64,000 nt of DNA, from NCBI GenBank assembly GCA_017551515.1, contig JAFZLK010000035.1:1-64000 (forward strand), given 5' to 3'. This document shows, piece by piece, positions 1-64,000 of this stretch (positions are counted from its first letter, which is position 1; each line of letters begins with the position of its first letter). Source of the DNA: Bacteroidales bacterium. Lineage in GTDB: Bacteria > Bacteroidota > Bacteroidia > Bacteroidales > ML635J-15. The notes beneath the pieces were generated by a model. That model worked only from the letters and a program-made list of their open reading frames with translations. It was not told where the DNA came from and made no database searches. The position numbers and the translations under genes are program-made.

Positions 1-1089
1 TCATGGAACAACGGCAGCACCAGCCAGACGCTTGTTGGAGTTGGCGCAGGCATTTACTCAGTAGTCATCACCGATGCATGGGGATGTACAGGTTCTGGAC
101 AGGTTACGGTTGAAAGTCCGATGCCAATGGATGTTACTCTGTCCACCACCGATGCACACTGTCACAATACCTATGACGGAACGATATTGGTTGAGACAAC
201 TGGTGGTTCGTTGCCATATTCTTACACTTGGAGCGATGCTTCATTCGTAGGAAACAACATTACTACCGCACATGCAGGAAGCTACAGTCTCACAGTTTCC
301 GATTCGAGGGGATGCGAAGTTCACATGGTAGCAACTGTAGGTTCTCCCGATGCGATAATTATCACTGCCAATGTCGAGAACATCTCTTGCTACGGGCGCA
401 GTGACGGTGTCGTTGAAGTATCTGCAGAAGGTGGAGTTTCGCCATACATTTTCTCTTTGTTCAACGGCTATAGCACTATATCAGGACAATCGACATACAT
501 GCGACTTGGCGAAGGTGGCTACGAGATAACAGCCATTGATGCGAGCGGTTGCGAGGAGAAACACAATATCTATGTAGTTGAGCCTGCACCTCTGTCGATG
601 GAGGTCGAAGCCGTAAATCCATCTTGCCGTGGCAACAACGACGGACAGATAGTCATTGCGGCTATAGGCGGTACAGAGCCTTACATATACGGTTGGTCAG
701 AACATTATACCGACCAGCCGGTATTAGGTGCATTGTATAGCGGAGAATACAGAGTAAATATTGTTGATGCCAACAATTGCTCATATTATGTGGATACCAA
801 GCTCGAGAACAGTTATGATGACTGTGTCAGAATACCGAATGTTTTCACTCCTAATGGTGATGGTGTAAACGATGAATGGGAGATTGGAAATATAGATATG
901 TTCCCGAATGCGAAAATATATGTTTACAACAGATGGGGACAATTGGTATTCTCGGGAGAAGGTCCCGATATGACATGGGATGGCAAATTGAGAGGCGGAC
1001 AGATGGCTCCTTCGGGTACCTATATGTATATTCTCAAACTGCATACAGGTCACGAGGCGTATGAAGGAACTGTGACGATTGCATTCTAA
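1..1089 (+). CDS. SprB-repeat surface protein, C-terminal part (type IX secretion cargo)
   Basis: The frame is open from the first base of the window, so only the C-terminal 362 residues are present. The visible part is a run of roughly 75-residue SprB-type repeats, each with a Gly-Gly-x-x-P-Y core followed by W or F, a Y-x-(V/I)-x-(V/I)-x-D-x-x-G-C motif, and an acidic Pro-containing linker. The last 85 residues begin NVFTPNGDGVNDEWEI and contain YNRWGQLVF, the hallmark of the gliding-motility-associated C-terminal (type B) sorting domain. Family knowledge: such proteins cross the outer membrane by the type IX system and act as adhesins or gliding proteins. The N-terminus and total size are unknown. 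A terminator follows directly. Confidence 0.9.
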   Translation, partial: SWNNGSTSQTLVGVGAGIYSVVITDAWGCTGSGQVTVESPMPMDVTLSTTDAHCHNTYDGTILVETTGGSLPYSYTWSDASFVGNNITTAHAGSYSLTVSDSRGCEVHMVATVGSPDAIIITANVENISCYGRSDGVVEVSAEGGVSPYIFSLFNGYSTISGQSTYMRLGEGGYEITAIDASGCEEKHNIYVVEPAPLSMEVEAVNPSCRGNNDGQIVIAAIGGTEPYIYGWSEHYTDQPVLGALYSGEYRVNIVDANNCSYYVDTKLENSYDDCVRIPNVFTPNGDGVNDEWEIGNIDMFPNAKIYVYNRWGQLVFSGEGPDMTWDGKLRGGQMAPSGTYMYILKLHTGHEAYEGTVTIAF

Positions 1090-1098
1090 TTATAAAAA

Positions 1099-1134
1099 CA
1101 AAAATCCGAGAAATCCTCGGATTTTTGTTTTTTT
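1099..1134 (+). terminator. Rho-independent terminator
   Basis: A 12-bp stem (1099-1110 with 1116-1127) with a 5-base loop is followed by a T run. It begins 10 bases after the stop codon of the surface protein. Confidence 0.9.
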
Positions 1135-1216
1135 GCAATGTATGAGTTCTGATTCGCAGATGTTTTTGCGCAAAAATAAAAAATCAAAAAAGTAATGTCA
1201 TGTAAAAAATAAATCT

Positions 1217-1224
1217 TATTTTTG
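1217..1224 (+). promoter_or_regulatory. Probable -7 element for tRNA-Pro
   Basis: TATTTTTG matches the Bacteroidetes TANNTTTG box and lies 16 bases before the tRNA. No clear TTTG is seen at the expected upstream distance, so this is weaker than the other promoters in the window. Confidence 0.45.
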
Positions 1225-1240
1225 CACCGCCTTTTAGGAA

Positions 1241-1313
1241 CGGGGTGTGGCGCAGTTGGTAGCGCGCTACGTTCGGGACGTAGAGGCCGGAAGTTCGAGT
1301 CTTCTCACCCCGA
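1241..1313 (+). tRNA. tRNA-Pro (CGG)
   Basis: The cloverleaf folds completely: acceptor CGGGGTG with CACCCCG, D arm, anticodon stem CTACG/CGTAG around loop TTCGGGA (anticodon CGG at 1274-1276), and T arm with TTCGAGT. CCA is not encoded. Confidence 0.95.
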
Positions 1314-1316
1314 CAA

Positions 1317-1347
1317 GGCGGATTTGCAAAAGCAAGTCCGCTTTTTT
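1317..1347 (+). terminator. Terminator after tRNA-Pro
   Basis: The arms GCGGATTTGC and GCAAGTCCGC pair around AAAA and are followed by six T. It starts a few bases after the tRNA end. Confidence 0.85.
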
Positions 1348-1374
1348 GTTTGCCGACAATCTGCTAAAATAAAT

Positions 1375-1405
1375 TTTGTAAACTAGTGTTGTTTGCTTAT
1401 ATTTG
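1375..1405 (+). promoter_or_regulatory. Promoter of the TPR-CHAT gene
   Basis: TTTG (1375-1378), a 19-bp spacer and TATATTTG (1398-1405) form a perfect Bacteroidetes promoter. Transcription should start near 1410, which excludes the longest reading frame start at 1393 and supports translation from 1528. Confidence 0.8.
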
Positions 1406-1527
1406 CCGATAGGTACGAAGCGTTATACTTTAGGTATATCAGTGTCACGTTTCTTTTGTATGAAAATTGTTCGTATGGCACTGGCGGGCAGAAATGGTTG
1501 CGCACGACACGTACAAGTGATGTTGTA

Positions 1528-4500
1528 ATGAGAAAGCTATTTGTAATATTCATATTTGTTTTCTTTGCGTTCGCGTCGTTTTCACAGACAGACACAACAG
1601 TTGTCGCACAAAAGATTGACTCTCTCAGCACTTTGGCAGACAGTCTTTCGAATGAAAAAAAGTACAGTGAAGCTCTTTCATTGTATGCCGAGATTGCGGA
1701 GGTTATAAAGAATGCAAAAGGAGAAAACTGTGAAGAGTATATCACAAACATTGACAATATAGCTATGGTATATTTTTATATGTTTGATTATCAAAATAGT
1801 TTAAAATGTTTTATTCAAGAAGCAGAACTCATAAAAAAGCTATACGGAGAAGAACATCCTGATTATATTGTTTCCCTAAATAATATAGTCTATATATATT
1901 ACCAAATGGGTGATAGTAAAAGCGCTTTGAAATATAGCAAGCAAGCACTGGAAGTCGAAAGAAAAACATTGGGAGAGGATAATTCGGATTATGCTACATC
2001 GCTACACAATATTGGAATTGTATATAATAACCTTGGAGACTACCAAAACGCTCTAAAATATTGTACTAAAGCATTCGAAATAAGAAAAAAGATTCTCGGG
2101 GAGGAGCATCCCGATTATACTGTATCTTTGAATGGTATCGGTTTTATATATTCCCACCTTGGTGACTATCAGAATGCCTTAAAGTATTATAAGCGGGCAT
2201 TGGAACTAAGAAAAAAGATATTGGGAGAAGAGCATCCTAGTTATGCAACAACCCTTAACAATATTGGTTCTGTATATTTACATCTTGGAGAATATCAAAA
2301 TGCTTTGAAATATTATAATATGGCATTGGAAATCAGAAAAAAGATTCTTGGAGAAGATCATAGCGACTATGCAACAGTTTTGAGTAATATTGGAAATGTA
2401 TATTCTTTACTTGGCGATTATCAAAATGCATTGAAATATAGTAGGCAAGCTCTGGAAATTGATAGAAAAACATTGGGGGAAGAACATCCTTATTATGCGG
2501 TATCGTTATCCGTTGTTGGTGATGTATATTCTCGACTAGGAGATACTCAAAATGCTTTGAAATATAATTCCCAAGCATTGGAAATCAATAGAAAAAATAT
2601 GGGAGAGGAACATCCTTTATATGCGACGTCACTTAATAATATCGGTTGCTTATATTGGGATACAGGAGATTACCAAAGCGCCCTTAAGTATCATATTCAG
2701 GCATTGGAAATCAGAAAAAAGGCTCTTGGAGAAAAGCATCCAGATTATGCAAAATCGTTGAATAATGTAGGAGCTACATATTTATATATGGGCGACTATA
2801 ATAATGCACTAAAATATTTTAATTCGGCGATAGAAATAAGGGAAAAAACATTGGGAGAGAATCACCCTAGCTGTGCTACATCATTAGGCAACGCAAGTCA
2901 GGCATACTACGGGATACTAAACTACCATGAAGCAATTAATATAAATAAACAGGCAACAGACATTCGCAAAAAAAATCTAATCAGTAATTTCTCTTTTATG
3001 ACTGCGCACGAGCGCGAAGCATATTGGAACGCAAACAACCAGTATTTTTCCAATAACATAAAATACACATATAAACTTCCAAACGATACGCTTGCAACAA
3101 AAACTTCATACAATACCGAACTAATTACCAAAGGTCTTTTACTTGCTTCTGAAATCAGCATGACCAACATAATAATGGAAAGTGGCGATTCTGTGTTAAT
3201 TTCCGACTATGAAAATATGAAGACTATGCACCTGCAATTGAACAAAGAACTGGAAAAACCGATTGAAGAAAGAGTCTATAATTGCGATTCGCTTGAAAAC
3301 GAAATCCAGAAAAAGGAAAGGCTCATTATGGAAAAAAGCAAGGAGTTCGGTGATGTAACACACTTCATAAAAATCGATTGGAAAGAAGTGCAAAATTCGC
3401 TGAAAAACAATGATGTAGCAATAGAATTTTCAAATTTTACCGAAAACGATACTACAAGATACCTTGCACTAGTTCTTACAAAAAGTATGGAAGCGCCAGT
3501 ATGCGTTCCGCTTTTTAATCAGTTTGAAATGCAAAAGTTGCAGCGAGGTATAGCACCCGCAAAAACAGAAACATCAACCGATGACGAAAACCGTGGCGCA
3601 ACCACAGTCGCAGCAAAACGACAAGGCATATACGAATCCACAGGACTATACAACCTGCTATGGAAACCGTTGGAGAAATATTTCCCCGAAAATCCACGTA
3701 TTTATTTTGCACCATCGGGAATGTTGCACCAGATTGCCGTTGAGTATGCACCAATTAGCAAGGAACAAACCATTTCGGATAAATACGAGATTTACCGTGT
3801 GTCGTCAACCCGTTTCCTAGCAATGGACTATATGCCAAAACCAATGAAAAATTCGGTATTGTATGGAGGTATATATTACGATAGCGATACGACTACTATG
3901 AAACAGGAAAGCGACAGGTATTCAACGCGTAGTGCAACATACTCCTCGTTTGCCGACTTCAACCGCAACGAGGACCGTGGAAGCCTCAATTACCTGCCAG
4001 GCACAAAAACCGAGGTCGAAAATATTGAAGGCAAGATGAAGAAAAAGAAAGTTACAACAAGTCTATACGAAGGTTCACAGGCAAACGAGGAATCGTTCAA
4101 GGCATTGTCGGGTAGCGACATTTCGGTTTTGCATATTGCAACCCACGGATTTTTCCTGCCAACTGATGAAAAACTTTTTGGTGACCAGTCGCTTGTGCAG
4201 TCTGGACTTTTGCTGTCGGGAGCAAACTATGCATGGCAAAACCAACAAATCCCCGAAGGAATTGAGGACGGCATACTTACCGCTAAGGAAATCAGCTTTA
4301 TGGACTTGCGCAAGACTGACCTGGTGGTACTTTCGGCTTGCCAGACCGCACTTGGCGAAATTACAGGTGAAGGCGTTTTCGGTTTGCAACGTGGATTCAA
4401 GAAGGCAGGTGTCCGCACCATTATTATGAGCCTATGGCCTGTGGATGACAATGCGACACTGCTTATGATGACCGAGTTCTACACAAACATTACAAAGGGA

Positions 4501-4614
4501 ATGTCGAAACGAGAAGCCTTTCTTGCTGCACAAAACAAGGTAAAGACAACTCCTGGTTTTGAGAATCCGAGATATTGGGCTGCGTTTATAATGCTGGATG
4601 GAAACGAAAATTGA
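1528..4614 (+). CDS. Exported TPR-repeat protein with C-terminal CHAT (caspase-like) domain
   Basis: The protein is 1028 residues from ATG 1528. I chose that start because the promoter lies over the longer frame's start, and because residues 1-20 (MRKLFVIFIFVFFAFASFSQ) form a clean signal peptide. Nine 42-residue kinesin-light-chain-like TPRs follow, each with LGDYQNALKY and ALEIRKK-x-LGEEHP-x-YA, plus one degenerate copy. After a linker comes a CHAT domain with the catalytic pair His873 (IATHGFF) and Cys938 (LSACQTALGE), and WPVDDNAT downstream. Family knowledge: CHAT domains are caspase-clan cysteine peptidases, often fused to TPRs. Inference: a periplasmic or surface peptidase whose TPRs bind a partner. 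The substrate is unknown. Confidence 0.9.
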   Translation: MRKLFVIFIFVFFAFASFSQTDTTVVAQKIDSLSTLADSLSNEKKYSEALSLYAEIAEVIKNAKGENCEEYITNIDNIAMVYFYMFDYQNSLKCFIQEAELIKKLYGEEHPDYIVSLNNIVYIYYQMGDSKSALKYSKQALEVERKTLGEDNSDYATSLHNIGIVYNNLGDYQNALKYCTKAFEIRKKILGEEHPDYTVSLNGIGFIYSHLGDYQNALKYYKRALELRKKILGEEHPSYATTLNNIGSVYLHLGEYQNALKYYNMALEIRKKILGEDHSDYATVLSNIGNVYSLLGDYQNALKYSRQALEIDRKTLGEEHPYYAVSLSVVGDVYSRLGDTQNALKYNSQALEINRKNMGEEHPLYATSLNNIGCLYWDTGDYQSALKYHIQALEIRKKALGEKHPDYAKSLNNVGATYLYMGDYNNALKYFNSAIEIREKTLGENHPSCATSLGNASQAYYGILNYHEAININKQATDIRKKNLISNFSFMTAHEREAYWNANNQYFSNNIKYTYKLPNDTLATKTSYNTELITKGLLLASEISMTNIIMESGDSVLISDYENMKTMHLQLNKELEKPIEERVYNCDSLENEIQKKERLIMEKSKEFGDVTHFIKIDWKEVQNSLKNNDVAIEFSNFTENDTTRYLALVLTKSMEAPVCVPLFNQFEMQKLQRGIAPAKTETSTDDENRGATTVAAKRQGIYESTGLYNLLWKPLEKYFPENPRIYFAPSGMLHQIAVEYAPISKEQTISDKYEIYRVSSTRFLAMDYMPKPMKNSVLYGGIYYDSDTTTMKQESDRYSTRSATYSSFADFNRNEDRGSLNYLPGTKTEVENIEGKMKKKKVTTSLYEGSQANEESFKALSGSDISVLHIATHGFFLPTDEKLFGDQSLVQSGLLLSGANYAWQNQQIPEGIEDGILTAKEISFMDLRKTDLVVLSACQTALGEITGEGVFGLQRGFKKAGVRTIIMSLWPVDDNATLLMMTEFYTNITKGMSKREAFLAAQNKVKTTPGFENPRYWAAFIMLDGNEN

Positions 4615-4847
4615 TTTACGATTTACGATTTACGAATGACGATTTTGGATTTACGGATGTAGGCTCACAATGCATTGCGTGCAATCAAATGTACTGACGC
4701 AAGACTTTGCGTCTCAACATAAATTAGAAACCTATAAACGACAAAAACTACATCTATTTACGATTTGCGAATAGGAAGAAATTAACATTGATTCTGTAAC
4801 TTATTGTAATCCAGCAAATAAAAAATCTGCAAAATCGTTCAAAAAAA
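4615..4847. other. Gene-free spacer with short repeats
   Basis: No coding frame looks real here. The 5' part holds tandem 'gatttac' words (4614-4660). A small palindrome with arms GACGCAA and TTGCGTC lies at 4696-4713. The rest is AT-rich leader DNA before the rpsU promoter. Confidence 0.6.
4696..4713. repeat. Small palindrome of the TTGC/GCAA family
   Basis: GACGCAA and TTGCGTC pair around GACT. Related palindromes with the same GCAA/TTGC core recur at 32360-32377, 32679-32696, 32734-32753 and 32787-32804. Confidence 0.6.
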
Positions 4848-4878
4848 TTTGTCAGTATTGATTTTATGTGTACTTTTG
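4848..4878 (+). promoter_or_regulatory. Promoter of rpsU
   Basis: TTTG (4848-4851), 19 bp, TACTTTTG (4871-4878). It is 49 bases upstream of the start codon. Confidence 0.8.
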
Positions 4879-4927
4879 CAGTCCAAAATTTTAAGAAACA
4901 TAATTTAAAAATTAAAAAGATAACGAA

Positions 4928-5125
4928 ATGATTATTGTACCTGTAAAAGAAGGCGAAAACATCGATAGAGCCTTGAAGAAATTCAAAAGGAAATTTGAAA
5001 AGACTGGCGTAGTAAAGGAATTAAGAGCTCGTCAGCAGTTTGACAAGCAGTCTGTTATTAAGCGTCAGCAGAAGCTCCATGCAATTTACGTACAGAAATT
5101 GCAGAGCATGCAGGAAAATAATTAA
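4928..5125 (+). CDS. rpsU: 30S ribosomal protein S21
   Basis: The 65-residue basic protein starts MIIVPVKEGENIDRALKKFK and carries the S21 signature of an N-terminal strand followed by a long Lys/Arg-rich helix. Length and sequence fit the family. S21 binds the 30S platform near the anti-Shine-Dalgarno region. In Bacteroidetes it often heads the cluster that runs through a Xer recombinase and hpf to tRNAs and tuf, as here. It has its own perfect promoter. Confidence 0.95.
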   Translation: MIIVPVKEGENIDRALKKFKRKFEKTGVVKELRARQQFDKQSVIKRQQKLHAIYVQKLQSMQENN

Positions 5126-5188
5126 AAATATTTTTGTTTTCATTTTTATTTCTTAAATTTGCTTCTCCGTTGGAAAAGGAGATGGCGA

Positions 5189-6079
5189 ATGGAAATAAAG
5201 ATGTTCACGGAATATTTGAGGCTCGAACGTAGAAGTTCCGAGCACACGGTAAAATCTTACGAAACTGATTTGCTTCAGTTTCGTGATTTTATTTGTGGTA
5301 ACTCAAAACCAACATCTTGCACTGAATATTTCACCGACAGGAATGTGAGGATGTGGATGATGAACCTGAAAGAAAGTGGTTTGTCATCACGTAGTATCAA
5401 TCGAAAGCTGTCGAGCCTGAAAGCATATGCAACTTATTTGAAAAAGGTCGGCAAGATGGACAAAAATCCGTTGGCAAAGATTTCAAGCCAGAAAATTAGC
5501 AAGCGGTTGCCGGAGTTCGTTGCCGAAAACGACATGGACAAGATGACGACCGATGACTTTTATCCCGAAGGTTTTGCTGGCAAGCGCGACGAGTTCATGG
5601 TGGAACTTTTCTATGCCACAGGAATGCGTCTGTCGGAACTAATCAACCTTAAGCATCTCGACTTTATGCCGGCAGAACGGCAGGTGAAAGTTTTTGGTAA
5701 AAGAAGCAAGGAAAGAATCTGCCCGTTGAACGACTATATTATTAATAGGTATAACGAGTATCTTGAGTTGAAAAAGCAACAGGGTTTTGATGTCAGTTCG
5801 CAGGCATGGCTTCTTGTGACCGATAAGGGTGAAAAGTTGTATGCGAAGTTTGTCTATCGGAAAGTGGAACAGTATCTGGGGCAGGTGACAACCATCGACA
5901 AGAAAAGTCCGCATGTGCTTCGTCACACCTTCGCCACTCAGATGCTAAACAATGGGGCAGACCTTAATGCAATAAAGGAGTTGCTCGGGCACGCAAGTCT
6001 GTCGGCAACGCAAGTATATACGCACAATACATTCGAGAAATTAAAAACAGTTTATAAACAAGCTCATCCACGAGCATAA
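5189..6079 (+). CDS. xerC: XerC/XerD-type site-specific tyrosine recombinase
   Basis: From ATG 5189 the protein has 296 residues; an AGGAG-like purine run precedes it, and the longer frame would need a TTG start. Residues 5-90 form the SAM-like core-binding domain. The catalytic domain keeps all active-site residues: Arg147 (ATGMRLSEL), Lys171, His242 and Arg245 (HVLRHTFAT), His268 (LLGHASL) and nucleophile Tyr277 (VYTHNT). Family role: resolution of chromosome dimers at dif. It lies between rpsU and hpf on the same strand. Whether it corresponds to XerC or XerD cannot be decided from sequence alone. It is core machinery, not a phage integrase, despite the nearby tRNAs. Confidence 0.9.
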   Translation: MEIKMFTEYLRLERRSSEHTVKSYETDLLQFRDFICGNSKPTSCTEYFTDRNVRMWMMNLKESGLSSRSINRKLSSLKAYATYLKKVGKMDKNPLAKISSQKISKRLPEFVAENDMDKMTTDDFYPEGFAGKRDEFMVELFYATGMRLSELINLKHLDFMPAERQVKVFGKRSKERICPLNDYIINRYNEYLELKKQQGFDVSSQAWLLVTDKGEKLYAKFVYRKVEQYLGQVTTIDKKSPHVLRHTFATQMLNNGADLNAIKELLGHASLSATQVYTHNTFEKLKTVYKQAHPRA

Positions 6080-6097
6080 AAATGAAAGGGAAAAGAA

Positions 6098-6397
6098 ATG
6101 AACGTAAAAGTACAGTCGGTTCAGTTTGACGCTGACCAGAAATTATTGGATTATGTTGATAAAAAAGTTGGTAAATTGTCGCAGATGGCTGACAATATTT
6201 TGAGCGCAGAAGTTATTTTACGCCTCGATAAGTCGGAAACTAACGAAAATAAGATAGCAGAAGTCAGCCTTGAAGTGCCAAAATTGACAGGTTTGTTCGC
6301 AAAGCGTCAGTGCAAAACTTTTGAGGAAGCCGTTGATTTATCGGTAGATGCGCTGAAAAAACAGCTTGTAAAAGCCAAAGAAAAACAACGTGATTAA
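6098..6397 (+). CDS. hpf: Ribosome hibernation promoting factor, short form (HPF/RaiA family)
   Basis: The 99-residue protein begins MNVKVQSVQFDADQKLLDYV and has the beta-alpha-beta-beta-beta-alpha pattern of the HPF/YfiA N-terminal domain, ending in a Lys-rich tail. It lacks the C-terminal dimerisation domain of long HPF. Family role: binds the 30S decoding site and inactivates ribosomes in stationary phase. It starts 18 bases after xerC and is followed by the promoter of the tRNA cluster. Confidence 0.9.
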   Translation: MNVKVQSVQFDADQKLLDYVDKKVGKLSQMADNILSAEVILRLDKSETNENKIAEVSLEVPKLTGLFAKRQCKTFEEAVDLSVDALKKQLVKAKEKQRD

Positions 6398-6413
6398 AAA
6401 AAGTAAAAAAAAT

Positions 6414-6444
6414 TTTGCCAGTAAAAAATAATCATCTATATTTG
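6414..6444 (+). promoter_or_regulatory. Promoter of the tRNA-tuf operon
   Basis: TTTG (6414-6417), 19 bp, TATATTTG (6437-6444), a perfect match to the consensus, 56 bases before the first tRNA. Confidence 0.85.
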
Positions 6445-6500
6445 CAGTCCCTTTCGAAGGGGGAAAGACGATCTTTAAAAGTGTTGATGATTATTTTTTA

Positions 6501-6573
6501 GCCGATGTAGCTCAGCTGGTAGAGCAGCTGATTTGTAATCAGCCGGTCGGCGGTTCGAATCCGTTCATCGGCT
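6501..6573 (+). tRNA. tRNA-Thr (TGT)
   Basis: Acceptor GCCGATG pairs with CATCGGC; anticodon stem GCTGA/TCAGC encloses TTTGTAA, giving anticodon TGT. First of four tRNAs before tuf. Confidence 0.95.
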
Positions 6574-6586
6574 CAAAAAATGGTCT

Positions 6587-6669
6587 GGGGAGATACCAAA
6601 GTGGCCAACTGGAGCAGACTGTAAATCTGTTGTCGTAAGACTTCGGAGGTTCGAATCCTTCTCTCCCCA
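6587..6669 (+). tRNA. tRNA-Tyr (GTA)
   Basis: Acceptor GGGGAGA pairs with TCTCCCC; the anticodon loop CTGTAAA gives GTA. The long variable arm (83 nt in total) is typical of class II tRNA-Tyr. Confidence 0.95.
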
Positions 6670-6684
6670 CTACAGGGAAGAAGC

Positions 6685-6758
<74 letters not shown>

Positions 6759-6763
6759 GTAAA

Positions 6764-6835
<72 letters not shown>

Positions 6836-6905
6836 CTTTTTTTGTGTATATATTAATAGGTAAAGGAAATAATTTAAGTATTGATCATTAAATAAATTTG
6901 AAGTC

Positions 6906-8093
6906 ATGGCTAAAGAGAAATTTGAAAGGACGAAACCGCACGTTAACATTGGTACCATTGGACACGTTGACCACGGTAAGACCACATTAACATCTGCTAT
7001 CACTAAGGTGTTGGCAAAGAAAGGCTTGTCGGAAGTAAAGGATTTTGACGCAATCGACAACGCTCCAGAAGAAAAGGAAAGAGGTATAACCATCAACACT
7101 GCACACGTTGAATACCAGACCGAAACCCGCCACTATGCACACGTTGACTGTCCAGGTCACGCCGACTATGTAAAGAACATGGTTACTGGTGCTGCTCAGA
7201 TGGACGGTGCTATCTTGGTAGTTGCTGCAACTGACGGTCCTATGCCACAGACAAACGAACACGTACTTCTTGCAAAGCAGGTTAACGTACCTAAGATGGT
7301 TGTTTTCCTCAATAAGTGCGATATGGTTGACGATCCAGAATTGCTTGACCTCGTAGAAATGGAAGTTCGTGACCTTCTTACTAAGTATGATTTCGACGGT
7401 GACAACACTCCTGTTATCCGTGGTTCTGCACTTGGTGCATTGAACGGTGAACCTCAGTGGGAAGCTAAGGTTGAAGAACTTATGAATGCTGTTGACACAT
7501 GGATTCCATTGCCAAAGCGTGAAAACGAAAAGCCATTCTTGATGCCTGTTGAAGACGTATTCTCGATCACTGGTCGTGGTACTGTTGCAACTGGTCGTAT
7601 CGAAACTGGTGTTATCCACGTTGGTGATAAGGTTCAGATCGTTGGTTTGAGCGACGAATTCAAGGACACAACCGTTACCGGTGTTGAAATGTTCCGTAAG
7701 CTCCTCGACGAAGGTGAAGCTGGTGACAACGTAGGTTTGTTGCTCCGCGGTATCGATAAGGACGAAGTTAAGAGAGGTGAAGTTATCGCTGCTCCTGGTT
7801 CAATCCATCCGCACACTCACTTCAAGGCTGAAGTTTACGTTTTGACAAAGGAAGAAGGTGGACGTCACACTCCATTCCAGAACCACTACCGTCCTCAGTT
7901 CTTCTTGAGAACTTTGGATATTACTGGCGAAATCGCTCTTCCAGAAGGAACCGAAATGGTAATGCCTGGTGATAATGTAACAATCGATGTAACATTGATC
8001 TACCCGGTAGCATTGAACGTTGGTCTCCGTTTCGCTATCCGCGAAGGTGGTAGAACAGTTGGTGCTGGTCAGATTACCGAAATCGTTGAATAA
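6906..8093 (+). CDS. tuf: Elongation factor Tu
   Basis: The 395-residue GTPase delivers aminoacyl-tRNA to the ribosome. All G motifs are present: GHVDHGKTT, the switch [25 protein letters not shown] and the SALG-type G5. Domains 2 and 3 follow in full, ending [10 protein letters not shown]. Length matches the family. The gene is embedded in a tRNA operon (four tRNAs upstream, tRNA-Trp downstream) and is probably co-transcribed from the promoter at 6414. Codon use is strongly biased, as expected for a highly expressed gene. Confidence 0.98.
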
Positions 8094-8107
8094 TTAATGA
8101 TTTACAT

Positions 8108-8136
8108 AAAGTGATGGGAGTTTCTCCCGTCACTTT
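8108..8136 (+). other. Hairpin between tuf and tRNA-Trp
   Basis: AAAGTGATGGGAG and CTCCCGTCACTTT pair around TTT with one G-T pair. There is no T run after it, so it looks more like an mRNA 3'-end or tRNA processing structure than a full terminator. Confidence 0.6.
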
Positions 8137-8141
8137 GTAAT

Positions 8142-8214
8142 ACGGGTGTAGCTCAGTTGGTAGAGCACTAGTCTCCAAAACTAGGTGTCGGGAGTTCGAG
8201 CCTCTCTACCCGTG
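8142..8214 (+). tRNA. tRNA-Trp (CCA)
   Basis: Acceptor ACGGGTG pairs with TACCCGT; anticodon stem CTAGT/ACTAG encloses CTCCAAA, anticodon CCA. The tuf - tRNA-Trp - secE order is widespread in bacteria. Confidence 0.95.
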
Positions 8215-8239
8215 CAAAAAAGTAGAAATACACGCTATA

Positions 8240-8434
8240 ATGAAGAAGATAAAAGCATATTTCGCCAACGTATACGATGAGTTGGTAAGGAAAGTTACCT
8301 GGCCGAAGTGGTCAGAACTTCAAAGTAGTGCAATAGTGGTAATGGTTGCTTCCTTAATATTTGCCCTCGTAATCTTTGTGATGGACTTTGCTTTCAAAGG
8401 TCTGTTGGAATGGGTTTACGGGTTATTTTATTAA
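8240..8434 (+). CDS. secE: Preprotein translocase subunit SecE
   Basis: The 64-residue protein has an amphipathic N-terminal segment with the family motif VRKVTWPKWSEL, followed by one membrane helix (about residues 30-56). SecE clamps SecY in the Sec translocon of the inner membrane. The short single-helix form is usual outside enterobacteria. Position between tRNA-Trp and nusG agrees. Confidence 0.95.
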   Translation: MKKIKAYFANVYDELVRKVTWPKWSELQSSAIVVMVASLIFALVIFVMDFAFKGLLEWVYGLFY

Positions 8435-8457
8435 ACCATTTTTTTTAGTTTGGAGTT

Positions 8458-9003
8458 ATGACAGAAGTTTCTAAGAAATGGTATGTGGTACGCGCATTGA
8501 GCGGTAAGGAGAAAAAGGTAAAGGAATATCTCGAAAGCGAAATCCAGCACCGTAATCTTACCGAACAAGTTCCGCAGGTACTAATTCCAACTGAAAAAGT
8601 TTATCAAGTTAGAAACGGAAAGCCGGTTCACAAGGAAAGAAATTTCTTCCCGGGTTATATTCTTATTTATGCCGCCCTCGATGGTGAGGTCGAGCATGTG
8701 ATAAAGAACGTGTCTGGTGTGATAGGTTTTCTTGGAACCAAGGATGGAAAGGCTGTGCCTTTAAGAAACGACGAGGCAGCAAGGATTCTTGGCAAGGTTG
8801 ACGAATTGTCGGAAAACGCCGACGAGGTCAGCGTGCCATTCTTTGTTGGCGAGGCTGTAAAGGTTACCGACGGACCGTTCAACGGTTTCAGTGGTGTTAT
8901 TGAAGAAGTGTATGATGAGAGGAAGAAATTGAAGGTTATGGTAACCATCTTTGGTAGGAAGACCCCAATTGAACTTCGATTCATGCAAGTCGAAAAAGAG
9001 TAA
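8458..9003 (+). CDS. nusG: Transcription termination/antitermination factor NusG
   Basis: The 181-residue protein has an N-terminal NGN domain (KWYVVRALSGKEKKVKEYLE; FFPGYILIYA) and a C-terminal KOW domain (VTDGPFNGFSGVIEEV near residue 135). It binds RNA polymerase and links it to Rho or to the ribosome. It starts 23 bases after secE and precedes rplK as in most bacteria. Confidence 0.96.
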   Translation: MTEVSKKWYVVRALSGKEKKVKEYLESEIQHRNLTEQVPQVLIPTEKVYQVRNGKPVHKERNFFPGYILIYAALDGEVEHVIKNVSGVIGFLGTKDGKAVPLRNDEAARILGKVDELSENADEVSVPFFVGEAVKVTDGPFNGFSGVIEEVYDERKKLKVMVTIFGRKTPIELRFMQVEKE

Positions 9004-9026
9004 TCTAAAGTAATAACGGAAAAGTT

Positions 9027-9476
9027 ATGGCAAAACAGATTGGCGGTTTTATTAAACTGCAAATTAAAGGTGGGGCTGCAAATCCCGCTCCTCCGGTAGG
9101 TCCAGCTTTGGGTTCGAAGGGTTTGAACATCATGGAGTTCTGCAAGCAATTCAATGGCAGAACCCAGACTCCGCAGACAGCAGGCAAGGTATTGCCAGTT
9201 GTCATCACTTATTATAGTGACAAGTCCTTCGACTTCGTAGTAAAGACTCCTCCGGTTGCCGTACAGTTGATGGAAGTTGCAAAGGTTAAGAAGGGTTCTT
9301 CAGAACCTAACCGTTCTAAGGTCGGCTCAATCACCTGGGATCAGGTGAAGACTATCGCCGAAGGCAAGATGGTTGACATGAACGCTTTCACAATCGACTC
9401 GGCAATGAGCATGGTTGCAGGAACCGCTAGAAGTATGGGAATCGCAGTTAAGGGCGACTCTCCAATTAAGAAATAA
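9027..9476 (+). CDS. rplK: 50S ribosomal protein L11
   Basis: The 149-residue protein has the L11 signature: [20 protein letters not shown] near the N-terminus and a C-terminal rRNA-binding domain ([22 protein letters not shown]). L11 forms the GTPase-associated centre stalk base with L10/L7/L12, whose genes follow. Confidence 0.97.
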
Positions 9477-9493
9477 TTTAAGTACTTTTTGAA

Positions 9494-10186
9494 ATGACAA
9501 AAATTAGTAAGAAAAGAAAAGTTGCTTTGTCTAAAATAGAAAATGGCAAGAAGTACGATCTTCAGGAAGCTGCTAAATTGGTGAAGGAAATAACTTACAC
9601 AAAGTTCGATGCATCTGTTGACTTGGATGTTCGCCTTGGTGTTGACCCTCGTAAGGCCAACCAGATGGTAAGGGGTATCACCACTTTGCCTCACGGAACT
9701 GGTAAGCAGGTTCGCGTGTTGGTATTGTGTACTCCCGACAAGGAACAGGAAGCCAAGAATGCAGGAGCCGACTATGTAGGTCTTGATGACTATATCGAGA
9801 AGATCCAAGGTGGTTGGACCGATGTTGACATCATCATCACCATGCCGATGGTAATGGCTAAGATAGGTAAGTTGGGTAGAATATTAGGTCCTAGAGGCTT
9901 GATGCCAAACCCAAAGACCGGAACCGTTACCATGGAAGTTGGCAAGGCAGTAGAGGATGTAAAGAAGGGTAAAATCGACTTCAAAGTTGACAAGTTTGGT
10001 ATCATTCACGCTGGTATCGGTAAGGTTTCATTCGAAGCCAACAAGATAGCCGAGAACGCAAACGAATTGCTCCAGACTATCATTAAGCTGAAGCCGGCTG
10101 CTGCTAAGGGAACTTACGTAAAGAGCGTTTACCTTTCAAGCACAATGAGTCCTGGAATAGAAATCGATACAAAAACAATTAATTAG
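9494..10186 (+). CDS. rplA: 50S ribosomal protein L1
   Basis: The 230-residue protein has typical L1 blocks: [20 protein letters not shown], a LPHGTGK loop, and [20 protein letters not shown]. It forms the L1 stalk at the ribosomal E site, and in many bacteria also represses its own operon. It starts 17 bases after rplK. Confidence 0.97.
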
Positions 10187-10198
10187 TAACACACGAGT

Positions 10199-10717
10199 AT
10201 GAAACGAGAAGACAAGAATGCTCTTATCGAGAACCTGAAGTCAACAGTTGAGCAGTACAATCACTTCTATATTGCTGACATTTCGGGATTGAACGCTAAG
10301 CAGACATATACGCTTAGAAAGAAATGTTTCGAGAAAGACATTGAACTGATTGTTGTTAAGAATACCTTCTTTAGAAAAGCACTGGAACGTATCGGCAACG
10401 GTTACGAAGATTTGTATCCCGTATTGGTTGAAAATTCAGCAGTAATGTTCTGCAACACAGCTAATGTGCCTGCAAAACTTATAAAGGAATTGAACCAGAA
10501 GAGCGACAAGCCTCTTTTCAAGGGTGCATATGCCGAGGAATCGATTTATATCGGACAGTCCAATCTTGAGGCACTTGCTAGCCTTAAGTCTAAGGAAGAA
10601 CTTATTGGTGATGTTATATTATTGTTGCAGTCGCCGATGAAGACCGTATTGGGACAACTAGAGTCAGGCAAGAATTTATTAGGAGGTTTAGTAAAAACCT
10701 TATCAGAGAGAGAATAA
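10199..10717 (+). CDS. rplJ: 50S ribosomal protein L10
   Basis: The 172-residue protein has the L10 N-terminal domain (ADISGLNAKQTYTLRKKC; VVKNTFFRKAL) and a C-terminal helix that carries L7/L12 dimers. Only 12 bases separate it from rplA, so no separate L10 leader of the E. coli type is present. rplL follows. Confidence 0.95.
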   Translation: MKREDKNALIENLKSTVEQYNHFYIADISGLNAKQTYTLRKKCFEKDIELIVVKNTFFRKALERIGNGYEDLYPVLVENSAVMFCNTANVPAKLIKELNQKSDKPLFKGAYAEESIYIGQSNLEALASLKSKEELIGDVILLLQSPMKTVLGQLESGKNLLGGLVKTLSERE

Positions 10718-10753
10718 AAAATTAAAAAGTTAAAAAGTTTAAATTTAATAAAA

Positions 10754-11131
10754 ATGGCAGATCTTAAGAAATTGGCAGAAGAATTAGTTAATCTTACTGT
10801 TAAAGACGTAAACGAATTGGCAAATATTTTGAAGGAAGAATACGGTATTGAACCAGCAGCTGCAGCAGCAGTAGTAGCAGCTCCAGCAGCAGGTGGCGCA
10901 GCAGAAGCAGCAGCAGAAAAGACCGAATTCGATGTTATCCTTAAGGCAGCTGGTCCAAAGAAATTGGACGTTGTAAAGGTTGTTAAGACTTTGACCGGCC
11001 TCGGATTGAAGGAAGCTAAGGAATTAGTTGACGCAGCTCCAAAACCAGTAAAAGAAGGTGTTGCTAAGGACGAAGCAGAATCTTTGAAGAAGCAGTTGGA
11101 AGAAGTTGGAGCAGAAGTTGAACTTAAATAA
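10754..11131 (+). CDS. rplL: 50S ribosomal protein L7/L12
   Basis: The 125-residue protein has an N-terminal dimerisation helix pair, an Ala-rich hinge at about residues 36-57, and the conserved C-terminal domain [20 protein letters not shown], with [15 protein letters not shown] for factor binding. The stalk protein recruits EF-Tu and EF-G. Confidence 0.97.
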
Positions 11132-11155
11132 ACGACTTTTGTTGCATAATTTATA

Positions 11156-11184
11156 GGTTTAGACCCCCGCGGGGGGTTTAAACC
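11156..11184 (+). other. Strong hairpin in the rplL-rpoB spacer
   Basis: The arms GGTTTAgACCCCC and GGGGGTTTAAACC form a GC-rich stem with almost no loop. It is followed by only a weak T stretch. In other bacteria this spacer holds an attenuator or RNase III site that lowers rpoBC expression relative to the ribosomal genes; the same role is inferred here. Confidence 0.65.
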
Positions 11185-11221
11185 TTTGTTGGTTTAGGTT
11201 CATTTTTAAATATTTGCGACA

Positions 11222-14200
11222 ATGGCTGTTAACACAAATCAAAGAATAAATTTTTCAACAACAAGAAATCAGTTGGAATATCCGGATTTCTTGGAAATTC
11301 AAATAAAATCGTTTAAAGATTTCGTTCAGCTCGATTCAACAGCTGAACAAAGAAAGTCGGAAGGTCTGTATCAGGTGTTTGCCGAAAACTTCCCGATAAC
11401 CGATACCCGCAACAATTTTGAACTTCAGTTCATCGACTATACTCTTGATCCTCCAAGATATAGTATTGAACAATGTATCGACAGAGGTCTTACATACTGT
11501 GTTCCACTGAAGGCTAAATTAAGACTTACTTGCAGTGACGAAGAACATGAGGACTTCGAGGACTCGATTCAGGATGTATGGTTAGGAACTATCCCTTATA
11601 TGACTCCAAGCGGAACATTCGTTATTAACGGAGCAGAAAGGGTAGTAGTTTCCCAGTTGCATAGGTCACCTGGTGTTTTCTTCAGCCAGTCAATGCATAC
11701 CAACGGTACAAAATTGTATTCAGCAAGAGTTATCCCGTTCAAGGGTGCATGGATAGAATTTGCTACCGATATTAATACTGTGATGTATGCATACATCGAC
11801 CGTAAGAAAAAATTGCCGGTAACAACATTGTTGAGGGCTATAGGTTTTGAAAACGACAAGGATATTCTTGAAATCTTTGATTTGGCAGACGAAATAAAGG
11901 TTTCAAAGACAGCATTGAAGAAGGTCGTTGGTCGCCGTCTGGCAGCAAGGGTGCTGAAGACTTGGATTGAGGACTTCGTTGACGAGGATACCGCAGAAGT
12001 GGTTTCTCTCGAAAGAAACGAGATTATCCTCGACCGCGAAACCGTAATTGAAAATGAACATATCGACATGATTGTTGAATCGGGAGTAAAGACAATTCTC
12101 TTGCACAAGGAGAACCAGAAGATTTCCGACCACGCAATCATATACAATACTTTGCAGAAGGATACATGTAACTCCGAAAAGGAAGCTGTATTCTATATTT
12201 ATCGCCAGTTGAGAAACGCTGAGCCACCTGATGAGGCAACAGCTCGCGATGTCATCGACAAGTTGTTCTTCTCGGACAAGAGGTACGACCTCGGTGATGT
12301 TGGCCGTTATAGAATCAACCAGAAATTGGCTCTTGATGTTCCCGATACAACCCGCGTGTTGACAAAGGAAGACATCATCGCCATAATCAAATATTTGATT
12401 GAACTTATCAACTCTAAGGCCGATGTAGATGATATCGACCACTTGAGCAACCGTAGAGTAAGAACCGTTGGCGAGCAGTTGGCAAACCAGTTCAGCGTAG
12501 GTTTGGCTCGTATGGCTCGTACAATCAGGGAAAGAATGAATGTAAGGGACAATGAGGTATTCCACCCGATGGACCTTATCAACTCCAAGATTTTGTCATC
12601 TGTTATAAATTCATTCTTCGGAACAAACCAGTTGTCGCAGTTTATGGACCAGATAAACCCATTGGCAGAAATGACACATAAGAGACGTCTTTCGGCTTTG
12701 GGTCCTGGCGGTCTGTCGCGTGAAAGAGCTGGTTTCGAAGTTCGTGACGTTCACTACACACATTATGGTCGTCTTTGCCCGATTGAAACCCCAGAAGGTC
12801 CAAATATCGGTCTTATCTCTTCGCTTTGCGTTTACGCTAAGATCAACAACCTCGGTTTCATCGAGACACCATATAGAAAGGTATCTGACAATGCTGTAAG
12901 TTTCAACGATATAGTATATTTGAGTGCAGAACAGGAAACTGGTCTTGTTGTGGCTCAGGCAAATGCAGAAGTTGACGATAACGGCAAATTCCAAAACAAT
13001 AGGGTTAAGGCAAGAAAGGAAGGCGACTATGTAGTTGTTTCTCCTGAAGAAGTTCAGTTGATGGACGTTGCTCCAAACCAGATTTCTTCTATTGCCGCAT
13101 CCTTGATTCCGTTCTTGGAGCACGATGATGCTAACCGTGCGTTGATGGGTTCGAACATGATGCGTCAGGCAGTTCCACTGCTTCGTCCAGAAGCTCCTAT
13201 CGTTGGTACTGGTATCGAACACATGGTTGCTCAGGATTCTAGAATTCTTCTCGTTGCCGAAGGCAATGGCGTTGTTGAATACGTTGATGCAGAAAAGATA
13301 ATAATAAAGTACGACAGGACAGACGAAGAAAGATTCGTTAGCTTCGTTGGTGATTCTGTCGAATACAAGATACCGAAGTTCAGGAAGACAAACCAGAACA
13401 CATGTATCAATCTTCGTCCGGTTGTTAGCAAGGGACAGAAGGTTACAAAGGGAATGATTCTTACCGAAGGTTACGGAACTCAGGGCGGTGACTTGGCTCT
13501 CGGTAGAAACCTGAAGGTTGCCTTCATGCCTTGGAAGGGTTACAACTACGAGGATGCTATCGTTCTTAACGAAAGAGTCGTTCGCGAAGATTATTTCACC
13601 TCAATCCACATCACCGACTATCAGCTTGATGTTCGTGAAACAAAGCGTGGTCTTGAGGAACTTACATCCGATATTCCAAATGTCAGCGAGGCTGCAACCA
13701 AGGACCTTGACGAAAACGGTATTATCCGCATCGGTGCAAGGGTAAAGCCGGGTGACATAATGATTGGTAAGATTACTCCTAAGGGCGAAAGCGATCCTTC
13801 ACCAGAAGAAAAACTTCTCCGTGCAATATTCGGTGAAAAGGCTGGTGATGTAAAGGATGCTTCCCTGAAGGCTTCTCCTTCTACAAGCGGTGTTGTTATT
13901 GACAAGAAACTCTATTCGAGACTTATCAAGGACAGAAAGACCAAGACTCAGGACAAGATGTTGGTTGAAGCTATCGAAGAAGTAGAAAGAAAGGAACTCA
14001 ACAAGTTGAAAGACATCCTCGTTGACAAGTTGTTTGCAATTGTTAATGGCAAAACTTCGCAAGGTGTAAAGGATAATCTTGACCAGGTTGTTATCCAGAA
14101 GGGTGTAAAATATACACAGAAGCTCCTGCAGGGAATCGATTTCATCAATGTTAATCCGAACAAGTGGACGACAGATAAGTCACGCAACGACCAGATAGCT

Positions 14201-15025
14201 AAGATTTTGTTCAACTACATGGTTGAATACAAGAAGATTACTGGTAAGTACAGACGTGAGAAACTTGATATTACAATAGGTGACGAACTTCCATCGGGCA
14301 TCATGCAGATGGCAAAGGTTTACCTCGCAAGCAAGCGTGTAATCAGGGTGGGTGATAAGCTCGCAGGTCGTCATGGTAACAAGGGTATTCTTGCACGTAT
14401 TGTCCGTCAGGAAGATATGCCTTTCCTCGACGATGGTACTCCAGTTGACATTGTACTTAACCCGTTGGGCGTGCCTTCGCGTATGAACCTTGGACAGATT
14501 TACGAAACTGTTCTCGGTTGGGCAGGTCGTGTTCTCGGATGCAAGTTTGCAACTCCTATCTTCGATGGTGCAAGCCTCGAACAGATTTGCGAATACACCG
14601 ACAAGGCAGGTGTTCCTCGTTATGGAAAGACTTGGTTGTACGATGGTGGCACTGGTCGCAAGTTCGACCAGCCGGCAACAGTAGGTGTAATCTACATGCT
14701 GAAACTCGGTCACATGGTCGAGGACAAGATGCATGCTCGTTCAATTGGTCCATACTCACTTATTACGCAACAGCCATTGGGCGGTAAGGCTCAGTTCGGT
14801 GGTCAGCGTTTCGGTGAAATGGAAGTCTGGGCACTCGAGGCTTTCGGTGCAGCAAATGTATTGCAGGAAATCCTTACCGTTAAGTCTGATGATGTTGTTG
14901 GTCGTGCAAAGACCTACGAAAGCATCGTTAAGGGCGAACAGATGCCTGTACCGGGAATTCCCGAATCATTGAATGTGTTGTTGCATGAATTGAGAGGTTT
15001 GTGCTTGAAAATTAATCTTGAATAA
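11222..15025 (+). CDS. rpoB: DNA-directed RNA polymerase subunit beta
   Basis: The protein has 1267 residues. The rifampicin-pocket region reads [20 protein letters not shown] and [19 protein letters not shown], which keeps the wild-type residues known from E. coli. Later blocks include [24 protein letters not shown] and the C-terminal [19 protein letters not shown] that interlocks with beta-prime. Length fits Bacteroidetes RpoB. It is followed at 19 bases by rpoC. Confidence 0.98.
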
Positions 15026-15044
15026 TTGATAAAAATCTGGTAAA

Positions 15045-18000
15045 ATGGCTTTTAGAAAAGATACAAAAGTTAAGACCAACTTTACAAAGATAACCGTAAG
15101 CCTTGCTTCTCCCGAAGAGATTCAGGACTTGTCGAGCGGCGAAGTTACAAAACCCGAAACCATTAACTATAGGACATATAAGCCAGAAAGAGATGGTTTG
15201 TTCTGCGAAAGAATATTCGGTCCGTGCAAGGATTACGAGTGCCATTGCGGTAAATACAAGAGAATAAGATATAAAGGTATCGTATGCGATAGATGCGGTG
15301 TCGAGGTAACAGAAAAGAAGGTTCGTAGGGAAAGAATGGGTCACATTAAGCTCGAAGTGCCAGTTGCTCATATCTGGTATTTCAAGACTCTTCCTAACAA
15401 GATAGGTTATCTTCTAGGTTTGCCATCAAAGAAGCTTGACGCTGTAATATACTACGAAAGGTACATTGTACTTCAGCCAGGTCCAAAGGCAGAAGAAGGT
15501 GTTGCTGAACTAGACCTTCTCACCGAAGAAGAATATGTACAGATTCTAGATTCTCTTCCACGTGAAAACCAGATGCTTGAAGATACTGATCCTAACAAGT
15601 TCGTTGCAAAGATGGGTGCCGAGGCTATTCTCGAACTCTTGAGAAAGATTGACCTTGACAAGCTGTCATACGAACTTCGCGATAGAGCTGGTAAGGAAAC
15701 TTCACAGCAGAGAAAGGCAGAAGCTTTGAAGAGACTTAATGTTGTTGAAGCTTTCAGAATGTCGAAGGACATCAACAAGCCCGAATGGATGATTGTCCAG
15801 GTTGTTCCTGTTATTCCTCCAGAGCTTCGTCCTTTGGTTCCACTGGATGGTGGCCGTTTCGCTACATCCGACCTCAACGACCTCTATCGTAGGGTTATCA
15901 TTAGAAACAACCGTCTGAGAAGACTTCTTGAAATAAAGGCTCCAGAAGTAATCCTACGCAACGAAAAGCGTATGCTTCAGGAAGCTGTGGATTCATTGTT
16001 TGACAACTCAAGAAAGTCGAGCGCTGTAAAGACCGAAGCTAATAGACCTCTCAAGTCGTTGAGCGACAGTTTGAAGGGTAAGCAAGGTCGTTTCCGTCAG
16101 AACTTGCTCGGTAAGCGTGTCGACTTCTCGGCTCGTTCGGTTATCGTTGTAGGTCCTGAACTTCACATGCACGAGTGCGGTCTTCCAAAGGATATGGCTG
16201 CTGAATTGTACAAACCGTTCGTTATCCGTAAGTTGATGGAACGCGGTATTGTAAAGACTGTTAAGTCGGCAAAGAAAATCGTTGAACGCAAGGATCCGGT
16301 TGTATGGGACATCCTCGAAAATGTAATGAAGGGACACCCGATTCTGCTCAACCGTGCTCCTACGCTTCACCGTCTTGGTATTCAGGCATTCCAGCCGAAA
16401 CTTATCGAAGGTAAGGCAATCCAACTTCACCCACTTGTATGTACGGCATTCAACGCTGACTTCGATGGTGACCAGATGGCTGTTCACTTGCCGTTGGGCA
16501 ATGCTGCCGTTATGGAAGCTCAGATTCTTATGCTTGCTTCGCATAACATCCTTAACCCTGCAAATGGTGCGCCTATCACGGTTCCATCACAGGATATGGT
16601 TCTTGGTTTGTACTACATCACCAAGGAAAGAACTGGCGAACAGGGCGAAGGTCAGACATTCTACGGTCCGCAGGAAGTTATCATCGCTTACAACGAAGGT
16701 AAACTCGGTCTTCATGCAAAGATCAAGGTTAGACACCACGATGTTGACGAAAACGGCAACTTCATCGAACATATTATTGAAACCACTACAGGTCGTGTTT
16801 TGTTCAACCAGGTGGTTCCAAAGGAATACGGATATATCAACCAGCTCCTTACAAAGAAATCGTTGAGAGACATCATCGGTAACCTTATTAATAAGTGCGG
16901 AACTGCAACAACAGCTAAGTTCCTCGACGACATTAAGAACATGGGTTACTACAACGCTTTCATCGGCGGTTTGTCATTCAACCTCGACAATGTTATCGTT
17001 CCTGACGAAAAGGCTCAGCTTATTCAGGATGGTTATGATCAGGTTGACGAAATCATGTTCAACTTCAGCAACGGTTTCATTACCGATACCGAGCGTTACA
17101 ATCAGGTTATCGATGTTTGGACCAATGTAAACGCCAAGTTGAGTATCGCCGTTATGAAGAAACTTTCAACCGATGACCAAGGTTTCAACTCAGTTTACAT
17201 GATGCTTGACTCTGGTGCTCGTGGTTCTAAGGAACAGATTAGCCAGTTGTGCGGTATGAGAGGTCTTATGGCTAAGCCGCAGAAGTCTGGTACAGGCGCA
17301 AGCGAAATCATTGAAAACCCAATTCTTGCTAACTTCAAGGAAGGACTTTCGATTCTCGAATACTTCATCTCCAGCCACGGTGCTCGTAAGGGTCTTGCCG
17401 ATACCGCTCTTAAGACGGCTGATGCTGGTTACTTGACCCGTCGTCTTGTCGATGTGGCTCACGATGTAATCATCACCGAGGAAGACTGCGGTACATTGCG
17501 CGGACTTGAAGTTTCGGAACTCAGAAAGGACGATGGTGAACTTATCGAATCGTTGTACGATCGTATTCTTGGTAGAATCAGTGTTCACGATGTATTCCAT
17601 CCACAGACCAATGAACTTATTGTTGCATCTGGTGAAGAAATCACAGAGGACATTGCTAAGACAATCGCCGATTCTCCAATAGAAAAGGTTGAAATCCGTT
17701 CGGTTCTCACCTGCGAATCGCACAGAGGCGTTTGTGCTAAGTGCTACGGTCGTAACCTTGCAACACACAGGATGGTTCAGAAGGGCGAGGCTGTTGGTGT
17801 TATCGCTGCTCAGTCAATCGGTGAACCAGGTACACAGCTTACTCTTCGTACATTCCACTCTGGTGGTATCGCCGGTAACATTGCTAGCGAATCTACAATT
17901 ACCGCTAAGTACGATGGTATTCTCGAAATCGATGAACTCCGTACAGTTTCGCACGAAGAAGAAGGCGGTCCAGTTGACATCGTTGTTACCCGTATGGCCG

Positions 18001-19322
18001 AACTCAAGATTCTCGACCAGGGAACAAAGATTGCATTGGTTAACAAGTCGTTGCCTTACGGTTCAAGATTGTACTTCAAGAACGGTGATGTAGTTAAGAA
18101 GGGTGACAAGATTTGTGAATGGGACCAGTACAACATTGTAATCATTTCGGAATACACAGGTAAACTTATTTTCGAAGATGTTGTCGAAGGTGTCAACTTC
18201 AAGCAGGAAATTGCTCCGCAGACTGGATTTATCGAAAGAATAATTACCGAAACCAAGGATAAATCTAAGATTCCTGTTGCAAAGATTATCGACAAGAACA
18301 AGGAAGTCCTTGCAGTTTACAACTTGCCTGTAGGCGCTCGTCTGATGAAGAACGAAAAAGACCAGATTTTGGCAGGTGATATTCTCATTAAGATGCCGAA
18401 GGTTGTAGGTAAGGGTGGTGATATCACGGGTGGTTTGCCACGAGTAACTGAGTTGTTTGAAGCTCGTAACCCATCCAACCCTGCAGTAGTTTCCGAAATC
18501 GACGGTGTTGTACAATTTGGTAAGATCAAACGTGGTAACCGCGAAATCGAAATTACTCCTAAGGAAGGAAACTCAAAGAAATATTTGGTTCCATTGTCAA
18601 AGCAGATACTTGTTCAGCCTAACGACTACATCAAGGCTGGTACTCCGCTTATCGATGGTGCTATCACTCCGTCCGATATCCTTGCTATCAAGGGTCCGAC
18701 CGCAGTTCAGGAATATCTTGTAAACGAAATTCAGGATGTTTACCGTCTGCAGGGTGTTAAGATTAACAACAAGCACTTCGAGGTAATCGTACGCCAGATG
18801 ATGAGAAAGGTTGTAGTAGAAGATCCAGGTGATACTCAGTTCCTTGAAAAACAGGTGGTTGATAAGTGGGAATTCAGGCAGGAGAACGATTCTATCTTCG
18901 ACAAGAAGGTAGTTGTTGATGCAGGTGATTCCGAGAATTTCACAGCAGGTCAGATTGTTTCGTACAGGAGACTTCGCGATGAAAACTCGATGCTGAAGCG
19001 TAAGGACAAGAAGTTGGTAGAGGCTCGTCCAGCAATTCCGGCAACATCAAGCCAGGTATTGCAGGGTATAACCAAGGCTGCATTGCAGACATCCAGCTTC
19101 ATGTCGGCTGCTTCATTCCAGGAAACCACAAAGGTATTGAACGAGGCTGCAATCCGTGCTAAGGAAGATACACTCGAAGGTATGAAGGAAAACGTAATCG
19201 TTGGACATTTGATTCCTGCTGGAACAGGTCTTCGCGAATTCCAGAGCTTGCGCGTGTGCAACAAGGCAGAGGTTGCTCCTTATCTTGATACACTTGAACA
19301 GCAACCCGAAACAGAAATTTAA
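15045..19322 (+). CDS. rpoC: DNA-directed RNA polymerase subunit beta'
   Basis: The protein has 1425 residues. It contains the N-terminal zinc finger ([20 protein letters not shown]), the catalytic Mg-binding loop [17 protein letters not shown], the bridge-helix and trigger-loop region, and the second zinc site [13 protein letters not shown]. The C-terminus includes the omega-contact segment LIPAGTG. Full length, no disruption. Confidence 0.98.
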
Positions 19323-19332
19323 TTGAATAATT

Positions 19333-19635
19333 ATGGCAGAGAACAACAACCAGTTGAACATAGAATTGGACGAGCAGACGGGACAGGGAACATACGCAAA
19401 CCTTGCAGTAATAAGTCACTCATCGTCTGAATTCATACTTGATTTTGTAAGGATTATGCCTGGCGTGCCTAAGTCAAAGGTGCAATCGAGGATAATCTTA
19501 ACTCCAGAACATGCAAAGAGGCTTTTGTTCGCTTTGCAGGACAATATCCAGAAGTATGAATCCAATTTCGGACAGATTCAGGTTCAAACCTCTAAGATTC
19601 CGATGAATTTTGGAGGGAATACGGTAAAGGCTTAA
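19333..19635 (+). CDS. DUF3467 family protein
   Basis: This small 100-residue protein starts 10 bases after rpoC and is probably translated from the same mRNA. It contains the family segment ANLAVISHSSSEFILDFVRI and PEHAKRLLFALQDNIQKYE. DUF3467 proteins are widespread in bacteria and in Bacteroidetes often follow rpoC. No biochemical role is established as far as I know; the conserved position suggests a link with transcription. The operon terminator lies 2 bases after its stop. Confidence 0.85.
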   Translation: MAENNNQLNIELDEQTGQGTYANLAVISHSSSEFILDFVRIMPGVPKSKVQSRIILTPEHAKRLLFALQDNIQKYESNFGQIQVQTSKIPMNFGGNTVKA

Positions 19636-19637
19636 AT

Positions 19638-19668
19638 AAAAAAGGAGAGCAAATCACTCTCCTTTTTT
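19638..19668 (+). terminator. Terminator of the rpoBC operon
   Basis: AAAAAAGGAGAG and CTCTCCTTTTTT pair around CAAATCA; the T run is built into the 3' arm. It follows the DUF3467 stop immediately. Confidence 0.9.
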
Positions 19669-19811
19669 ATTTGTATTTTGTTCTTATTCCTATTTGGGCA
19701 GATTTATATAATTGTCTAACATTCATTTGTTGGTACTTTTTTTGTTTTCACTGCGAAGCCGTGGAATATTAAATTATTTTTGTCATTTGTATTTTCGCAA
19801 AGGTTAAGAAA

Positions 19812-22781
19812 ATGAGAAAGATAATTGCTGTTTTGATATTTGTCGCAGCGTTCAGTTGCATAGGAATGACGGTGGCTATAAGCGAGGTTGAACGCTCGGG
19901 CTATATACCAACCGATGAACCTTGGTTCTGGAATATGGACATATCATGGGTTGATTCAGTAATGAGCCAAATGACTATTGACGAGAAGATTGCACAATTG
20001 ATAATGATTCCAGTATATTCGAACAAATCTGCATCTTACAATTCCGAAACAGTTGCACTTGTGGAAAAATATCAGCTTGGCGGTGTAATTTTTATGCAGG
20101 GCGGTCCTGGCAGGCAGATAAACTTAGTAAATCGTTTGCAGAAGGTAAGTAAAGTTCCGCTGTTGGTTGGTATGGATGCGGAATGGTCGCTTAGTATGCG
20201 TCTCGATAGTGTGGTGTTGTATCCTCGTCAGATGCTTGTGGGAGCAATTGCCAATAATGCTTTGGTGTACGACATGGGAGCTGAATATGCGCGACAGCTC
20301 AAGCGAGTCGGCGTAAATGTGAACTTTGCTCCTGTATTGGATGTAAATGTAAATCCTGCAAATCCAGTCATAAATGACCGTTCCTTTGGCGAAAACAAGC
20401 GCAATGTCGCCGAAAAGGGCTGGATGTATGCCAAGGGAATGCAGGATAACGGCGTGCTGGCTGTCGGTAAGCATTTTCCCGGTCATGGTGATACCAATGT
20501 GGATTCGCACAAGGCTATGCCAATAGTATTGCACGACCGCGATAGATTAGATTCCATAGAGTTGTATCCTTTCCGCTATTTGTCAGCGAAAGGCGTAGGA
20601 GGAATGATGGTTTCTCACCTTTTCGTTCCAACTATAGATTCTACCGAAAATCTACCAGCATCGCTTTCTGCAAAGGCTATAAAGAAGGTATTGCGCAAAG
20701 ATGTGAATTTCAATGGGATAGTCTTTACGGATGCTATGAATATGGGAGGAATCACAACCAACTACAAAGGCAACGAAGCCGATGTCATGGCTTTGCTCGC
20801 AGGTAACGACATGATTATGTTTCCGACCGACGTTAAGGATGTGATAGAAAAATTGAAATCAGCCATAGATGAAGGGAAAATCTCCGAAAAGGATATAGAT
20901 GAGGCTTGCAATCGCGTATTGCTTACAAAGTTGCGTCTTGGTCTAAACAAGGGTTACGAACCTATTTCTACAAAAAATGTTTATGCCGACCTCAACGATG
21001 TGCAAGCTCGATTGATGCAGCAGCACCTGATAGAAAATGCCTTAACTCTTGCTGTGAATAGGGATTCTATAGTGCCGATAATGAAGCTTGATTCGGTAAA
21101 AATAGCATCGGTGTCGTTTGAAAGCACTGAAGAAACATATTTCCAGAAAAGATTGCGTTATTATGCCGATGTCAAGAATTTTGTGTATTCCAAGGACTTT
21201 AAAGGCTTGTCGGCTGAGCAACGCAAGAAAAAACTTGCTTCGTACGATGTTGTAATTGTAAGCGTACACGGACAGAATCAGCGTTCTGTTGCAAAGAAGT
21301 TTGGAATTTCGCAGGCAACAATCGATGGAGCAAACGAAATCCTTGCAAATTGTAAGAATGTGGTGTTTGACCTGTTTGCAAATCCTTATGGACTTGCCTA
21401 TTTCAGCAAAATTGACAGAGCAAAGTCGGTAATAGTATCTTACAACGATTGGGAAATAACAAACGATTTTTCTGCTCAGCTTGTTTTTGGCGGTATTCCT
21501 GCCTGTGGAGTACTACCCGTTTCAGCTACCGAAAATCTAAAGGAAGGCATGGGAGAGAAAACCCAGAAAATACGATTGAAATATTCGAAAATTCCTGAAG
21601 ATGCGGGAGTTAAGTCAGAGGTAATCCACAAGGTCGATTCTATTTTCAAGAGCGGTATTCATACCAAAGCATATCCGGGAGGACAGGTGGTACTTGTACG
21701 AAATGGCATCGTAATTTATCATAAATCAATGGGATACCATACTTACGATGAAGAGGAAAAAGTTGATGACTTTGATGTTTATGACCTTGCTTCGCTTACA
21801 AAGGTTATTGCCACAACTTCCGACATAATAATACTCTACGATGAGGGTAAATTCACTATAAAGGACAATGTTGCTGACTATTACGACTTGTGGAAAAATT
21901 CAAATAAATCACATATTACTTTTGAGCAGTTGCTTACGCATAGGGCAGGGCTAAGGTCGTGGATTCCGTTCTACAAGAAGACTATGGACGAGGAAATGTA
22001 TCCTAAGATTTACAGCGATACCAAGTCCGATAAGTTTTCAATTCAGGTTGCAGACGATCTGTACATGGCAAAGTCGTACAAGGACGAAATGTTCAGGCTA
22101 ATCAAGGAATCTGGGCTCGAAAACAAGGGAAAATATGTGTACTCCGATTTGGGTTTCATTGTTATGCCGTATGTGATAATGCACATGACAGGCGAAGATT
22201 ATGTAGAATATACATATAGGAAGGTTTTTGCCCCATTGGGAGCATATTCGTTGTGTTTCAATCCTTTGGATAGATATAAGTTGGAACAGATTATACCTAC
22301 CGAGAACGACACCTATTTCCGTAAGCAGCAACTTCATGGTCATGTACACGATCAAGCAGCGGCAATGCTTGGCGGAGTTTCTGGTCATGCAGGACTTTTT
22401 GGCAATGCCAACGACCTTGCAAAGATTATGGAAATATATCTTGAAAATGGTGAATATGGTGGAGTTAGGTATTTTTCAGATACCGCTGTTCAGCGTTTTA
22501 CCGGGTATCACTACGAACCTACTTTCTGTCGCAGAGCATTGTGTTGGGACAAGCCAGTTCCCGACCGATCGAAGGGTACAGGAAGTAAGAGTTCATCTGA
22601 CAGATCTTTCGGACATACAGGCTACACAGGTACAATGGTTTGGGCAGATCCAGAATACAATATGGCGGTAGTTGTCCTCACAAACCGTGTTTACACCGAT
22701 TCTGAAAACGGAAAACTCATGAAACAGAATATCCGTACCAACATTGAGGAGGCATTGTACAATGCCATATACGATAAATGA
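19812..22781 (+). CDS. Glycoside hydrolase family 3 (NagZ-like) fused to a class C beta-lactamase-fold domain
   Basis: The protein has 989 residues after a signal peptide (residues 1-22). Residues 45-400 are a GH3 barrel with the NagZ-type KHFPGHGDTNVDSH motif (220-233, His233) and nucleophile Asp307 (VFTDAMNMGG), suggesting cleavage of terminal N-acetylglucosamine. Residues 410-590 form the GH3 C-terminal domain. Residues 605-985 are a serine beta-lactamase/DD-peptidase fold with Ser661-x-x-Lys664, Tyr777-Ser-Asp and His935-Thr-Gly, so this active site is intact too. Such fusions are known in Bacteroidetes. Inference: periplasmic muropeptide or peptidoglycan-fragment processing, with sugar and peptide cut by one protein. 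It overlaps the next gene by 4 bases. Confidence 0.93.
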   Translation: MRKIIAVLIFVAAFSCIGMTVAISEVERSGYIPTDEPWFWNMDISWVDSVMSQMTIDEKIAQLIMIPVYSNKSASYNSETVALVEKYQLGGVIFMQGGPGRQINLVNRLQKVSKVPLLVGMDAEWSLSMRLDSVVLYPRQMLVGAIANNALVYDMGAEYARQLKRVGVNVNFAPVLDVNVNPANPVINDRSFGENKRNVAEKGWMYAKGMQDNGVLAVGKHFPGHGDTNVDSHKAMPIVLHDRDRLDSIELYPFRYLSAKGVGGMMVSHLFVPTIDSTENLPASLSAKAIKKVLRKDVNFNGIVFTDAMNMGGITTNYKGNEADVMALLAGNDMIMFPTDVKDVIEKLKSAIDEGKISEKDIDEACNRVLLTKLRLGLNKGYEPISTKNVYADLNDVQARLMQQHLIENALTLAVNRDSIVPIMKLDSVKIASVSFESTEETYFQKRLRYYADVKNFVYSKDFKGLSAEQRKKKLASYDVVIVSVHGQNQRSVAKKFGISQATIDGANEILANCKNVVFDLFANPYGLAYFSKIDRAKSVIVSYNDWEITNDFSAQLVFGGIPACGVLPVSATENLKEGMGEKTQKIRLKYSKIPEDAGVKSEVIHKVDSIFKSGIHTKAYPGGQVVLVRNGIVIYHKSMGYHTYDEEEKVDDFDVYDLASLTKVIATTSDIIILYDEGKFTIKDNVADYYDLWKNSNKSHITFEQLLTHRAGLRSWIPFYKKTMDEEMYPKIYSDTKSDKFSIQVADDLYMAKSYKDEMFRLIKESGLENKGKYVYSDLGFIVMPYVIMHMTGEDYVEYTYRKVFAPLGAYSLCFNPLDRYKLEQIIPTENDTYFRKQQLHGHVHDQAAAMLGGVSGHAGLFGNANDLAKIMEIYLENGEYGGVRYFSDTAVQRFTGYHYEPTFCRRALCWDKPVPDRSKGTGSKSSSDRSFGHTGYTGTMVWADPEYNMAVVVLTNRVYTDSENGKLMKQNIRTNIEEALYNAIYDK

Positions 22782-23344
22782 CAATGAAAAAATTGTTACT
22801 GACCATATTGCTTTGTTTGTTCGTTTGGGGGCTTAAGGCTCAGTATCTTGAAACCGAACCGCCACCGACACCTGTGCAGCGCATTTTCTATGGTGGCGAC
22901 CTCGACATGGCTTTTGGTACGGTAACGCAGATATCACTTAGCCCACAGGTTGGCTATAGGATAACAAACAGATTCTCGGCAGGATTGGGGATTGATTATA
23001 TGTTTGTGTATTCAGAGTTTTATAACTTCAAGGGTAGTATTTTCGGTGGCAATGTATTTGCAAGTTTCACGGTAATAAAAAGCATTGGCGACCTTATTCC
23101 ATTTTTTGGAACAGATATGGGGATACTGATATACGGACAGTTTTCATACACCAATATGGGCAAGTTTTATACTGCACTTTCGGGCGAAGAACCAATGTGG
23201 ATTGCTTCTCCGATGCTCGGATTAGGCTTTCAGGTGCCGATAGGGCAAAGATCGTATATGTTGTTGACTGTAATGTATAACTTCGACGAATCGCTTTATT
23301 CGCTGTACTCCAATCCTGTGGTAAAAATTAGCTATCAGTTTTAA
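22778..23344 (+). CDS. Small outer-membrane beta-barrel protein
   Basis: The 188-residue protein has a signal peptide ending LKAQ (alternative ATG at 22784). It then shows alternating hydrophobic strands, GYRITNRFSAGLGIDYMF, and a terminal VKISYQF whose final Phe is the usual outer-membrane insertion signal. The size suits an eight-stranded barrel. It overlaps the NagZ/beta-lactamase gene by ATGA, so it is translationally coupled. The specific function is unknown; the context suggests an envelope role linked to wall turnover. Confidence 0.75.
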   Translation: MTMKKLLLTILLCLFVWGLKAQYLETEPPPTPVQRIFYGGDLDMAFGTVTQISLSPQVGYRITNRFSAGLGIDYMFVYSEFYNFKGSIFGGNVFASFTVIKSIGDLIPFFGTDMGILIYGQFSYTNMGKFYTALSGEEPMWIASPMLGLGFQVPIGQRSYMLLTVMYNFDESLYSLYSNPVVKISYQF

Positions 23345-23397
23345 AAAAGCTTGATTTTTGAATCTTTGAATCTTTGAGTCACTGAATCCTCAAATCC
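23345..23397. repeat. Short direct repeats in a convergent spacer
   Basis: Words such as GAATCTTTGAATCTTTGAGTC repeat 'gaatctttga' in tandem between two converging genes. No terminator with a clear stem is seen. Confidence 0.4.
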
Positions 23398-24792
23398 TTA
23401 GAACAGGTATCCCATCTTCACATAGAAATTCATCATCTTGCCGTTGTCCTGCTTGTTCAAGGCGGTAGCCCAATCGACTGAGAGAATGAAGTTTTCGTTC
23501 ATGGCGATTTTCAGTCCGACACCAGCGGCAGAGTGAGGCATATAGGTTTCTTTGGTTGAGAGGTTAAAGTAGTCCTCGTACTTGTCTGTGCGTCCAGTTG
23601 CTGCGTTGTTAGCAGTAATGGCTGTCCTTACTTCGGTTTCATCAAGTTTGTAGGGTTGGGTAACAACGCCTAAGTCGAAAAATGGATTCAATCCGATGTA
23701 GAAATGCTGCTTTCCAATGTCGAAGGTTACAATTTTCGTCCTAAGTTCGACATTTGCGTATGCAAAACCGTTCGCTAGAATTCTGTTTCGCATAATTCCG
23801 CGCAATGAATTTCCACCGCCTAGACCTTCGTACAATACACGCTGTATGAAAAGCGTGTTGAGGTAGGTATTCATGTAGAACGGTGACTCGCCAGCAATTG
23901 TATTTTGTGTTCCAATTCGGTATGCAAATGTAACCCTATCCTTGTATATGGGCACATAATGCCTGAATGTGAAGTTGAATTTGAGATGATTGTATTCGGT
24001 TTGGTTGCCGAATGCTGCCGAGTAGGTAAAGAAAGCATCTGCATATATTCCGCGCGATGGATTAGAGCGCTTGTCGCGGCTGTCGAAGGTTATGCCGCCA
24101 CGAATGTATGGATGCCAACCGCCATTGGCTTCGTCTGGTTTTATTATGCCCCAACTTCTGTACAGTTCATAAAGTCCCTGCACAGATGGGTCAAGATATT
24201 TTCTGTCGGTAGGTTGGCGTTTGCCGTTGAGCATGTCGATGTCGCATTCATCAATCATATATCCGAGTACGCCCAGACCTGCATTCCATTTCCAGTCACC
24301 AGAGATAGTTCCTTCTATGTCGGCTGCTACGCGCACAAGGTCGCGCTTGTACTTGTAGAATGCACGCGAAAGGTATTCGCTCGAATCCTTCTTAGCATTG
24401 TGCCAGCCCATGTGGTAAAGCGTCGGGTATCCGTTGTAGCCGTAGAAGTCGCACATTGCATCTGGTAAATACGAAACGTCTATCGTAAGACGATGGTCGG
24501 GAATCAAATACTTCGAATCATAGAAGAAACGGAAAAGGCCATACCTTTTTGTAGTGTATGCCGCCTCAACATAGAACGAATGTATGTATTCGGGATATTG
24601 GCTTCCGTCACCGTAGTAATATATGTTCGACAATGCTCCGAACTGGAATCCGAGGTCGGCATCGTAGGCGACACTTGGCAGTATTCCGAAGTTCCATCCA
24701 GTCTTGACTTTTGATGTGTCTTTTGCTTCCGTTGTTGCCATTGCATTGCCTGCAATAGCAACAATAATGGCAAGGATTAAGATTTTTCTCAT
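23398..24792 (-). CDS. Omp85-superfamily surface antigen (D15-type barrel without POTRA)
   Basis: The 464-residue protein has a signal peptide (MRKILILAIIVAIAGNAMAT). It has many aromatic beta strands and the motif GLGGGNSLRGI near residue 330, which resembles the conserved L6-loop (V/L)RG(F/Y/I) of Omp85 barrels. The C-terminus is FYVKMGYLF, ending in Phe. There are no POTRA domains before the barrel, so it is not BamA. Family members of this short type are called surface antigen (D15) or patatin-less barrels; their roles are unclear. It lies 18 bases after the DUF819 gene on the same strand. Confidence 0.75.
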   Translation of the reverse strand: MRKILILAIIVAIAGNAMATTEAKDTSKVKTGWNFGILPSVAYDADLGFQFGALSNIYYYGDGSQYPEYIHSFYVEAAYTTKRYGLFRFFYDSKYLIPDHRLTIDVSYLPDAMCDFYGYNGYPTLYHMGWHNAKKDSSEYLSRAFYKYKRDLVRVAADIEGTISGDWKWNAGLGVLGYMIDECDIDMLNGKRQPTDRKYLDPSVQGLYELYRSWGIIKPDEANGGWHPYIRGGITFDSRDKRSNPSRGIYADAFFTYSAAFGNQTEYNHLKFNFTFRHYVPIYKDRVTFAYRIGTQNTIAGESPFYMNTYLNTLFIQRVLYEGLGGGNSLRGIMRNRILANGFAYANVELRTKIVTFDIGKQHFYIGLNPFFDLGVVTQPYKLDETEVRTAITANNAATGRTDKYEDYFNLSTKETYMPHSAAGVGLKIAMNENFILSVDWATALNKQDNGKMMNFYVKMGYLF

Positions 24793-24810
24793 ATATTTAG
24801 TTTTTGATTT

Positions 24811-26028
24811 CTAGAATAATTTCAGCATATATGCTATTGCCACGCCCATGTAGGTTCCAATTGCGTAGCCGATAAGTCCGATTACGATACCGCTGATTAG
24901 CACTTTCTTGTTGCCCATTGCACCGACTACAGGCGGAATGAACGGCGGCGAGCAGAACAGACCGACTTGGGCTACAGTGTATAGGTCTCCGCTTATTTTT
25001 GCAAAACGGCAGAAGATGATGTGGATAATTACCGACACCAGCATTATGTACAGGACAAACAATCCGAGCGAAATTGCCGACATATCAATGCTGTATGGAT
25101 TGAACTGTGATGCAACCGCTATGCTGAATATCAGTATGAATATCATGCCGAGTTCGAAGGTCTTTGGCAATTCGCGGATTTTCTTCGAGAACGATGCTAT
25201 TATAGACAGCGTGGTTATTGTAAGAATGATTACAAGTTCGTTGAGTTTGCCTGTACCTGTTTCTTGGTCACCGACAACGCCCAAATTGTAAAGCAAAAGC
25301 GATAATCCTGCGCCTATTGCAAGGAATACAATCGACAATAGCAGTCCGAGCATTGTTTTTGGGAATATTTTCTTGTTGAGCATTCTGCCGTAGTTCTCGA
25401 TGCCGTGTTCTTCCATATTTTTGCTACCGGTGTGTGATACCATTGATGTTTCATCGGGGAATGGCAGGATTTTTCTGAAAAGCCTATATCCGCCACCAGT
25501 GATGAACATTATCAGCGGGAAAGTAATAAGCATCTGGAATGTTAGCACGAGGGTGATTGTTGTGGGGTCAACACCAAGAGCGGCACCCAGAGCGTTGAAG
25601 TTCATTGTTCCGCCGGTGTAAATTCCCGTCATCATTGCCGACACATTTTCGATGTCGTTTACGCCGGTGTTGCGGAAAATGAAAAATCCGGAAATTACTG
25701 CGACTGTGATTGCTACGATTCCGCCCACAAGTGCAAGAATTGTTTTTGGCAGGGTGCGCGTCCACAGTTTGAAGTCGCAGTTGAAAAGCATAAGCGGAAT
25801 GGCAAGAGGAACGGAAATGTTCATTATCAGTTTCTGTATGCTTTCGAATGTTGCAGCATCGGCTGTGCCAGGTTCAAAAGTTACGAATCCCGTCAGGCTC
25901 ATTATTATGCCTACGGCGTATGCAAGTATAACAGTACCAATCTTTTGCAATATCTTCCATTTGTGGAATGCCGAAACAATTATTATTGGGAACAGCAGGT
26001 ATATTGCGATTGCAAATGTTATTCTCAT
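24811..26028 (-). CDS. DUF819 family membrane protein (YjcL-like)
   Basis: The 405-residue protein has about ten hydrophobic helices in two halves with a central hydrophilic loop around residues 190-220 (SMVSHTGSKNMEEHGIENYG). The segment GIYTGGTMNFNALGAALGVD is characteristic of DUF819, and a second related helix-break motif (FCSPPFIPPVVGAMGNK) lies near the C-terminus. Such repeated breaks are typical of transporters of the CPA/AT-like fold. The substrate is unknown. It is probably co-transcribed with the following Omp85-like gene. Confidence 0.8.
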   Translation of the reverse strand: MRITFAIAIYLLFPIIIVSAFHKWKILQKIGTVILAYAVGIIMSLTGFVTFEPGTADAATFESIQKLIMNISVPLAIPLMLFNCDFKLWTRTLPKTILALVGGIVAITVAVISGFFIFRNTGVNDIENVSAMMTGIYTGGTMNFNALGAALGVDPTTITLVLTFQMLITFPLIMFITGGGYRLFRKILPFPDETSMVSHTGSKNMEEHGIENYGRMLNKKIFPKTMLGLLLSIVFLAIGAGLSLLLYNLGVVGDQETGTGKLNELVIILTITTLSIIASFSKKIRELPKTFELGMIFILIFSIAVASQFNPYSIDMSAISLGLFVLYIMLVSVIIHIIFCRFAKISGDLYTVAQVGLFCSPPFIPPVVGAMGNKKVLISGIVIGLIGYAIGTYMGVAIAYMLKLF

Positions 26029-26054
26029 AAGCGAATATTTTATTGTTTGACAGG

Positions 26055-26062
26055 CAAAGGTA
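26055..26062 (-). promoter_or_regulatory. Probable -7 element of the DUF819 gene
   Basis: On the minus strand this reads TACCTTTG, 27 bases before the start codon. No convincing TTTG is seen upstream. Confidence 0.45.
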
Positions 26063-26128
26063 GTGGTTCTGATTGGAATAGAAACGGGGCGGTTGAAGGT
26101 TTAATTAAACTGGGGTTGTTAATATAGG

Positions 26129-26220
26129 TAGGGCGGGGCGGATGGAATCCGCCGTGAAGAGACGGAACATTGGTCTGTGGGTATATAAAATGTAGAGGCA
26201 GATTTGAAACCCGCCCCTAC
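26129..26220. repeat. Degenerate long inverted repeat (GTAGGGGCGGG type)
   Basis: GTAGGGCGGGGCGG at the left end is nearly the reverse complement of AACCCGCCCCTAC at the right end, with GGATGGAATCC inside. It looks like a decayed palindromic intergenic element between two same-strand genes. Confidence 0.5.
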
Positions 26221-26245
26221 GCATATTATTCCACAAACATTACAT

Positions 26246-29200
26246 TTATTCCTTAATGAATTTTCGTTGGCAAACCGATGCCGTGTCTGTTCCGTATATC
26301 CTTACAAAATACACACCTGTCGTCAATCCTTCTACATCGCAAACCGCATTGTCTGCGTTTACCTCTGTGCGATAAACGACCTGCCCCAAGGTGTTTACAA
26401 TCTCAATTTCGGAAATGGTTTCCGATGATGTGATGTTTAGGATGTCGGTTGCAGGATTCGGGAAGAGGGAGATATTAAGCGCTGCGCTTTCCTCGATGCC
26501 AGTTGCAGGGATGAATGAAGCAACGTAAGTTGCATCACCAGTTACCGTGATGGTACGCGGGTTGTCGGTATTGCCGTCTGACCACTGTGCGAACTGATAA
26601 CCGCTGAGTGCAGTTGCAGAAATCTGCCTTTCAGTGCCATAGTCGAAGGTTCCGCCGCCAGTTACAGTACCCATAGTTTCGTCTGCAGATTCAACTGTAA
26701 TTGTGTACTGGTCGGGTGCAAATTGGGCAGTGTAGGTTACATCGCCAGTTACTGTGATGTTGCGTGGATTGTCGGTGTTGCCGTCGTTCCATTGTACGAA
26801 ATGATAGTGCTCGTTTGCAGTTGCCGAAATCTGTATCTCTGTTCCATAGTCATATTCTCCGCTTTCGCTAACAGTTCCCATTGAAACATCTGCCGATTCA
26901 ACCGTAATGGTGTGCTGGTCAATTGCGAATGTTGCAGTGAATGTTGAATCCGAGGTTACCGTTATTGTGCGCGGATTGTCGGTGTTTTCATCGTTCCACT
27001 GAACAAAGTGATAGTGTTCGGCTGCATTTGCCGAAATTTCCACCTGCGAACCTTCAACATATACACCGCCTTCGCTTACTGTTCCCATAGTTTCATCAGC
27101 TGAAAGTACTGTTATTGTGTACATTACGCCAAAGGTTGCAGTGTAGGTTGCATCGCCAGTTACCGTGATTGTGCGCGGATTGTCGGTATTGCCGTCGTTC
27201 CAAGCCACAAAGCCATAACCCTCGTTGGCACTGGCTGAAATTTCCACCTGCGAACCTTCAAGATATACACCGCCTTCGCTTACAGTTCCCATAGTTTCAT
27301 CGGCTGAAAGCACAATGATTGTGTACAATGTGCCGAAAGTAGCAGTGTATGTTGCATCCCTAGTTACGGTGATTGTGCGCGGATTATCGGTGTTGCCGTC
27401 ATTCCAAGCCACAAAACTATAACCTTCGTTTGCGGTTGCCGAAATCTGAATTTCGGTGCCGTAGTCGTAGGTGCCGCCCTCGCTTACTGTACCCATAGTT
27501 TCATCGTTTGATTCGACCGTGATTGTGTGCTGGTCGATTGCGAAGGTTGCCGTGAATGTTGAATCGGATGTTATGGTTATTGTGCGCGGATTGTCGGTGT
27601 TGCCGTCGTTCCACTCTACAAAGTGGTAGTGTTCGGTTGCTGTTGCCGAAATCTGAATTTCAGTACCATAGTCGTATGTGTCGCTTTCGCTGACAGTTCC
27701 CATTGTTTCATCTGCCGATTCAACCGTGATTGTGTGCTGGTCGATTGCGAAGGTTGCCGTATAGGTTGCATCGCCTGTTACCGTTATTGTACGTGGATTG
27801 TCGGTGTTGCCATCGTTCCATTGTACGAAATGATAGTGCTCGGCTGCAGTTGCTGAAATTTCCACCTGCGAACCTTCGGCGTAGAAACCTCCGCCTGTTG
27901 CAGTACCCATATTTTCGTCGGCGGATGCAACAGTTATATTGTATGCTGACAAGAAATATGCAGTATATGTAACATCTTGGGTTACTGTTATGTTACGCGG
28001 ATTGTCGGTGTTGCCATCGTTCCACTGTGCAAATATGTAGCCCTCGTTTGGCGCAGCCTCTATTGTGGCAGTACTTTCGACACAGTCTTGCTGTATTATG
28101 CTTGCCGTACCTTGCTGCGTATTGTCGCTTAATACTGTCAAATTATATTGCAGGCGTTCGCGTATATCGTTGAAATTGCTCCAAACAGAAGCAGCCCTAT
28201 ATGTCTCTGCCGAACCGCAAGGCACCCATAGTGTAGCTGTATATTCGTTAAATGCAGAGGTGCCAGCAGTAGGAGGTGTCATTCTATTTACATATATGTC
28301 TGTCAGGCCGCTGCAACCCACAAATGCATAATTTGGAATATTGGTTACATTTTCACCGATGTTCAAGGTTGACAAGGATGTGCAATTGTAGAAGACAGGA
28401 TAACTGCTACTTCCCATAGTCGTGCAGTTGGTAGGATTGAAGTTTACTTCGGTAAGTCCGCTGCAATTGCGGAACGCATAATCGCCAATGTAAGTCACTG
28501 AATTAGGAATTGTCAAATCACCAGCCAGTCCGCTACAGTTACGAAATGCAGAAGCTCCAATGCTCGTTACCGAATTGGGGATTGTTACTGATGTCAGACC
28601 GCTACAACCAGAAAAAGCAGCACTGCCAATGCTCGTAACGGAACTTGGAATTATCATTATGCCATTTCCCAATAAGCCATTGAAAGCATAATCGGGGATT
28701 GTTGTTACACCTTCGCCTATATTTATTGTTGCATTTGCATTGCAGTTTTGAAAAACAGGATTCGAAGAACTGCCCATAGTTGTACAATTGGTTGCGTTGA
28801 AGTTTACGGTTGTCAGTCCGCTGCAACCATAAAATGCATACGCAGGAATCTTAGTAACACTGCTACCTATATTCAAGGTAGAAAATGATGAACATCCGCT
28901 AAATACGTTACTAGCCATTGTCGTGCAGTTTGTAGCATTGAAGTTTACGGTTGTCAGTTCGCTGCAACCAGAAAATGCATTCGCAGGAATCTTAGTAACA
29001 CTGCTACCTATATTCAAGGTAGAAATTGATGAACATCCGACAAATACGTTACTAGCCATTGTCGTGCAGTTTGTAGCATTGAAGTTTACGGTCGTCAGTC
29101 CGCTGCAAATCCAAAAAGCCCAGCTGCCAATCCTTGTAACCGAATTGGGGATTGTTATCGATGTCAGTCCTCTGCAACCATAAAATGCAGAATCTGGAAT

Positions 29201-29686
29201 ATATGTAACATTTTCGCCGATATTCAATGTTGTAATATTTGTATTGCATGATATTCCATTGGGTTTAATCATATTGGTGCAGCTTGTTGCATTATAGTTA
29301 ACTGTCGTCACTCCGCTGCAAGCAGAAAATGCACAACGGCCAATTTTCGTAACAGAATTGGGGATTGTAACCGATGTCAGTCTGGAGCAACCATAAAATG
29401 CATAATCGCCAATGCTCGTAACCGAATATTGTAAGCCTGAGCTCGGATCTATAACTGATGAAGGTATCTCGAGATTGCCAGTAGGTTTTGTGAAGCCAAA
29501 ATAATAGTTAGATTGATCATAACAAGCATATGTCACCTCTGCTTTATGATTATATACAGACCCTAAAATGTTGTAATATAGGGTTTGCCCACTGCTACAC
29601 ACGGCGGAAAAGTCGTAAGCAAAGACATTGCCTGCCACCAAAAGCAACAAAAGAGTTGCTAGGAAAAAATTAATAAAGTTTTTCAT
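26246..29686 (-). CDS. BspA-type LRR adhesin with eight InlB-like B repeats and a type IX sorting domain
   Basis: The protein has 1146 residues and a signal peptide (1-23). Residues 60-480 are BspA/LRR_5 repeats (SVTSIGDYAFYGCSRLTSVT; NSVTKIG). Three of these units are almost identical (TVNFNATNCTTM). Residues 511-1061 hold eight repeats of about 69 residues with FVQWNDGNTDNPRTITVTGD, matching divergent InlB B-repeats. Residues 1062-1146 form a type A sorting domain (SLFPNPATDILNI; GLTTGVYFVRI). Family knowledge: BspA-like proteins bind host or bacterial surfaces. Inference: secreted by type IX machinery and anchored on the cell surface. Confidence 0.92.
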   Translation of the reverse strand: MKNFINFFLATLLLLLVAGNVFAYDFSAVCSSGQTLYYNILGSVYNHKAEVTYACYDQSNYYFGFTKPTGNLEIPSSVIDPSSGLQYSVTSIGDYAFYGCSRLTSVTIPNSVTKIGRCAFSACSGVTTVNYNATSCTNMIKPNGISCNTNITTLNIGENVTYIPDSAFYGCRGLTSITIPNSVTRIGSWAFWICSGLTTVNFNATNCTTMASNVFVGCSSISTLNIGSSVTKIPANAFSGCSELTTVNFNATNCTTMASNVFSGCSSFSTLNIGSSVTKIPAYAFYGCSGLTTVNFNATNCTTMGSSSNPVFQNCNANATINIGEGVTTIPDYAFNGLLGNGIMIIPSSVTSIGSAAFSGCSGLTSVTIPNSVTSIGASAFRNCSGLAGDLTIPNSVTYIGDYAFRNCSGLTEVNFNPTNCTTMGSSSYPVFYNCTSLSTLNIGENVTNIPNYAFVGCSGLTDIYVNRMTPPTAGTSAFNEYTATLWVPCGSAETYRAASVWSNFNDIRERLQYNLTVLSDNTQQGTASIIQQDCVESTATIEAAPNEGYIFAQWNDGNTDNPRNITVTQDVTYTAYFLSAYNITVASADENMGTATGGGFYAEGSQVEISATAAEHYHFVQWNDGNTDNPRTITVTGDATYTATFAIDQHTITVESADETMGTVSESDTYDYGTEIQISATATEHYHFVEWNDGNTDNPRTITITSDSTFTATFAIDQHTITVESNDETMGTVSEGGTYDYGTEIQISATANEGYSFVAWNDGNTDNPRTITVTRDATYTATFGTLYTIIVLSADETMGTVSEGGVYLEGSQVEISASANEGYGFVAWNDGNTDNPRTITVTGDATYTATFGVMYTITVLSADETMGTVSEGGVYVEGSQVEISANAAEHYHFVQWNDENTDNPRTITVTSDSTFTATFAIDQHTITVESADVSMGTVSESGEYDYGTEIQISATANEHYHFVQWNDGNTDNPRNITVTGDVTYTAQFAPDQYTITVESADETMGTVTGGGTFDYGTERQISATALSGYQFAQWSDGNTDNPRTITVTGDATYVASFIPATGIEESAALNISLFPNPATDILNITSSETISEIEIVNTLGQVVYRTEVNADNAVCDVEGLTTGVYFVRIYGTDTASVCQRKFIKE
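26504..28156 (-). repeat. Tandem coding repeat of about 207 bp, eight copies
   Basis: These are the eight InlB-like units of the adhesin. DNA identity between copies is high (long shared words such as TTGTCGGTGTTGCCGTC), so the array is open to copy-number change by recombination. Confidence 0.8.
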
Positions 29687-29710
29687 TGTTTATAAATTTT
29701 AAATTAGACC

Positions 29711-30316
29711 TTATATTCCACTAAAAACGCAATTAGCCACAACACTTCCAGCTCCATTGGCAAAACCTTTGGCAAATTCAAAAAACAAGTCCTTGAATCC
29801 TGTCTTTTTTATTTTTGCCTTTTCTTTGTCATCTTTTGCATTAAGCCAAGTTTCAAGTTTTTTCTTCGTTTCTTCAACTTTATTTTTCCCTTCAAATTTT
29901 CCAACGAGATAAATGTAGTCTTCGAAATTCAGACGCAAGAGTTCAGTATTAAAGGACAAATCAGAATAGCTATTATGCTTTTTTATTTCACAATCCAAAT
30001 GCTTCCTTATTAATTCGTCTTCTATTGAAAGCACAATACATTCCCTGTCGAAATATATTTTGGCATTGCCAAGTATCTCCTTTACTTTTTCGTCCTGATT
30101 CTTTTCGGGATATTTTAATTCAGACTCGTATTTCAGCCGTTTTACCTTAGACTGCGGGATTCTTAGCTGTCGGCTAATTTCGTAATCCTTTGTGCTTTCA
30201 AAATAGTTTGTCTGTAGCAGATAATGGAATATCTCCACTTCAAAGTCGTTTTTGTTCATCGAGCCGAACCCTCGCTCAATGTACCTGTCAATAAATTTCT
30301 TTAAATCGTTATCCAT
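29711..30316 (-). CDS. Uncharacterised protein with a putative helix-turn-helix
   Basis: I do not recognise the family. The 201-residue protein is highly charged. Residues 40-63 (EISRQLRIPQSKVKRLKYES) look like a helix-turn-helix. The central part is mixed alpha/beta, with a Lys-rich stretch near residues 145-165. The C-terminal 27 residues, FFEFAKGFANGAGSVVANCV and onward, form a Gly-rich hydrophobic segment that could enter a membrane. It ends 24 bases before the BspA/InlB adhesin on the same strand, so it may regulate or be co-expressed with it. No clear promoter lies just upstream. Confidence 0.6.
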   Translation of the reverse strand: MDNDLKKFIDRYIERGFGSMNKNDFEVEIFHYLLQTNYFESTKDYEISRQLRIPQSKVKRLKYESELKYPEKNQDEKVKEILGNAKIYFDRECIVLSIEDELIRKHLDCEIKKHNSYSDLSFNTELLRLNFEDYIYLVGKFEGKNKVEETKKKLETWLNAKDDKEKAKIKKTGFKDLFFEFAKGFANGAGSVVANCVFSGI

Positions 30317-30510
30317 TATGAATAATTATTTCGAGCCTACTCTTCAAGGGATTTTCGGCTATTTTTCTCCCATAATTTTTCTAGGACAAATGTCCGCTAT
30401 TTATTTCAACATCACAAAGTTCTTGTTGGTTCTTGTTTCATAAGGCTCTTTTGCAAATCGGGAGTTCAGGACATAATAAAAATCGTGAACTCTTATTTTG
30501 TTTCTGAGGT

Positions 30511-30602
30511 CCTAGACTACCCGTTGCCACAAATTTAGAAAGCTCACGATTTCTCGCGAGCATTTCCGCCTTTTTTAAGTGGCAACGCCGAAATTGTCTA
30601 GG
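30511..30602. repeat. Structured palindromic element
   Basis: CCTAGAC (30511-30517) pairs with GTCTAGG (30596-30602), and GTTGCCAC (30523-30530) with GTGGCAAC (30579-30586), giving a long interrupted stem with an AT-rich apex that contains CTCGCGAG. A further arm (AAAATCGTGAAC at 30478) pairs imperfectly with GCTCACGATTT at 30542. It could be a small non-autonomous mobile element or a structured RNA. Confidence 0.5.
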
Positions 30603-30840
30603 TTTCAGAATTCTCCAAAAAAGCAAAAACGCCTTTTATATTTTAATTATCAATCAAATATCTGTTTTATTTCATTGGCAATTGTTTTTTATGTGTTATA
30701 CATAAGTGTTAAATTTCAGGGCAAAGATAGGAAAACGAATTGAAAGGTGAAAGTTGAAAGTTGAAAAAAATGAGGGTTAAAAGATTTGATGATTCAAGGA
30801 TTTGTTTCAAAGGTTCTGGTTGTTTGAAGTTGTTTGAGGG

Positions 30841-30909
30841 TGTTGGAGGGTGTTGGACGATTCGAAAAAACGGAATCAGATCTTGAAACAAGTTCAAGAT
30901 GACATTCCG
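30841..30909. repeat. 41-bp repeat copy A with REP-like hairpin
   Basis: Bases 30841-30881 are identical to 32544-32584 on the far side of the ATPase gene. The 3' part folds as a nested palindrome: ACGGAAT with ATTCCG outside, and ATCTTGAA with TTCAAGAT inside. Confidence 0.75.
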
Positions 30910-30964
30910 CTTTTTAGATTTGAGGTGGTTTGAGATTGTTTAATGAAAAAATAATATTCTTTTT

Positions 30965-30995
30965 TTTGTTGGTTTGGAAATGTATATTACCTTTG
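30965..30995 (+). promoter_or_regulatory. Promoter of the ATPase gene
   Basis: TTTG (30965-30968), 19 bp, TACCTTTG (30988-30995); perfect consensus, 39 bases before the start codon. Confidence 0.8.
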
Positions 30996-31034
30996 CAATA
31001 TAAATGATGATTTATATAAATACTGGTTTATATT

Positions 31035-32345
31035 ATGAAGTTTTACGGCAGGGAGAATGAAATAGAGATTCTGAAAAGGAACGAGATTAAGTCGCAGGAA
31101 AATGCAATGTTTACCATACTGAAAGGTCGAAGGAGAATTGGCAAAACATTATTGGTACTAAAAGCATTGGAAGGATGCGAATATGTCTATCTTTTTGTAC
31201 ACCGTGGTAACGAGAGCGCTCTATGCCGTTCTTTCCAGCAGGAAATTTCGTCAAGACTTGGCATTCCCATTTATGGCAACGCCTCTCGGTTCGCCGAGTT
31301 GTTCGAACTGCTTATGCGCGAATCAACAAAAAGGCATTTTACTGTCGTAATCGATGAAGTTCAAAACCTCAAGCATATCAACAGCGCAATATTCAGCCAA
31401 ATGCAGGATATATGGGACCGCTATCATAGGGAGTCGCACATCAATTTGATAGTATGCGGTTCGGTAAGGTCGATGATGAGACAGATTTTTGAAAATGCGC
31501 ACGAACCACTGTACGGCAGGGCAACATCAAAAATAACACTGCAACCTTTCAACATAGAGACAATCAAGCGCATAATGGCAGACTGTAATCCATCGTACAA
31601 ACCCGACGATCTGCTATGCCTTTATATGCTTACAGGTGGCGTAGCCAAGTACATAGAATTGCTGGCTGACGGTGGCAATATGGACAAGGACAGTATGCTT
31701 AAATACGCTTGTGGCAGGGACTCGTATTTCATAACGGAAGGCAGGGAAATGCTTATGGATGAATTTGCCTCCGACTACGACATGTATTTTTCAATACTCC
31801 ATCTTATAGCATCGGGCAAGACACGCGTTTCCGAAATTGATGGGGCATTGTCGAAACCGACAGGCGTATATCTTGCAAATCTTGATAAAAATTTCGAGAT
31901 GATTTCAAAGTTGCATCCCGTTATGCAAAAACCATCGGGCAAAGTGTCAAGATATGAAATCAGAGACCAGTTCTTGCGATTTTGGTTCCGATTTATATAT
32001 CCTTATCAAGGACTTATCGAAAGCGAGCAGCATTCTCTTCTGCTCAAGCAGATAAATGACGGATATGCACAGTTTTCGGGGAAAACCCTAGAGAAATATT
32101 TCCATGCCCAATATATGCAGTGCGGAAACTTTACGACAATCGGCAATTGGTGGAGCCGAACAGGTGACAATGAAATAGATATGCTTGCTATCAATAGTTT
32201 TGACAAGACTGGTATTGCCGCTGAAATCAAACGGAACAGGGATAAGATAAGTATTACGAGCCTTGAAGAAAAAATCGCTTCTTTGCCGTCAGATTTTAAA
32301 AATTACAAATTTAGTGCTATAGCACTTTCGCTTGAAGATATGTAA
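31035..32345 (+). CDS. AAA-type ATPase with C-terminal DUF234/PD-(D/E)XK-like domain
   Basis: The protein has 436 residues. It begins MKFYGRENEIEIL, then Walker A GRRRIGKT near residue 35, Walker B VVIDEVQNL near 105, and sensor-like ICGSVRSMM. A winged-helix section ends RYEIRDQFLRFWFRFIYPY. The C-terminal domain has NEIDMLA and AAEIKRN, spaced like the D and E-x-K of PD-(D/E)XK nucleases. This is the archaeal-type ATPase plus DUF234 architecture. The biological role is not established; such genes are mobile and often single. Here it stands alone between two copies of a 41-bp repeat, under its own promoter, which suggests acquisition as a unit. Confidence 0.85.
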   Translation: MKFYGRENEIEILKRNEIKSQENAMFTILKGRRRIGKTLLVLKALEGCEYVYLFVHRGNESALCRSFQQEISSRLGIPIYGNASRFAELFELLMRESTKRHFTVVIDEVQNLKHINSAIFSQMQDIWDRYHRESHINLIVCGSVRSMMRQIFENAHEPLYGRATSKITLQPFNIETIKRIMADCNPSYKPDDLLCLYMLTGGVAKYIELLADGGNMDKDSMLKYACGRDSYFITEGREMLMDEFASDYDMYFSILHLIASGKTRVSEIDGALSKPTGVYLANLDKNFEMISKLHPVMQKPSGKVSRYEIRDQFLRFWFRFIYPYQGLIESEQHSLLLKQINDGYAQFSGKTLEKYFHAQYMQCGNFTTIGNWWSRTGDNEIDMLAINSFDKTGIAAEIKRNRDKISITSLEEKIASLPSDFKNYKFSAIALSLEDM

Positions 32346-32818
32346 TTCGGCAACAACGGGTCGTTGCGCGAAACGACTTCCACAAATTGTCCCATTATCA
32401 AATTGGTTTATGGTTGGTTGAGATTGTTTAAGGTGGTTTGAGGTTGTTTGAGATTGTTTGAGATTGTTTGAGGTTGTTTATTGGCTTTTAGCCTGTTAGC
32501 CTTTTAGCCTGTTAGCCCTATAGTGTTTGAGATGGTTTGAGGTTGTTGGAGGGTGTTGGACGATTCGAAAAAACGGAATCAGATTGGCTACGCCGAGCTA
32601 AAGGTTCTGAAACAAGTTCAGGATGACATTCCGTTTTTTTATGTTGTTTCAAGTTGTTTGGTGTGGTTCATTTGTAGGGTCGTTGCGTGCAACGACACCC
32701 ACAAATTGTTTGATTGTTGTTTGGGTTGGTTTGAGACGCAATGAATTGCGTCTGTACGTAGAGATGGTTTCTCGTTATTTTGTTGAGATGTTGCAAGCAA
32801 CATCTGTCTTATTGTCCG
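32346..32818. repeat. 473-bp gene-free repeat-rich spacer
   Basis: It contains an 11-bp tandem repeat (GTTTGAGATTG and variants, 32405-32475), doubled GCCTGTTAGCC words (32490-32517), 41-bp repeat copy B with its interrupted hairpin (32544-32640), and four palindromes of the TTGC/GCAA family at 32360-32377, 32679-32696, 32734-32753 and 32787-32804. Two of these are followed by CCACAAATTGT. No coding frame looks real. Confidence 0.7.
32544..32640. repeat. 41-bp repeat copy B with nested insertion
   Basis: Bases 32544-32584 are identical to copy A at 30841-30881. A 22-base insert containing GGCTACGCC interrupts the hairpin, after which the palindrome resumes (CTGAAACAAGTTCAGGATGA, CATTCCG) and ends in a T run. 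Confidence 0.75.
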
Positions 32819-33811
32819 TTAGAACAATTTCTTGAATCCCATTATTTCGCGCATTTCGCGAACGGTCTTTCTGGCATTTTCACGGGCTTTCTCGGCGCCA
32901 CGAGCAACGGTGCGTTTCAAGAATTCGCTGTCGGAATCGATTTCCTTGATGCGCTCGCTGATAGGCTTTATTATTGCCACAATATCCTCGGCGAGTTGTT
33001 TCTTCATATCGCCATAGCGGATTTCACAGGTGTTGTACTTTTCGGTAAAATATGCAACTGTCTCGGGTGTCGAAACGGCTTTCATTATCGTGAAAAGGTT
33101 CTGTATCGGTTCGGGCATAGGTGAATTCGGTTCGGTTGGTCCGCTGTCGGTAACAGCCTTCATAACCTTCTTGCGGATAACCTTTTCATCGTCAGTTAGG
33201 AAAATGCCGTTGCCTTCCGACTTTCCCATCTTGCCTGTACCATCAAGACCCGGAATCTTAATGAGTTCGCCACCGAAATTGTAGGCCTGCGGTTCCTTGA
33301 AATACTCTACATTGAACATGGTGTTGAAACGGCGGGCAAACTTGCGTGTCATCTCCAAATGCTGTTCCTGATCTTTTCCAACCGGAACCTTGTCGGCATG
33401 ATGCATAAGTATGTCGGCCGCCATAAGCACAGGATAAGTGAGCAAACCTGCATTTACATTTTCAGGCTGCTTGCGGGCTTTTTCCTTGAAAGAACTTGTA
33501 CGGCAAAGTTCGCCAAGATAAGCGTTCATGTTCAACAACAGATACATTTCGCAAATCTCAGGCACATCGCTCTGAATATAAACCGTCGATTTTTCGGGGT
33601 CGATGCCACTTGCAAGGTATTCCACCAACACCTGACGCACATTGCGGTGCAGTTCCTCTGTTGCAGGATGCGTTGTAAGCGCATGATAGTCGGCAATGAA
33701 AAAATAGCAGTTGTTGCCTTCCTGCATCCTTACAAAGTTCCTTACTGCCCCCAGATAGTTGCCTAAATGAAGATTTCCCGTTGACCTGATTCCACTTAAT
33801 ACTGTATCCAT
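32819..33811 (-). CDS. trpS: Tryptophan--tRNA ligase
   Basis: The 330-residue class I synthetase has the HIGH-type motif HLGN (residues 15-18, TGNLHLGNYLG) and the KMSKS loop as KMGKS (194-198). Other blocks include FIADYHALTT and PVLMAADIL. Length fits bacterial TrpRS. It charges the tRNA-Trp encoded at 8142. It follows the S41 peptidase gene by 18 bases and is likely last in that minus-strand operon. Confidence 0.97.
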   Translation of the reverse strand: MDTVLSGIRSTGNLHLGNYLGAVRNFVRMQEGNNCYFFIADYHALTTHPATEELHRNVRQVLVEYLASGIDPEKSTVYIQSDVPEICEMYLLLNMNAYLGELCRTSSFKEKARKQPENVNAGLLTYPVLMAADILMHHADKVPVGKDQEQHLEMTRKFARRFNTMFNVEYFKEPQAYNFGGELIKIPGLDGTGKMGKSEGNGIFLTDDEKVIRKKVMKAVTDSGPTEPNSPMPEPIQNLFTIMKAVSTPETVAYFTEKYNTCEIRYGDMKKQLAEDIVAIIKPISERIKEIDSDSEFLKRTVARGAEKARENARKTVREMREIMGFKKLF

Positions 33812-33829
33812 GTTTCTTCCTTTTGCTAA

Positions 33830-35509
33830 TTATTTCTTTGGCGAAAGTATCTCGTTGTACCTTTTTTCGTCCTTCAATATCTCAATAGCCGTCTTTACTT
33901 CCTCGTCGTAGTTGATGCTGAACATTATGCTACCCTTCTCGTAGAAATAACGCGGCATTATATAACTTACAATCCACTTTATGACTTCGTCCTTGTAGCG
34001 CTCCAAGTCCCTGTCCTTGTCCTGCTTCAGCTTTGCAAGCAGGTTTTCGATGTCCTTCGAAATGTTGTCGTAGTAGTTTTCTGTCTTTGCCACTTCGATA
34101 AGGTCTTCGACGCTTTCCTCGGAGAACGACTTGTAGTCGAATTTTTCACGCACAAGAAAATCCTTGAAATCCTTGTAGTCGGCATCGGAGAAGACAAACT
34201 TTGCAGGATCGTTGCCTATGGATTCGTGCTTGCTACGATACCATACCGAATACTTGAAGAACATATCATCAAGCATGAGTTGTGTAAGCAAAGTGTTGGA
34301 AATGCTGTCATCTACAATCACATCGGGGGTAATGCCACCACCGTCATAAACTTCGCGTTTGTTCTTGGTGTAGAACTTGGAAATCAACGAATCGGGAACA
34401 TGACCTACGCTTCCATCCTCGTTGCGATGCGAATAGTCGAGAGCCTGAATGCAACGACCGCTCGGAGTGTAGTATTTGGCGGTGGTAACCTTGAGCATTC
34501 CATTGTAGCTAAGGTTGCGCGTAGTCTGCACAAGTCCCTTGCCGAAAGTGCGATGACCGACAATCACACCACGGTCCAAATCCTGAATGCTTCCCGACAC
34601 AATTTCGGATGCCGAAGCAGACATTTCGTTCACAAGCACGACAATCTTTATATCCTTGTCAACTGGCTTGGCAGTTGTCTTGTACGACTTGTCCCATTCA
34701 GTCACCTTGCCCTTTGTGCTTACGATTTCCTGTCCTGCATCGATGAAAAGGTTGCAAATCTTCACGGCTTCGATGAGCAATCCGCCTGGATTTGAACGCA
34801 AATCCAAAACAAGCGATTTTATATTGTCGGACTTCTTCATGCTTTCAAGAGCTTCTTGCACCTCTTTGGCGGCAGTGTTGGTAAAACTACTAAGGGTAAT
34901 GTAACCAATTCCATCGTCAATAATTCCATAATATGGCACTGACGGCAACTTTATTTCTTCGCGTGTTATCTGAAATTCAATAGGCTCGTCCTTGAACATT
35001 CTTTGCATCTTCAGTTTCACCTTTGTATTAGGCTCTCCACGAAGAAGTTCCGAAACCTCATCGGATTTTTTTCCCTTCATCGAATGACCGTCAACTTCGA
35101 GAATCTTGTCGCCTGCAATTATTCCAGCCTTTGCTGCCGGTGAATTTTCATACGGGTCGGTAATCATCACATAATCGCCATCCTGACGGATAAGTGCGCC
35201 TATTCCACCATACTGACCGGTAGTCATCAGCTTAATGTCCTCAATCTGATTTTCGGGAATGTAAACCGTATAAGGATCAAGACCTTCGAGCATTTTGTCG
35301 ATGGCTGTCTTGATAAGTTTTTCCGGCTCAACAGGGTCAACATAATAAAGGTACAATTCCTTATATAGCGAGTGGAAAATGTCAAGATTTTTCACACTTT
35401 CGAAATTGTAGTCGGTCTTGCCATCATCCTGCGCCTGTGTCGGAATTGACACAAAAAGCATAATCATTGATGCAAAAACCGCTACCAATATATTTTTAGT
35501 CCTTTTCAT
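33830..35509 (-). CDS. PDZ-S41 C-terminal processing peptidase (CtpA/Prc family)
   Basis: The 559-residue protein has a signal peptide (1-26). A PDZ domain lies at about residues 93-175 (GIGALI; SPAAKAGIIAGDKILEVDG). The S41 core contains LDLRSNPGG (236-244) and a catalytic pair inferred as Ser299 (MSASASEI) and Lys324 (TFGKGL), spaced 25 residues apart as in Tsp. A roughly 170-residue alpha-helical C-terminal extension follows. It cleaves proteins at their C-termini in the periplasm. Its start overlaps rnpA by 14 bases. Confidence 0.92.
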   Translation of the reverse strand: MKRTKNILVAVFASMIMLFVSIPTQAQDDGKTDYNFESVKNLDIFHSLYKELYLYYVDPVEPEKLIKTAIDKMLEGLDPYTVYIPENQIEDIKLMTTGQYGGIGALIRQDGDYVMITDPYENSPAAKAGIIAGDKILEVDGHSMKGKKSDEVSELLRGEPNTKVKLKMQRMFKDEPIEFQITREEIKLPSVPYYGIIDDGIGYITLSSFTNTAAKEVQEALESMKKSDNIKSLVLDLRSNPGGLLIEAVKICNLFIDAGQEIVSTKGKVTEWDKSYKTTAKPVDKDIKIVVLVNEMSASASEIVSGSIQDLDRGVIVGHRTFGKGLVQTTRNLSYNGMLKVTTAKYYTPSGRCIQALDYSHRNEDGSVGHVPDSLISKFYTKNKREVYDGGGITPDVIVDDSISNTLLTQLMLDDMFFKYSVWYRSKHESIGNDPAKFVFSDADYKDFKDFLVREKFDYKSFSEESVEDLIEVAKTENYYDNISKDIENLLAKLKQDKDRDLERYKDEVIKWIVSYIMPRYFYEKGSIMFSINYDEEVKTAIEILKDEKRYNEILSPKK

Positions 35510-35951
35510 AAACTTCCGAAAAAATTTTTGTCAAAGATAGAACAATTATTCTTTCTATGTCGGAATAATCGTTAATAATATTCGTCTGATACACAAACGC
35601 AATGTCGATGCCAATATTGTTTTCGGCACAAGCCTTCCGCAATTCCGACAGATTTTTCCTTATTGCTTCGCGCATTCGCCTCTTTATCAGATTCCTGTCA
35701 ACGGCATGATGCAGGTATTTCTTTGGTGCCGACACAAAAATGCGCACCCTGCCTTGCGACGAGGTGGCAGAATATTTAACGTATGTATGCCTTATGTATT
35801 CGATGTTTGCCTTCCGTCCCTTCCTGAAAAGATTTTCGATGTCGTTCTTGTGCTTCAACATCGAACTTCTCTTCAATGTCTGCCTTGAGAAATCGTGGCA
35901 TCCGCCATTGTTGACGGCGACAACCTGAGAAGTTTCGGAATCGACAGGCAT
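35496..35951 (-). CDS. rnpA: Ribonuclease P protein component
   Basis: The 151-residue basic protein contains the RnpA core LKRSSMLKHKNDIENLFRKG and the signature DRNLIKRRMREAIRKN. It aids the RNase P RNA in 5' maturation of tRNAs. The first 20 residues before FSRQTLKRSS are an extension compared with the family, so the true start could be a little later. It lies 8 bases after hemD and overlaps the peptidase gene. The small yidD gene that often follows rnpA is absent here. Confidence 0.9.
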   Translation of the reverse strand: MPVDSETSQVVAVNNGGCHDFSRQTLKRSSMLKHKNDIENLFRKGRKANIEYIRHTYVKYSATSSQGRVRIFVSAPKKYLHHAVDRNLIKRRMREAIRKNLSELRKACAENNIGIDIAFVYQTNIINDYSDIERIIVLSLTKIFSEVYEKD

Positions 35952-35959
35952 TTCGGCAA

Positions 35960-36712
35960 TTATTTTCCGTTCTGCGCCTTGATGAACTTCTCGAGAGCTG
36001 CCGGCATCGATGGATTATCGGCAGTAGGAGCCTTCAGGTCAAGACGGTAGCCAAGTTTTTCAACTGTTTCGGCAGTTGTCGGTCCGAATGCACCTATAAA
36101 CACATTCTCCTCGTCCTGATTGAAGTTCGGGAAGTTCTGCTTGAGCGACATAACTCCTGCCGGACTGAAAAACAACACGATGTCGTGACCAAGGTTTTCC
36201 ATATCGGACATATTGGAACTTACCGTGCGGTAAAGCACTGCAATGTCGTATGCAATCTTAGCCTCATCGAGTTTTTCGGGAATATCCTGCTTGTGGACAT
36301 CACTAAGCGGAACTAAGTACTTATCCTCTGGGAACTTCTGTACCTGCTGCATTAGGTTTGCCAAAGTTCCGTTTCCATAGAAAATCTTGCGCTTGCGATA
36401 AGTTACATACTTCTGCAAATAGAAGGCTATCGACTCCGATATGCAAAAATACTTCCTGTTATCGTTGGTAGGCACCCTCAATTCCTCGCACATTCTGAAA
36501 TAGTGGTCAACTCCATGACGGCTATTAAAAATAACCGACATGTAATCGGCGAGGTTTATCTTTTGGGTACGGAATTCCTTTGACGGAACGCCTTCAACTT
36601 TTACGAAAGGGCGGAAATCAATCTTGATGTTGTATTTTTTTGCAATATCATAGTATGGCGACTTGTCTGTCTCAGGCTTTGGTTGCGATACTAACACGCT
36701 TTTAATTTTCAT
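35960..36712 (-). CDS. hemD: Uroporphyrinogen-III synthase family protein
   Basis: The 250-residue protein has the two-lobed HemD pattern: KSVLVSQPKPETDKSPYYD at the start, a VIFNSRHGVDHYF hinge segment, ISESIAFYLQKY, then DIVLFFSPAGVMSLKQNF and FGPTTAETVEKLGY. These match the family blocks for substrate-cleft residues. It would cyclise hydroxymethylbilane to uroporphyrinogen III in tetrapyrrole synthesis. No other haem genes are in the window. The linkage to rnpA and DUF4271 is common in Bacteroidetes. Confidence 0.85.
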   Translation of the reverse strand: MKIKSVLVSQPKPETDKSPYYDIAKKYNIKIDFRPFVKVEGVPSKEFRTQKINLADYMSVIFNSRHGVDHYFRMCEELRVPTNDNRKYFCISESIAFYLQKYVTYRKRKIFYGNGTLANLMQQVQKFPEDKYLVPLSDVHKQDIPEKLDEAKIAYDIAVLYRTVSSNMSDMENLGHDIVLFFSPAGVMSLKQNFPNFNQDEENVFIGAFGPTTAETVEKLGYRLDLKAPTADNPSMPAALEKFIKAQNGK

Positions 36713-36757
36713 CGTAAACTCCTATAAATTACATTATTACAATCTACTCTCTTGAAG

Positions 36758-37438
36758 TTAAAATGCCAGTTTGACAACTATCAATACGGGCAAAACTTCG
36801 AGGGCGCAAAAATACAAAATTGAGTGATGATTCAAAAATTTATTTTTCACTAAATGGAAAAAAAATGTCACAAACTGGAAACCAACAAGTAGGATAACAA
36901 ATGCAAGTGCTATAAGTATAAGTATTCTTGCTGTTGATTCGGGCACAAATGGACAAAATGCAAAAAGCGGAAGGAAAACAAGTGACATTACCCTTTCTGT
37001 ATCAAGAATCATAGTATTGTAAGTCGCCGCATACTTCTCAAGTCTGTACAAAAAGCCGAAGAACAGGTTAATAAGTCCCCGCGAAAAATTGTATGCTGAA
37101 AAAATGAGAAATATATAAAGTATTGTCTTCCACTCTTTCCCATATTCAAGGCTAATTGTAGTCACCCCCGAATAGCATATTGTAGCGAAAAGCATCGTGG
37201 AAATCGACAGCAGGGATATTATTATTGTTACTGCTTCGATTGAAGAAACTTCGGTGGGCTTGGAAATTTCTCTGCCCGAAAAGTTCTCAACGAACATCCT
37301 GTACAGCACTGAACGGTAGAAATCAGGATATTTCAAGCGCACAGCGACAATAAGGATTAAAATTATTACCGATGCAATTAGGATTATAGATGCATTCCAA
37401 TCCTTTATCCTGTCGATAACTGGCATCAGCCCTTCCAT
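36758..37438 (-). CDS. DUF4271 family membrane protein
   Basis: The 226-residue protein has about six membrane helices. Its C-terminal segment NHHSILYFCALEVLPVLIVV is diagnostic for DUF4271, a Bacteroidetes-restricted family found next to hemD. The role is unknown. It sits 6 bases after the coiled-coil gene and 45 bases before hemD on the same strand. Confidence 0.8.
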   Translation of the reverse strand: MEGLMPVIDRIKDWNASIILIASVIILILIVAVRLKYPDFYRSVLYRMFVENFSGREISKPTEVSSIEAVTIIISLLSISTMLFATICYSGVTTISLEYGKEWKTILYIFLIFSAYNFSRGLINLFFGFLYRLEKYAATYNTMILDTERVMSLVFLPLFAFCPFVPESTARILILIALAFVILLVGFQFVTFFFHLVKNKFLNHHSILYFCALEVLPVLIVVKLAF

Positions 37439-37444
37439 TACCTG

Positions 37445-38338
37445 CTACTTTTCTATCAGGAACGAACTTTCGCCAATCATGTTTCCGTCCATGTACAAAC
37501 TAACCGAATACTTGCCGACACTCAACGGCTCGGTTACCTTGTGGTAAATTGACACATCCAGTGCCTGATTATCGTAGGTTATATTTCGAGAATCGGTGTA
37601 TGCAAGCTGGGTGTCGCCAGCCGTGAATGTTGAGCCGGAGGATATTAGGTAACCATCTGGACGCTTTATTCGCAGGTAAACGGTCTTTTGTCCGCTCGAA
37701 GCCAACTTGTTGGCAGAAAGAGTGAAACTTATCTTCAGTTTTTCGATTTTGCCAGACTTGTTTGTTTCCTTGTCGCGTCCATTCAGGAACACCACACTAA
37801 TGTGAGATGCGTTCACAATACTTGCATCCTCAATGGTGGTAAGCAGTTCGGTATTACGGTCAACAAGTTCGTCGTTTTCCGACTTGTACCTGTCATTTTC
37901 GGTTTTAACCATTTCATTTTCTGCCGTAAGCTGCTGATTTAAAGTGTTGAGACTGTCAATCTGGTAAACATAGTGCTTCATTATACTACGCAATGTACCA
38001 AGTTCCTCCTCATACTTCTTCTTCATTCCAGCCGCCCAATTCTTGGTCTTGTCAAGTTCTTCTATCAACATCACAATCTCCTGCTTGCGACCGTTGATTT
38101 CTGCGTTGAGACTGTCGTTGGTCGTTTCCAATCCATTGTACTGATCCAAAAGATTCGAGAATTCGGCTTTAATCTTGTCGCGTTCGTTGGTTGTTTCGAC
38201 ATTCACCACTGTTATCTGCTCTTTCTCCTTCGAGGTCTTGTAGAGCAAGTAACCAAGCACAACCACGGCGACCAACATCACCGACACCAGTCCTATAAGC
38301 ACTTTTGTTGTTATGTCATTCTTTTCCATTTCTGACAA
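37445..38338 (-). CDS. Membrane-anchored coiled-coil protein
   Basis: The 297-residue protein has a short cytoplasmic N-terminus, one membrane helix at about residues 12-33 (VLIGLVSVMLVAVVVLGYLL), a long heptad coiled coil at about 45-165, and a C-terminal beta-rich domain (VYLRIKRPDGYLISSG; GKYSVSLYMDGNMIGESSF). The tail resembles domains conserved in other Bacteroidetes anchored coiled-coil proteins, but I cannot name a family. Inference: a periplasmic spacer or scaffold. First gene of the 38338-32819 minus-strand cluster. Confidence 0.7.
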   Translation of the reverse strand: MSEMEKNDITTKVLIGLVSVMLVAVVVLGYLLYKTSKEKEQITVVNVETTNERDKIKAEFSNLLDQYNGLETTNDSLNAEINGRKQEIVMLIEELDKTKNWAAGMKKKYEEELGTLRSIMKHYVYQIDSLNTLNQQLTAENEMVKTENDRYKSENDELVDRNTELLTTIEDASIVNASHISVVFLNGRDKETNKSGKIEKLKISFTLSANKLASSGQKTVYLRIKRPDGYLISSGSTFTAGDTQLAYTDSRNITYDNQALDVSIYHKVTEPLSVGKYSVSLYMDGNMIGESSFLIEK

Positions 38339-38683
38339 ATTTTAAAACGCAAAATTATACATTATTTCACAACATAACTTAAGTTTTGCTACGATATATT
38401 GACAGATGAAAGTTAACTAAGGCTACGCCCAGTTTGTGACTACGCTGTTTCCGGTTTCTAGGTTTCTAAGTTTCTCGCTACGCTGTTTCTATGGCTAACG
38501 CCGTTTATAAGCCTGCGGCGTTTAACTTCGTTGAGGGCTTCGCCGTTCTCGCTACGCTGTTTCTGAGTTTGATGGGCTAAAGCCCGTTTGAGGCTTCGCC
38601 GTTTCTATGTTTCAGTCTTGCAGTCTAACAGTCTTACCGCCTAACTGCCTTTTAGACTGTTCTTACGCAAGACTGTCAGACAT
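38339..38683. repeat. 345-bp spacer with array of micro-palindromes
   Basis: No gene. Short palindromes such as GGCTACGCC, GGCTAACGCC, GCCTGCGGC, GGCTTCGCC and GGGCTAAAGCCC alternate with 'gtttcta' words and CTCGCTACGCTGTTTCT copies (38400-38610). The last part has 'gtcttgcagtctaacagtctta' words. A TAATTTTG -7-like box for the coiled-coil gene lies at 38350-38357 on the minus strand. Confidence 0.6.
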
Positions 38684-39934
38684 TTACTCTATCACGAACC
38701 TTGCCGTCTTTCTACTCTTCTGCGTCATGTAAACCTTGTGCCCCGAAATCATACGGTTTATGGCTTCGTCGGTGTAGTAGCGGATGGTGATAAGCTGCAG
38801 ATTTTCGTTGTACTTCACAAAATATTCCTTCTGTAAATCAGCGACAAGCGCATCGAAGTTGCGGTTGTTGGCATCGATGGAAGTCGAAAAGTCGATTGCG
38901 GAGTTCTGCATCACATTCACCTTCACCTTGTATTTGGCAAACAATCCGAAAATGTTGCTCATGTTTTCCTCCACTATGAACGAAAAGTCCTTCGGAGAAA
39001 TTGAAATCAGCACCTGATTCTGCTTCAAGATGTACACTGGCACAAGGTCTAGGTAGTAATCCAACTTGCGGATAACCGTTCCCTTTGCCGACGGATCCTT
39101 GAACGAGCGCACATACAGCGGAATATTCTTGTTTTCAATAGGTTTTATGGTCTTTGGGTGGATGACTTTTGCTCCGTAAAATGCAAGTTCTATGGCCTCG
39201 TGGAAGGAAATTTCGTCCAACTTTTCGGCAAAGTCGCACCATGCAGGGTCGGCGTTCATTATGCCGGGCACATCTTTCCAAATTGTAACGCTTTCGGCAT
39301 CAATAATGTGTGCAATCGACGAGGCCGAATAGTCCGATCCCTCGCGTCCGAGAGTGGTGGTGTGATGGCTTTTGTCGCTACCTATGAAGCCTTGTGTTAC
39401 AAAAACATTGTAGTTTGCATCCGAAAATGCCTTGCGAACCTTCTTTTCAGAAAGTTTCCAGTCGATTTTCGCATCGCGGAAATTGGAGTCGGTAACCATG
39501 TAGCGGCGGATGTCGATGAATTTGTTTGCCTTGCCCCTGTAGCGAAGGTATTCCGAGAAAATGGTTGTGCTAAGAAGTTCTCCGTATGAAACGATTGAAT
39601 CATACTCAAAATCATAGTCATCGGTAGGAATGCCGTCTATGCGTTCCGCAATTTCCTCGAAAAGCACATCCAACTTCTTGCATACCGATTCGGTCTTTCC
39701 ACCAAAGGCTTCGTTCGCATAATCGTAATGGAACTTTTTGATGTTCTCGAACTCCAGATTTTTCTGCTCGTCACCATTGAAATAATAGTTCACAAGTTTT
39801 TCCAAATGGTTGGTTGTCTTGTCAATTGCCGACACTACTATTACAAGTTCGTTTTCACCGCTTACGATATTGTAAACATTCTCTATTGCCTGTGGCGTCT
39901 TTACTGATGCACCGCCAAATTTATATACCTTCAT
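38684..39934 (-). CDS. lysC: Aspartate kinase
   Basis: The 416-residue monofunctional enzyme starts MKVYKFGGASVKTPQAIENV, the ATP-binding KFGG motif, and contains TTTLGREGSDYSAS and the VTIWKDVPGIMNADP block. Two ACT-type regions lie after about residue 290. It phosphorylates aspartate, the first step to Lys, Met and Thr. No homoserine dehydrogenase domain is fused. The gene is monocistronic, with its own promoter. Confidence 0.93.
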   Translation of the reverse strand: MKVYKFGGASVKTPQAIENVYNIVSGENELVIVVSAIDKTTNHLEKLVNYYFNGDEQKNLEFENIKKFHYDYANEAFGGKTESVCKKLDVLFEEIAERIDGIPTDDYDFEYDSIVSYGELLSTTIFSEYLRYRGKANKFIDIRRYMVTDSNFRDAKIDWKLSEKKVRKAFSDANYNVFVTQGFIGSDKSHHTTTLGREGSDYSASSIAHIIDAESVTIWKDVPGIMNADPAWCDFAEKLDEISFHEAIELAFYGAKVIHPKTIKPIENKNIPLYVRSFKDPSAKGTVIRKLDYYLDLVPVYILKQNQVLISISPKDFSFIVEENMSNIFGLFAKYKVKVNVMQNSAIDFSTSIDANNRNFDALVADLQKEYFVKYNENLQLITIRYYTDEAINRMISGHKVYMTQKSRKTARFVIE

Positions 39935-39998
39935 AAGTTATGTTGTTTCTAAGTTTCAATGTGCTGCGCACGTTTATAAGTTTCTATGTTTTGTGAAA

Positions 39999-40029
39999 CA
40001 AAAATAAGGTTGTTTTTTATCCTTACAAC
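39999..40029 (-). promoter_or_regulatory. Promoter of aspartate kinase
   Basis: On the minus strand: GTTG (40029-40026), 19 bp, TATTTTTG (40006-39999). Three of four bases match at the upstream box. It is 65 bases before the start codon. Confidence 0.65.
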
Positions 40030-40145
40030 TACTAAAACTAAAACATTATTCACAACCATTTGATAATAAAACACTTTTGAAACGATGTCTTTATACAACG
40101 CACGAAATCCTTACATCACTAACAGATTATGAGATTAGATTTATC
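40030..40145. other. Spacer upstream of the aspartate kinase promoter
   Basis: AT-rich DNA with no coding frame or clear signal seen. Confidence 0.4.
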
Positions 40146-40182
40146 CATTACGAATATTTTCGTAACGAAATTTTTCGTAATG
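40146..40182. promoter_or_regulatory. Nested palindrome, operator-like or small terminator
   Basis: CATTACGAA (40146-40154) pairs with TTCGTAATG (40174-40182), and the interior holds a second palindrome centred on CGTAACG. The TTCGTAA motif therefore occurs repeatedly in both orientations. It lies 3' to the ATPase remnant that reads leftward. Confidence 0.45.
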
Positions 40183-40184
40183 AA

Positions 40185-40388
40185 TTATGAGGCAAAATCC
40201 AAAATCCATTTCTTGAAAAACGGATCCTCTATTTCATAGCGGTCAGAGTAAATTACAAAACCTTGCTTCTGCGCTGTAAATGCAAATCTCTCAAACACCA
40301 ACCAATTATCTTCTGCTAACTCAATTTTAAAACCACTTAACAACAAGTTATCGGCAATATTTGAGCGATAATGTGTTGTTAAGTCAAA
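40185..40388 (-). pseudogene. C-terminal remnant of an ATPase-like protein
   Basis: The minus strand holds an open 67-codon tail that ends at TAA 40187-40185 and reads ...THYRSNIADNLLLSGF..., DNWLVFERFAFTAQKQGF and YSDRYEIEDPFFKKWILDFA. It is bounded upstream by an in-frame TAG (40391-40389) and has no start codon. The Y-x-I-x-D-P-F-F-x-x-W motif resembles the winged-helix end of AAA-type ATPases (compare RYEIRDQFLRFWF in the gene at 31035). The composition is protein-like and unlike the random frames nearby. Inference: a decayed gene whose 5' part was deleted when the island to its right was acquired. Confidence 0.5.
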
Positions 40389-40441
40389 CTATTTGTGAGT
40401 TAACAACAGGGTATATGATAGAATTTCCATTGTGCAATTTT

Positions 40442-40503
40442 TTCACATTCTGCCACAAGATGTCAGTTCTGCGCTGTTGTTTTGCAACAAAATTCAAAAT
40501 TTT
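40442..40503 (+). promoter_or_regulatory. Conserved leader, copy 1
   Basis: TTCACaTTCTGCCACaaGATGTCAGTT and the following TTGTTTTGC and AAATT blocks match 41623-41684 at about three quarters of positions. It ends 22 bases before the gene at 40526, so it likely contains promoter or operator sites used by both units. Confidence 0.65.
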
Positions 40504-40525
40504 ATAAATTGTAGTTGTGTAAAAT

Positions 40526-40924
40526 ATGGATATAAAGGAACTTATCAAAAATATAGTGTCCAGACCATCCGGAATACAAGCGGCGTTTTATCTGGAGAAA
40601 ATTAAATCAATATTATCTTGGCAAATACACGACAAAAATCTTAAGCGATTGAAAGTAAATGACAACGATGTAATTCACACGATAAAAAGCCACATTAACG
40701 AAGCAATAATAATCGATTTTAACTATTGTGTGTGTTTAATAAAACTAAAAAATGTTGATTTTATTATCAGTAAATCTGGCAGACGGAATATAAAAACAAA
40801 AGGTCAGATAGAGTACTATATTGATAACATTCCGAACCTTGTGGAATATATGAAGGAAATTGACCGTCAGATGCCCGAATGGGAAAAAGAATTCGCCAAC
40901 CTAATGGCTTTGCATGAAATTTAG
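40526..40924 (+). CDS. Uncharacterised small protein of the WYL/nuclease island, A
   Basis: I do not recognise the family. The 132-residue protein is mixed alpha/beta, basic, with no signal peptide or membrane helix. The segment NYCVCLIKLKNVDFIISKSG looks like paired strands. The last 35 residues include MKEIDRQMPEWEKEFANL, which resembles EQIDRMLPIWTEELSQWDRE in the next gene, so the two are probably distant paralogues. It is followed after 8 bases by the second gene. Codon use and the low GC content match the island rather than the housekeeping genes. Confidence 0.6.
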   Translation: MDIKELIKNIVSRPSGIQAAFYLEKIKSILSWQIHDKNLKRLKVNDNDVIHTIKSHINEAIIIDFNYCVCLIKLKNVDFIISKSGRRNIKTKGQIEYYIDNIPNLVEYMKEIDRQMPEWEKEFANLMALHEI

Positions 40925-40932
40925 ACCGAATT

Positions 40933-41538
40933 TTGAAACATAGGATAGATTTCTATCTTAAAGAATGTCGCGAAAACACGGAAACTGGCTATATGCTTAA
41001 TAAAACTTTGGAAAAATCGAATATATCATTTAAAAATTTCACAGTATATGCAAATGGCAATTATGTTTCAATCTCAATTCCAAACTATTGTTGGAAATAC
41101 TGTATTTATAGAGGTAAAGATTTGCAAATTAGATACACCTATGGTTACAAGGAAATTAAAATTGAACACTTAGAACAAATAGACCGTATGCTTCCTATTT
41201 GGACTGAAGAGTTGTCCCAATGGGATCGTGAGTACGAAAAGCAGAGAAAGGTGACAAATTTAATCACATCAAGTGCCACGGCATTAATTAAGCAGAAAAT
41301 GAAATCCCTTGGTTGCGAATATTTCATTATGGAAAACGACAAATCATATTTGCTCTACATAAAACTCAAAAAGACAAGAATGCTAAAACTTTCATTACCA
41401 CACAAATCAATTGGAGTAATCATGAAAAGACTTGAAATGATTGATGAGACAATCAAAGCGATAAACAATATTCACAATTCGTTCAGGATAACTAATGAAA
41501 CAAAAGACATAAAATGGGAAAAGGCAATTCAAATATGA
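40933..41538 (+). CDS. Uncharacterised protein of the WYL/nuclease island, B
   Basis: I do not recognise the family. The 201-residue frame starts with TTG 40933; an ATG alternative lies at 40993. The first half has strands (NYVSISIPNYCWKYCIYRG) then IDRMLPIWTEELSQWDRE, shared with the preceding gene. The second half has another strand pair (EYFIMENDKSYLLYIKLKK), so the protein may be a duplication of the unit seen once in gene A. Inference: two or three copies of one small domain in two proteins, perhaps forming a complex. Confidence 0.6.
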   Translation: MKHRIDFYLKECRENTETGYMLNKTLEKSNISFKNFTVYANGNYVSISIPNYCWKYCIYRGKDLQIRYTYGYKEIKIEHLEQIDRMLPIWTEELSQWDREYEKQRKVTNLITSSATALIKQKMKSLGCEYFIMENDKSYLLYIKLKKTRMLKLSLPHKSIGVIMKRLEMIDETIKAINNIHNSFRITNETKDIKWEKAIQI

Positions 41539-41691
41539 GAAAAGTTTTACTTACGACGGATTTTGTCATATCATACGCTCATTGCAAAATGAAGTAAAAA
41601 ACATCATATTATCAAAAATACTTTCACCTTCTGCCACGTGATGTCAGTTTGATGCAATTGTTTTGCGATGAAATTAAAATTTACATAAGAA
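41539..41691. other. Spacer with second transcription start region
   Basis: The only visible structure is the conserved leader copy 2 (41623-41684). The part before it is AT-rich without a gene. Confidence 0.5.
41623..41684 (+). promoter_or_regulatory. Conserved leader, copy 2
   Basis: TTCACcTTCTGCCACgtGATGTCAGTT then TTGTTTTGC and AAATT blocks, matching 40442-40503. It ends 7 bases before the ATG at 41692, the same arrangement relative to a gene start as copy 1. Confidence 0.65.
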
Positions 41692-42372
41692 ATGGGAAGT
41701 TTTAAAACAGGATTCGGACGACAACTTGGACGACTGGGTGCAAATGTGGTAGGCAATAAAATCGCAGAATCGCTGGGATTAGATCAGAGCGAACATCGCA
41801 CTTACCACCGCGGAAACGAGAAGACGAAAGAACACGAACAGGACTTGGAAGACAAAAGAATGTTAAACTCAATTGATTCTGCAGTCATTGCCAATATAGA
41901 CGAAATCAGGGATATGGTTTTTGCCGATGACAAAAAGACTCTGCTTAACCAACTGGAATCACTGGAGGTTCAATTGGCTTCGGAATCATGGAAACACATA
42001 TTCGATGCAGAAAACCGAGTACGCAACAAATACACCGATGCACTTTACAGCAAATTCTGCAAGGGAATATCGCGATTGGATAGGGTTGACCCACTGGCGG
42101 AAGGCATTGTACACTTGAAGTGGAAACGGTACACATCGTGGTGGCGGAAAATGATTGGCAAATCGGGACTATTCATAATTTTGTATGTAATCATATTCGG
42201 TGGTCTCGCATTTTGCGCGATTTACGATTGGTATCGAAAATTATCAACTACTTACATTATCTTGTTCTGGATTGGTGTTTTTATTTATATCTTGCTACGG
42301 ATTTACATCACATATTTCAGACAAATAAATCAACTCATTAAAGCGAAACGACAAAAAACAGAAAATGCTTGA
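41692..42372 (+). CDS. Uncharacterised membrane protein of the WYL/nuclease island
   Basis: The 226-residue protein has a Gly-rich amphipathic N-terminus (MGSFKTGFGRQLGRLGANVV), then an acidic helical region (residues 40-145). Two membrane helices follow at about 159-178 (IILYVIIFGGLAFCAIYDW) and 187-208 (TYIILFWIGVFIYILLRIY), and the tail is basic. No known domain is recognised. A cytoplasmic sensor plus a two-helix membrane module is a common effector layout in phage-defence operons; this is inference only. It ends at the WYL gene and is under leader copy 2. Confidence 0.65.
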   Translation: MGSFKTGFGRQLGRLGANVVGNKIAESLGLDQSEHRTYHRGNEKTKEHEQDLEDKRMLNSIDSAVIANIDEIRDMVFADDKKTLLNQLESLEVQLASESWKHIFDAENRVRNKYTDALYSKFCKGISRLDRVDPLAEGIVHLKWKRYTSWWRKMIGKSGLFIILYVIIFGGLAFCAIYDWYRKLSTTYIILFWIGVFIYILLRIYITYFRQINQLIKAKRQKTENA

Positions 42373-42390
42373 TTGCAAAAGAAATTAAAT

Positions 42391-42398
42391 TATTTTTG
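42391..42398 (+). promoter_or_regulatory. Possible internal promoter of the WYL gene
   Basis: TATTTTTG lies 19 bases after CTTG (42368-42371) and 18 bases before ATG 42417. This favours translation from 42417 over the TTG at 42369. Confidence 0.5.
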
Positions 42399-42416
42399 CA
42401 GATAAAATCATCAAGA

Positions 42417-43334
42417 ATGACACCTATAGTACAATTTCAGCGATATATATGGCTTGTTGACACGCTGTATTCATCGGGACCAATCACCAAGGAGGAGATT
42501 GACCGGAAATGGCGACTTTCGTATCTGAACAACAATCACACCGACATTCCCGAGCGGACTTTCTACCGCGACCTGCGGGCAATAGAAAGTTTGTTTTCGG
42601 TGGACATACACTGCAATCGTTCCAACAACAAATACGAAATCAAGACTGACTTAGGCGAAAATCCTTTCAACAAGTGGCTTGTAGAAACAATGTCAATGAG
42701 CAATTTCGTAATGGAATGCAAAGATATGCGCAAACAAATACTCATTGAAGAAATGCCTTCGGGCATAGAATTCCTTAATCCGATTGTTGATGCTTTCAAA
42801 ACACATCGCGCATTGGAAGTAACCTACCAAAGTTATTTTAGCCAATCGGAATCGCAGTTTGAAATGGAACCATACTGCTTGAAATCATTCAAGCGTCGCT
42901 GGTATGTCCTTGCCAAGACGACAAAACACAATGACTTGCGCGTGTTTGCTCTCGACAGATTTTCCCAAATGAACACCACCGAAAGAAAATACACAATACC
43001 GCCTACTTTCGATGCCGAAAAATATTTTCGCGACTATTATGGTGTAGTGACAAACGAAAAGCCAGAAACCGTGCGTATATGGGCGACATCGTTCCGTGCG
43101 AGATACTTGCGCTCACTACCGCTCCACCATTCACAAAAGGAAATCGAATCAGTTCCCGAAAGTGCCTTTGGCAAAAATGACGGCTACTCGATTTTTGAAC
43201 TGAAGATAGCCACCACATTTGATTTCATACAGGAATTGCGCTCAATGGGAACGGAAATCAAGGTGCTTGCCCCACAAAGATTGGTCGATTGGATGAAATA
43301 TGATGCTGAGAAAATAAATGAATTGTATAAGTAA
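42417..43334 (+). CDS. WYL-domain transcriptional regulator
   Basis: The 305-residue protein (ATG 42417) has an N-terminal winged helix with the segment IPERTFYRDLRAIESLF, typical of DeoR/WYL regulators. The WYL domain follows: KTHRALEVTYQSYF, then EPYCLKSFKRRWYVLAKTTK and LRVFALDRFSQM, and a WCX-like C-terminal part. The 'WYL' triad reads WYV. Family knowledge: WYL regulators bind ligands, including nucleic acids, and often repress defence operons (BrxR, CapW). It lies between the membrane protein gene and the nuclease gene, 18 bases before the latter. It is the obvious candidate to bind the two leaders. Confidence 0.85.
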   Translation: MTPIVQFQRYIWLVDTLYSSGPITKEEIDRKWRLSYLNNNHTDIPERTFYRDLRAIESLFSVDIHCNRSNNKYEIKTDLGENPFNKWLVETMSMSNFVMECKDMRKQILIEEMPSGIEFLNPIVDAFKTHRALEVTYQSYFSQSESQFEMEPYCLKSFKRRWYVLAKTTKHNDLRVFALDRFSQMNTTERKYTIPPTFDAEKYFRDYYGVVTNEKPETVRIWATSFRARYLRSLPLHHSQKEIESVPESAFGKNDGYSIFELKIATTFDFIQELRSMGTEIKVLAPQRLVDWMKYDAEKINELYK

Positions 43335-43352
43335 AACTAAAAGAATTACAAT

Positions 43353-44618
43353 ATGGAGAATGATATAGAAAAATACAAAAAAGACTTACAAAATTTGCTA
43401 GAAAAGCATAATCGTCTGAACTTACAAGATGAACCGTTTAATGTGTTTACTACGTTGCGCCAAGCGCATGACGAAAGATATTTGCACTCTCGATTCATTT
43501 CTTCAATTTTGAACCCAAAACCAAAACAAAATGGCAAACACGGATTAGGAAATTATCCATTAGAAGTTTTTTTGAAAAAAATCGGAAGCCAATTTGAATG
43601 CACAAATGAAACGGAAATCAAACCAAATCCAGATGATAATTGGAGTGAAGAAAAGAATATTGATATTTTTATTGATAATCTTAAACATAAAAACAACAAA
43701 GAAGAATATTGTGCTAACCGTGCTATAATTATAGAAAACAAAATATATGCAAAAGATCAAGATGAGCAATTGCATAGATACTATAATAATAAAGTCAGGG
43801 AAAAAGAAAATGACTCCAGTAGAATTGAAGTATATTACTTAACACTTGACAGGCACAAACCATCTGATAATAGTTTAGGGGAAACTTTAAAAGTGGAAGG
43901 TAATGACCATAACCGAATAAAGACTGTCCGTTGTATTGACTATGCAACTGAAATAAAGAATTGGTTGGATGAGGTATCTAAAACATCCGGTGCGAGTAAT
44001 TTCCTGAAATCTGCAATTGAACAATATTTAGCATTAGTAACAAAACTTACATGCGATCTTAAATATAATAAGGAACTAACTGATTTTGTTTGCGAAAATT
44101 GGAAGAATTGGGAGAATACAGCGAAGATAGTGCGAAACGAAAACAACAATTATCCCCAAAAAGAATATGAGATTTTAAGAGAAGATTTCAAGCATGTGTA
44201 TTGGCATGTCGTAACTGATTTTTTAGAAAAATTATACGAAAATTTAATTGGTGAAGGATTGGAGATTGAAATAGAAAAACCTATACACGAATCTATTACT
44301 GAAATTGTACATAGAAAAAAGAGAAAACCATTTAAATATTCGTTCAATAATGGTTGGGTACTACAGGCAGATGAACATCGTATAGGGAATGTTTTTTTCA
44401 TTGGTTACGGCTATAATCCTAAAAGCAAACAATGGAATCGCATTCATTACATTAAAGATGACAACAACGAATTGTTAGTCGATTTGTGGGATTGCTTGAA
44501 CGATGAAACAAAAGGAACTAAAACTATTGAAACTATCCTGAAAAATAATGATAGTATTATTGAACAATATGCAGAATTTGTGAAAAAAGAACTCGAAAAA
44601 TTTGGCACCAAGAAATGA
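43353..44618 (+). CDS. PD-(D/E)XK nuclease family protein (PDDEXK_4-like)
   Basis: The 421-residue protein has an N-terminal segment HDERYLHSRFISSILNP typical of this family, followed by the nuclease core: Asp104 in NIDIFIDN, then Glu128-Asn-Lys130 in AIIIENKIYAKDQDEQLHRY. The catalytic D, E and K are all present. The remaining 270 residues are of unknown fold. Family knowledge: PDDEXK_4 proteins are found in defence islands and on mobile elements, but their substrate is mostly undefined. It is coupled to the next gene by an ATGA overlap and lies just after the WYL regulator. Inference: the DNA- or RNA-cutting effector of the island. Confidence 0.85.
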   Translation: MENDIEKYKKDLQNLLEKHNRLNLQDEPFNVFTTLRQAHDERYLHSRFISSILNPKPKQNGKHGLGNYPLEVFLKKIGSQFECTNETEIKPNPDDNWSEEKNIDIFIDNLKHKNNKEEYCANRAIIIENKIYAKDQDEQLHRYYNNKVREKENDSSRIEVYYLTLDRHKPSDNSLGETLKVEGNDHNRIKTVRCIDYATEIKNWLDEVSKTSGASNFLKSAIEQYLALVTKLTCDLKYNKELTDFVCENWKNWENTAKIVRNENNNYPQKEYEILREDFKHVYWHVVTDFLEKLYENLIGEGLEIEIEKPIHESITEIVHRKKRKPFKYSFNNGWVLQADEHRIGNVFFIGYGYNPKSKQWNRIHYIKDDNNELLVDLWDCLNDETKGTKTIETILKNNDSIIEQYAEFVKKELEKFGTKK

Positions 44619-45196
44619 ACAATAACAACCCAAACGAAAATCACGAGTATCATTCCAAAGACAGCGACAAAGAATTTGAATACTACAAGAAACTTGTAGA
44701 ATGTAACGAAAACGCTGACAGCATTGACTATTTGAAATTCGCTTATTCGGAAGAGGAGGAAATGCTGACGGGCAACCGCCAAAAGGTTTTTGCCGAAATT
44801 GTTCGCGAATATTTTGAGGAGTTGGGAATGCAGTCGGACACCACCACAGACTATATAATACCGATGTACCTTGATGAGATTGCCGCCCCAATGGATAATT
44901 TGGCATATATGTATATGGAGCGCAACGAATACGATAAGGCATTGCCGCTTCTGGAAAAGACATTGCCACTGTACAGAGTATTGGAAATTACCAAACCAGA
45001 TTATTCATATCAGCGCTACTATGCTACGGAACGGATGATTAAATGCCTGCACAAACTCGGTCACGAACTTTTGGCAATGTACTACGAGTTCGAGCTGCTG
45101 TATCTTAAGAGCACTTTGCCCAAGTTGCACAAAGAGGAAATAATTGAGGACAATGAAAACATCAATCAAACGATGGATGAATCATCAAATCTTTGA
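44615..45196 (+). CDS. TPR-like protein coupled to the nuclease gene
   Basis: The 193-residue acidic protein overlaps the nuclease stop codon by ATGA. Residues 80-135 (PMDNLAYMYMERNEYDKALP, LLEKTLPLYRVLEI) form one or two TPR-like helical hairpins, and residues 140-170 continue the helical pattern. No enzymatic motif is seen. Inference: partner or inhibitor of the nuclease. It is the last gene of the island's + strand unit before the separate ATPase gene. Confidence 0.65.
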   Translation: MNNNNPNENHEYHSKDSDKEFEYYKKLVECNENADSIDYLKFAYSEEEEMLTGNRQKVFAEIVREYFEELGMQSDTTTDYIIPMYLDEIAAPMDNLAYMYMERNEYDKALPLLEKTLPLYRVLEITKPDYSYQRYYATERMIKCLHKLGHELLAMYYEFELLYLKSTLPKLHKEEIIEDNENINQTMDESSNL

Positions 45197-45292
45197 ATCT
45201 TCCTTAGTATTCTGCTTGTTTGGTTTCCTCATATAATGAATTACTAATGCTGTATAGCATCCCAATTCTTTGCATTCACCAAAGGTAAAAAA

Positions 45293-45343
45293 TGCGCACT
45301 CCATTGCGCACGTTTTGCAAAATATTGCGCAGTCTATTGCGCA
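45293..45343. promoter_or_regulatory. Four-site TGCGCA array
   Basis: The palindromic hexamer TGCGCA occurs at 45293, 45305, 45326 and 45338. The spacings are 12, 21 and 12 bp, i.e. two pairs repeated with a 33-bp period (about three helical turns). The last site overlaps the upstream promoter box. Confidence 0.6.
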
Positions 45344-45367
45344 GTTTTGAAAAAGTTTGTACCTTTG
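45336..45367 (+). promoter_or_regulatory. Promoter of the AAA_14 ATPase gene
   Basis: ATTG (45336-45339), 20 bp, TACCTTTG (45360-45367). It overlaps the TTG start of the longest frame (45357) and therefore favours ATG 45396. Confidence 0.65.
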
Positions 45368-45395
45368 CATTGTCAAAAATATTGAATGCAGTTAT

Positions 45396-46574
45396 ATGAA
45401 AGGTTTGTTTACGACTTCGAAAATGCTTGTGGGAAAAACAGATACGGCATTTGTCCGCTACCTGCACGACAAGATTCAGTGGGACGCACGATTGGTGGCA
45501 ATACTAGGAGCGCGCGGTGTTGGCAAGACCACAATGCTACTACAGCATATAAAAATGTATGACAACCTTGACGAATCGCTATATGTAATGGCTGACGACT
45601 TTTATTTCTCGCAGCATCGCTTGTTCGATTTGGCAATGTCGTTCTATAGGCAAGGCGGCAAAAGGTTGTATATCGACGAAATTCATAAATACAAGGGTTG
45701 GTCGAATGATATAAAGAATATTTACGATATGATTCCCGACCTAAAAGTCGTTTATACTGGCTCATCTATTTTAGACCTAGAAAAAGGTGGAGCCGATTTA
45801 AGCCGTCGCAAACTTGAATACAAACTGACGGGACTATCGTTCCGCGAGTACATCAACATTTCCAAAGGGTGGAATCTTCCAGCCTATGCGCTTGACGAGA
45901 TTTTGCATGGCGATGTAAAGTTTCCTTTGGACAAAGCTCGACCAATAGCATTGTTTGACCGCTATCTGCACGAAGGGTATTATCCGTTTTTCATAGAACA
46001 AAACTACGCTATGCGTCTGAACGGTGTGATAAAGCAAATGGTTGAGTTCGACATCCCCCAGTTTGCAGATATGACAGTTGCATCGGTGCAGAAACTAAAG
46101 AAATTGCTGTATGTATTGGCGCAGTCTGTACCGTTCAAGCCTAACTATGCCAACCTTGAGCGAGACCTTGAAATCCGTAGGAATACATTGCCACAATATA
46201 TGGCCTACTTGGAAAAGGCGGGAATTATAAGTGTTTTGCCTGCCAAAGCGCAAGGTATCAAGATGTTGCAAAAGATAGAAAAAGTATATCTTAACAATCC
46301 CAATATTGCATATTCGCTGTCGGAACAGGAACCGAACATTGGCAGTATAAGAGAGTGCATATTCTTTGCCTGGTTGCAAACAATGCACCATATTACCGCA
46401 TCAGATGTGTCGGACTTTGAAGTGGACGGTTATACCTTTGAAGTCGGCGGACATAACAAAGGCAAAGGTCAAATAGAGTCGGTGCCAGAAGGAATGGGTT
46501 TTGTCGTAAAGGACAATGAAGAATATGCCTATAGAAATGAAATTCCATTATGGATGTTCGGATTTATTTACTAA
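45396..46574 (+). CDS. AAA_14/DUF4143 ATPase
   Basis: The protein has 392 residues from ATG 45396. An AAA_14 domain comes first: Walker A GARGVGKTTM, Walker B RLYIDEIHKY, and the arginine-rich YTGSSILDLEKGGADLSRR. Then FREYINISKGWNLP leads into the DUF4143 C-terminal region (LEIRRNTLPQYMAYLEKAGI; VYLNNPNIAYSL), ending in a degenerate PD-(D/E)XK-like tail (FEVDGYTFEVGGHNKGKGQI). Family knowledge: very common, frequently transferred ATPases of unknown role. It faces the AI-2E-type gene with 38 bases between them. Confidence 0.88.
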   Translation: MKGLFTTSKMLVGKTDTAFVRYLHDKIQWDARLVAILGARGVGKTTMLLQHIKMYDNLDESLYVMADDFYFSQHRLFDLAMSFYRQGGKRLYIDEIHKYKGWSNDIKNIYDMIPDLKVVYTGSSILDLEKGGADLSRRKLEYKLTGLSFREYINISKGWNLPAYALDEILHGDVKFPLDKARPIALFDRYLHEGYYPFFIEQNYAMRLNGVIKQMVEFDIPQFADMTVASVQKLKKLLYVLAQSVPFKPNYANLERDLEIRRNTLPQYMAYLEKAGIISVLPAKAQGIKMLQKIEKVYLNNPNIAYSLSEQEPNIGSIRECIFFAWLQTMHHITASDVSDFEVDGYTFEVGGHNKGKGQIESVPEGMGFVVKDNEEYAYRNEIPLWMFGFIY

Positions 46575-46612
46575 AAACCGAAACACTCGAACTGCTAAAT
46601 TCTCAACTGAAT

Positions 46613-47836
46613 TTATTCCTTTTTGTCCACATTTTCCTGCTTATTCGTCCGCCTTCTATAATACCGCCTGTTAGTCCTCTTCTTGGTTGTGGGTTCGGTT
46701 GGTTTAGCGTTTGCATTTTGGAGTTTTTCCTCGTCTATGCCTCGCGTCAGTTTACGGACAATTTTGTATTCCGACAAAAATTCCTTCGCCACCACGCGCA
46801 ACACGGTATAAACAGGGATTGCAAGCATCATTCCCACAATGCCGTACAGCGTTCCGGCAACAATTATCACAATGAAAATCTCGAGCGGATGCGCCTTAAC
46901 ACTGCGCGAATAATAGAACGGCTGAAACACAAAATCGTCGATTAGCCTAACAACAACCACCACAATCAAAAGTCCGTAAATCTGCGGCATCGTGTTGGTA
47001 AAGAAGTCGGTGTTAACATTGGCTGCACCTATAAATATAATGCCAATCGCAGCACCAATCCACGGCCCGATGTAGGGAATTATGTTCAGAAAACCGCAAA
47101 GCAGACCTATCATCAGCGAAAGTCCGAAATTCTGTCCGCAAATTAGCATGCCAATGGTAATCAATGCAGAAACCGAAAGCATCTCGAACAATATTCCATG
47201 CAGGTAATTTTTGATAAGTCCGGGAAGCGTGTTGAGTATGCGAGTTGCCTTCTCCTCGTAACGCGTTGGTACAAGTGCCATTATTCCGCTACGGAAAAGT
47301 TTTGTCTCCTTTAGGAAGAAGTATGTGAAGAATGTTATTGAAAACAACGCCAAGAACAGCGACAGCGCGGTGCTTCCAATGTTCTCGACAAAGCCGCCGA
47401 GAGCCGAAAAGTTTATTATGTCCTTAACATTGTCTATCACAACATCTTCGGTCGAGAAGTCGGGCATTCCGAAAATCGGGTACGACCTTACAAACTCGTC
47501 AATCTTTTCTATTGGCTGGCTTAGTCCTGCATGCAAACTTTCGACATCAATGGTCTGGAACTGCGCCATCTGAGAGCCGATGAACGGAATGGTAAGCACG
47601 GCAAAAAGAGCCAGCACGCCCCATATAAGTATTGTGGTAATCATGGCTGAAACCCAGCGTGGCATCTGGAAGCGACCGAAGTGAATCTTGTCGAGCAACT
47701 TCACAATCGGACTCGATATTGCAGCAATGAAACCCGCAATCAGCAGCCACCACACAATGTTGGAAAAGTAAATGCAGAACAGCACAAGTATTGCCAGTCC
47801 AATGATTCCAATGATATATTTGCGGTATTTTGACAT
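46613..47836 (-). CDS. AI-2E family transporter (PerM-like permease)
   Basis: The 407-residue membrane protein has about eight helices. Its conserved block LLCGFLNIIPYIGPWIGAAI and the C-terminal AHPLEIFIVIIVAGTLYGIV are diagnostic for the family. The tail is basic and Thr/Arg-rich. Members include the AI-2 exporter TqsA and Na/H antiporters; the substrate here is unknown. It starts 1 base after the preceding gene's stop, forming a three-gene minus-strand unit (49729-46613). Confidence 0.88.
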   Translation of the reverse strand: MSKYRKYIIGIIGLAILVLFCIYFSNIVWWLLIAGFIAAISSPIVKLLDKIHFGRFQMPRWVSAMITTILIWGVLALFAVLTIPFIGSQMAQFQTIDVESLHAGLSQPIEKIDEFVRSYPIFGMPDFSTEDVVIDNVKDIINFSALGGFVENIGSTALSLFLALFSITFFTYFFLKETKLFRSGIMALVPTRYEEKATRILNTLPGLIKNYLHGILFEMLSVSALITIGMLICGQNFGLSLMIGLLCGFLNIIPYIGPWIGAAIGIIFIGAANVNTDFFTNTMPQIYGLLIVVVVVRLIDDFVFQPFYYSRSVKAHPLEIFIVIIVAGTLYGIVGMMLAIPVYTVLRVVAKEFLSEYKIVRKLTRGIDEEKLQNANAKPTEPTTKKRTNRRYYRRRTNKQENVDKKE

Positions 47837-47837
47837 T

Positions 47838-49028
47838 TTATTCCTTGTTTTCGTTTGAATTTTGTGAATTCTGCTTCTGTTTTTTCATAAACAGCGAGAA
47901 AAATGCTCCAGTCGGGCAAAGGAAGGTACACCACGGACGGTTTATGAAAATCGAAAGCACGAGCATTACACCAGCCAATATCAACACTGCGAGCGATGCA
48001 AACTGGAACTTGAATGCAGAGAACGGCTCAAAGTTCTCTATGCTTATATCAAGTGAAGTACACAGTATTGCGCCAAGCACAACGAGCAGTACATAACGCA
48101 AATAGCGCAACCATTTTGCAACTTTTGGCGAAATTTTCAACTTGTGCTTGGGATTAACCTTGCCGACAAGTTCCTGACAAGCTCCGAACGGACAAACATA
48201 CATGCAGTAGAATTGTTTTCCGAGGAAAAGCGGAGCCATAATTCCAGCCACAAACACAATGAATAGGAAAATCTCCATCTGCCAGTTCACACCCGACAGA
48301 AGCCATCCCGAAAGTTTCGCTATGCTGATGAACTGTCCCTGCCAGAATCCGAGTACACCTATCGAAGCAAGCAGCAGTATAATGCGGAATTTCCTTGTCC
48401 GCTGCGGTTCCCAGAAGCAGAATCCAGCAAAAAGCAGGAATACCATCGAGGCAATGAAGCCCACAAGATTGTTGTTCTGGTCGAAATCGACATCTGCAGT
48501 GCCAGAGCCTGCATAATTTTCGAGGCGAACTCTTACCGACTTCGATATTGCCGAACTTGAATATGTTGCACCGGTCACTGCATCCACCTGCTTCGCCTTT
48601 GCTTCGTCAACCGACAAGCCTGTCCAGTTTTCGAGGAAGCCCTTTTCGACCACGCGATTGAGGAACGATGGAGTTTCCGTATTGTCGAGCAGATGTATTT
48701 TCTGTACCTTGCCGTCGGGCGAAAGCAGTATTACGAGCGGAATATTTCCGTTGTAGCCCTTTATGTCGGCGCAGTACGGCATCGAGAAAAGTGCTTTGCC
48801 CACCATTTTTTCCGACTTGTCGTAGAGCAGGTAGCAGTCGTTGTCGGCTATATATTCGTAGTACGAGAAATTTTCAACTATTTCGGCGAAGCAGGCTGTT
48901 GAATCACCAAGTTCGGCAATGCGTTCGGGCTGCTTTGTTCCTATTTCGTAGTTGAACACCTTGCCAGATGTCAGGCAGATAGCCACGGCAAAGACGAGAA
49001 GGAGTCCTATTTTGATAAGTCTGTTCAT
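47838..49028 (-). CDS. FMN-binding, 4Fe-4S membrane protein (NosR/NapH-like)
   Basis: The 396-residue protein starts at ATG 49028, which overlaps the preceding stop as ATGA; the longer frame would run into the upstream gene. After one N-terminal helix comes an FMN-binding domain with DAVTGATYSS, where FMN is usually linked to Thr. Four to five membrane helices follow, then a polyferredoxin-like part with YCMYVCPFGACQE and WCTFLCPTGAF. Family knowledge: such proteins pass electrons across the membrane between flavin and FeS clusters. The electron donor and acceptor are unknown. The second Cys motif is shorter than a full ferredoxin site. Confidence 0.82.
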   Translation of the reverse strand: MNRLIKIGLLLVFAVAICLTSGKVFNYEIGTKQPERIAELGDSTACFAEIVENFSYYEYIADNDCYLLYDKSEKMVGKALFSMPYCADIKGYNGNIPLVILLSPDGKVQKIHLLDNTETPSFLNRVVEKGFLENWTGLSVDEAKAKQVDAVTGATYSSSAISKSVRVRLENYAGSGTADVDFDQNNNLVGFIASMVFLLFAGFCFWEPQRTRKFRIILLLASIGVLGFWQGQFISIAKLSGWLLSGVNWQMEIFLFIVFVAGIMAPLFLGKQFYCMYVCPFGACQELVGKVNPKHKLKISPKVAKWLRYLRYVLLVVLGAILCTSLDISIENFEPFSAFKFQFASLAVLILAGVMLVLSIFINRPWCTFLCPTGAFFSLFMKKQKQNSQNSNENKE

Positions 49029-49729
49029 ATTATGAAAATACAAGGTTTTTTGTTCAAGTCGATATTTGTCTTTTTCCACTCGGCGATTGACTTTGTGCAG
49101 ATGAATTCATCGTCGGAAGTAATGTTGAGGGCAATGCAGAGCATTGTCTGTGGCGAAAGTGTTGCCTTGAGGTCATCGAACAGACGGTTGTTGCGGTAAG
49201 GCGTGTCCATAAAAATTTGCGACTGACCTTCCTTTCGCGAGCGTGCTTCCAAATCGCGGAGTTTGCGGCTGCGTTCGGGCTGGTCGATGGGAATATATCC
49301 GTTGAAGGCAAAATTCTGTCCGTTCAGTCCCGAAGCCATAAGCGCCATCATCATTGAGCACGGACCTACCAATGGCACAACCTTTATGCCCTTGCGGTGA
49401 GCCATTGCAACTATCACATTTCCAGGGTCGGCGACACAGGGAAGTCCAGCCTCGCTGATAAGTCCAATGTTTTCGCCATTTTCGGCAGCGTCAAGGTAGT
49501 GCGTTATGTTGGTGTCGATGGTATGTTTGTTTAGCTCGTAGAAGGTTGTAGAATCGATATCAACCTCGCGGTTTAGCTGTCGCAAGTAGCGACGCACAGT
49601 GCGCACATCCTCCACAATGTAGTGTTTTATGGTTGGCACAAGCGTTACAAGCCGTTGTGGCACAACCTCGTCGAGCGGTGCCTCGCTTATCTTGTTTGGA
49701 ATAAGATACAGAATGCCTTTTGCGTCCAT
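49025..49729 (-). CDS. SAM-dependent methyltransferase, RsmI-like tetrapyrrole methylase family
   Basis: The 234-residue protein has RsmI-like blocks: LYLIPNKISE at the start (RsmI has LYLVATPIGN), LISEAGLPCVADPG, and KVVPLVGPCSMMMALMASGL. It is shorter than RsmI and differs in the N-terminal motif, as do the second RsmI-like paralogues common in Bacteroidetes. Target RNA is unknown. First gene of a three-gene unit. Confidence 0.8.
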   Translation of the reverse strand: MDAKGILYLIPNKISEAPLDEVVPQRLVTLVPTIKHYIVEDVRTVRRYLRQLNREVDIDSTTFYELNKHTIDTNITHYLDAAENGENIGLISEAGLPCVADPGNVIVAMAHRKGIKVVPLVGPCSMMMALMASGLNGQNFAFNGYIPIDQPERSRKLRDLEARSRKEGQSQIFMDTPYRNNRLFDDLKATLSPQTMLCIALNITSDDEFICTKSIAEWKKTNIDLNKKPCIFII

Positions 49730-49824
49730 TGTAATGGATTATTACACCTGCAAAAATACATAAATTTTCTATACTTTTTTTGTAAGTTTGCGCAAGATTT
49801 TAACCATCATTAAACGATATCATT

Positions 49825-50097
49825 ATGAATAGTAAGTTGGAAATATTGAAAGTAGTATTGCTAGCAATTATTGCTGGATGTTTAATAATTTTAGTAATAA
49901 AAAGATTTGACGAAAAAGAGCAAAGAGTTTATGTGTCAGGCGGTAATGTTAACGCAGAAGTGACAGGTTCTGTTGATGTCGATAATACGGTTGATATAAA
50001 TATTGAGGAAATAAACGGACATAGCGATGTTTTCTACAATAATTATAGCCGTGGTGATAAAGACAAATACTACCGAATACCAGTTATAACGCAATAA
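49825..50097 (+). CDS. Small single-pass membrane protein
   Basis: The 90-residue protein has a short N-terminus, one helix at about residues 7-26 (ILKVVLLAIIAGCLIILVIK) and a polar exported tail with VYVSGGNVNAEVTGSVDVDN. A TAAGTTTG box lies 34 bases upstream but without a matching TTTG. No family recognised. The layout resembles small anchored beta proteins; real gene status is likely but not certain. Confidence 0.55.
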   Translation: MNSKLEILKVVLLAIIAGCLIILVIKRFDEKEQRVYVSGGNVNAEVTGSVDVDNTVDINIEEINGHSDVFYNNYSRGDKDKYYRIPVITQ

Positions 50098-50193
50098 TTG
50101 CGTGTCTTTGAAATCCGTGGTGCGATGGCGGTATGATTTGCTATAAAGAAAAATGCAAGTGCCTGTTTTAAAGATACTTGCAATTTTTAGTGG

Positions 50194-50264
50194 TTGTCCC
50201 TGGAGGAATCGAACCTCCACAACCAGAACCAAAATCTGGTGCACTACCATTATGCAAAGGGACA
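50194..50264 (-). tRNA. tRNA-Gln (TTG)
   Basis: On the minus strand the acceptor TGTCCCT pairs with AGGGACA, and anticodon stem CCAGA/TCTGG encloses TTTTGGT, anticodon TTG. The bases 50193-50191 read CCA, so the tail is encoded here, unlike the other tRNAs in the window. Confidence 0.95.
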
Positions 50265-50290
50265 ATCGCTCCAACGCAAAATTGGGACTG

Positions 50291-50321
50291 CAAAAATATA
50301 CATATTTTGTAAGCGTGCAAA
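50291..50321 (-). promoter_or_regulatory. Promoter of tRNA-Gln
   Basis: Minus strand: TTTG (50321-50318), 19 bp, TATTTTTG (50298-50291). Perfect consensus, 26 bases before the tRNA. Confidence 0.8.
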
Positions 50322-50352
50322 ATAATTTTTGAAAAAATCATTTGTTTGTCGC

Positions 50353-50383
50353 TTTGAAAAGTGCGCCCAATGAAATATTTTTG
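50353..50383 (+). promoter_or_regulatory. Promoter of the TPR-ruvC unit
   Basis: TTTG (50353-50356), 19 bp, TATTTTTG (50376-50383). It covers the ATG at 50361, so translation must begin later, at 50403 or 50406. It diverges from the tRNA-Gln promoter. Confidence 0.8.
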
Positions 50384-50402
50384 CAGTTTCAAAATCAAAA
50401 CG

Positions 50403-52220
50403 ATGATGAAAAACTTTTGGCTCATCATACTCACCGCCATCTGTATGGCCCTTTCTCTGCCGGCAAAGTCGCAGGTAGAAACAAGCAATGTGCAGTTGGC
50501 AAGCAAGTACTACCAAAACGGTGAGTATGAGAAGGCTCTTACAATTTATCAGGACCTTTATGCACAGACCGAGTACAAAAGCTATCGTGATATGTACTTG
50601 TCATGCTTAACTTTACTAAAGCAGTTCGATGCCGCCGAAAAGTTTTTGAAAAAGGAAGCCAAGAAGAAGAAAAACGACTTCTACCTGCTCATCGATCTCG
50701 GAATGGTTTACTACAATCTCAACCGCACAAGCGAGAGCGAAGAACAATTTAATAAGGCAAAAGAACTGGCACTCGCTAACGAAAGTTCGGTGTCGAGTGC
50801 TGCAAGTGCATTCCAGATGTATCGTCAGTTCCAACATGCCATCGACCTTTACGAAAGAGCACAAAAGAAATTCCCAAACAAAAATTACGGACTCGAAATA
50901 GGCAATATCTATAGCGTTGAAAAGAACTACGAGAAGATGATGACACATTATCTCAACTATCTGAATCAAGAAACAGTAGGTACTGTCGAATCGCGTTTGT
51001 CGTATGTGATTGTCAATGATAGCGAGGACAAGGCTATTACAATTATTGAAAAATCTCTTGTGGAGCAAGCCCAGAAAAAGCCCAACAGTGCACCTCTTAA
51101 TTCACTTACAATATGGTTGTACACGCAGACCGGACGGAACGAACTTGCAATGAATCAGATTCTTGCATATAGCAAACGTATGGGACCTAGCTACGACAAG
51201 GAAGTTCTGGAATTTGGCAATGAAATGGCAAACATGAACGAAACAGAACTTGCGAAAAAAACATTTGAATATCTGCTGAAACGGAAACCTTCATCATCAT
51301 TTAGTAATGAGGCATACATCGGATTGCTTACAATGTCGTATAAAATTGCAGTTTCAAAATTGCATCCCGACAAAAATGAGCTTGAAGAACTTGATTCAAC
51401 AATAACGTTGGCAATAAAGGACATGGCAGTAACCAAAGCTTACGACTTGATAATTATCTCCGCCAAACTGAAGGCATTCAACCTTGGTAAGTGCGATGAG
51501 GCGATTGACAGGATAAACGAAGCAATAGCAAGTAACTACTATAAGCAGAAAGTTCCAGAGATGAAAATGCTTCTTGGTGATATTTACATGCTGAACAACA
51601 ATCCATGGGACGCAACACTTACCTATGCACAGATAGAAAAATCGAACGCAAGTGCCGATATAACAAGCGAAGCGAGATTCCGCAAGGCGAAATTGGCGTA
51701 CTACACTGGTCAATTCGAATGGGCGCAGGCGCAACTGGATGTACTAAAGGCTGGCACATCAAAGCTTATATCCAATGATGCATTGGAGCTTAGCCTGTTT
51801 ATCACCGAAAACTACGACATGGATACCACCGAGACCACAATGCAGACGTTTGCCCGTGCTGATTTTCTGACTTTCTCCAAACAATATGCCGAAGCTCTAA
51901 AATGCCTCGATACTATCGAACAGAAGTATCCAAGTCATTCTCTTTCGGATGATGTGCTATACCGCAAGGCTCAGATTTACGAAGAAATCAACGACCTGGA
52001 CAAGGCGGCATCGCTGTACAAGGAAGTCTTTACAAAATACGGCTTTGATGTTCTTGCCGACAATGCCCTGTTTAGGTATGCCGAAATATGTGAGCGTCAG
52101 GGCAAAAATAAGGAGGCAGAGGATTCTTATTTCAAGATTATTAGCGACTACTCTGGAAGCATTTATGCTGTGGACGCACGAAAAAGAATGAGGGCATTGC
52201 ACAATGGCACAAGCGATTGA
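50403..52220 (+). CDS. Exported TPR-repeat protein
   Basis: The 605-residue protein (start set by the promoter position) has a signal peptide MMKNFWLIILTAICMALSLP with cleavage after AKS. TPR motifs run through the whole chain (LASKYYQNGEYEKALTIYQD; YNLNRTSESEEQFNKAKELA) and end with DVLADNALFRYAEICERQGK, similar to periplasmic TPR proteins such as the YbgF/BamD type. No enzymatic domain is visible. Inference: a periplasmic scaffold. Its end overlaps ruvC by 17 bases, so the two are co-transcribed. Confidence 0.85.
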   Translation: MMKNFWLIILTAICMALSLPAKSQVETSNVQLASKYYQNGEYEKALTIYQDLYAQTEYKSYRDMYLSCLTLLKQFDAAEKFLKKEAKKKKNDFYLLIDLGMVYYNLNRTSESEEQFNKAKELALANESSVSSAASAFQMYRQFQHAIDLYERAQKKFPNKNYGLEIGNIYSVEKNYEKMMTHYLNYLNQETVGTVESRLSYVIVNDSEDKAITIIEKSLVEQAQKKPNSAPLNSLTIWLYTQTGRNELAMNQILAYSKRMGPSYDKEVLEFGNEMANMNETELAKKTFEYLLKRKPSSSFSNEAYIGLLTMSYKIAVSKLHPDKNELEELDSTITLAIKDMAVTKAYDLIIISAKLKAFNLGKCDEAIDRINEAIASNYYKQKVPEMKMLLGDIYMLNNNPWDATLTYAQIEKSNASADITSEARFRKAKLAYYTGQFEWAQAQLDVLKAGTSKLISNDALELSLFITENYDMDTTETTMQTFARADFLTFSKQYAEALKCLDTIEQKYPSHSLSDDVLYRKAQIYEEINDLDKAASLYKEVFTKYGFDVLADNALFRYAEICERQGKNKEAEDSYFKIISDYSGSIYAVDARKRMRALHNGTSD

Positions 52221-52767
52221 AAAGGATAGGATAATACTTGGCATCGATCCGGGAAGCAACATCATGGGCTATGGCATAATCCACGAGAAAGGGAAAACCA
52301 TAAATTTGGTGGCTTTCGGCATCGTGGATATGCGCAAGATGGACGATCATTTCACAAAGTTGAAATATATTTTCGAGCGCACTACACAGTTAATTGATGG
52401 TTTTCATCCCGATGAGATTGCCATTGAGGCGCCATTTCAGGGTAAGAATGTGCAGTCGATGCTGAAACTTGGTCGTGCTCAGGGAGCTGCCATAGCAGCA
52501 GGTCTGCAACGCACAATACCTATTTTTGAGTATGCCCCGCGTAAGGTCAAGCTTGCAATTACCGGAAATGGTGCGGCATCGAAAGAACAAGTGGCGGCAA
52601 TGCTGCAAAAACTTCTCAAAATAGAGGAGCTTCCCGAAAAATTGGATGCTACTGATGCAATAGCAATCGCCATGTGCCACTACTACCAGAAGCGCAGCTT
52701 TGTGTCGGGCGAAAGTCCATGCAAGAGCTGGAAGGAATACGCTGCGAAAAAGGGTATAAAAATCTGA
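52204..52767 (+). CDS. ruvC: Crossover junction endodeoxyribonuclease RuvC
   Basis: The 187-residue Holliday-junction resolvase has acidic residues Asp15 (GIDPGSNIMGYG), Glu75 (AIEAPFQGKN), and Asp148 and Asp151 (LDATDAIAIAMCHY), matching the four-residue RuvC active site. It works with RuvAB, which are not in the window. The start overlaps the TPR gene. Confidence 0.96.
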   Translation: MAQAIEKDRIILGIDPGSNIMGYGIIHEKGKTINLVAFGIVDMRKMDDHFTKLKYIFERTTQLIDGFHPDEIAIEAPFQGKNVQSMLKLGRAQGAAIAAGLQRTIPIFEYAPRKVKLAITGNGAASKEQVAAMLQKLLKIEELPEKLDATDAIAIAMCHYYQKRSFVSGESPCKSWKEYAAKKGIKI

Positions 52768-53047
52768 CAATAAGTTTCTATGCTTTAACCTAGCTTTTTT
52801 CGGTTTGCAGAACAAACGGAACCAATTAAGACGAATTAAATTACGCCAAATCACCACAAACATGGAATGTAGTTGTTAAAAACAAGTACAATGCAGTATC
52901 AAATGTCGAATTCATTTAAATCCAGAAATATAAACCCAGCATTTCGACAAGCTCAGTTACCTGTGAAACATTGAAACTTATAAACGCCGAAGGCATTAAA
53001 ACAGCGCAGCGTAGAAACGGGCGTAGCCCATAGAAACGGCTTTAGCC
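52768..53047. repeat. Convergent spacer with micro-palindromes
   Basis: No gene. The right part (52970-53047) contains GCCGAAGGC, CGGGCGTAGCCC and CGGCTTTAGCC palindromes separated by 'tagaaac', the same pattern as 38400-38610. Confidence 0.55.
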
Positions 53048-56000
53048 TTAGAAATACGCTCTAACCTCAACACTCGCCGTATGAATCACAGGCGAAGCCT
53101 CGCTCTTGCGACCTGTGTATGAGAGATTTATTTGCAATCCGTTAGCTAATTGACGCTGGAAGTTAAGCCCCCAAGTGAAGTTCATACCCGGCTGCAATCC
53201 TTGAAGCATTTCGTAGTCAATGGCGGAATTACCATCGCTTGCGTACTTATAATATATAAAGTTGAAATTTGCATTTAGCGAGCCTTTTTTCACTGAATTG
53301 AGACGGTACTCGATTCCAGTATTGTTGCTTGTAAGTTTTTCTGTTCCAGAAGTGTTTTCTTTGATTTCAAAATTGTATGTCAGCGAGATGCGATTGTTTA
53401 TGTTAGGCTGCACATTAAACTGGAAATCATCCTTAATGCTGCTAATTTTGTAATCCTTGGCTGAAAAATACTGCGATTCATAGCTTTTCTTGCCGAAAAT
53501 GGTAGTGTTTTGCATTCCCACTTTAGGCGAAATATTGTACCTTATAAGAATATTCTGCGTGAAATTTGTGCGAGAGTCGAACCCAGTGGTAAGCAAACTT
53601 TTGCCTTTCACCGACTGTACAATGTAATCGATGCCGAACTTTGGTTTACCTCGGTTGAACGACAAATTGTTACGAACCGAAGAGTTTAGCGGTACAAGTT
53701 CATCGGGATTTATATTGTTGGCAAACGGATTGGCAAATTCGGCAATTTTGTCCGAGGTGTTTTTCTGCGAAATACTATATGCAAACTGGTCGGAGAAACG
53801 ACTTAGAAACTTACGGAAACCTTTTTTCGATTTCCAGCGTACGGCGGGATTGATATTTAGGCTCTGGTTGAACTTATTGGAATACACTTTCACATATTCT
53901 GTCGATGGCATCAGCACGCGGATAAAGTTGGCTTGGTCAGCGAAAAATGCAACCTCAAACTCATCAAGTTCCTGAATACCATTGCCGTTGTAATCTGTCC
54001 AAGTGTAAACGCCTTGTCCGGGCGCAACTTCAATATAGGTGTATTCGATTTTATTTTCCAAGCCCGAACCTATTTCGTACAAGGTTGATGATGTTATCGC
54101 TCCCTTCCACAGTTTGAAGTTGTATTCGAGTTTGCCTGTTAGGTTGTCCTCAGGTTCGGCAGAGTATAGCATTGTATCACGCACTTGCAAAAGACGGTAG
54201 TTGACCGTTGCACGAAGACGATGATTGTCCTTTCCGCCCACTTCTGCCGACAATGACAGGTCGTGGGCACGGGTGGCATCTTTCAGAATATCAAGACTTT
54301 GCTTGCGGTCGTTGCGGAACTTGTACGACAGCGAAAACTTCTGACGTGTGGAATCGGATGTCCCTGCAAAACCTTCGTATTGGCTGTAAGAATAACTATT
54401 TGCCAGAAGCGAACCTTCGGAGTTGTGCCATACATTGCGTTCGCCTTCTTCGCGAGCGCCGACCATTATCTTGCCGAAAGTCTTGGAAACATCAAACTTG
54501 TGTCGCAGAAACTGAGTGGTATTCAGAGAATCGCGACTAGCAAGCAAAGATGCATCTCCCGAAATTCGCCAAGTACCAAGCTTGTAATCGGACGAAAAAT
54601 CGTTTTTCCATCCAGAATATTCTGCACCGCGATTTATGTACGACGTAGTGTAGAGCGAATTTCCGTGCTTGCGGTTGGCATATCGAATATGACCGCCGGC
54701 AACATTCTCGCAGTGCGAATCGGCATAGTACGAGTTTGTGTTCCAGTTTCTTGTGAATTCTGTTTCGCGGAAATATTCCACAGCCTCAAAGTTTTTGCTC
54801 AGAAATTCGTAGTTCACATCGAAACTTAAAGAGTTTTTCTCGGTTTTTACAATGTATTGTTCGGCGGTAGTTTTCACGGCTACACCAAAGTTGTCTCCTC
54901 CATCAAGTTTCGAGAATGTATTTATGTCGTTGTTCGACAATGCGACTTCAATCGATGCATTTGTTTTTTCTCCAAACTTAGACTTTGCCCCGAATGTAGC
55001 CATCTGCTTTTTCTGTGGTGCAACTATCTTGGTATAAGGAATATAATTTCCCTGCGGAACGCCATTTACAGGCGCAACCCATTCGTAAACCCTGCCGTTT
55101 GCCGCCGACACTCCGCGCACATAATCGCCCTTGTTTTCGCCAACGAGTGAGAAAGAAACCCTGTAGAAAGCATCGTTTTCGTTGGTGCTATACACAAAAA
55201 CCGAGTCGTATTGAATACCATCTACAATCGTATCAACGACCTTGTATCGAACCTCATCGATATTGAAACCGAGACTGTCGTAACCGGGAATTATAGCTCG
55301 GTCAAGGTTGTCGCCAATGCCCGACATCAAGCGCTTGTCGGAATCTCGCAAGTCGATGTTGATGGGCTGGTTCTTGCTGTCGCCTTCGTGGTAGAGGTTG
55401 AACCAGACTTCGGTATTGTTGATTTTCAAGCTGTTGGACGATGTTATCAGGAATCGCGTGTAATTCTGGTCGGTGTACTCGTACTCGACGATTATGCGCT
55501 TATCCTTGTTTATAGGCTGGTGGGCGGTGAATGTTATCTCGCCGAGGTTATAGTCAATCACATAGTCGCGGTCGCTACCGCGTGACATCAGAATTCCATC
55601 GATGTAAACCTTTTCGGTTCCAGCCAGCACAACGACATACGCCTCGTTGTTAGCGCCCGTGAGCCTATACGGACCTTGGTTGCCTTCAACTCCCGAAATT
55701 TGCATCTTGTGGTATTTGCCTTTAGCAACCGCCGTACCAAGAGAAGCGTTTAGTTCTCCCATGCCATGCTTTGCCGTCTCGAACTGCTTTTTGCCCGACA
55801 GGTGTATTCCCTGCGATTTCTTGTAATAACTAAGAAAATATCCCTGCGGTTTCTTCTGCTCGAAGTCTCCTGCCACAATTGCAAACTTGGAATTGTAAAT
55901 CTTTATGAAAACCTTGTCGAACTCCTGCAGGTTCTGCGAATTGCCATCGGGCTGAATTGGAATGTTATTGTCGCTTATTGCAGCCGTAATGAAAAGGTTA

Positions 56001-56551
56001 TCGCCAATGCGCCCGTCAAGTTGCAGGTCAAGGTTGGAATTCATTATCACATTCTGGTTATTACCGAAACTCACGCCTCGCGAAATGCTACCTTTGCGCG
56101 AAAGTTCAGTTTGCGAAAAGAAATCGGTGTAGTCGTCTTTGGTAAATATCAGATTGTAGCCCGTCAGCTCGCGCTCGTGATCGGAAAGCAAGTATTTGCT
56201 ACGGTCGAACTTTTGTGCAGGCTTCGAGAAGTTCACAGGAAAACTTTTGAACTGCACGCTAGTTCCTGCCGGCGGTGGCTCATCGAAAACTATGGTTGAT
56301 GTCTCGAAATCGAAATGATATTTGGCATCAATAGGATTTCCTTCTGCATCAAGCAATCGTATCGAACTTTGCACTACGCTCATTGAATCGAGAACAATGG
56401 AGTCGCTCTGTACCTGCATTTTTTTCAGGCTAATAAGCGATTGCGCTGATAGGTTCAGCAAAGGCGTTACGGACAACATAAATATTATGCATAGAGAACG
56501 TATCCACCAAGTGGAATGCTCTAATTTGCCGTTGCCGTTGTGAAAAATCAT
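53048..56551 (-). CDS. Giant outer-membrane protein, possibly SprA-related
   Basis: The 1167-residue protein has a signal region (about 1-36, ending LSAQ). A periplasmic domain (DFETSTIVFDEPPPAGTSVQ) is followed by SRGVSFGNNQNVIMNSNLDL and LDGRIGDNLFITAAISDN, a pattern reminiscent of SprA-type translocon proteins. A long beta-strand-rich barrel region follows, with YTWTDYNGNGIQELDEFE and a C-terminal AYF. Length and strands suggest a very large barrel. Family members next to ruvC are widespread in Bacteroidetes, but I know of no function. A TAATTTTG box lies 17 bases upstream of the start. Expected to be surface-exposed. Confidence 0.75.
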   Translation of the reverse strand: MIFHNGNGKLEHSTWWIRSLCIIFMLSVTPLLNLSAQSLISLKKMQVQSDSIVLDSMSVVQSSIRLLDAEGNPIDAKYHFDFETSTIVFDEPPPAGTSVQFKSFPVNFSKPAQKFDRSKYLLSDHERELTGYNLIFTKDDYTDFFSQTELSRKGSISRGVSFGNNQNVIMNSNLDLQLDGRIGDNLFITAAISDNNIPIQPDGNSQNLQEFDKVFIKIYNSKFAIVAGDFEQKKPQGYFLSYYKKSQGIHLSGKKQFETAKHGMGELNASLGTAVAKGKYHKMQISGVEGNQGPYRLTGANNEAYVVVLAGTEKVYIDGILMSRGSDRDYVIDYNLGEITFTAHQPINKDKRIIVEYEYTDQNYTRFLITSSNSLKINNTEVWFNLYHEGDSKNQPINIDLRDSDKRLMSGIGDNLDRAIIPGYDSLGFNIDEVRYKVVDTIVDGIQYDSVFVYSTNENDAFYRVSFSLVGENKGDYVRGVSAANGRVYEWVAPVNGVPQGNYIPYTKIVAPQKKQMATFGAKSKFGEKTNASIEVALSNNDINTFSKLDGGDNFGVAVKTTAEQYIVKTEKNSLSFDVNYEFLSKNFEAVEYFRETEFTRNWNTNSYYADSHCENVAGGHIRYANRKHGNSLYTTSYINRGAEYSGWKNDFSSDYKLGTWRISGDASLLASRDSLNTTQFLRHKFDVSKTFGKIMVGAREEGERNVWHNSEGSLLANSYSYSQYEGFAGTSDSTRQKFSLSYKFRNDRKQSLDILKDATRAHDLSLSAEVGGKDNHRLRATVNYRLLQVRDTMLYSAEPEDNLTGKLEYNFKLWKGAITSSTLYEIGSGLENKIEYTYIEVAPGQGVYTWTDYNGNGIQELDEFEVAFFADQANFIRVLMPSTEYVKVYSNKFNQSLNINPAVRWKSKKGFRKFLSRFSDQFAYSISQKNTSDKIAEFANPFANNINPDELVPLNSSVRNNLSFNRGKPKFGIDYIVQSVKGKSLLTTGFDSRTNFTQNILIRYNISPKVGMQNTTIFGKKSYESQYFSAKDYKISSIKDDFQFNVQPNINNRISLTYNFEIKENTSGTEKLTSNNTGIEYRLNSVKKGSLNANFNFIYYKYASDGNSAIDYEMLQGLQPGMNFTWGLNFQRQLANGLQINLSYTGRKSEASPVIHTASVEVRAYF

Positions 56552-56607
56552 CCGAACAATAAAACGACAAAATTAAGCATTTATGATGTTTCTCAACAAC
56601 CATTTAT

Positions 56608-56638
56608 ATTGCAGATTGTAAAATTATCATTACTTTTG
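56608..56638 (+). promoter_or_regulatory. Promoter of the DUF3990 gene pair
   Basis: ATTG (56608-56611), 19 bp, TACTTTTG (56631-56638). The -7 box ends only 5 bases before ATG 56644, implying a leaderless transcript. Confidence 0.65.
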
Positions 56639-56643
56639 CAGAA

Positions 56644-57108
56644 ATGAACGAAACACAAATTATATTTCACGGTAGCAATGTGGTTGTAGAGCGTCCAAAA
56701 ATCATAATAATGGGTGCTTACAAAGATTTTGGGTATGGATTCTATTGCACACGTTTTGAAAAACAAGCACGCAAATGGGCGACTTCAAAACATGGAGAAA
56801 GTGTGGTGTCTGCATTCAGATATAGTCCAGACCAATCGTTGAATATTTGCGTATTTGAAGAAATGACAGAAGAATGGCTCGATTTTGTCATTAGCTGCCG
56901 AAAAGGAGAACCGCATGAATACGATATTGTTGAAGGTCCTATGGCAGACGATCAAATATGGGATTATATAGAAGACCTTGCCGATGGTATAATTACGCGG
57001 GAGGCATTTTGGGTTCTTGCCAAATTCAAACGTCCAACACATCAGATTGTTTTCTGTACCACAGAATCGTTACGGACAGTAAAATTCGAAAGGAGCTACA
57101 AGTTATGA
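56644..57108 (+). CDS. DUF3990 protein, ADP-ribosyltransferase-like
   Basis: The 154-residue protein has the DUF3990 layout: IIFHGSNVVVERPKI near the N-terminus, then AYKDFGYGFYCTRFEKQARK and the C-terminal THQIVFCTTESLRTVKF. The His-Gly-Ser, Tyr-rich and Gln-Ile positions resemble the H-Y-E/Q scheme of ART enzymes, and DUF3990 is usually assigned to that fold. Family members are often toxins. It overlaps the next gene by ATGA. Losing the first 24 residues by a later start would remove the HGS motif, so the first ATG is preferred even though it gives a leaderless mRNA. Confidence 0.8.
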   Translation: MNETQIIFHGSNVVVERPKIIIMGAYKDFGYGFYCTRFEKQARKWATSKHGESVVSAFRYSPDQSLNICVFEEMTEEWLDFVISCRKGEPHEYDIVEGPMADDQIWDYIEDLADGIITREAFWVLAKFKRPTHQIVFCTTESLRTVKFERSYKL

Positions 57109-57575
57109 AAAACATATATTTCCCTGATGAAGAAATAACAGTCAACGACCTATACTTTGTGTGCTATATGATTGAACGCATAGCACGACAACTAAAACAA
57201 CCTAACAAATATGTCGCCAATATTATGGGGCATGACGAAATCGCAAAAAAGCTATCGGTGGCAAACGTGTTACATTCGGAGAACCCTCTTGATGTAGCCT
57301 CTGACTGGATTGCCGAGTTTGGAATGCAAAATGGAAATTACGATGTCACAAAGGTGGACAGTAGTCTTTGCGACTATATTCCGACAGCAACGCAAATGGG
57401 CAAAGTTTATAAACGACTTATAATGAATACTATTAGCAGTACAGAAGATTATGCCGATGCAATATTAAGAGTGTATAACAACGACATTTGCAAGGTTATT
57501 GACAATTATAGCACTGGCGCATTTTACGAACCATCGCCATACATCGCCCGCAGCTATTACAATGGCGGATTTTGA
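57105..57575 (+). CDS. Partner gene of DUF3990, probable antitoxin
   Basis: The 156-residue protein begins at ATG 57105 inside the upstream stop, with AGGAG 9 bases before it. It is largely helical (NDLYFVCYMIERIARQLKQP; NIMGHDEIAKKLSVANVL) and ends in a low-complexity Tyr/Ser/Pro tail (FYEPSPYIARSYYNGGF). The front half is like the short antitoxin-like DUF3791 proteins in size and helical content, but I cannot confirm this. Inference: it neutralises the DUF3990 enzyme. Confidence 0.65.
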   Translation: MKNIYFPDEEITVNDLYFVCYMIERIARQLKQPNKYVANIMGHDEIAKKLSVANVLHSENPLDVASDWIAEFGMQNGNYDVTKVDSSLCDYIPTATQMGKVYKRLIMNTISSTEDYADAILRVYNNDICKVIDNYSTGAFYEPSPYIARSYYNGGF

Positions 57576-57607
57576 CATTTAGCGGTAATCTTATAATATT
57601 TTTGACA

Positions 57608-58021
57608 TTACATTCTTATCCCCGCGCAGACACCCATCGTCACTGCATATATTAGCAGGTACGATAATGGACGATAGACGGGCATCTTTTTTGTAAGCAG
57701 GGCAAAAATCAGATAACCAACCAACAATGCCGAAATGCATGTTCCAACCTTGTCCTTGCCAGCATAACCTTTGCTCCAAAACCATACACCAACAAACAAA
57801 TTCAACTTACATAACAGGTCGATTATGAATGCAAGTACGCTTGTCTTGTATATCTTGCTCATTATACTGGTAATGATGAATATTACAAACGAAGCAAACC
57901 ATAGTAATATGAAGCATGTCATTGCGTAAGGAATGTTTGCTGCTGCCAAAATCGCGCTCAGCGAAAGCAATCCCATCGTGGTGTAATCGATGATGTTCAG
58001 AGTTTTTGTGTATGTATTCAT
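57608..58021 (-). CDS. Four-helix membrane protein
   Basis: The protein has 137 residues from ATG 58021 (the longer frame adds ten unsupported residues). Four membrane helices: TTMGLLSLSAILAAANIPYA, FILLWFASFVIFIITSIM, VGTCISALLVGYLIFALLTK and PLSYLLIYAVTMGVCAGI. No recognised family. It converges with the DUF3990 partner gene (32-base gap). Confidence 0.6.
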   Translation of the reverse strand: MNTYTKTLNIIDYTTMGLLSLSAILAAANIPYAMTCFILLWFASFVIFIITSIMSKIYKTSVLAFIIDLLCKLNLFVGVWFWSKGYAGKDKVGTCISALLVGYLIFALLTKKMPVYRPLSYLLIYAVTMGVCAGIRM

Positions 58022-58128
58022 CGGTCCATATTTTAATGTAAAGCAATGCAAAATTAAGACATTCTTCCGTAAGACATATAAGTATGCGAAAATAAATACA
58101 AGGAATTGTTTTGTTAAATGTTGTCAAT

Positions 58129-58158
58129 AAAAAAGGGACACCATTTGGCATCCCTTTC
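58129..58158 (-). terminator. Terminator of rpsA
   Basis: On the minus strand AAAGGGA and TCCCTTT pair with CCA/TGG inside and are followed by T bases, 20 bases after the rpsA stop. Confidence 0.85.
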
Positions 58159-58178
58159 TATCAAATAGGTATAAATAA

Positions 58179-59960
58179 TTATTTCTGGTTCTTTTCCTGC
58201 TGGAGAAGTTCTTCCTTCAAAGCAGCGAGGTCGGTAACATCACCGATAGTGGTCTTTTCCATCTTGTCGGCTGGTTTTGCCTTCTTTGCCTTGTTTTCCT
58301 TCTTCTTTTCATCATCTGCAGGTTTGTTCAAGTCTTCATAAGTTCTTGAGTGAGAAACAAAGATCTTCTTGTTTTCCTTGTTGAATTCGATAACCTTGAA
58401 CGGGAGCTTTTCATCAATCTTAGCAGGTGTACCGTCTTCCTTAATGAGGTGACGAGGAGTTGCGAAACCTTCAACGCCATAAGGCAATGCAACGATTGAA
58501 CCCTTGTCGCTCATTTCAACGATAGTACCTTCGTGAATTGAATCAACTGTGAAGATAGTTTCGAATACGTCCCATGGATTTTCTTCGATCTGCTTGTGTC
58601 CGAGGCTCAAGCGACGGTTTTCCTTATCGATTTCCAATACAACAACCTCGAGTTCTGCTCCCACTGAAGTGAATTCTGACGGGTGTTTAATCTTCTTAGT
58701 CCATGAAAGGTCTGAAATGTGTACCAAACCATCAACGCCTTCTTCGAGTTCAACGAAAACACCGAAGTTGGTGAAGTTGCGAACCTTAGCCATGTGCTTC
58801 GAACCAACTGGGTACTTCTGTTCGATTTCTTCCCATGGATCTGGATGAAGCTGCTTGATACCGAGAGACATCTTGCGTTCTTCGCGGTCGAGGGTAAGGA
58901 TAACTGCCTCAACTTCGTCGCCAACCTTCATGAATTCCTGAGCTGAACGGAGGTGCTGCGACCACGACATTTCTGATACGTGAATCAAACCTTCTACGCC
59001 CGGAGCAATTTCGATGAATGCACCGTAGTCGGCAATAACAACAACTTTACCTTTAACCTTGTCACCAACCTTGAGATTTGGATCGAGAGAATCCCATGGA
59101 TGAGGAGTGAGCTGCTTGAGACCGAGAGCGATACGCATCTTGTCGTCGTCGAAGTCGAGGATAACAACCTGAATCTTCGAATCCAACTGAACGATTTCTT
59201 CTGGATGAGTAACGCGTCCCCATGACAAGTCGGTGATGTGGATAAGACCGTCAACACCGCCCAAGTCGATAAATACACCGTAGCTGGTGATATTCTTAAC
59301 AGTACCTTCGAGTACCTGACCTTTTTCGAGCTTAGAGATAATCTGCTTCTTCTGTTCTTCGAGTTCTGCCTCGATGAGAGCTTTGTGAGAAACAACTACG
59401 TTCTTGAATTCGTCGTTAATCTTAACAACCTTGAGTTCCATAGTCTTGCCAACAAATACGTCATAATCACGAATTGGCTTAACATCGATCTGTGAACCTG
59501 GTAAGAATGCTTCGATTCCGAATACATCAACAATCATACCGCCCTTAGTACGGCACTTGATGTAACCCTTAACGATTTCATCGTTTTCGCAAGCCTCGTT
59601 AACTCTATCCCAAGACTTGAGCGACTGTGCTTTCTTGTGTGAAAGAAGAAGCTGACCATTTGAGGTTTCCATGCTTTCTACGAAAACTTCAACTTTGTCA
59701 CCGACCTTAAGGTCTGTTTCATAACGGAACTCGGCAGCATTGATAACGCCTTCTGATTTGTAGCCAATGTTTACTACAACTTCTCTCTTGGTGATTGCTA
59801 CAACTGTTCCTTCTACTACAGTGCCTTCCTGAATCTGGCTGAAGGTTTCACCGTATTTCTTTTCTAATTCTTCGCGGCTTACACCGTCGAAACTGTTTTC
59901 TTTTTTGCCCAGGGCATCCCAATTGAAGTCCTCGATGGGCTGAATGTTCTTTGTTGTCAT
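58179..59960 (-). CDS. rpsA: 30S ribosomal protein S1
   Basis: The 593-residue protein has six S1 domains (for example GTVKNITSYGVFIDLGGVDG and LIHITDLSWGRV, repeated with variations), with an N-terminal extension of about 40 residues and a C-terminal Lys-rich tail (KKKENKAKKAKPADKMEKT). It binds mRNA and helps initiation. Bacteroidetes mRNAs often lack Shine-Dalgarno sequences, so S1 may be especially important. Own promoter and terminator. Confidence 0.95.
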   Translation of the reverse strand: MTTKNIQPIEDFNWDALGKKENSFDGVSREELEKKYGETFSQIQEGTVVEGTVVAITKREVVVNIGYKSEGVINAAEFRYETDLKVGDKVEVFVESMETSNGQLLLSHKKAQSLKSWDRVNEACENDEIVKGYIKCRTKGGMIVDVFGIEAFLPGSQIDVKPIRDYDVFVGKTMELKVVKINDEFKNVVVSHKALIEAELEEQKKQIISKLEKGQVLEGTVKNITSYGVFIDLGGVDGLIHITDLSWGRVTHPEEIVQLDSKIQVVILDFDDDKMRIALGLKQLTPHPWDSLDPNLKVGDKVKGKVVVIADYGAFIEIAPGVEGLIHVSEMSWSQHLRSAQEFMKVGDEVEAVILTLDREERKMSLGIKQLHPDPWEEIEQKYPVGSKHMAKVRNFTNFGVFVELEEGVDGLVHISDLSWTKKIKHPSEFTSVGAELEVVVLEIDKENRRLSLGHKQIEENPWDVFETIFTVDSIHEGTIVEMSDKGSIVALPYGVEGFATPRHLIKEDGTPAKIDEKLPFKVIEFNKENKKIFVSHSRTYEDLNKPADDEKKKENKAKKAKPADKMEKTTIGDVTDLAALKEELLQQEKNQK

Positions 59961-60013
59961 TTAATTAAATACAATTAATTTGGTTAGACATTATTTATAA
60001 AAAAATCGAGCCG

Positions 60014-60045
60014 CAAAGGTATTTCTTTTTTTTCTGATTATCAAA
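60014..60045 (-). promoter_or_regulatory. Promoter of rpsA
   Basis: Minus strand: TTTG (60045-60042), 20 bp, TACCTTTG (60021-60014), 53 bases before the start codon. Confidence 0.75.
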
Positions 60046-60139
60046 GATTTTTTTTACCTATTATTTATAAAGAAATTTCAGGGTAGAAAAATTAACTAAT
60101 TAACAAGTGTGGTAATGGAGTAGGATAGGTCTGCTCACA

Positions 60140-60166
60140 AAAAAAGCGAACCGAAGTTCGCTTTTC
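60140..60166 (-). terminator. Terminator after tRNA-Leu
   Basis: AAAAGCGAAC and GTTCGCTTTT arms around a 4-base loop, with a T run on the minus strand, just downstream of the tRNA. Confidence 0.85.
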
Positions 60167-60168
60167 TG

Positions 60169-60253
60169 TGCCCAGGACAGGACTTGAACCTGCACGCCCT
60201 TTGCGAGCACCAGCCCCTCAAGCTGGCGTGTCTACCAATTTCACCACCTGGGC
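60169..60253 (-). tRNA. tRNA-Leu (GAG)
   Basis: Minus strand: acceptor GCCCAGG pairs with CCTGGGC; anticodon stem CCAGC/GCTGG encloses TTGAGGG, anticodon GAG; long variable arm (85 nt). Confidence 0.95.
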
Positions 60254-60264
60254 AAACACGGGCG

Positions 60265-60296
60265 CAAAGGTAATGCCTTTTTTTGTTATGGCAAAA
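60265..60296 (-). promoter_or_regulatory. Promoter of tRNA-Leu
   Basis: Minus strand: TTTG (60296-60293), 20 bp, TACCTTTG (60272-60265). Confidence 0.75.
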
Positions 60297-60354
60297 AGTT
60301 TTTTTGCTTTTTTTTCTGAATGCTGATTTTGCAGATATAATTTCAAAGCAGCAT

Positions 60355-60837
60355 TTACCATACATAATTAACAGCATACCAGACAGCAACAAACTCTACC
60401 AAGGTAAGTTCTCCATCGAAATGAAATATAACATCGTTACTGTAAACAGAATTGCCTTTGTAAACCTTGCCGTTGCGAACGCTGGCTATTACATCGCTGT
60501 TATAGACAGAGGTGCCTTTATATATTTTGCCTTCACGGATGGTCATAACGATGTCGCTGTTATATGTCGAATTGCCTTTGTAAACCTTGCTATCTACAAT
60601 GCTGTAAATCACATCGCTACTGTAAATGGAGTTGCTTTTGTATATCTTGTTTTCTCGGATAGTGCAGACGACATCGCTACTATAAATCGAATTTTTCTTG
60701 TAAATCTTACTGTTGCTGATGTTGCATATAACATCGCTGCTGTAAACTGAGTTGCCTTTGTAAACTTTTATGGGATTGACGGAATACAGCGAAACAGAAA
60801 AAAGCACCGCCATTACCATTGATATTATTGCTTTCAT
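60355..60837 (-). CDS. Exported protein with six 20-residue repeats
   Basis: The 160-residue protein has a signal peptide (MKAIISMVMAVLFSVSLYS). Six tandem repeats follow, each near K(I/V)YKGNS(V/I)YSSDV(I/V)-x2-I-x3 (for example KIYKSNSIYSSDVIYSI). The tail, FDGELTLVEFVAVWYAVNYVW, is hydrophobic. Each repeat predicts two short strands. The arrangement resembles the small beta-flower folds described in Bacteroidetes (inference, not confirmed). Function unknown. Confidence 0.7.
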   Translation of the reverse strand: MKAIISMVMAVLFSVSLYSVNPIKVYKGNSVYSSDVICNISNSKIYKKNSIYSSDVVCTIRENKIYKSNSIYSSDVIYSIVDSKVYKGNSTYNSDIVMTIREGKIYKGTSVYNSDVIASVRNGKVYKGNSVYSNDVIFHFDGELTLVEFVAVWYAVNYVW

Positions 60838-61039
60838 AGTTTAGTAGTTTTGGAGACAAAAGTAGTAAAATTGTTTAATTTCTCAAAGGACGTTTGCTAA
60901 CATTGTACCCTAAATAGAAAACAGAGCATCGTCGATGGGGTCGAAAGGTAAGCCGATGTACGCCTGTTTTTGCTTGCGAGCAAAGTCTTAAAGGCAGAAG
61001 GCTGCTTTTTGCCAGCTCTTCTTTCTGCCTTTTAGCCTG
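60838..61039. other. Spacer with hairpin
   Basis: A 45-base imperfect hairpin at 60989-61033 (AAAGGCAGAAG with CTTTCTGCCTTT, inner GCTG/CAGC) lies downstream of the minus-strand O-antigen ligase-like gene and may end its transcript. The 'gcctgctagcc' words match those at 32490-32517. Confidence 0.5.
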
Positions 61040-62287
61040 CTAGCCTTTAATTTCATTGTCCATTCTTCCGATTAGCAAAATTCCGGTGAACATACAGAAG
61101 AATATTATTCCATTAATTATGCAAAACATATCCTCAATGCAGAAGAAGCAAAAGGTTATGATGCACCACCAAATCATAGTGCCTTTGCGCGATTTGATAG
61201 CTTTGCGGAACATTGCGAAAAAAAGCAGAAGCAATGAGGTGATTCCCATTATTCCAAATGAAGCAAAAGAGCGTAAGAATTGGTTGTGAGTGGCGCAGGT
61301 GCCTTCGTAGTTTTCGCCCATACGAAGTTTCATTTTCTTTTGCATTTCGGCATAAATGTCACCTTGTCCTGTGCCAATGAGCCAGTTTTCGGAAATGACA
61401 TCCAATGCCGATGCCATGCACTTGATGCGGATAGTTGTAGATTCTGTTCGTGTATGTATTGTTTCTTCTCCGTCGTGCTGAGCTTTGACGCTTGCAATCA
61501 TGCAGTCAATCCTGTATTTTACCATAGGTATGGTTGTAATTGCCAACGAAAGTACGATTATGCATAAAGTTGTAGTTATTGACAGCCATTTGGGAATGCG
61601 TTTCGATAATAACATTCTGATTATTATGTATAAAGCATATATGGATAGAATTAAAATCGTAATTTTTGACGAAAGCAGGCAGATGAATCCCACATTTGCA
61701 ATAATAAGAACTATTTCGCTGATAATAAGTAATTTCCGTTGTTTCCAATTTCCGAGCATAATGTTTTCGGCAAGTAATATTACGGCAAAAATTGCATAGT
61801 AGGAATGATGATGTGGCGACCTTAGTAAATATGTGTAGAAAAATGCATTTATATTTTGTGTTTCTACATAGTTGTCGTATGCATTTATGATACTGAATGT
61901 CATTATGATTAGAATTCCTGCTATGAGCGATAAGTATATTAGGTCGAGTTTCTTTTCTATGCCATTCTGCCGAAAGGCGGTGGCAATGAATGGGAACGCC
62001 AGTAGAGAGAGGGCTGTTTCTGTGTTGTGCAGCGCAGTATTCAGGTCTTCGGAGTAGATAAGACCGATGAGATATAGTGCAAAAGGTATTATCATCGCCC
62101 AGAAGCCAAGAGTGTGAGCTGATTCGCATAACGCCTTGTAGTTTCGTGGTCTTACAAGGAACATCAACCCAAGTGCAGCAATTATCAGCGAAGTGTATTC
62201 AATATGTACAGGAATGAGGAATGCAACTGCGCAAAGCAGCACAATTTCGAGCATGTCAAGGTAATATGTTGACTTTTTTGCTTCCAT
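61040..62287 (-). CDS. O-antigen ligase/polymerase family protein (WaaL/Wzy-like)
   Basis: The protein has about 415 residues from ATG 62287; the longer frame starts with TTG inside a TAACTTTG -7 box (62304-62297). It has about ten membrane helices and the Wzy_C periplasmic loop with NWLIGTGQGD and THNQFLRSFASFGIMG, the region that carries the catalytic His in this family. Another loop has SPHHHSYYAIF. Family knowledge: joins O-antigen or similar glycans to a lipid or protein acceptor. The acceptor is unknown. If the -7 box is used, the next ATG (62254) is also a possible start. Confidence 0.82.
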   Translation of the reverse strand: MEAKKSTYYLDMLEIVLLCAVAFLIPVHIEYTSLIIAALGLMFLVRPRNYKALCESAHTLGFWAMIIPFALYLIGLIYSEDLNTALHNTETALSLLAFPFIATAFRQNGIEKKLDLIYLSLIAGILIIMTFSIINAYDNYVETQNINAFFYTYLLRSPHHHSYYAIFAVILLAENIMLGNWKQRKLLIISEIVLIIANVGFICLLSSKITILILSIYALYIIIRMLLSKRIPKWLSITTTLCIIVLSLAITTIPMVKYRIDCMIASVKAQHDGEETIHTRTESTTIRIKCMASALDVISENWLIGTGQGDIYAEMQKKMKLRMGENYEGTCATHNQFLRSFASFGIMGITSLLLLFFAMFRKAIKSRKGTMIWWCIITFCFFCIEDMFCIINGIIFFCMFTGILLIGRMDNEIKG

Positions 62288-62343
62288 TTCAATTTGCAAA
62301 GTTATAAAAATCGGGGAGATATATGCAAGCGGAAATAAAAAAA

Positions 62344-62366
62344 ACGGGAAACCGAAGTTCCCCGCT
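62344..62366 (-). terminator. Terminator after the DUF4476 gene
   Basis: On the minus strand AGCGGGGAAC and GTTTCCCGT pair around TTCG (an ideal tetraloop), followed by eight T. It ends the DUF4476 transcript, 22 bases after its stop. Confidence 0.9.
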
Positions 62367-62388
62367 ATATTTTCCCTATTGTATAAGA

Positions 62389-63684
62389 TTAATGATTTTG
62401 CTGGTTAATGAACCTGTTGAGTTCATTGACCGACGAGGTGAATGTGAAAACATCGTTTACCTTGAAATAGTTGCGTCTGTCGTAGCAATGTTCGTAGGCA
62501 TACTTTGCAAATGTGAGCCTGTCGCTGTCGAACGAGAAAAGACGACAAATTTCCCTTACTTGTTCAGCACTTATGCAGGTAAACGAGCATGCCTGTTTTG
62601 CAATTGTCATCTTTGTGCTTGAGTATGGCGTGTTGTTTATCATGTTGCATAGGTCGTTGAAATCCTGTTCTGTCATGATGTAGTGGCAGTTGGGGTTGTC
62701 GCTCTGGAAATAGCCGTAACCGCCTTGATAACCACCGTTGTTGTAACCACCATTATTGTAGCCTCCGTAAGGATTCTGGTAGGCTGCCATCTGGTTGGTT
62801 ATGTACCTGTTAAGGTCGTCAACCGATGAGGAATATGTAAATGATTGACCTACAATGTAATATCTGTAGCGGTCGTAGCAGTATTCGAAAGCATATTTTG
62901 CAAAGTCGAGTCTGTTGGATTCGTATGAGAATTCCTTGCACAAATCCCTGATTTGATCTGATGTCATGCAGTTGTAACGGCAAGCCTGCTTTGCAACTGT
63001 GAGGCGTGAACTGTCGAAATATCTTGCCCTTACTTGTGATCTTAGCGAGTTGAAATCGTTTTGTGGCATAGGTCTGTTGCAACGGGGATTGTCGCTTGGT
63101 CCGTAGCCGTTGTTGTTCCAGTAGCCACCGTTGCCATGACCTCCATTTCCGTGACCTCCATTTCCGTGACCTCCATTATTGTGACCGTTGTTGCCATGAC
63201 CGCCATTTCCATGATTTCCGCCATTGTTTCCGTGACCGTTGTTGTCATGACCATTATTGTTCCCGTAGCCACCGTTATTGTTGCCGTGTCCGTTGTCTTT
63301 GGTCGCGGTGGAACCTTGATAACCTGAATTTCCGTTCGACTGGTTATTGTGTTGGCGGTCTGTGGTGCTTACTGTCTTCATGGAATAGACATTTTCGCGA
63401 CCTTTTACGAGCTGAACTTTTATTTCCTTGTCATTGCTGCTTACAGACATTGACCTATTAAGGGTAGGAACTCCACTGCGCTCGAATACTACTTTTACTG
63501 ATATAGTTTTGCCATTGATGTTTTCTGCCTTGACGTTTGTTGCGGCAGTCGAGTTTTGCTTTGCATTATTAAGGTATAGGGTGAACTTGTCGCCGTTGTC
63601 GGTGTAGAATACGAAATCGTTGTTTTGTGCGATGCCTGCTAATACCAATAGGCAAAGGATTGCTGTTGAAATAAAACTTCTCAT
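62389..63684 (-). CDS. Exported double DUF4476 protein with Gly/Asn/His-rich linker
   Basis: The 431-residue protein has a signal peptide (about 1-19). An N-terminal beta domain (residues 20-105) is followed by a low-complexity linker at about 110-195 made of GHGNGG, GNNGH and NNGGH units. Two DUF4476 domains follow, each starting MPQNDF or MTEQDF and containing KQAC-x-(Y/F)-x-C and RLDFAKYAFEYCYDRYRYY. The two domains are joined by a GGYNNGGYQGGYGY linker. Family role unknown. The His-rich linker could bind metal (inference). It has a TATCTTTG promoter box at 63714-63707 on the minus strand. Confidence 0.85.
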   Translation of the reverse strand: MRSFISTAILCLLVLAGIAQNNDFVFYTDNGDKFTLYLNNAKQNSTAATNVKAENINGKTISVKVVFERSGVPTLNRSMSVSSNDKEIKVQLVKGRENVYSMKTVSTTDRQHNNQSNGNSGYQGSTATKDNGHGNNNGGYGNNNGHDNNGHGNNGGNHGNGGHGNNGHNNGGHGNGGHGNGGHGNGGYWNNNGYGPSDNPRCNRPMPQNDFNSLRSQVRARYFDSSRLTVAKQACRYNCMTSDQIRDLCKEFSYESNRLDFAKYAFEYCYDRYRYYIVGQSFTYSSSVDDLNRYITNQMAAYQNPYGGYNNGGYNNGGYQGGYGYFQSDNPNCHYIMTEQDFNDLCNMINNTPYSSTKMTIAKQACSFTCISAEQVREICRLFSFDSDRLTFAKYAYEHCYDRRNYFKVNDVFTFTSSVNELNRFINQQNH

Positions 63685-63706
63685 TATGTCAATTTTTTAT
63701 TGAGTG

Positions 63707-63737
63707 CAAAGATAGGCAAATTTATTCAACATCCAAC
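63707..63737 (-). promoter_or_regulatory. Promoter of the DUF4476 gene
   Basis: Minus strand: GTTG (63737-63734), 19 bp, TATCTTTG (63714-63707). The upstream box lies inside the end of the preceding gene. Confidence 0.65.
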
Positions 63738-64000
63738 ACAATTCTGAATCCCCTGTCGTTCGCACAGCTGGATGGAATTTCGTTGTATCTGCACGAAACT
63801 CGGCAGAAACTTGGTGTGTCGTCGTCCCATCCACCACCACGGAAAACATGAAGCTCTCCTTTTTCTGGACCTTTGGGATTGTTCTGCGGGTATTCGCTGT
63901 ACCAGTCGTACCAGTCGCTGCACCATTCCCATACATTGCCGCTCATGTCGTACAGACCGAGTTCGTTTGGCTTGTACTGACCGACTCTTTCGGTGCGTTG
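63722..64000 (-). CDS. Formylglycine-generating-enzyme family protein, C-terminal part
   Basis: Open to the window end; 92 residues are visible. It contains GQYKPNELGLYDMSGNVWEW, CSDWYDWYSEYP, HVFRGGGWDDD and DRGFRIVLDVE, the C-terminal signature of the SUMF1/FGE-sulfatase domain. Family members include sulfatase activators and many lipoproteins without that activity (for example GldK/J). Which applies cannot be told from this fragment. Confidence 0.85.
   Translation of the reverse strand, partial: QRTERVGQYKPNELGLYDMSGNVWEWCSDWYDWYSEYPQNNPKGPEKGELHVFRGGGWDDDTPSFCRVSCRYNEIPSSCANDRGFRIVLDVE

Follow-up and report, generated by a model that had tools for sequence, protein, structure and literature searches.

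Two identical 41-bp repeats frame an ATPase gene in the 64,000-nt stretch of DNA analysed here (the window; contig C36 of G000, a 3.55 Mb draft assembly). It is quite probable that both belong to a single dispersed element, in which a terminator-like hairpin bears a CGTC-type REP at its apex, that they lie in fast-changing tracts, and that the ATPase gene was not mobilised. The REP core is nested within longer stems, recurs around different outer stems, has variant forms at orthologous gene ends, and is accompanied by a dispersed 21-nt insert. The twin repeats probably did not carry the gene. The coordinates are collected in Table 1.

Table 1. Positions of the features in the window and, for the IS-like ends, in other contigs of the same genome.
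Feature	Position	Strand	Remarks
First 41-bp repeat	30841..30881	+	tandem decamers and left arm of composite palindrome A
Copy A, composite palindrome	30866..30915	.	outer arms AAAAACGGAAT / ATTCCGCTTTTT flank REP
CGTC-type REP core, copy A	30877..30903	-	TGTC tag (first T at 30904), 8-bp stem ATCTTGAA, loop CTTGT, tail CTG
Promoter-like TTTG-19-TAnnTTTG	30965..30995	+	conserved before paralogue too
ATPase_2 + DUF234 protein, 436 aa	31035..32345	+	PF01637 9.4e-18, PF03008 1.1e-12
10-nt tandem repeat tract (TTTGAGGTTG type)	32406..32479	+	
Second 41-bp repeat	32544..32584	+	identical to 30841-30881
Copy B, composite palindrome	32568..32640	.	outer arms AAAAAACGGAAT / ATTCCGTTTTTTT; REP split by insert
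21-nt micro-palindrome in REP arm	32585..32605	+	TGGCTACGCCGAGCTAAAGGT, between CAGAT and TCTGAAAC
trpS	32819..33811	-	convergent to ATPase; conserved sequence in relatives stops about here
IS-like end in REP core	C14:86-114, C15:7576-7604, C51:149171-149199, C61:41207-41235, C71:85-113, C115:106-134		G000

The 41-bp repeats and their composite palindromes

The initial annotation of the window had described a 41-bp perfect repeat, and the two copies are indeed identical over 41 nt, the identity breaking off at either end. When mismatches are allowed, the pair extends to 61 nt at 93%. The two are direct repeats, 1.7 kb apart, with the ATPase gene between them. On its left side, two fifths of the 41-mer are taken up by a 10-nt tandem repeat with further occurrences close by; the right part forms the left arm of a palindrome from a dispersed family. 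This family occupies 76 places in the genome (up to 3 mismatches), and an exact 33-mer within the 41-mer occurs only twice.

Both 41-mers run, as had been stated, into one and the same palindrome, which is split in copy B. Copy A was predicted to fold with −20.8 kcal/mol on the minus strand (z −5.67) and −17.2 on the plus strand (z −4.95), on either strand as an outer stem with an inner REP hairpin. For copy B, the values were −23.7 kcal/mol (z −4.10) on the plus strand, where a three-way junction is predicted, and −17.5 (z −2.55) on the minus strand. Copy B sits between the convergent ATPase and trpS genes and consists of a hairpin with a run of seven T, starting about 220 nt past the ATPase stop; it is terminator-like as judged by sequence. 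Copy A lies between divergent genes, so that a terminator would have no obvious role there. Neither copy appeared in a simple terminator scan, the loop limit of which was 8.

The left flank common to copies A and B was found, as an exact match, nowhere else in the genome, and the right flank of copy A resembles that of another copy (C119:59694). As the left flank of A matches B alone and its right flank a different copy, copying between the nearby tracts is suggested. In the simplest reading, the 41-bp identity would have come from such copying (gene conversion or local duplication). It may be noted that GTAG-type palindromes, GTAGGGTCGTTGCGTGCAACGAC and GGGTCGTTGCGCGAAACGAC, lie beside copy B at 32674-32698 and 32356-32390, and two REP kinds are thus present in one tract.

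The REP core and its distribution

According to the consulted part of Di Nocera et al. 2013 (PMC3733652), CGTC REPs have a CGTC or TGTC tag, an 8-9 bp stem starting with AT, a loop of 4-5 nt and an unpaired tail mostly fitting CCA. They occur in many dispersed copies and as dimers, without a dedicated transposase, and in H. neapolitanus, A. variabilis and T. roseum they are nested within longer palindromes. In the window, both copies carry TGTC on the minus strand. The stem in copy A (ATCTTGAA / TTCAAGAT) is of 8 bp, begins with AT and closes a 5-nt loop, and that of copy B is split by the insert. An unpaired tail is present in the element but reads CTG.

The core, CAGATnCTGAAACAAGTTCAGnATGAC, was found at 76 places in the genome with up to 3 mismatches (46 forward, 30 reverse), against 2 for the backwards-read pattern used as the control. 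The copies are dispersed with complementary variants: the variable pair forms a Watson-Crick match in 54 of the 61 copies of this genome without insert or IS, and in 85 of 92 core copies taken from public genomes. A second REP-like unit lies within 70 nt in 40 of these 92 public copies, which fits the dimers described for CGTC REPs. The core's exact sequence strings were searched for in the open-licence literature, and no mention was found.

The exact core is present in at least 117 stretches of a public genome collection, and also in 19 viral-contig stretches. Among the 80 matches listed, the records are titled Bacteroidota, Treponema, Gastranaerophilales, Alphaproteobacteria, Methylotenera, Endomicrobium and Ignavibacteria, with several Patescibacteria, Dependentiae, Dehalococcoidia, Nitrospirae, Caldiserica and one Nanoarchaeota bin; these phylum labels are record titles, which in the case of metagenome bins need not be right for every contig. 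With the exact core in records titled with so many bacterial phyla, the agent that spreads it may cross deep boundaries.

In a separate observation, an IS-like end (TGTGTTAATTACCAAATATTTTTTG...) occurs six times in G000, in each case within a REP core and at least five times near a contig end (Table 1). It looks like an IS that targets this REP and whose body is absent from the assembly.

Nesting at terminator-like outer stems

The 74 copies of the genome, less five cut by the IS, left 69 copies in which the outer stem was scored, with the left and right flanks re-paired 200 times as the control. A score of at least 8 was obtained for 32 of the 69, compared to 5.8 on average and at most 11 in the re-pairings. 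The remaining 37 scored below 8; hence nesting is not obligatory. The outer stems are of many kinds (AAAAACGGAAT/ATTCCGTTTTT, AATCCCGCTTAT, AATCCCCATTTC, TCTTCCTGCG, TCTCCTTTTT), and the composite with GGAAT/ATTCCG arms is represented by at least 18 distinct copies in the fetched loci of this genome. For 89 REP copies of other genomes, the outer stem was at chance level (1 copy scoring at least 8; control mean 0.37). This speaks against apex nesting as a general trait of the core, and nesting seems to be special to this genus or clade. We recognised no description of REPs at terminator apices in the open-licence literature.

Sister-species comparison at orthologous gene ends

Fourteen loci of the genome were compared with 90 orthologous flanks from 10 relatives, the best matches being taken, up to 7 per locus. 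When 260 nt were examined with up to 3 mismatches, a REP-like core was present in 33 of the 90 flanks and absent from 57. At two loci (L006 and L103), a neighbouring REP had been picked by the script. For eight loci with at least three REP sequences each, the outer arms paired better within than between species at seven (for example 12.6 vs 7.3 at L118 and 12.8 vs 9.8 at L095) and equally well at one.

The REP was flipped relative to that of our genome at four loci: L118 (in G022), L095 (G016, G005 and G017), L031 (G023) and L014 (G017). The REP occurs in each of the eight L095 sequences, with one orientation shared by five and the opposite one by three, and the arms are matched in each yet different. 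G022 and G017 share their outer arms at L118 and have mutually inverted loops. L031 holds a plain REP in our genome, G022, G012 and G015, and an inverted REP with the micro-palindrome in G023; in G017, a short loop other than the REP is enclosed by the same outer stem (TTCTTCCTGC / GCAGGAAGAA), and G005 has neither stem nor REP. At L061, the REP is found in our genome, G012 and G015, and not in G002, G022 and G023; in G005 (L344) and G006 (L338), another palindrome, CCCTTCGACTACGCTCAGGG, replaces it in a like terminator stem. A tree of the trpS region groups our genome with G023, G022, G013 and G012, and polarised by this tree alone, the insert at L031 may be read as gained in G023. Single genes conflict with the tree; thus the segment on the L095 side is 95-96% identical to G002 and G016.

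Among the known signs of template switching are homogenised arms and an inverted spacer, as given in the consulted part of PMC8604942. Template switching within the hairpin would keep the arms complementary while the loop flips; the covariation of the arms could also reflect selection on RNA structure. Arm covariation with loop inversion at orthologous sites would also be expected had the REP come first and the outer stems been extended outward from it, with template switching perfecting a quasi-palindrome, instead of the REP entering existing terminators. We regard such outward growth as possible but doubtful, because stems also exist without a REP (L031 in G017; L061 in G005 and G006, with the other palindrome), even though these could be losses or replacements.

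The 21-nt micro-palindrome

Copy B had been annotated as split by a 22-base insert. The split is real; its length, as compared with REPs reading CAGA-TT-CTGAAAC, is best taken as 21 nt. The palindrome of the insert, GGCTACGCC, does recur in the window as had been claimed, on the plus strand at 32586 and 38421 and as the complement at 31638 (inside the ATPase gene) and 53020. In a genome search with up to 1 mismatch, the unit was found at 19 places in our genome and at 14-30 in each of four relatives, and nowhere with the backwards control. It lies in a REP arm at 12 of the 47 distinct places read, always at the same point, nine of the 12 being in our genome. Outside REPs, the units are often in AT-rich tracts and are in most cases flanked by TT dinucleotides; some follow one another in tandem at a spacing of 21 nt. 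The proposal that one small palindrome had moved into another is borne out as a kind of event (G023 has the insert at L031, the others do not) but not as something unique to copy B. With nine REP copies of the genome carrying it, the insert marks a shared subfamily, and no event peculiar to copy B is called for.

Short tandem arrays of the 21-nt unit were seen at L440, L195, L438 and L441. Their triplets differ but are self-complementary (AAC-TTC-GTT, GGC-TAC-GCC, AGC-TTC-GCT).

Origin and spread of the element

In the mechanism that we favour, the composite would act as an RNA hairpin at gene ends, as the position of copy B between the convergent ATPase and trpS genes suggests, and REPs and smaller palindromes would be gained at the hairpin loop. 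A further, tentative proposal, which we hold with somewhat less confidence than we give to outward growth, is that the intrinsic terminators of this genus are breeding grounds for palindromes. The CGTC REP, which has the same sequence in many phyla, would enter the single-stranded apex and would then itself receive the 21-nt micro-palindrome at a TT site; template switching would go on flipping the loop and re-matching the arms, the apex serving as a landing site for transposase-free spread.

It is unlikely that the elements are REPINs spread by genome-encoded RAYT (Y1) transposases. Seven Y1_Tnp matches are present in the genome, but none of the seven Y1 loci has the REP core, the tag is TGTC and not GTAG, and in the consulted part of Di Nocera et al. 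(PMC3733652) no CGTC repeats were found adjoining tyrosine transposases. Membership of the RAYT/REPIN class was rejected on the missing GTAG tag and the coreless Y1 loci; these loci also mean that no dedicated transposase flanks the core, as in CGTC REPs.

The ATPase gene and the trpS side

In the ATPase, both domains score above the Pfam cut-off. We take its DUF234 domain to be nuclease-like, and the promoter-like call upstream leans on what we take to be the Bacteroidales consensus. The protein has 16 matches in its own genome and at least one in 25 of the 41 genomes searched, and the gene would be a separate multi-copy gene. The closest paralogue (C28:56940-58247) is 91% identical in amino acids. 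Its homology spans 30928-32346 of the window and resumes at 30387 to about 30736, i.e., beyond copy A; the repeat tract between and after the homologous blocks is largely different, and no 41-mer is present at the paralogue. Therefore, the repeats are not the borders of what was duplicated, and the gene is stable within tracts that change quickly. The stretch kept beside the paralogue upstream of copy A (30387-30736) contains an inverted repeat around CTCACGATTTCTCGCGAG.

On the other side, the window sequence beyond trpS aligned in none of ten near relatives. In G013, DedA- and purF-like genes (named by reading) come after trpS; our genome has them on another contig. The trpS side is thus a synteny break.

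The initial annotation had proposed that the ATPase gene was inserted or excised by recombination between the repeats. A cassette model, with homologous recombination between the 41-bp direct repeats bringing in or removing the gene, is, in our judgement, very improbable: perfect direct repeats 1.7 kb apart do frame the gene, the ten nearest relatives (trpS 97-99% identical in amino acids) have no ATPase match adjoining trpS, and the site is a synteny break, but the borders of the duplicated unit are not the repeats, as the paralogue homology runs past copy A where the 41-mer is missing, the repeat belongs to a genome-wide family, and the gene has no recombinase domain. The state with one repeat and no gene, for which related strains had been recommended, was not seen in these ten relatives, which are near but not conspecific, and none of 11 fetched trpS loci of relatives holds the REP core (up to 2 mismatches). 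The more distant G018 has a different ATPase of the superfamily (L202:4891-6303; 23% identity), convergent to trpS and about 33 nt from it, with no REP between.

Comparison with known systems

How CGTC REPs spread without a dedicated transposase is an open question, as far as the consulted part of Di Nocera et al. (PMC3733652) goes. The orthologous gene ends, at which the REP is present, absent, inverted, interrupted by a smaller palindrome or exchanged for a different one, are natural experiments on the gain, flipping and repair of palindromes and on the evolution of terminators, and the locus in the window illustrates how small palindromes stack inside one another.

The kind of element is known; nesting at terminator apices, loop inversion and the 21-nt insert look new. 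The ATPase has both domains of the ATPase_2/DUF234 family, and nothing in the protein is unusual. Like REP-targeting IS elements (Tobes and Pareja 2006, PMC1525189), all six IS-like ends lie in a REP core, but the IS body is missing from this assembly. With GTAG REPs and REPINs, the element shares short dispersed palindromes in a genome that has Y1 genes; it differs in having no GTAG tag and no adjoining Y1 gene, the GTAG-type palindromes nearby (32674-32698) being of another kind. It resembles the CGTC REPs of PMC3733652, as described in the part consulted, in its TGTC tag, 8-bp stem starting with AT, 5-nt loop, unpaired tail, many dispersed copies and lack of a dedicated transposase. In contrast to these, its tail in our genome is CTG and not CCA, many different terminator-like outer stems surround it in one genome, and loop inversions and a 21-nt insert distinguish sister species.
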